Shown here one piece after another: positions 1 to 20,520 of a DNA stretch of 20,520 nt (the first letter of the stretch is position 1; the number at the start of each line of letters is the position of its first letter). The notes under the pieces were generated by a model. The model was not told the DNA's origin, made no database searches, and saw only the letters and a list, made by a program, of their open reading frames with translations. The DNA comes from Phytoactinopolyspora endophytica. Lineage in GTDB: Bacteria > Actinomycetota > Actinomycetes > Jiangellales > Jiangellaceae. The position numbers and the translations under genes were made by a program. The stretch covers positions 174,081 through 194,600 of the forward strand of contig NZ_ML142862.1 of NCBI RefSeq assembly GCF_004138495.1, in the 5' to 3' direction.

Positions 1-94
1 GCTGTCATTTGTGCACGACCCCGACCCTGTTGGGGCAGGCTGGTCTAGGCGGTAGGGCACACTGGTGGCACCGTCAGAACAGACCGGAGGAGCT

Positions 95-991
95 GTGCGC
101 ACGTTCACCGCAGTCGTGAACCCGCATGCGGGTACAGCGGGCTGGTCCCGGCGAGCCGTCGCGGCACGGCTGCATCCCGTGCTGGCCACGCTGAGCGACC
201 TCGGCGCCAAGGTGACCATTGAGCAAAGCCGCAGTCTCGAGCACGCCGTCGACCTCGCGACCGTGGCGGCCGAACGTGGCGATGTCGTCCTGGCGGCCGG
301 CGGCGACGGCACGGTCGGGGCCCTGGCCGCCGCCGTCATCCGGGCGGAGGGCGTGCTCGGGGTCATTCCCGTCGGACGCGGCAACGACTTCGCCCGCCAG
401 CTGAGCATCCCGGCCGAGCCCAGCGCGCTCGCCACGCTGCTGCACGACGCCGAGCCGAGCGCCGTCGACGTGATCGACGTCGAAGGCACGGTCGTCGTCG
501 GGAGCATGTACGCGGGGATCGACGCGGTAGCGAACGGCTACTTCAACCAGGCGAGAGTCCTCGGCGGGGCCGGCTACCACTACGCCGCGCTGCGAGCGCT
601 CGCCGGATGGCGGATGGTGTCCTACCGGGTGACCATCGACGGCACGCGACACGACGTCCGCGGTTACACGGTGGTCGTCGCGAACTCCGGGTACTTCGGC
701 AACGGGCGCCATGCCGCGCCGGACGCACGGGTGGACGACGGGCTACTCGATGTGATCGTCCTCACCGATGTGTCGCGCCGGGCGTTCATCGCCATCGCGA
801 TGCGGGAGCTCTACACCGGAGTCCACGTGAACCGGCCGGAAGTGCTGGTCTTCCGGGGGCGTGAGGTGAGTGTCGAAGCCGGCCGGACGATGCCCGTGGG
901 AGGAGACGGCGAGCTGATAGGAACACTCCCGGCGACGGCTCGGGTATTACCCGGCGCCCTGCGCGTGCTCAGCGGCCACCAGACCTCATAG
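95..991 (+). CDS. Diacylglycerol/YegS-family lipid kinase
   Basis: A cytoplasmic or membrane-peripheral lipid kinase, expected to phosphorylate diacylglycerol or a related lipid with ATP and so to recycle lipid for phospholipid synthesis. With this start it has 298 residues, the usual family length. Visible motifs are the N-terminal VVNPHAG (about residues 7-13), the nucleotide-binding GGDGTV (about 69-74), PVGRGNDFAR (about 92-101), and a C-terminal DDGLLDVIVL strand. I chose GTG 95 because GGAGGAG (86-92) precedes it and the NPxxG strand of this family normally lies close to the N-terminus. An in-frame GTG at 65 (308 aa) is the alternative and has only a weak AGGG upstream. The S9 peptidase gene begins 10 bp downstream, so the two may be cotranscribed. 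The true substrate cannot be read from sequence. Confidence 0.9.
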   Translation: MRTFTAVVNPHAGTAGWSRRAVAARLHPVLATLSDLGAKVTIEQSRSLEHAVDLATVAAERGDVVLAAGGDGTVGALAAAVIRAEGVLGVIPVGRGNDFARQLSIPAEPSALATLLHDAEPSAVDVIDVEGTVVVGSMYAGIDAVANGYFNQARVLGGAGYHYAALRALAGWRMVSYRVTIDGTRHDVRGYTVVVANSGYFGNGRHAAPDARVDDGLLDVIVLTDVSRRAFIAIAMRELYTGVHVNRPEVLVFRGREVSVEAGRTMPVGGDGELIGTLPATARVLPGALRVLSGHQTS

Positions 992-1001
992 AGTCACTCA
1001 G

Positions 1002-3164
1002 GTGACACACGACAGCCCGACTTCGCCGTATCCCTCCGCACCGAAGGGCGACGACGCCGACGTCCTGCACGGCGTCACCGCGCCGGACCCCTTCCGCGCC
1101 TTGGAGGACCCCGACTCGGACGAGACGCGCACATGGAGAGACGCTCAGGACACGCTCGTGGAGCGGCATCGTGAACGATGGACGTCACGCGAGACGTTCC
1201 GGCAGCGTCTCACCGAGCTGCTGCGTTCCGGCTCGGTCGGTGCCCCGGTCTGGCGCGGCGAGCGGAGCTTCCACTCCCGCCGTACGGCGGACCAAGAGCA
1301 CGCCGTCCTACTCACCACCGACCCGGACGGGACCGAGCGTGCGCTCATCGACCCGATGGCGATCGACCCCACCGGCACCACCACGCTCGACACCTGGCAG
1401 CCGTCGAAGGAGGGCGACCTCCTCGCCTACCAGCTGTCGGAAGGCGGCCGTGAGGAGTCGGTGGTCCGAGTTCTGGACGTATCCACCGGGGAGGTGGTCG
1501 ACGGACCTATAGACCGCGCACGATACTCACCCGTGGCCTGGCTGCCCGGCGGCAAGGCCTATTACTACGTGCGGCGTCTCGCGCCCGACCTGGTGCCCGA
1601 GGGTGAGGAGCAGTACCACCGGCGGGTCTTCCTGCACCGTCTCGGCACCGATCCGTCCACCGATGTGCAGATCTTCGGCGACGGCAAGGACAAATCAAGC
1701 TTCTACGGCGTCTCGGTCAGCCGGGACGGCCGGTGGCTGATCGTCTCGGTGCGGCAGGGAACGGCGCCTCGCCACGACATCTGGATGGCGGATCTGAACG
1801 ACGCCGATCCCGCCACACCCGATCTGCGACCGGTGATGGTCGGCCTCGACGCGCTGGCCGAACTGCACGTCGGACGGGACGGCAGGCTCTACGTTCTCAC
1901 CAACCTGGACGCGCCCCGCGGTCGGCTCGCCGTCGCCGATCCCACGACGCCCGCGCCAGAACACTGGCAGGACCTGTTGCCCGAGGATCCCACCGCGGTC
2001 CTCGAGGACTGCGCGATCCTCGACGGTCCCGAGCTCGACCGACCGGTGCTGCTGGCCACGTGGACGCGGCACGCGATCTCGGAGATCACCGTGCACGAGC
2101 TCGACACGGGGCGGCACGTACACACGCTGACGCTGCCCGGCCTCGGCAGCGTGGGCGGGCTGATCGAGCGGCCCGAGGGCGGGCACGAGGCATGGTTCGG
2201 CTACACCGACCACAGCACGCCGTCCTGCGTCCTCCGGTACGACGCTCGCACGAACACGATCGGCACATGGGCCACCAGCCCCGGCGCCGTCGAGCTCCCC
2301 CGTATCCGTTCCGAACAGGTCACCTACCGCTCCAAGGACGGCACCGAGGTGCGCATGATCATCCTCTCCCCGGCGGAGAGCGACGGCCATGCCGAGGCAG
2401 AGTCCGGCGACGTCCAGGCACCGTCCGTTCCAAGGCCCACCGTGCTCTACGGATACGGCGGCTTCAACATCTCGCTCACCCCGGCCTACTCCGCCAGCAC
2501 CCTGGCCTGGGTGGAAGCAGGTGGCGTCTGGGCCGTCGCCAACCTCCGCGGGGGTTCCGAAGAGGGCGAGGAGTGGCATCGTGCGGGGATGCGGGCGAAC
2601 AAGCAGAACGTCTTCGACGACTTCCACGCCGCGGCCGAGTACCTGATCGAGCAAGGCTGGACCACACCCGGCATGCTCGGGATCTCGGGTGGGTCGAACG
2701 GCGGACTGCTCGTCGGAGCCTCGCTCACACAGCATCCGGAGACGTTCCGCGCCGTGGCCTGCTCGGCACCGCTGCTGGACATGGTCCGCTATGAACTCTC
2801 CGGACTCGGCGCCCTGTGGACAGACGAGTACGGCACCGTCGCCGAGCCCGAGGAGTTCCACTGGCTGCTCGGCTACTCGCCGTATCATCACGTCAAGCCG
2901 GGTACTGAGTACCCCGCGGTACTGTTCACCGTGTTCGACGGGGACACGCGCGTGGACCCCATGCACGCCCGAAAGCTGGCCGCCGCGTTGCAGGACGCCA
3001 CGGCCGCAGACCCGGACCGCAGGCCGATCCTGATCCGTGCGGAGCGGGAGGTCGGGCACGGCGCGCGGGCGGTCTCCCGCACCGTAGACCTGGCGGCCGA
3101 CCAGCTCAGCTTCCTTGCTGCGCAGCTGGTACCGCCAACGAATGACTACGCGGACCACTCGTGA
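1002..3164 (+). CDS. S9 family peptidase (prolyl oligopeptidase type)
   Basis: A serine peptidase of clan SC, family S9A, expected to cut short peptides after proline in the cytoplasm, since no signal peptide is seen. The protein has 720 residues, matching full-length prolyl oligopeptidases. The N-terminus has the family's DPFRALEDPDSDETRTW segment (about residues 30-46), the middle (about 75-420) is the beta-propeller region, and the C-terminal third is the alpha/beta hydrolase. The triad is visible: Ser565 in GGSNGG, Asp648 in FDGDTRVDP and His686 in EVGHGARA. The GTG start at 1002 has no strong Shine-Dalgarno sequence but lies 10 bp after the lipid kinase stop, so translational coupling is likely. 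An in-frame 20-residue Glu/Ser/Pro-rich insert (about residues 462-482) just before the hydrolase domain looks like a loop. Oligopeptidase B is less likely on the motif pattern. Confidence 0.93.
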   Translation: MTHDSPTSPYPSAPKGDDADVLHGVTAPDPFRALEDPDSDETRTWRDAQDTLVERHRERWTSRETFRQRLTELLRSGSVGAPVWRGERSFHSRRTADQEHAVLLTTDPDGTERALIDPMAIDPTGTTTLDTWQPSKEGDLLAYQLSEGGREESVVRVLDVSTGEVVDGPIDRARYSPVAWLPGGKAYYYVRRLAPDLVPEGEEQYHRRVFLHRLGTDPSTDVQIFGDGKDKSSFYGVSVSRDGRWLIVSVRQGTAPRHDIWMADLNDADPATPDLRPVMVGLDALAELHVGRDGRLYVLTNLDAPRGRLAVADPTTPAPEHWQDLLPEDPTAVLEDCAILDGPELDRPVLLATWTRHAISEITVHELDTGRHVHTLTLPGLGSVGGLIERPEGGHEAWFGYTDHSTPSCVLRYDARTNTIGTWATSPGAVELPRIRSEQVTYRSKDGTEVRMIILSPAESDGHAEAESGDVQAPSVPRPTVLYGYGGFNISLTPAYSASTLAWVEAGGVWAVANLRGGSEEGEEWHRAGMRANKQNVFDDFHAAAEYLIEQGWTTPGMLGISGGSNGGLLVGASLTQHPETFRAVACSAPLLDMVRYELSGLGALWTDEYGTVAEPEEFHWLLGYSPYHHVKPGTEYPAVLFTVFDGDTRVDPMHARKLAAALQDATAADPDRRPILIRAEREVGHGARAVSRTVDLAADQLSFLAAQLVPPTNDYADHS

Positions 3165-3229
3165 TGTCCGCGCTGCGACGTTGAGGGCGCCATGTCTCTC
3201 AGACGAACACACGGACAAGCGGATAGCTC

Positions 3230-4402
3230 ATGACAATCTTCACACAAGACCAGATCGACGACGACCCGGATCGCTTCAGCGGCGAGTGGTGGGCAGACGT
3301 CCTCCTCGGCAACCCGCTGCAACTGATCGGGCTGATCTTGCTCGGGTTCGTGGTTCGGTATGTGCTTCACAAGGTCATCGACCGCGTCGTCACACGGGTA
3401 GCGGAGCATAAAGCGCCGACACAGGTTCTCGGTTCGGAGACTGCGGCGCGCGTCGTCTTCGGCAGTACCGGTGCCTATTCGGAACGGCGTGTCCAGCGGG
3501 TCCAGAGCATGGGGTCGCTGTCCAAGAGCACCTCGACGATCGTTATCGCCGCTGTCGTCATCTTCATGGGTCTAGACATCCTCGGGTATTCGATCGGGCC
3601 GGTACTCGCCTCGGCGGGCATCGTGGGGGTGGCCCTCGGTTTCGGCGCCCAGAATCTCGTGAAGGATTTCCTGGCGGGAATCGCCATGCTCGTCGAGGAC
3701 CAGTACGGCGTGGGCGACGTCATCGACATGGGCGAGGCATCGGGCGTGGTCGAGGAGGTCAGTCTGCGCGTCACCCGACTCCGCGGCATCGACGGCACAG
3801 TCTGGTACGTGCGCAACGGAGAGGTGATACGGATCGGCAACTCCAGCCAGGACTGGGCACGAGCGGTGATCGACGTCGGCGTCGCCTACGACTCGGACAC
3901 CGTCCGCGTCCGCCGGCTGCTGGAGGAGATCAGCCACGAGCTCGCCACCGAAGAGATCTGGAGCGATCTCATCGTGGAAGAGCCGGAGGTCTGGGGCGTC
4001 GAGGCGCTCAGTGCGGACAGCATCGTCGTCCGGCTGGTTGTCCAGACCAAGCCGCTGGAACAGTGGAAGGTCGCCCGCGAGCTGCGCGAACGGGTCAAGC
4101 GGCGGTTCGACGTCGAAGGCATCGAGATCCCGTTCCCGCAGCGTACGCTCTGGGTCCGGCAGGGAGCCGCAGTCGAGCCCGAGACCACCGGGGAGTCCGG
4201 CCGGGATATCGCCGGGCGCACGGCCGAGGCCTCCTCTCAACCGGCGCAGCCCGCGGCCGCGGTGGCCTCCGTGGCCACCGGCACCGATCGCGACGCACCG
4301 CCGCGCGGCGAGGAGACCGACGACACTTCAGCCGCCCCCACCGCGGACACACCGGAGGAACAGCAGCAGAAGGCTCAGCGCCCGCCCGCTCCCGAGGTCT
4401 GA
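3230..4402 (+). CDS. MscS-family mechanosensitive ion channel
   Basis: An inner-membrane small-conductance mechanosensitive channel of the kind that releases solutes on hypo-osmotic shock. It has 390 residues. Hydrophobic helices lie at about 31-47, 103-121 and 123-152. The last is the pore-lining TM3, recognisable by ASAGIVGVALGFGAQNLVKD with its Gly/Ala packing pattern, followed by GIAMLVEDQYGVGDVI, which leads into the cytoplasmic beta domain. The soluble alpha/beta vestibule runs to about 305. The last 80 or so residues are Pro/Ala/Glu-rich and look disordered, which is longer than the minimal MscS. The ATG at 3230 has only a weak GGA upstream. The gene sits 65 bp after the peptidase and is followed by a short hairpin. 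Confidence 0.92.
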   Translation: MTIFTQDQIDDDPDRFSGEWWADVLLGNPLQLIGLILLGFVVRYVLHKVIDRVVTRVAEHKAPTQVLGSETAARVVFGSTGAYSERRVQRVQSMGSLSKSTSTIVIAAVVIFMGLDILGYSIGPVLASAGIVGVALGFGAQNLVKDFLAGIAMLVEDQYGVGDVIDMGEASGVVEEVSLRVTRLRGIDGTVWYVRNGEVIRIGNSSQDWARAVIDVGVAYDSDTVRVRRLLEEISHELATEEIWSDLIVEEPEVWGVEALSADSIVVRLVVQTKPLEQWKVARELRERVKRRFDVEGIEIPFPQRTLWVRQGAAVEPETTGESGRDIAGRTAEASSQPAQPAAAVASVATGTDRDAPPRGEETDDTSAAPTADTPEEQQQKAQRPPAPEV

Positions 4403-4432
4403 TCCGGCTTCCCGGGGCGAACCCATGGAAAC

Positions 4433-4467
4433 GGTATGTATAGCAGGTATGTAGGGGCGCCCCCTAC
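4433..4467 (+). terminator. Candidate terminator hairpin after the MscS gene, preceded by a direct repeat
   Basis: GTAGGGG (4451-4457) and CCCCTAC (4461-4467) form a perfect 7-bp GC-rich stem with a 3-nt loop, 48 bp after the channel stop codon, followed by a short GTTT. Just before it, and overlapping its left arm by 3 nt, GGTATGTA occurs twice in direct orientation (4433-4440 and 4446-4453, 13-bp period). The hairpin would be a modest Rho-independent terminator. The direct repeat could be a protein-binding site or chance. Confidence 0.4.
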
Positions 4468-4573
4468 GATGTTTCGTGCCCAACCGACCGTAGGGATCAG
4501 CGTGCCCGCGATCTCGGCGCCTTAGCCTGGCGACCGACGATCCCGGCCGTCAGGCTGACTCATGATGCGACTG

Positions 4574-4579
4574 TAGGTT
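4574..4579 (+). promoter_or_regulatory. Candidate -10 box for the Pro/Gln-rich membrane protein gene
   Basis: TAGGTT fits the actinobacterial TANNNT -10 pattern and ends 11 nt before the GTG at 4591. No Shine-Dalgarno sequence lies in that gap, so a very short or leaderless mRNA is implied. I see no convincing -35 element. Confidence 0.3.
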
Positions 4580-4590
4580 ACCGTTCCGCC

Positions 4591-5904
4591 GTGACCGTTA
4601 ATCCAGAAGAACCACGAGAACAGGGCCAGACACCCGATCTGCCGCCGGATTCGCAAGACACTCACGTGTTCTACCCGCAGCAAGCGGAGACCGCGTACCC
4701 GCAAGAGCCGGCGCAAGAGGCAGGCCAGCAGCCCGATCCCCAGGCCGAGCCGTACCAGCAGGCGCCCTACGCGCCGGACCCGCAGGCGCCCTACGCGCCG
4801 GACCCGCAGGCGCCTTACGCGCCGGAGCAGTACGTTCAAGAGCCATACGCCCAGGGACCGTCCCAAGCTGAGCCGTACCCCCATGAAGCGCTGCCCTACG
4901 CGCCCGATGCGCAGCCCACACCGGACGCGCAGCCGTACTGGCAGCCGGCCGAGCAGCAGCCCCCGCCCCAGGACCCGTACGGGTCCTCGCCGGGCGGTCA
5001 GCAGCCCTACCCGCCGCAACCGGCACCAGGTTCGCAGGCCGCACCAGACCAGCAGCCATACCCGCAGCAACCGCCAGGGCAGCCACCGGTCGGCCCGCCA
5101 GGTCAGTACCCACCGGCAGGTCAGCAGCCATACCAGCAGCAGCCCCCCGCAGGGCAGCCGGCGCCGCCGTACGGGACTCCGCAGTACGGGGCTCAGCCGC
5201 AGCAGCCGTACCCGCAGCAACCACTGATGGGCCAGCAGCCGTACCCACAGGCCGGCTACCAGCAGCCCTATGGCCCGCCCGGTCAACCCGGACAGCCCGG
5301 CCCGCCTGGCCAGCCCGGACAACCGCCGTACGGGCCGCCGATGCAGCAGCACCCGCAGGGACCGCAGCAGTTCCCACCGGGCCGGCAGCCGTTCCCACAG
5401 CCCAACGGGCCAGGTCCGCGAGCTCGCGGACGTTCGAGCTCACAGGTCCCGATCTATGTGTCGGCCCTGCTGTTCGTTGCCTGCTCGGCTCTGTCGTTCA
5501 TCCTCGCCATCGCCGGCCGGGATCTGGATGAGACGACGGAGCCCGAGGTGCTCATCGCTCTCGTCGGATTCGCGTTCGTGGACGTGAACGACCCCACGAC
5601 AGACCCCGACTACATGATAGTGCTGACCATGATCGTCGCCGGGGTCACGCTGCTCGTAGCAATTCTGCAGATGATCCGGCTCTCCTTCGCCCGATTCCTC
5701 CTGGCCGGGATCGGTACGCTGCTCAGCATCTACTATGCCTACGCGTTGGTCGACACGCTCACCGGTGACCTCGCGCTCGAAGACTTCATCGGCCTGATCA
5801 TCGTGGCACTCGGGCTCTGGATCATCAGCACCATCGTCGTCATACTGCCGGTCACTGGGAACTCGATGAACCAGCACAAGCGGACATCTGCCGGCGTGGG
5901 CTGA
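4591..5904 (+). CDS. Pro/Gln/Tyr-rich multi-pass membrane protein of unknown function
   Basis: I cannot assign a function. The 437-residue protein has two parts. Residues 1 to about 280 are a low-complexity, probably disordered cytoplasmic region built from QQPYPQ-type runs. It includes an 8-residue unit (QAPYAPDP) repeated three times (about residues 57-80) and a short collagen-like Gly-X-Y run, GPP GQP GQP GPP GQP GQP (228-245). Residues from about 286 hold four predicted helices (about 286-307, 345-366, 369-391 and 401-423). Such Pro/Gln-rich heads on small membrane domains are common in actinobacteria and are often thought to mediate multivalent contacts. The GTG start follows a TANNNT -10 candidate and has no ribosome site. 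The gene is monocistronic as far as I can see and converges on osmC. Confidence 0.8.
   Translation: MTVNPEEPREQGQTPDLPPDSQDTHVFYPQQAETAYPQEPAQEAGQQPDPQAEPYQQAPYAPDPQAPYAPDPQAPYAPEQYVQEPYAQGPSQAEPYPHEALPYAPDAQPTPDAQPYWQPAEQQPPPQDPYGSSPGGQQPYPPQPAPGSQAAPDQQPYPQQPPGQPPVGPPGQYPPAGQQPYQQQPPAGQPAPPYGTPQYGAQPQQPYPQQPLMGQQPYPQAGYQQPYGPPGQPGQPGPPGQPGQPPYGPPMQQHPQGPQQFPPGRQPFPQPNGPGPRARGRSSSQVPIYVSALLFVACSALSFILAIAGRDLDETTEPEVLIALVGFAFVDVNDPTTDPDYMIVLTMIVAGVTLLVAILQMIRLSFARFLLAGIGTLLSIYYAYALVDTLTGDLALEDFIGLIIVALGLWIISTIVVILPVTGNSMNQHKRTSAGVG
4759..4830 (+). repeat. Three 24-bp tandem repeats inside the Pro/Gln-rich gene
   Basis: Units start at 4759, 4783 and 4807. The first two are identical and the third differs by a C to T (cgcctt for cgccct) and at its 3' end. 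Each encodes QAPYAPDP or a close variant. The period is a multiple of three, so copy-number change would keep the frame. Confidence 0.9.
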
Positions 5905-6009
5905 ATTCAACGATCACCGGCACCCGCCGACAAAGGTCCACGCCTCACAGCGCCGGCCACAGTGCCGGCAGGACTCGAGGCATCGGTCACCTCGTGCCCT
6001 GGAGACGTT

Positions 6010-6048
6010 GGGGTGTGTCGTGGTTGCTATCACTCCACGACACACCCC
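6010..6048. terminator. Perfect 14-bp inverted repeat between convergent genes
   Basis: GGGGTGTGTCGTGG (6010-6023) pairs perfectly with CCACGACACACCCC (6035-6048) around an 11-nt loop. It lies between the 3' ends of the + strand membrane-protein gene and the - strand osmC gene, so it most likely serves as a bidirectional terminator. No U-tract follows on either strand, which is common for actinobacterial hairpin terminators. The rest of the 207-bp gap (5905-6111) holds a minor GCCGGC pair (5952-5957, 5964-5969) and a 6-bp stem (6095-6110) directly after the osmC stop. Confidence 0.65.
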
Positions 6049-6111
6049 GTCGTCTATCGCCCGGCTATCGAAGCTCCACGGCTACCCGGCCGTCGAGATC
6101 CTTCGATCTCA

Positions 6112-6537
6112 TCAAGCGAGTGCGGCGTCAAGCGTGATGGTCGTGCCGGTCAATGCCTGGCTGACCGGGCAGCCTTCCTTCGCGGCCTCAGCGGCGGCGA
6201 CGAAGTCCTCTTCCGAGATGCCCGGGACGACGCCCCGGACGGTGATCTTGATGCCGGTGATCCCCTCACCCGGCTGGAACGTCACGTCAGCGCTGGTGTC
6301 CAGCGACGTGGCCGGCGTTCCCGCCTTGGCCAGGCCGTTGGAGAACGCCATGGAGAAGCACGACGAGTGCGCCGCCGCGATGAGCTCCTCGGGCGACGTC
6401 TTTCCGCCTGGCTCCTCGGCGCGGGCCGGCCACGAGACGTCGTATGTGCCGAGCCCGGACGACTGAAGCGTGACCTTGCCGGCCCCCTCGAACAGGGTTC
6501 CTTCCCAGCGGGTCGAAGCGGTGCGGGTAGTGGCCAT
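6112..6537 (-). CDS. osmC: OsmC-family peroxiredoxin
   Basis: A cytoplasmic thiol-dependent peroxidase that reduces organic hydroperoxides. With the ATG at 6537 it has 141 residues, the normal family size. The two redox cysteines are both present: Cys60 in AAAHSSCFSMAFS, typical of the OsmC rather than the Ohr branch, and Cys123 in KEGCPVSQAL. The start was chosen because AAGGA lies 7 nt upstream and the protein then begins with the family-like MATTRTASTRWEG. A longer frame to 6609 adds residues unlike the family. It diverges from the haemoglobin gene glbO across a 187-bp region containing a 28-bp dyad, which suggests shared redox or respiratory control. Confidence 0.92.
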   Translation of the reverse strand: MATTRTASTRWEGTLFEGAGKVTLQSSGLGTYDVSWPARAEEPGGKTSPEELIAAAHSSCFSMAFSNGLAKAGTPATSLDTSADVTFQPGEGITGIKITVRGVVPGISEEDFVAAAEAAKEGCPVSQALTGTTITLDAALA

Positions 6538-6640
6538 GGTGAGTCCTTTCCCAAAGTCTGACGTGAACGAACGACTCCATCCTGCCCTGCGTAGGTGAAG
6601 CACCCGCAACAGGGCTTCGCATCCGTTCCCAACCGAACGA

Positions 6641-6668
6641 CATGGTGGCCGTGGTCACGACCACCATG
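6641..6668. promoter_or_regulatory. 28-bp dyad in the osmC/glbO divergent promoter region
   Basis: CATGGTGGCCGTG (6641-6653) is the reverse complement of CACGACCACCATG (6656-6668) at 12 of 13 positions, with a 2-bp centre. It lies 57 bp before the glbO start and 103 bp before the osmC start. Size and symmetry fit a dimeric repressor or activator site serving both genes. A cruciform or mRNA hairpin is the alternative. I do not recognise the motif as that of a named regulator. Confidence 0.5.
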
Positions 6669-6724
6669 CATACTCCTTCGGCTTTCCCGGGCCACGTTTC
6701 GCAAGACGCCGGGAGATGGGGACA

Positions 6725-7123
6725 ATGGAGTGTGTGACTACCCGAGTGGACAACTTCTACGACGCCGTCGGCGGAGCCGAGACCTTCGCCCGCCTCGTCC
6801 GCCGCTTCTACGAGGGCGTGGCGGAGGACCCTGAACTCCGGGCGCTCTACCCGGAGGAGGATCTCGGACCGGCGGAAGAGCGCCTGCGGATGTTCCTCGA
6901 ACAGTACTGGGGAGGTCCGACCACCTACTCCGACCAGCGCGGACACCCTCGGCTGCGGATGCGGCACGTTCCGTTCAAAGTCAATCCCGCGGCCCGCGAT
7001 CGGTGGCTGCACCACATGAAGATCGCGGTCGACGAGCTCGAGCTGGCCCCGGTGTACCGCGACACGCTCTGGGACTACCTCGAGCGAGCCGCGCACTCCA
7101 TGGTGAACACCTTCGAGGACTGA
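6725..7123 (+). CDS. glbO: Group II truncated haemoglobin (GlbO type)
   Basis: A haem protein that binds oxygen and other diatomic ligands, and in mycobacteria is linked to aerobic respiration at the membrane. It has 132 residues from ATG 6725. It carries the GlbO core [20 protein letters not shown] and the diagnostic residues Tyr29 (B10), Tyr42 (CD1), proximal His81 (F8) and Trp94 (G8). All are offset by six from my recollection of M. tuberculosis GlbO (23, 36, 75, 88). Several in-frame starts are possible (ATG 6716, ATG 6725, GTG 6734). ATG 6716 directly abuts GGGAG, leaving no room for a ribosome site, whereas 6725 has that GGGAG 9 nt upstream. The alpha-glucosidase gene follows in the same direction after 90 bp, the same order as in mycobacteria. 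Confidence 0.95.
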
Positions 7124-7199
7124 GATTCGCGGTATCCGCGGCCTTCGCTGTGAGGCAGTCCACATAGCGATAGGGATCGCATCGCCGCCTGGACCGTCA

Positions 7200-7213
7200 T
7201 AAGCTGGCGGCTC
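7200..7213 (+). promoter_or_regulatory. Leaderless promoter -10 box for aglA
   Basis: TAAGCT (7200-7205) matches TANNNT and ends 8 nt before the GTG at 7214, placing the transcription start at or next to the start codon. There is no Shine-Dalgarno sequence between them. No clear -35 is visible. Between glbO and here are two small stems (CGCGG/CCGCG near 7127-7139 and GCGAT/ATCGC at 7167-7180). Confidence 0.5.
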
Positions 7214-8863
7214 GTGACAGAGTCTCGTAGCGACTGGTGGCGGCACGCCACCATCTACCAGGTGTACATCCGTTCATTCTCCGACGGGAACGGCGACGGT
7301 GAGGGTGACATCGCTGGTCTTCGCACAAAGTTGACCTATCTGCGCGACCTCGGGGTCGACGCGATCTGGATCAACCCCTGGTACCCGTCGCCGCTCAACG
7401 ACGGTGGTTATGACGTGGCCAACTACCGCGACATCGACCCCCGCTTCGGCGACCTCGCTCAGGCGAAGGAACTGATCTCCGAAGCACACGAGCTCGGCTT
7501 GAAAGTCGTCTTGGACATCGTCCCTAACCACAGCTCGTCCGAGCATGAGTGGTTCAAGGCGGCGCTCGCGGCGGCACCCGGATCACCGGAGCGGGCCCGC
7601 TACATCTTCCGCGACGGGAAGGGCCCCGGCGGAGACCTCCCCCCGAACAACTGGCGCAGCGTCTTCGGTGGCCCGGCTTGGGAACGCATCACCGAACCCG
7701 ACGGTTCGCCGGGACAGTGGTACTTCCACATCTTCGACGTCAGCCAGCCGGATCTCGACTGGAGCAACCCGGAGGTCCGCGATGAGTTCCTGGACGTTCT
7801 CCGGTTCTGGTTCGACATGGGCGTCGACGGATTCCGCATCGACGTCGCGCACGGGATGGTCAAGGACATGACCAAGCCGGACCTCCCCTACGACGAGTCG
7901 AATCTGCTCGCCTCGCCCAAGATCGCCGACCATCCGTTCTTCGACCGCGATGGCGTGCACGAGATCTACCGCGGCTGGCGCGAGATCGCCGACGCATACG
8001 ATCCGGCCCGGCTCTTCGTGGCCGAAGCATGGGTGGAGCCGCCCGAGCGGCTGGCCCGCTACGTCCGGGACGACGAGCTGCACAGCGCCTTCAACTTCGA
8101 CTACCTGAAAGCTCCATGGTTCGCGGCTGAGCTACGTGAATCGATCGAGCAGTCGATGTCGGTCCTCGGAGCCGTGGGTGCTCCGGCCACCTGGGTGCTG
8201 GAGAACCACGACGTCGAGCGTGTCGTGACCCGGTATGGCCGTCCCGACTCCACGGGCGGAACAGTACGTGACCGGCCGGACGTGCGGGAGTTCGACCGTC
8301 AGCTCGGCGTCCGGCGGGCCCGGGCAGCCGCTCTGCTCATGCTCTCGCTCCCCGGCGGTGCCTACGTCTACCAGGGCCAGGAACTGGGCCTGCACGAGGT
8401 GCTGGACCTTCCGGAGGAGTCGCTGCAGGACCCAGTGTGGGAACGCTCCAGCCACACGGAACGTGGCCGCGATGGCTGTCGTGTCCCGCTGCCCTGGACC
8501 GTCGACGGACCGTCATTCGGCTTCGGCGCAAACGGCTCATGGCTTCCACAACCCGATGGCTGGGGCGAGCAGGCGGTTCAGGCGCAGGATGGTGTCGCCG
8601 GCTCCATGTTGGAGCTCTACCGCTCGGCGCTCGCGATCCGACGGGAGAACCCGGCGTTCGTCTCCACCACGATGACCTGGGACGACGGACTGGGTCCCGA
8701 TGTCCTGGCGTTTCACCGCGAGCCAGGTTTCGTCTGCGTGGCGAACCTCGGCACGGAGCCAGTGGCGCTGCCGGAGCACCGCGAGGTGATACTGGCCAGC
8801 GTGCCGCTGACGGACGACGGACGGTTGCCGACCGACGCCGCGGTCTGGCTCCGCACGGTCTGA
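7214..8863 (+). CDS. aglA: Alpha-glucosidase, GH13 family
   Basis: A cytoplasmic oligo-1,6-glucosidase/maltase-type enzyme that releases glucose from the non-reducing ends of alpha-glucosides. It has 549 residues. The four GH13 regions are present: DIVPNHS (101-107), GFRIDVAH with nucleophile Asp210, VAEAW with acid/base Glu271, and ENHDVERV with transition-state stabiliser Asp333. The N-terminal WWRHATIYQVYIRSF is typical of the maltase/isomaltase subgroup. No secretion signal is seen. A TANNNT -10 box 8 nt upstream supports a leaderless GTG start. It sits next to glbO as in mycobacteria (glbO-aglA). Exact linkage specificity (alpha-1,4, alpha-1,6 or trehalose-like) cannot be decided here. 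Confidence 0.93.
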   Translation: MTESRSDWWRHATIYQVYIRSFSDGNGDGEGDIAGLRTKLTYLRDLGVDAIWINPWYPSPLNDGGYDVANYRDIDPRFGDLAQAKELISEAHELGLKVVLDIVPNHSSSEHEWFKAALAAAPGSPERARYIFRDGKGPGGDLPPNNWRSVFGGPAWERITEPDGSPGQWYFHIFDVSQPDLDWSNPEVRDEFLDVLRFWFDMGVDGFRIDVAHGMVKDMTKPDLPYDESNLLASPKIADHPFFDRDGVHEIYRGWREIADAYDPARLFVAEAWVEPPERLARYVRDDELHSAFNFDYLKAPWFAAELRESIEQSMSVLGAVGAPATWVLENHDVERVVTRYGRPDSTGGTVRDRPDVREFDRQLGVRRARAAALLMLSLPGGAYVYQGQELGLHEVLDLPEESLQDPVWERSSHTERGRDGCRVPLPWTVDGPSFGFGANGSWLPQPDGWGEQAVQAQDGVAGSMLELYRSALAIRRENPAFVSTTMTWDDGLGPDVLAFHREPGFVCVANLGTEPVALPEHREVILASVPLTDDGRLPTDAAVWLRTV

Positions 8864-8874
8864 CGCCACACCCC

Positions 8875-8902
8875 GGAACCGGACGGTGGGCCGCGGTGTA
8901 GG
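8875..8902 (+). promoter_or_regulatory. ECF-type promoter upstream of the sigma gene
   Basis: GGAACC (8875-8880), a classic ECF -35, is followed after exactly 16 bp by TGTAGG (8897-8902). The same GGAACC-N16-TGTAG arrangement recurs at 10314-10340 before the secreted-protein gene. The repetition of both half-elements with identical spacing makes autoregulation by the ECF factor a good inference. Confidence 0.55.
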
Positions 8903-8944
8903 AAGAGTGGCACGGGCCGACGCCAGAGATCCGGGAGAGGGGTC

Positions 8945-9544
8945 GTTACGGACCGAGACGACGCCACCGACCAGACCATCATCGGGCGCGTCCGCGACGG
9001 AGACGCCGACGCGTACGCCGTGCTCGTGCGCCGCTACGCGGCCGAAGCCAACCGCGCCGCCGTCGTCAGTGGTGCCGGCGCGGACGCCGAGGACGTCGTT
9101 CAGGTGGCGTTCGTGAAGGCGTACCAGAGCTTGGACCGGTTCCGCGACGGCGCTCCGTTCCGGCCGTGGCTGTTGCGGATCGTCGTGAACGAGGCCAGGA
9201 ACGCCGTCCGGGCCGGACGGCGACGCGATGCCGCGACCGAGCGCGCCGCCTGGCTCGACGGCGTGTCCACCAGCGACGCCGATCCCGCCGCCGCGGCTGT
9301 GCACGCGGAGTCGCGTTCGGCGCTGATCGCCGCGCTGCGGCAGCTGCCGGAGGCGCAGCGGCAGGTGGTCGTGTGCCGGTACTTCCTCGACCTGGACGAG
9401 CGAGAGGCGGCCACGGTGCTCGGCTGGCCACGCGGCACGGTGAAGTCACGGCTGCATCGGGCCTTGACGCAGCTGCGCCGTGGGCTCGACGAGCAGCTGG
9501 GCGGGCAGGACGTGGCAGAACGGGAGGCCGAACATGAACGATGA
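8945..9544 (+). CDS. ECF RNA polymerase sigma factor (start codon non-canonical)
   Basis: An extracytoplasmic-function sigma factor that would direct RNA polymerase to GGAACC-type promoters. Region 2 begins DQTIIGRVRDGDADAYAVLVRRY and includes DAEDVVQVAFVKAYQSLDRF. Region 4 is LPEAQRQVVVCRYFLDLDEREAATVLGWPRGTVKSRLHRALTQLRRG, a typical helix-turn-helix. From 8945 the product has 199 residues. The oddity is the start: the conserved region 2.1 codons run upstream to VTDRDDATDQ, but between the aglA stop (8861) and GTG 9020 this frame has no ATG, GTG or TTG. A GTT (8945) sits where a GTG is expected, 2 nt after the purine run GGGAGAGGGG (8933-8942). The first canonical start, GTG 9020, would remove about 25 conserved residues. 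The anti-sigma gene overlaps the 3' end by 11 bp. Confidence 0.85.
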   Translation, partial: VTDRDDATDQTIIGRVRDGDADAYAVLVRRYAAEANRAAVVSGAGADAEDVVQVAFVKAYQSLDRFRDGAPFRPWLLRIVVNEARNAVRAGRRRDAATERAAWLDGVSTSDADPAAAAVHAESRSALIAALRQLPEAQRQVVVCRYFLDLDEREAATVLGWPRGTVKSRLHRALTQLRRGLDEQLGGQDVAEREAEHER

Positions 9545-10322
9545 CCCGCTCGACACCGAGCTGCGCGCTCTCGCCGCCGATCTGGACATCCCGCCCATCG
9601 ACGAGGTCGCCACCGCGACGGTGGTGATGGAGCGGATCGCGACGGCGGAGGCCGCCTTTGACTCCGTCCCCGCTCTCGGTCGCGCGGCTCGCCTTTCGGC
9701 CCGGGCGTCGACGGTCGCGTCGGCAGTCGCGCGGATGATGCGCACTCGGTGGCGGGCTGTCGTCGCGGGTTTGGTGGCCGTCCTTTTGGCTGCGGCGCTC
9801 ACCCCGCCGGTCCGGGCGGCCGTCGCCGAATGGTTCGGCCTGGGCGGGGTCGAGGTGCGGCCTGGTCCCGCCGTGCCATCCGCTCCCCCGCCGCCCGCGG
9901 TGGTGGGCGAGCTGGGCCTCGACGCCGCGGCCGGATTGGTGGACTTCACGCCCGCCCTCCCGGCGGCTCTCGGAGAGCCGGATGCCGTGGAGGTGGGCTC
10001 CGGTCGGTATCGGCTGTCGATGAGCTGGGTAGGCGCGGATGGGACCGTACGGCTGGACCAGTTCGCCGGCTCGCTTGCGGTCAAGTTCGTGCCGGATCCG
10101 GCCGAGCCGGTGGATCTCGGTGCGGTCGACGGCCTGTGGTTCGCGGATCCACACGCGCTCAACCTGTACGGCATGGAATCGGCAGACGAGCCGGAGATCG
10201 ACCGCTCCGCCGGGCCGACCCTGGTATGGATGGTTGGCGAGACGACGATACGGCTCGAGGGCGTGGCGGATCGGGATCGCGCGGCGGAGATAGCGCGATC
10301 CACGCTCGACGACGGAACCTGA
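9534..10322 (+). CDS. Single-pass membrane protein, probable anti-sigma factor
   Basis: A predicted membrane regulator that would hold the adjacent sigma factor inactive at the membrane. This is inferred from position and topology, not from a recognised domain. The ATG at 9534 has GGGAGG 6-7 nt upstream and overlaps the sigma gene end by 11 bp, so the two are translationally coupled. The product has 262 residues: an acidic N-terminal cytoplasmic part (about 1-70), one helix (about 73-90, AVVAGLVAVLLAAAL), the TPPVRAAVAEWFGLGGVEV segment seen in many actinobacterial ECF partners, and an extracytoplasmic domain to the C-terminus. There is no HxxxCxxC zinc motif in the N-terminal part, so it is not a ZAS-type anti-sigma. 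Confidence 0.75.
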   Translation: MNDDPLDTELRALAADLDIPPIDEVATATVVMERIATAEAAFDSVPALGRAARLSARASTVASAVARMMRTRWRAVVAGLVAVLLAAALTPPVRAAVAEWFGLGGVEVRPGPAVPSAPPPPAVVGELGLDAAAGLVDFTPALPAALGEPDAVEVGSGRYRLSMSWVGADGTVRLDQFAGSLAVKFVPDPAEPVDLGAVDGLWFADPHALNLYGMESADEPEIDRSAGPTLVWMVGETTIRLEGVADRDRAAEIARSTLDDGT

Positions 10323-10341
10323 ACGGACGCGGCAGTGTAGT
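10314..10341 (+). promoter_or_regulatory. Second ECF-type promoter, before the secreted-protein gene
   Basis: GGAACC (10314-10319) overlaps the end of the anti-sigma gene and is followed after 16 bp by TGTAGT (10336-10341). This is the same architecture as the element at 8875-8902, with identical GGAACC and TGTAG halves. The transcript would start about 10348, leaving roughly a 30-nt leader with GGAGG before ATG 10378. Confidence 0.55.
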
Positions 10342-10377
10342 CATGGCACAGGAGATGCCGTGATTGGAGGACCATCG

Positions 10378-11106
10378 ATGTCCCGTCCCGTCCGCGCCCG
10401 GATTCGGTCCATTGCCTTGTTGTTCGCTCTGGCGCTCGGTTTCGCGTTCCTGGCGCCGCAACCCGCCCAGGCGGGCGGGCCCACGAGCGTGCTGATCTCG
10501 TCGCCGTCGACGCAGACCACAGGATCGCTCTACGCGACCAGCCCGGATTACGATCTACTACTCGACGCGCTCGGCGGATTGAGTCCGCGGGCCGACCCCG
10601 AGGCGTCACAGTTCGCCGACACACCGGTGGGCCCAGGCGGCAACCAGGTCAACGTCACGTGGCTCATCCACGACGTGAGTGTGTGGCGGGTGGACCGCAT
10701 CGTGACAGACGACTCGGGCGATATCTGGGTGCACACGGAGGGTTCGATGTCCGAGCCGTTCGGCGCTGCCGTCCAAGGCGGCGGCCGGGAGACCGGTCCG
10801 GACGGCGTCTGGCACCGCTCGCCCCATCCCGAGCAGCTGCGGGCCCTCCTGGACGAGCTCGGCGTGCCCCTGTCCGACTCCACCACCGACGTCTTGCCCT
10901 CACCCGATCCGGCGAACGACGACGCCGAGTCTGTCGCCGGTAGGGACGAGTCCGGTGCCGATGAGTCGGCCGATACCCGGGCGGCCGCGCTCACCTCAGG
11001 TAACACGTCTCCCTTGCTGTGGGCGTTACCGAGCCTGGCGGTGGGCATCGCGGCCGGCATCGCCGCCGACCGTCGGCTACGCCTCAGACGTGTCCGTGGC
11101 TGGTGA
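10378..11106 (+). CDS. Secreted, C-terminally anchored protein of unknown function (ECF-linked)
   Basis: I do not recognise the family. The 242-residue product has a clear signal peptide (basic MSRPVRARIR, hydrophobic core about 12-26, likely cleavage after PAQA at 32). A roughly 150-residue extracytoplasmic domain follows, containing VNVTWLIHDVSVWRVDRI, then an acidic linker rich in Asp/Glu/Ser (about 173-205), one helix (about 212-231) and a very basic tail, RRLRLRRVRGW. It looks like a type I membrane protein displayed outside the cell. The ATG at 10378 has GGAGG 7 nt upstream. It carries its own GGAACC-N16-TGTAG promoter shared with the sigma gene, so it is the probable target of the ECF factor. 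Its 3' end overlaps the convergent tetR gene by 30 bp. Confidence 0.8.
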   Translation: MSRPVRARIRSIALLFALALGFAFLAPQPAQAGGPTSVLISSPSTQTTGSLYATSPDYDLLLDALGGLSPRADPEASQFADTPVGPGGNQVNVTWLIHDVSVWRVDRIVTDDSGDIWVHTEGSMSEPFGAAVQGGGRETGPDGVWHRSPHPEQLRALLDELGVPLSDSTTDVLPSPDPANDDAESVAGRDESGADESADTRAAALTSGNTSPLLWALPSLAVGIAAGIAADRRLRLRRVRGW

Positions 11107-11697
11107 CGAAGCCCGTTCCGCCGAGGGTGTCCAGGAACGCAGAGCCCGGTCGAGACCGTCGACCATGGCGCTGAAGCTTCGATCGATCTCACGCGGTATG
11201 CCGAACCCTCCCGCGCTCTCGATGACCGCAAAGCCGTGCAGAGCGCTACGGACCGCTCTCGCGGCATCCACGACTTCGTCCCCAGCGATTCCGTAGCCGT
11301 CGAGCACGGCGAAGATGACGTCGACCGCTTCGGCAGCGGCCGCCTGTCGTTCATCCGCGAGCGCGTCCTCCGGACCGACCGCTCGCACACTGGCCGCATA
11401 CCGGCCGGGGTGTTCCAGTACGTACGCACGGTAAGCAACGGCGACGGTACGCAGCGCGTCGCCACGTGCCCGGCCGACAGCCGCCTTGCTCATCACCTCG
11501 GCGAGCTCGCGCGTGGCCAGAAGGCCCAGCTCGGCTTTGAGTGCGTCCAGCCCGGCGACGTGCTTGTAGAGACTCGGCAGCGCCACGCCCGCGCGCTTCG
11601 CGAGCGCCGCCAGGGTGAGCTGCTCATATCCGTGCTCGTCGGCGAAGAGAGCGGCCTGCTCCACGACGATCTTCCGGGTCAACCCGGCCCTAGGCAT
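11077..11697 (-). CDS. TetR-family regulator with WHG-type C-terminal domain
   Basis: A dimeric DNA-binding repressor of 206 residues. The N-terminal TetR domain has the helix-turn-helix LTLAALAKRAGVALPSLYKHV (about 25-45, quoted with its flanks) and the C-terminal half contains AVRSALHGFAVIESAGGFG, characteristic of the WHG ligand-binding domain. The ATG at 11697 follows GGAGG by 5 nt and overlaps the end of the hydrolase gene by 8 bp, so it is the second gene of that operon. It most likely represses the operon through the palindrome at 12578-12604. Its 3' end overlaps the convergent secreted-protein gene by 30 bp. The ligand is unknown, perhaps a substrate or product of the hydrolase. Confidence 0.9.
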   Translation of the reverse strand: MPRAGLTRKIVVEQAALFADEHGYEQLTLAALAKRAGVALPSLYKHVAGLDALKAELGLLATRELAEVMSKAAVGRARGDALRTVAVAYRAYVLEHPGRYAASVRAVGPEDALADERQAAAAEAVDVIFAVLDGYGIAGDEVVDAARAVRSALHGFAVIESAGGFGIPREIDRSFSAMVDGLDRALRSWTPSAERASSPATDTSEA

Positions 11698-12574
11698 GGT
11701 CGCCTCCGGGCTCTGTCTGACCTTCGGACCGAGACGACGGCCCCGCGACCTCCGACGACTCGGCCGAGCGCAGCCCGTTCAGGAACGACGTGACCGCCGG
11801 ATTCACCACATCCGGCCGCTGCGCGTGGGGATAGTGGCCCGCCTCGGGCACCATCAGCACGTCGGCGCTGTCGCCGATCGAGTCCGCGGTGAATCGGGCT
11901 TCCGCCTCCGGGTCCGGAAAATCCGGGTCCTTCTCGCCCATGACGACCAGGGCCGGCCGTCCGACGTCACCCAGTCGAGAGGTCACCGGTGCGTGCGACG
12001 TCTTGACAGTCCTGACGAACGCGCGCCACCTGCCCGGCCGGCGGAGGCCGGACTTGATCCGTGCGACGTGCTCGGCCAGGCCTGCGGGCTGCGTGCCGGC
12101 GTTGATCGACCGGTAGTAGGCACCCATGGCGGCCACACCCCACGGTCTTTTCAGCATCAGCGCCATCAGCGCCTTCAAATACCAGGGCGAGACGGGATCA
12201 CGGACGAACGCGCCGAGCAGGACGACCCCGGTGACCAGCTCCGGCTGCTCGGCTGCTGCCCACACCGCCGCTGCGCCGCCCATGGAGTTTCCGATCAGCA
12301 CCGCTGGTCCGGCCTCCAGGTGACGGACCAATGCCAGCAGGTCAGAGCCCGCGGCCAGATCGTCGTAACTGGAGAACGTGGCGTCGCTGTCACCGTGACC
12401 GCGAAGATCGACTGTGGCCACCCGGTAGCCGGCTTCTACCAATGCGGGCGTCATGAAACGGTAGACCGAGCGCAGGTCCGCCATACCGGGCATGCAGACG
12501 ACCAGCGGGCCGTCGCCTTGGACATCGTAGGCAAGGCGACCTTCCGGCCGCTCCAGATACTCGCTTGTTGTCAT
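11690..12574 (-). CDS. Alpha/beta-hydrolase
   Basis: A cytoplasmic alpha/beta-fold hydrolase of 294 residues. The nucleophile elbow GNSMGG gives Ser97, GEKDPDFPDP offers the acid (Asp216), and EAGHYPHAQRP the base (His247). DLRGHGDSD (56-64) is the usual strand 3/helix motif. I chose the ATG at 12574 because the residues before it in the open frame are unlike the family, and because a full promoter (TTGACG-N17-TAGCTT) ends 7 nt upstream, predicting a leaderless mRNA. The substrate is not evident: esterase, lactonase or epoxide-type activity are all possible. The gene is the first of an operon with a downstream tetR. Confidence 0.9.
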   Translation of the reverse strand: MTTSEYLERPEGRLAYDVQGDGPLVVCMPGMADLRSVYRFMTPALVEAGYRVATVDLRGHGDSDATFSSYDDLAAGSDLLALVRHLEAGPAVLIGNSMGGAAAVWAAAEQPELVTGVVLLGAFVRDPVSPWYLKALMALMLKRPWGVAAMGAYYRSINAGTQPAGLAEHVARIKSGLRRPGRWRAFVRTVKTSHAPVTSRLGDVGRPALVVMGEKDPDFPDPEAEARFTADSIGDSADVLMVPEAGHYPHAQRPDVVNPAVTSFLNGLRSAESSEVAGPSSRSEGQTEPGGDHA

Positions 12575-12610
12575 AGCCTCAAAGCTAATAGCATTAGCTT
12601 TGAGCGTCAA
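12575..12610 (-). promoter_or_regulatory. Leaderless promoter of the hydrolase-tetR operon
   Basis: Reading the - strand, TTGACG (12610-12605) is separated by 17 bp from TAGCTT (12587-12582), which ends 7 nt before the ATG at 12574. Both hexamers and the spacing fit a SigA-type actinobacterial promoter and no ribosome site is present, so the transcript should begin at or beside the start codon. Confidence 0.7.
12578..12604. promoter_or_regulatory. Perfect 12+12 bp palindromic operator (TetR-type)
   Basis: CTCAAAGCTAAT and ATTAGCTTTGAG form a perfect inverted repeat with a 3-bp centre (AGC). The palindrome covers the whole spacer and the -10 box of the hydrolase promoter, so a bound dimer would block RNA polymerase. 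The tetR gene is in the same operon, so autorepression is the natural reading. The AT-rich sequence stands out against its GC-rich surroundings. Confidence 0.8.
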
Positions 12611-12620
12611 GTCATGGTCC

Positions 12621-13259
12621 CTACAGAGCGAAGAGAGCCAGCCCGCTGCGGGCCAGGATGGTGCCGTTCGGTGCGTCCAGGCGTTGCCAGGATCCGACCG
12701 AACGCAGCACGACCTCCCCGCTGCCACTGAAGAAACCGTACGACGACGCAGCGTGCGCCAGCCGCAACGGAACCCCCTGCTCCAACTCGTTGTCCCAGAT
12801 CTGTGCCGCCAGCCCTTCCAGAGCCGCACGACCCGCGCGCAGATCACGACCCCCCGCCGCGTCCGGCGCCAGTCGCTTGAACTCCTCGACCCCTTGTTCT
12901 ACCCGCCCGACGACCTCAGGCAGAGATAGCCGGGTCAGCTCCGACCAGCCAGATCGCGGGGGAAGGCTGGTGGTCCACCGCAATGCGGGAAGCGCGGGCG
13001 GCAGCTCCAGCTCGCCCTGAGCCCCGACTGCACGAGCGGCCAGCGTGGACGCCTCGACCACGACGTCGACCTCCACCGGGTCGGCCAGGGAGACCGCTCG
13101 CAGCGCCAGCGCATCGAAAGGGGTCTCGGCGAAGCAACCGGCCACCGCCCCCGTGGCGACGATCCGCGCCACCGCCTCGGGTTCGTACCGGGCGACGCGC
13201 TGGGCGAACGTCGCCAGGTCAGCAGCGGCCCCGGGCTGCGCGGGCACCAGGGTGGTCAC
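12621..13259 (-). CDS. Conserved actinobacterial hypothetical protein
   Basis: A soluble protein of 212 residues with no membrane segment or signal peptide, and no motif I can name. Notable stretches are LRWTTSLPPRSGWSELTRL in the middle and AHAASSYGFFSGSGEVVLR near the C-terminus. The GTG start at 13259 overlaps the thioesterase stop by 4 bp (GTGA) with GAGG 7 nt upstream, so it is translated with the thioesterase. From memory, mycobacteria carry a hypothetical gene of similar size beside the thioesterase (Rv2474c region), which suggests a conserved pairing. It may assist or regulate the thioesterase, but that is inference. Confidence 0.75.
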   Translation of the reverse strand: MTTLVPAQPGAAADLATFAQRVARYEPEAVARIVATGAVAGCFAETPFDALALRAVSLADPVEVDVVVEASTLAARAVGAQGELELPPALPALRWTTSLPPRSGWSELTRLSLPEVVGRVEQGVEEFKRLAPDAAGGRDLRAGRAALEGLAAQIWDNELEQGVPLRLAHAASSYGFFSGSGEVVLRSVGSWQRLDAPNGTILARSGLALFAL

Positions 13260-14239
13260 GAGGCCGCCTCTTCAGAGGAGCCGCCGGGGCCGCCGGCAGG
13301 GGTGACCGCCGTTAGGCCCACCATGAACGACTCCATGGCGGCACGTTCCGCGGCAGCGAGCTTCCTGGACGACTGTGTGCGGAGGTTATACCCGACGAGT
13401 GTGGTCCTCGCCGTGGCGTAGACCGCCGCTTCGTCGCGCACGTCGTAGGCCAGCTCGACCGACGATCCACCGACCCGGGTGACCCACACCCGCACGTCGA
13501 GCGGATCGGTCCGAAACGGAACCGGTGCGAGGTAGTCGATGGTCACGTTGGCCACGACCCAGCCTTCGTCCGGCCCAAGCAGATCCAACAGGTATCGGTG
13601 CGCGAAGTCCGCGCGCGCCTCTTGCAGATAGTCCACGAAGGTGACGTTGTTGACATGGCCGTACGAGTCCAGGTCGTCGAAGCGCACCGGACAGGCATGA
13701 ACGTGCGGCTTCGACTCGCCTGGATCGTCCACGGCCCGATCGGTCGCGCCGGCGCCGTTCCGGGCGATACCAGGCTCAGGGCCGGCGGGGTCGCGGTATC
13801 CGTCAAGTACCTTCCGTTCCTTGTCGGCGACCCTTCGCGGCCGCCCAGCCGCGAGATCGTAGGGGGCGAGCGTCGTCGTCGCGACCGCGTAGACCGTCCG
13901 GCCTCCATCGTCGCCGACGTCCACCAGCTCGTAGCCGAGAGTGAAGGTCGAGTTCCGAACATCACGCACCCACGTCTCGACCAGCAGTGGGCGCTGTCGA
14001 TACTCCAGCGGAGAGCGATAGTCGATCTCGTGCCGCGTCACGACCGTCCCGCCGGCCAAACCTTCCGCTCCCTGCCGGTGCGCGTGGACAAACAGCATGT
14101 CGACGCGCGCCTCTTGCAGGTAGCGCAGGTACACGATGTTGTTGACATGGCTGTACACATCCATATCGGACCACCGCAACGGCACATATGTTGCGTGTCG
14201 ACCCACGAGACCTACCAATCCTGTGTGCGTCAAGGGCAC
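13256..14239 (-). CDS. Acyl-CoA thioesterase with two hot-dog domains
   Basis: A cytoplasmic thioesterase expected to hydrolyse acyl-CoA to free acid and CoA. The 327 residues contain two 4HBT hot-dog domains in tandem, each opening with the active-site signature: RWSDMDVYSHVNN (Asp27) and RFDDLDSYGHVNN (Asp191). Both carry YLQEAR in the following helix. A Pro/Gly/Asp-rich linker (about 148-178) joins them. Usual family members are single-domain dimers of about 140 residues, so this is an internal duplication or fusion. The GTG at 14239 has a TANNNT box 8 nt upstream and no ribosome site. An in-frame GTG at 14206, beginning VGRHATYVPLRW, is closer to where the homologous core begins. It is cotranscribed with the following hypothetical gene. 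Confidence 0.9.
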   Translation of the reverse strand: MPLTHTGLVGLVGRHATYVPLRWSDMDVYSHVNNIVYLRYLQEARVDMLFVHAHRQGAEGLAGGTVVTRHEIDYRSPLEYRQRPLLVETWVRDVRNSTFTLGYELVDVGDDGGRTVYAVATTTLAPYDLAAGRPRRVADKERKVLDGYRDPAGPEPGIARNGAGATDRAVDDPGESKPHVHACPVRFDDLDSYGHVNNVTFVDYLQEARADFAHRYLLDLLGPDEGWVVANVTIDYLAPVPFRTDPLDVRVWVTRVGGSSVELAYDVRDEAAVYATARTTLVGYNLRTQSSRKLAAAERAAMESFMVGLTAVTPAGGPGGSSEEAAS

Positions 14240-14253
14240 TGCTAGCGATCCTA
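14240..14253 (-). promoter_or_regulatory. Candidate leaderless -10 box for the thioesterase operon
   Basis: On the - strand TAGGAT (14253-14248) matches TANNNT and ends 8 nt before the GTG at 14239, the same geometry as at aglA. No strong -35 is seen. The best nearby is TTGGAG with a 20-bp spacer. Confidence 0.4.
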
Positions 14254-14320
14254 ACGGCCGGACTCCTACGGACCTCCAACGGCCACGACGTCCACCTGAC
14301 CTCAGGCTACCGCCCGGTGG

Positions 14321-14917
14321 TCAGCGTGTGGGCTGTAGCCCGGCTAGAACCACCGTGACCAGCCGCTGGACGGCGGCGTCAGAGTTCAGACCGCCGGCGG
14401 CACCAAGAGCGTGCAAGCAGTAGTCCGCAAGCTCGTCCGCGGCGATGTCGCTGCGAAGGTCACCGGCCTCCGCGGCTTCGGCAAGCAGGTCCCGGACCAT
14501 CTCGTGCAGCTGCTGCCGGGCACTGGCGACATGCTCGTCTCGGTGCAGGTACACGGCGAGCTCGGCGCCCCGGGGCCCAGATCCATGGTGCTGCGCCCGC
14601 CGTCGGTGAATGAGCGCGTAGGACTCGAGCACAACGGCCAACCGGTCGCCAGGATCACCTGCGTGGGAGTCTCGGACGACGGCGAGGTGCTCCAGGTGGG
14701 CGGCGACCTGACGCTCGTGCCAGGCGCGCAAGATCGCATCGACGTCGCGAAAGTACTTGTACAACGTCGCTCGCCCGATGCCGGCCTGCTCCGCGATGCG
14801 AGACATCGTCACCGACGCCAGCCCGCGCTCGGCCACCAGCGACGCGGTGGTCTCCAGGATCGCGTCCCGCACCTCACGGCGGTGGGTTTCGATCGTCTGG
14901 TTCCACAGCTTCGGCAC
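14321..14917 (-). CDS. TetR-family transcriptional regulator
   Basis: A TetR repressor of 198 residues. The DNA-binding domain is clear: VRDAILETTASLVAERG, then the helix-turn-helix SRIAEQAGIGRATLYKYF (about 39-56). The C-terminal half, with a YCLHALGAAGGL segment, is the ligand-binding part. The GTG at 14917 (VPKLWNQTIETHRREVRDAI) was chosen because it begins just before the conserved helix and a TANNNT box lies 6 nt upstream. The longer open frame adds unrelated residues. The gene diverges from a small membrane operon (15035-15723), which is its most likely target. Confidence 0.88.
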   Translation of the reverse strand: MPKLWNQTIETHRREVRDAILETTASLVAERGLASVTMSRIAEQAGIGRATLYKYFRDVDAILRAWHERQVAAHLEHLAVVRDSHAGDPGDRLAVVLESYALIHRRRAQHHGSGPRGAELAVYLHRDEHVASARQQLHEMVRDLLAEAAEAGDLRSDIAADELADYCLHALGAAGGLNSDAAVQRLVTVVLAGLQPTR

Positions 14918-14929
14918 GGCCCCACAATA
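14918..14929 (-). promoter_or_regulatory. Candidate leaderless -10 box for the second tetR gene
   Basis: On the - strand TATTGT (14929-14924) lies 6 nt before the GTG at 14917. There is no Shine-Dalgarno sequence in between and no clear -35. Confidence 0.4.
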
Positions 14930-14952
14930 CGCTACGTCGGAAGAGAAACACT

Positions 14953-14986
14953 TTGACTTGACATAGACACTCTGTATCGATAAATC
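14953..14986 (+). promoter_or_regulatory. Promoter with imperfect operator for the small membrane operon
   Basis: Two overlapping -35-like hexamers, TTGACT (14953-14958) and TTGACA (14958-14963), precede a 17-bp spacer and TAAATC (14981-14986). Within the spacer ATAGACACTCTGTAT (14963-14977) is an imperfect palindrome (5 of 7 pairs), followed by TATCGATA (14975-14982), a perfect 8-bp palindrome over the -10 start. The location opposite a divergent tetR suggests a TetR operator. Confidence 0.45.
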
Positions 14987-15034
14987 TGGATGTGCAGGTC
15001 CAGCCTCGACGACCGCACGACACAGGAGATGCTC

Positions 15035-15208
15035 ATGGCCGACCCGTCCCCCACCGACGACACCGGCCCCGAGCCTGGGCGCCCGACGCCCCCACGCATG
15101 CCGGGCTGGGTCAAAGTGTCCGGAGCCGTACTCATCCTCGTCATCGTGGCGATCGTTCTCGTCATGGTCCTCGGCGACGGGGACCATGAGCCTGGCCGCC
15201 ACGGATGA
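15035..15208 (+). CDS. Small single-helix membrane protein
   Basis: A 57-residue protein with a Pro/Asp-rich N-terminal part (MADPSPTDDTGPEPG), one strong helix (about 25-45, VSGAVLILVIVAIVLVMVLG) and a short hydrophilic tail. AGGAG ends 6 nt before the ATG at 15035, a good ribosome site. Its stop overlaps the next gene's ATG (ATGA), so the two are translated together. No function can be assigned. It may be an accessory subunit of the larger membrane protein. Confidence 0.72.
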   Translation: MADPSPTDDTGPEPGRPTPPRMPGWVKVSGAVLILVIVAIVLVMVLGDGDHEPGRHG

Positions 15209-15723
15209 CGATGGCACCCCGCCTGCGCAAGGCGGTACTGACCACACATGTCGCGACCTCCGTCGGCTGGCTCGGTGCGGTCGCCGCATACCTCGCCCTC
15301 GACACCACCGCTACGGTCAGCCAGGACGTGCCGACTGCGCGCGCCGCGTACGTCGCCATGGACGTGACGGTCTCCTATGTCATCGTCCCGCTGGCTCTGA
15401 CCTCTGTACTCATCGGGATCATCAACGCACTCGGCACGTCGTGGGGCCTGTTCCGGCACTACTGGGTGCTGATGAAGCTCCTGCTCACCCTCGTCGCAAC
15501 CGGCGTCTTGCTGCTGGAGGCACCGACTGTCGACGCTCTGGCGGACCGAGCGGCGTCCGGTGCCGATCCTCGCCAGCTGCCCGGCACGCTGGCACACTCC
15601 ATCGGCGGGCTCGCAGTACTGCTCGCCATCATCATCCTGTCGGTCTACAAACCGCGTGGCATGACCCGCTACGGATGGCGGCGCTCGGCGTCAACCCGTC
15701 CGTCGCTGTCGGCGACCCGATGA
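15205..15723 (+). CDS. Four-helix integral membrane protein (DUF2269-like)
   Basis: A 172-residue protein with four predicted helices: about 10-31 (HVATSVGWLGAVAAYLALD), 54-76, 85-105 and 129-148. The early His and Gly-Trp within the first helix, and the overall four-helix layout, resemble the DUF2269 family of predicted membrane proteins. This is recalled rather than tested. The start ATG overlaps the small-protein stop by 4 bp, and an in-frame ATG at 15211 is an alternative. The pair lies opposite a tetR gene and is probably repressed by it. The 31-bp gap to the convergent lipoprotein gene shows no clear terminator. Confidence 0.72.
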   Translation: MTMAPRLRKAVLTTHVATSVGWLGAVAAYLALDTTATVSQDVPTARAAYVAMDVTVSYVIVPLALTSVLIGIINALGTSWGLFRHYWVLMKLLLTLVATGVLLLEAPTVDALADRAASGADPRQLPGTLAHSIGGLAVLLAIIILSVYKPRGMTRYGWRRSASTRPSLSATR

Positions 15724-15754
15724 CGGCCTAGTACACACGTACCCGGGCTCGGCC

Positions 15755-16177
15755 TCACTCGCTCGGCAGCGGGACCGTCACGGTGTCTCCGCCGTACCCG
15801 TGCTCGCTGTCGCGACCTTCGACCGTCACCTCGTCCACACCGTCGGGGATCTCCACGTCGGTCTGGGTCCGGGTGAACGGCTGTTCATTGGCGTGATCGT
15901 GCGCGAGGGTGTGCTCACCGTGCACGGTCCCGTCGGGCCCGAGCACGCGCCAGCCGTCGGCATAGCGATCGGGCGTGTCGTAAGGCGAGCTGATCGTCAC
16001 CTCGAAGGCAAACGTCTCCCCGGTCCGTTCCACGCTCACGTCAACGACGTCCGGATGGCTCTGCTCGTCTCGCTCGGCCACCGACGGGCCAGGGGCAGGG
16101 TCAGCGCCGCCGGATCCGGAGTCCGAGTCACACCCGGCCAAGGCGAGCGCCACACCGATGAGCAGGAACCAACGCAT
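15755..16177 (-). CDS. Lipoprotein of unknown function
   Basis: A 140-residue lipoprotein precursor. The signal MRWFLLIGVALALAGC ends in a lipobox (LAGC) with Cys16 as the lipidated residue. A Ser/Gly/Asp linker follows, then a beta-rich domain (FAFEVTISSPYDTPDRYADGW and later VDEVTVEGRDSEHGYGG) of about 100 residues that looks like an Ig-like fold. That last point is inference. It would sit on the outer face of the membrane. A TANNNT box 6 nt before the ATG predicts a leaderless mRNA. The acidic, His-containing surface could bind metal, but no motif proves it. Confidence 0.78.
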   Translation of the reverse strand: MRWFLLIGVALALAGCDSDSGSGGADPAPGPSVAERDEQSHPDVVDVSVERTGETFAFEVTISSPYDTPDRYADGWRVLGPDGTVHGEHTLAHDHANEQPFTRTQTDVEIPDGVDEVTVEGRDSEHGYGGDTVTVPLPSE

Positions 16178-16189
16178 CTACTCAACGTA
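16178..16189 (-). promoter_or_regulatory. Candidate leaderless -10 box for the lipoprotein gene
   Basis: On the - strand TACGTT (16189-16184) ends 6 nt before the ATG at 16177. No ribosome site is present. No -35 is convincing. Confidence 0.4.
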
Positions 16190-16246
16190 GTAGTTCACGC
16201 CGTTGGCCGCGCCATGTTCCGTAGGGGCGGTTCCAGGACGTTTGAA

Positions 16247-16285
16247 CCGTGGGGCGCATCGTGATGTCACGACCACGCCCCACGG
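16247..16285 (-). terminator. Strong hairpin after ettA
   Basis: CCGTGGGGCG (16247-16256) pairs perfectly with CGCCCCACGG (16276-16285). Inside them TCGTG (16259-16263) pairs with CACGA (16268-16272) around a 4-nt loop, leaving a small internal bulge. The hairpin starts 13 bp after the ettA stop and is followed on the - strand by TTCAAA. It should end the ettA transcript and insulate the lipoprotein promoter. Confidence 0.7.
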
Positions 16286-16297
16286 CGCGTTCCCGAG

Positions 16298-17974
16298 TCA
16301 GTCCCGGGTGAGCTTGCGGTACGTCACCCGGTGTGGGCGGGTGGCGTCGCTGCCGAGGCGCTCGATCTTGTTCTTCTCGTAGGCGTCGAAGTTCCCCTCG
16401 AACCAGAACCATTTCGCCGGGTTCTCTTCGTCGCCTTCCCAGGCGAGGATGTGCGTGGCGATCCGGTCGAGGAACCAGCGGTCGTGTGACGTGATGACCG
16501 CACAGCCGGGGAATTCCAGCAGAGCGTTCTCCAAGGACTGCAGCGTCTCGACATCGAGGTCGTTGGTGGGCTCGTCCAGCAGGATCAGGTTGCCACCCTG
16601 CTTCAGAGTGAGCGCCAGGTTCAGCCGGTTCCGCTCGCCACCGGAGAGCACCCCGGCCGGCTTCTGCTGGTCCGGTCCCTTGAACCCGAACGCCGCGATG
16701 TAGGCACGGCTGGGCATCTCCACCTGGCCGACCTTGATGTAGTCGAGCTCGTCCGAGACGACCTGCCAGACGTTCTTCGTCGAGTCGATGCCACCACGGG
16801 TCTGGTCCACGTAGGACAACTTGACCGTGTCCCCGACCCGCAGGCTGCCGTCGTCCGCCGACTCGTCGCCCACGATCATCTTGAACAGCGTTGTCTTACC
16901 GACACCGTTCGGACCGATCACACCGACCAGCCCGTTGCGGGGCAGCGTGAAGGACAGGTTCTGGATCAGCGTGCGCTCGTCGAACCCCTTGGTGAGGTTC
17001 TGGGCCTCGACCACCACATTGCCCAGCCGGGGGCCCGGCGGGATCTGGATCTCGTCGAAGTCGAGCTTGCGCGCCTTGTCCGCTTCGGAAGCCATCTCCT
17101 CGTAGCGGTTGAGCCGGGCCTGCTGCTTGGTCTGACGGCCCTTGGCGTTGGAGCGGACCCACTCCAGCTCTTCCTTCATCCGCCGCTGCCGCTTGACGTC
17201 CTTCTGCCCCTCGACCTTCAAGCGGGCCTGCTTGTTCTCCAAGTAGGTGGTGTAGTTGCCCTCGTAGCCGTGGACGCGGCCACGGTCCACCTCGGCGATC
17301 CACTGCGCCACGTGGTCGAGGAAGTAGCGGTCGTGAGTGACGGCGACGACAGTGCCTGGATACTTCTCCAGGTGCTGCTCCAGCCACTGCACGCTCTCCG
17401 CGTCGAGGTGGTTGGTGGGCTCGTCCAGGAGCAGCAGATCCGGCTGCTCGAGGAGGAGCTTGCACAACGCCACCCGGCGACGCTCACCACCGGACAGCAC
17501 CGACACGTCCGCGTCGGGTGGCGGACAGCGCAGTGCGTCCATCGCCTGCTCCAATTGGGAGTCCAGGTCCCAGGCGTTGCGATGGTCGAGCTGTTCCTGA
17601 AGCTTGCCCATCTCTTCGAGGAGCTGGTCCGAGTAGTCGGTGGCCATCTTCTCGGCGATCTCGTTGAAGCGTTCGAGCATCTGCTTCGTCTCGGCAACTC
17701 CTTCCTGGACGTTGCCGAGAACCGTCTTGTCCGGGTTCAGCTCGGGCTCCTGAGAGAGGAAACCGACTGTGTACCCGGGGGTCAGGTAAGCCTCGCCGTT
17801 GGACGGCTGGTCCCAGCCGGCCATGATCTTCAGCACACTCGACTTACCTGCACCGTTCGGCCCCACCACGCCGATCTTCGCCCCGGGAAGGAACGACAGA
17901 GTGACGTCGTCGAGGATGACCTTGTCGCCGTGCGCCTTGCGCGCCTTGCGCATCACATAGATAAATTCCGCCAT
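16298..17974 (-). CDS. ettA: Energy-dependent translational throttle protein EttA (ABC-F)
   Basis: A soluble ABC-F ATPase that binds the ribosomal E site and couples entry into the elongation cycle to ATP/ADP levels. It has 558 residues, the usual EttA length. First ATPase: Walker A GPNGAGKSS (38-46), signature LSGGERRRVAL, Walker B LLLDEPTNHLD. Second: GPNGVGKTT, LSGGERNRLNLAL, LILLDEPTNDLD. Between them lies the charged linker KRQRRMKEELEWVRSNAKGR of the P-site tRNA interaction motif, and the EttA-type C-terminus RVTYRKLTRD is present. There are no membrane segments. The ATG at 17974 has GGGAG 4 nt upstream. A TAGGCT box (17990-17985) could be its -10. ssb lies 158 bp upstream in the same direction, and that gap shows only weak stems. 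Confidence 0.96.
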   Translation of the reverse strand: MAEFIYVMRKARKAHGDKVILDDVTLSFLPGAKIGVVGPNGAGKSSVLKIMAGWDQPSNGEAYLTPGYTVGFLSQEPELNPDKTVLGNVQEGVAETKQMLERFNEIAEKMATDYSDQLLEEMGKLQEQLDHRNAWDLDSQLEQAMDALRCPPPDADVSVLSGGERRRVALCKLLLEQPDLLLLDEPTNHLDAESVQWLEQHLEKYPGTVVAVTHDRYFLDHVAQWIAEVDRGRVHGYEGNYTTYLENKQARLKVEGQKDVKRQRRMKEELEWVRSNAKGRQTKQQARLNRYEEMASEADKARKLDFDEIQIPPGPRLGNVVVEAQNLTKGFDERTLIQNLSFTLPRNGLVGVIGPNGVGKTTLFKMIVGDESADDGSLRVGDTVKLSYVDQTRGGIDSTKNVWQVVSDELDYIKVGQVEMPSRAYIAAFGFKGPDQQKPAGVLSGGERNRLNLALTLKQGGNLILLDEPTNDLDVETLQSLENALLEFPGCAVITSHDRWFLDRIATHILAWEGDEENPAKWFWFEGNFDAYEKNKIERLGSDATRPHRVTYRKLTRD

Positions 17975-18132
17975 AGCGCTCCCAAGCCTACGACCTCGGC
18001 CGCCCTTGCAGTAAACGGCGGCGCAGGAATCACACGGACCGGCGTCAGGACGTGACTCGCACCGGCACGACCGAGGTGGAAGACCGCGCCGCCGTCCCCG
18101 GTCGAGCAGCGCGGCCTTCCCCCGCGAGCCGG

Positions 18133-18840
18133 TCAGCCAGCCGTGGCCGCTTCCACGAGCTCCTTGTCCTCGTCGAAGTCGTCCGAGTCCCCATCGTCCT
18201 CACGCGGATCGGGCTCGTCTTTCGCCGCGCCCGCGGCCGTGGCGTCCGAGAACGGCACCGCCCAGGCCGGCGTGCCTGCACTGGCGCTCGCTTCCGTCAC
18301 CGGCTTCCCATCCTCGGTGGAGGCACCGGTTCCGTCGCCCGATGCATCCGCCGAGGCGGCCGTCGGCCTGGGCGATATCTCTCCCGTGGCTTTGTCGACG
18401 CCGTCGTCACCCAAGGAATAGGCCGCGAGCTTGCCCTTGACCTCTTCGCTCTCGGCCTCGATCGAGGCCTGGCGATGCGCCCGGCGGAACGCTGTCACCC
18501 CGCGGTACAGATCGTGGCCGATCGACGACGCGGTGATCTCCATGGAATAGCGCTGAACATGCTTCTCATCTCGCCAGTCACGGACACGCATCCTGCCGTG
18601 TACGACGATCGGCTCACCCTTCTTCAGGGACACCAACGCGTTCCTGGCCAGGAGCGGATGCCAGCAGACCACGGTGTAGAACGATGGCTCACCGTCGACC
18701 CAGCGGTCGTTACGGTTGTCGAAATAGCGTTCGTTGCAGGCAATCCTGAAATGGCACCACGGCTCGCCCGTGTCGGTCTTCTCCTCCCTCTTGACGTTGG
18801 TTGCGACGTTTCCAGAGACAGTGACGGTCGCTGCTGTCAT
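18133..18840 (-). CDS. ssb: Single-stranded DNA-binding protein paralogue
   Basis: A single-stranded DNA-binding protein of 235 residues. The OB fold spans about 1-115, with VTVSGNVATNVKREEKTDTGE, WCHFRIACNERYF, SFYTVVCWHPLLARNAL and KKGEPIVVHGRMRVRDW. The C-terminal half is a Ser/Ala/Asp/Glu-rich disordered tail ending ELVEAATAG. The tail lacks the DDIPF-type acidic tip that recruits partner proteins in the housekeeping Ssb, so this is probably the second, specialised paralogue. That fits its place beside ettA rather than rpsF/rpsR. The ATG at 18840 has GGGAGG about 8 nt upstream. Two perfect DnaA boxes lie 88-136 bp upstream. Confidence 0.9.
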   Translation of the reverse strand: MTAATVTVSGNVATNVKREEKTDTGEPWCHFRIACNERYFDNRNDRWVDGEPSFYTVVCWHPLLARNALVSLKKGEPIVVHGRMRVRDWRDEKHVQRYSMEITASSIGHDLYRGVTAFRRAHRQASIEAESEEVKGKLAAYSLGDDGVDKATGEISPRPTAASADASGDGTGASTEDGKPVTEASASAGTPAWAVPFSDATAAGAAKDEPDPREDDGDSDDFDEDKELVEAATAG

Positions 18841-18927
18841 TTGGCGCCTCCCGCGCTCATTACTGTGGACGTGACAGCAACGACATTCGTGCATTGACCT
18901 ACTGCCGCGAAAGGCCTACCCCCTCAA

Positions 18928-18976
18928 TGTGGATAAGTCCCGGCGCCGGGCATGCCAGTCCTCAGGCTGTGGATAA
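18928..18976 (-). promoter_or_regulatory. Pair of perfect DnaA boxes upstream of ssb
   Basis: TTATCCACA occurs on the - strand at 18936-18928 and again at 18976-18968, same orientation, start to start 40 bp. A 12-bp perfect palindrome, CCCGGCGCCGGG (18939-18950), lies between them. A weaker relative, TGTGGACGT on the + strand (18864-18872), is closer to ssb. The 171-bp gap contains no gene. Nothing else suggests a replication origin, so a role in controlling ssb or in binding DnaA is more likely. Confidence 0.6.
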
Positions 18977-19011
18977 CTTCGGACACGCGGCGACCACCAC
19001 AGCGTCAGGCC

Positions 19012-20514
19012 TCAGGACGACGCCTCGATGAGCGCACGCCGGAAGGTGTCATGCAGGCTCAGCTCATCGCGCAATGGGGCGAGCGCGGCATCGTCGACTA
19101 CCTCCTCGACCGCGGCGCGCAACCGTCGTCGCACGTCAACCGCGTGGCTCCGGCGTGCCCGACGAGCCGCTACGGCACGCCCGGCGGCCAGAATCAGGCC
19201 TATCGCCCCACCTGCCACGAGCAGAACCATCGGCAGCGAGCTTCCCGCCACGGCGGGCTCCGGAACGTCCTGCCGGTCAAGCCACTCCACCTCGAACCGC
19301 GTCTCTACCTCGAGGACCAGCGCCCAGAGACCTCCCACCACACCGGTGATCAGAGCGAGCCACTCGACGAGACCCGACAACCGCCACCATGCGCCGCCAC
19401 GTCCACCGGCGAGGTCGACTGAGCTCAGAGCCGTTTCGAGCTCACCCGGCACGGTCTCGGCGGCGTCGTCCGCCACCGAGCGGATGGAGCCGCCCCATCC
19501 ACGGGACAACGACCCGGCCGCCACCCGTCCCATGTCCCGCACCGCGGACACCACGGAATCGCGGTCCACCCGTACCTGGGGTTGCTGCACCCGCCGGGCG
19601 GGCCGGAGGTGAACGCGCCCCGCCTCCTCCGCCACGGTGTCGATGTCGGCGGCGTCGGTCAGTGTCTCAACCAACCGGTCACGGTCGGCCTCGCCAATCT
19701 CACCCGCCTCGGCGGTACCGCTCGCCTCCACCATGCGGCGAGCGACCCGTCGTACATCTGCGTCCACACGTTCGGCGCTCGCTCGCTGCTCGGCAACAGT
19801 CCGACGGAGCAGGTCCACCAGCGCGTCCAGGCCATCGGAGGTCACCGCCGACAACGGTAGGATCGGTGCGCCTGCCAGGCCGTCGTCGTCGAGCAACCGT
19901 CGCAGGTCCGACACGCACGCCTCGACGTCGTCCGAGGCCAGCCGATCAATCTGGTTCAGCACCACCACGATGACGTCCCGGTGCTCGGCGAGCGGGCGCA
20001 GGTAGCGTTCATGCAACGAGGCGTCGGCGTACTTCTGAGGATCCATGACCCAGACGAAGAGGTCGACCAGCTCGACCATGCGATCCACGGTCTTGCGGTG
20101 TTCGGCCTCGGTGGAGTCATGGTCGGGCAGGTCAAGCAAGACGAGCCCGTCGAAGATGTCCTTCGCGTCCGGGTCGAGCACACTCTCCCGGGAGATCCGG
20201 TTCAACGCGGGTATCCCGAGCCAGTCCAGCAACGGCTCCGCCCCTTGGGTGCCCCAGACACAGGCCAACGGCTGCGCCGTCGTCGGGCGCCGGATCCCTA
20301 CCCGCGCGATGTCCAGACCGGAGACGGCATTGAACAGTGACGACTTACCCCCACCGGTCGAACCCGCGAGGGCGACCACCGTGTGCTCCGTCGAGAGCTC
20401 CATCCGGGTGCCCGCGCGATCGATGAGCTCCCGCGCCTGCACCGTCGACGGATCGAAGAACCGGCCGGCACCTGCATCGAGGGCCCTCGACAGAGCCGCC
20501 ATCCGGGTGGTCAT
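19012..20514 (-). CDS. Dynamin/YfjP-like membrane GTPase
   Basis: A 500-residue GTPase anchored in the membrane. The G domain is N-terminal: G1 AGSTGGGKSS (50-59), G2 around Thr78/Thr79, G3 DLPDHDS (128-134), G4 NQID (187-190) and G5 LSAV (221-224). A helical region follows, then two membrane helices (about 383-402 and 427-447) and a basic, then acidic, C-terminal tail. This is the layout of the YfjP/dynamin-like class found in actinobacteria, often as two adjacent genes. The ATG at 20514 is part of ATGA, so an upstream gene may end at 20511, just inside the window edge. Its role is not established. Membrane remodelling or cell-envelope maintenance is an inference. The gene reads towards ssb. 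Confidence 0.88.
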   Translation of the reverse strand: MTTRMAALSRALDAGAGRFFDPSTVQARELIDRAGTRMELSTEHTVVALAGSTGGGKSSLFNAVSGLDIARVGIRRPTTAQPLACVWGTQGAEPLLDWLGIPALNRISRESVLDPDAKDIFDGLVLLDLPDHDSTEAEHRKTVDRMVELVDLFVWVMDPQKYADASLHERYLRPLAEHRDVIVVVLNQIDRLASDDVEACVSDLRRLLDDDGLAGAPILPLSAVTSDGLDALVDLLRRTVAEQRASAERVDADVRRVARRMVEASGTAEAGEIGEADRDRLVETLTDAADIDTVAEEAGRVHLRPARRVQQPQVRVDRDSVVSAVRDMGRVAAGSLSRGWGGSIRSVADDAAETVPGELETALSSVDLAGGRGGAWWRLSGLVEWLALITGVVGGLWALVLEVETRFEVEWLDRQDVPEPAVAGSSLPMVLLVAGGAIGLILAAGRAVAARRARRSHAVDVRRRLRAAVEEVVDDAALAPLRDELSLHDTFRRALIEASS

Positions 20515-20520
20515 TCCACG

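Follow-up and report, generated by a model that had tools for sequence, protein, structure and literature searches.

Two questions are raised by a small gene cluster in Phytoactinopolyspora endophytica: whether two copies of one bipartite element around an ECF sigma/anti-sigma pair act as promoters of a single regulatory circuit, and from which codon the sigma factor is translated. We examined both in a 20,520-nucleotide stretch of DNA from this organism (hereafter, "the window") and in related actinobacterial genomes. The reading that we prefer, and that we consider likely on the comparisons described below, is an autoregulated ECF sigma/anti-sigma switch in which a second cognate promoter would drive a gene for a membrane-anchored surface protein and the sigma factor would be translated from a near-cognate start codon.

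Two promoter-like elements around a sigma/anti-sigma pair

The window contains two matches to GGAACC-N15-17-TGTAG and no more, each on the + strand with a spacer of 16; the chance expectation is 0.00 (100 shuffles). The first copy, P1 (8875-8901), has its -35 GGAACC at 8875-8880 and TGTAG at 8897-8901, with the conserved -10 half CGGTGTA at 8894-8900. The second copy, P2 (10314-10340), has its -35 GGAACC at 10314-10319 and TGTAG at 10336-10340, with the -10 half CAGTGTA at 10333-10339. A first-pass annotation of this DNA had described the same bipartite element twice, with no further copy in the window, and this proves exact, down to the spacer; the end points it gave, 8902 and 10341, were each one base too long. 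It had also placed the first copy before the sigma gene, where it does lie, and a second promoter at the anti-sigma stop codon. The P2 -35 is indeed embedded there, as it reads GGA ACC, the final two anti-sigma codons ahead of TGA.

Three genes belong to the cluster. The ECF sigma factor gene (8945-9544, + strand) encodes 199 aa when read from a proposed non-canonical start, GTT at 8945, to a TGA at 9542-9544; the protein matches PF04542 (region 2) and PF08281 (region 4) above cut-off and otherwise only related sigma models. The putative membrane anti-sigma factor (9534-10322, + strand, 262 aa) is encoded from an ATG within the sigma gene, the two genes sharing 11 bases. This protein is predicted to start with two helices and a long third one (59-88) that holds a hydrophobic stretch, followed by a mostly beta domain. 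Its N-terminus is conserved and it has one hydrophobic helix, as a putative sigma binder; the window protein contains no cysteine and hence no HxxxCxxC. The third gene (10378-11106, + strand, 242 aa) encodes a protein with a signal-like N-terminal helix, a conserved mature start AGGPTSVL, an alpha/beta domain, a C-terminal hydrophobic helix (212-239) and an Arg-rich tail. The first-pass annotation had called this protein secreted; since a C-terminal hydrophobic helix is present besides the signal-like one, the protein is probably a membrane-anchored surface protein, a membrane role that we read by eye. Neither the anti-sigma factor nor the surface protein of the window has a Pfam or NCBIfam match; DUF4245 was matched weakly by 2 of 32 aligned anti-sigma relatives, and none of 56 aligned surface-protein relatives gave a domain-model match. 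Elsewhere in the window, an ordinary EttA-type ABC-F protein is encoded on the - strand at 16298-17974 (TIGR03719, 887 bits, above cut-off).

Across the host genome (7.6 Mb, 94% complete), GGAACC-N15-17-TGTAG matched nine times, and the backwards-read control also matched 9 times. Five matches have a spacer of 15, two of 17 and two of 16, and the spacer-16 pair is P1 and P2. As the loose pattern is no commoner than its control, what distinguishes P1 and P2 is spacer 16 rather than the loose pattern.

Conservation upstream of orthologous clusters had been set beforehand as a test of the element, and the comparisons that follow bear it out. We searched 22 Jiangellaceae genomes for GGAACC-N16-TGTA and found a match in 21 of them, with 67 matches in total versus 32 for the backwards control. 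All 15 genomes with the third gene carry spacer-16 copies ahead of both that gene and the sigma gene, one each, and the seven genomes that lack the third gene have no such element pair by this search; in one Jiangellaceae genome, G012, the cluster is split across two contigs. We also scanned named genomes with the third protein and used the best 80 of 160 loci, mostly from Streptomyces. Among these best 80, a sigma gene is linked in 65, and both elements are present under the strict pattern in 63 of the 65; the two exceptions (L092 and L101) have GGAACG in the first copy. The rest comprise 13 loci with P2 and no linked sigma gene, some of them at contig ends, and two with neither. Left out of these promoter counts were the 14 loci with sigma relatives in family f17, together with genomes G028 and G202, none of which has a strict GGAACC element upstream.

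The position of P2 relative to the anti-sigma gene varies. In the 14 Jiangellaceae loci that show the region, the anti-sigma stop starts 6 or 9 bases inside P2 and GGA ACC is coding. Among 61 named loci, five (four Jiangellaceae and Actinopolymorpha alba) have a P2 that begins ahead of the anti-sigma stop; in the other 56, the stop precedes P2 by 7-1542 bases.

The conserved sites allow a sharper definition of the element. The three positions before TGTA, which the search had left free, are C, G and G in 49, 50 and 50 of 50 distinct P1 sequences and in 55, 54 and 55 of 55 distinct P2 sequences, while the base after TGTA is variable in both sets. We therefore write the element as GGAACC-N12-(G/C)CGGTGTA, with AAC present in the -35. 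TGTA stands at -10 in 105 of 105 distinct sites, these four bases having been fixed by the search itself. The final G of the -10 half given in the first-pass annotation, TGTAG, falls outside the conserved CGGTGTA. The sole P2 with CAG among the 55 is that of the window, one base off CGGTGTA at a near-invariant position. GGAAC is a common ECF -35 (PMC10012870, PMC8103513), and the SigE/SigH sites of Corynebacterium glutamicum include GGAACC-N16-CGTT (PMC10012870). As CGGTGTA lies in the register of these published sites, it appears to be a variant of the ECF -10. We found no description of the GGAACC-N16-TGTAG element in the accessible portions of openly licensed papers.

The start codon of the sigma gene

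From the stop codon ahead of P1 to sigma region 2.1, the window holds no in-frame ATG, GTG, TTG or CTG. We propose GTT at 8945 as the start, with GTC at 8942 or ACG at 8948 as alternatives. Before it lies a Shine-Dalgarno-like stretch, GGGAGAGGGG (8933-8942, + strand), a modest match to AGGAGG (4 of 6). The window is one case among many: an in-frame ATG, GTG or TTG between the -10 and region 2.1 is absent from 14 of 15 Jiangellaceae loci, 5 of 5 Kibdelosporangium-like loci, 1 of 3 loci of family f9, 2 of 4 of family f26 and the single Actinopolymorpha locus (23 of 28 overall). An in-frame upstream GTG precedes ATC in 2 of 3 f9 and 2 of 4 f26 loci, and the locus of J. gansuensis type (L072) has an in-frame GTG at P1+32. 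Aligned by eye, the proposed codon is ATC in 12 of the 15 Jiangellaceae loci; the three others have ATA, GTC and, in the window, GTT. Three Jiangella proteins at NCBI already begin at this codon; several others, including that of the window, are annotated shorter. Shine-Dalgarno matches in Jiangella are modest, and the Kibdelosporangium-like loci have space for only a few leader bases; like the GTG codons of L072, f9 and f26, these points weigh against the proposed start.

Some features of the alignment say less about the start than they might seem to. The proposed codon lies 18, 27, 33 or 36 bases from region 2.1; because that codon had been selected by eye from those in frame, the frame between the two counts as weak evidence. 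A third-position excess (13, 16 and 37 over 18 codons) belongs to region 2.1 and not to the codons that follow the proposed start directly, where variation is slight (2, 3, 3).

Streptomyces-type loci have a different arrangement. An in-frame GTG stands at P1+34 in 68 of 70, with the frame preserved over eight lengths; the exceptions are L100, a metagenome locus that was caught by the pattern and is counted among the 70, and L220. In L220, the G run between the P1+34 GTG and ATC is one G shorter, so that the frame is broken with the ATC intact, which may be genuine or an artefact of assembly. In 59 of the 70 loci, GAGGGG is preserved with an ATC behind it. Our codon tally placed 66 of the 70 (59 ATC, 3 GTC, 1 ACC and 3 GAG, the last a misregister), and four did not fit. 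The GTG at P1+34 sits at the likely transcript start; a leaderless message could begin at this codon, and Streptomyces may therefore start translation there. A conserved leaderless GTG was also considered for Jiangellaceae and rejected, given that the frame upstream varies there and that 14 of 15 loci lack the codon. A mini-ORF overlapping the Streptomyces start, seen by eye, was dropped, with several loci lacking it.

The most serious competitor to a near-cognate start leaves the promoters as described and has the sigma gene start canonically, either at a GTG inside the gene (window position 9020 or 9026) or at the P1+34 GTG of Streptomyces, with ATC or GTT being untranslated or ordinary codons. 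We consider this unlikely, though it has several observations in its favor: the P1+34 GTG with its preserved frame, an in-frame GTG about 19 codons past the aligned D in most Jiangellaceae loci, and the database entry for the window sigma factor (P0035), a protein of 172 aa that starts at an internal GTG with MRRYAAEAN. Such an internal start, however, would cost the protein the first helix of region 2, whose residues align with E. coli sigma-E, and in 5 of 5 Kibdelosporangium-like loci the first in-frame GTG lies deep in region 2, at codon 42 counted from the aligned D. Nor does the P1+34 codon carry over to Jiangellaceae, where that type of GTG is missing and the upstream frame is not kept; the distance from P1 to the proposed codon spans all three frames there, which speaks against a start further upstream.

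Among the more distant sigma relatives of family f17 (L223-L236), we read by eye an ATG in 7 of 14 loci, an unclear start in 2 and, in the remaining 5, an ACG at the same place behind a GAAGGAGT-like stretch; the ACG loci may be another example of a near-cognate start. In the accessible portions of openly licensed papers, sigR was the only ECF gene for which we found a non-canonical start, and we found no description of the start codon of the sigma gene studied here.

Unlinked genes, site counts and the probable cognate sigma factor

Comparison of genomes shows that the element precedes both the sigma gene and the surface-protein gene in several actinobacterial groups, even when the two genes are not adjacent. 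Five genomes, four of them from Kibdelosporangium and one that bears the label Rhodococcus rhodnii, have the third gene with its element but no close sigma gene within the fetched stretch. In all five of these Kibdelosporangium-like genomes, the sigma gene lies elsewhere, behind its own copy of the element, and is followed by an ORF that by eye resembles the anti-sigma gene. The genome labelled Rhodococcus rhodnii (NRRL B-16535; locus L111) is 12.4 Mb in size and has Kibdelosporangium-like neighboring genes, and its label may be wrong.

A class-wide pattern search matched 92 of 393 genomes at the correct spacing and 47 of 393 at one base more (spacer 17); the matches listed for this spacer-17 negative control include no cluster site. 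In family f19 (Streptomyces-like; 39 genomes, with presence of the sigma gene called at E up to 1e-36), the 12 sigma-bearing genomes have 1, 9, 7, 5, 2, 8, 11, 11, 8, 10, 11 and 8 sites, the counts of 1 and 2 being the low ones, and the 27 genomes without the sigma gene have 0-2 sites each, including a P1-like site in G155. The two low counts, the G155 site and the deviating base in the P2 of the window tell against the circuit that we prefer. With the same pattern, ten of the 15 cluster-bearing Jiangellaceae genomes have 2 sites, four have 3, and the window's own, with CAG in its P2, has 1. On these counts, most Streptomyces-like genomes with the sigma factor seem to have a larger regulon.

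Twenty of the Streptomyces-like sites were fetched. In three of them (L241, L248 and L258), the element lies about 60 bases before a glucose/sorbosone dehydrogenase-type gene, whose product (PF07995, 222-243 bits) has a lipoprotein-like start and is a likely regulon member. A site with a near-identical spacer (GGAACCTTTCT...) recurs in several Streptomyces-like genomes (L245 and L252); the ORF downstream of it resembles the opposite strand of a different gene, and the transcript is perhaps antisense or has a long leader. At L246, a site lies 32 bases ahead of an ORF with FAS1-like dehydratase and ChsH2 OB-fold domains.

These data bear on which sigma factor would use the elements. Another ECF sigma factor could read both, the adjacent sigma gene being merely a target; GGAAC is, after all, widespread as an ECF -35 (PMC10012870, PMC8103513), and one locus, L137, has a second ECF-like gene, 39% identical, just past the third gene, so that its neighborhood is not wholly sigma-free. 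We regard this as very improbable, as the number of sites tracks the presence of the sigma gene in the 39 f19 genomes, the site pair is missing from the seven Jiangellaceae genomes that lack the third gene, and the element is kept at both genes where they are separated. Chance resemblance or coding constraint, for which one could cite the coding position of the P2 -35 in the window and the equality of the loose genome count with its control, is scarcely credible against a pair that is conserved in relatives and that keeps spacer 16 and CGG where P2 is noncoding (56 of 61 loci with an anti-sigma gene).

A proposed switch and its relation to known systems

The circuit that we favor, with the sigma factor of the cluster reading P1 and P2, would operate as follows. 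The membrane anti-sigma factor would hold the sigma factor until an outside signal releases it, and the freed sigma factor would then transcribe its own operon from P1 and the surface-protein gene from P2. In Jiangellaceae and the Kibdelosporangium-like genomes, the sigma factor would be translated from a near-cognate ATC, ATA, GTC or GTT, codons that are normally rejected by IF3. Such a start would yield less sigma than anti-sigma factor, as shown for sigR/rsrA (PMC5472188), and a sigma level below that of anti-sigma would in turn stop the positive feedback loop from setting itself off. We infer activation, anti-sigma binding, an outside signal, use of the proposed start codon and control by IF3 from conserved sequence features and from these precedents.

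A broader proposition is that an ECF lineage has kept the near-cognate start (AUC, AUA, GUC or GUU) across several actinobacterial families, that IF3-controlled initiation is general and old, and that a leaderless GUG adds a longer form in Streptomyces; here, the arguments for and against seem to us evenly balanced. If true, IF3-controlled initiation would be a way to hold an autoregulated sigma factor below its anti-sigma factor rather than a peculiarity of sigR. In Streptomyces, the leaderless GUG would then give an N-terminally longer form by a different initiation route, with AUC kept behind GAGGGG.

The promoter class defined here, GGAACC-N12-(G/C)CGGTGTA, is directly searchable, and it ties one regulator to two families that have no Pfam model, one of anti-sigma factors and one of surface proteins. 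Should the proposed start codon be correct, this would be the second sigma factor after SigR to be dosed by start-codon fidelity, far beyond Streptomyces, and whether positive feedback loops are generally made safe in this way would become testable.

Several known systems share parts of this arrangement. The SigE-type sites of C. glutamicum (GGAACC-N16-CGTT; PMC10012870) have the same -35 and spacing, with CGTT where the present sites have (CGG)TGTA. As in ordinary ECF operons (PMC8103513), the sigma factor has regions 2 and 4 only, a putative anti-sigma gene is adjacent, AAC is present in the -35 of its own promoter, and autoregulation would be positive, to judge from the conserved P1. Unlike in those operons, TGTA replaces CGT at the -10 with a fixed CGG before it, a third gene has its own copy of the element, and the sigma start is unusual. 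The gene for IF3 itself, infC, has a start codon of the same class (AUU/AUC; PMC5472188) and encodes no sigma factor.

The closest parallel is SigR-RsrA of Streptomyces, in which a GTC start codon and IF3 set the sigma/anti-sigma ratio (PMC5472188). The non-canonical start of sigR is conserved as GTC, with GTT in 2 of 34 species, and has been misannotated, and both IF3 repression and an excess of anti-sigma factor have been demonstrated experimentally (PMC5472188). The window sigma factor is not SigR, given that it scores 71.7 against the SigH_actino model TIGR02947, below the cut-off of 251.55, and that its partner has no cysteine. The present system further differs in that ATC prevails in Jiangella, the promoter -10 is CGGTGTA, and the anti-sigma factor is a predicted membrane protein. 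What it would have in common with SigR-RsrA (PMC5472188) is a non-canonical sigma start, a translationally linked anti-sigma gene and misannotated starts.
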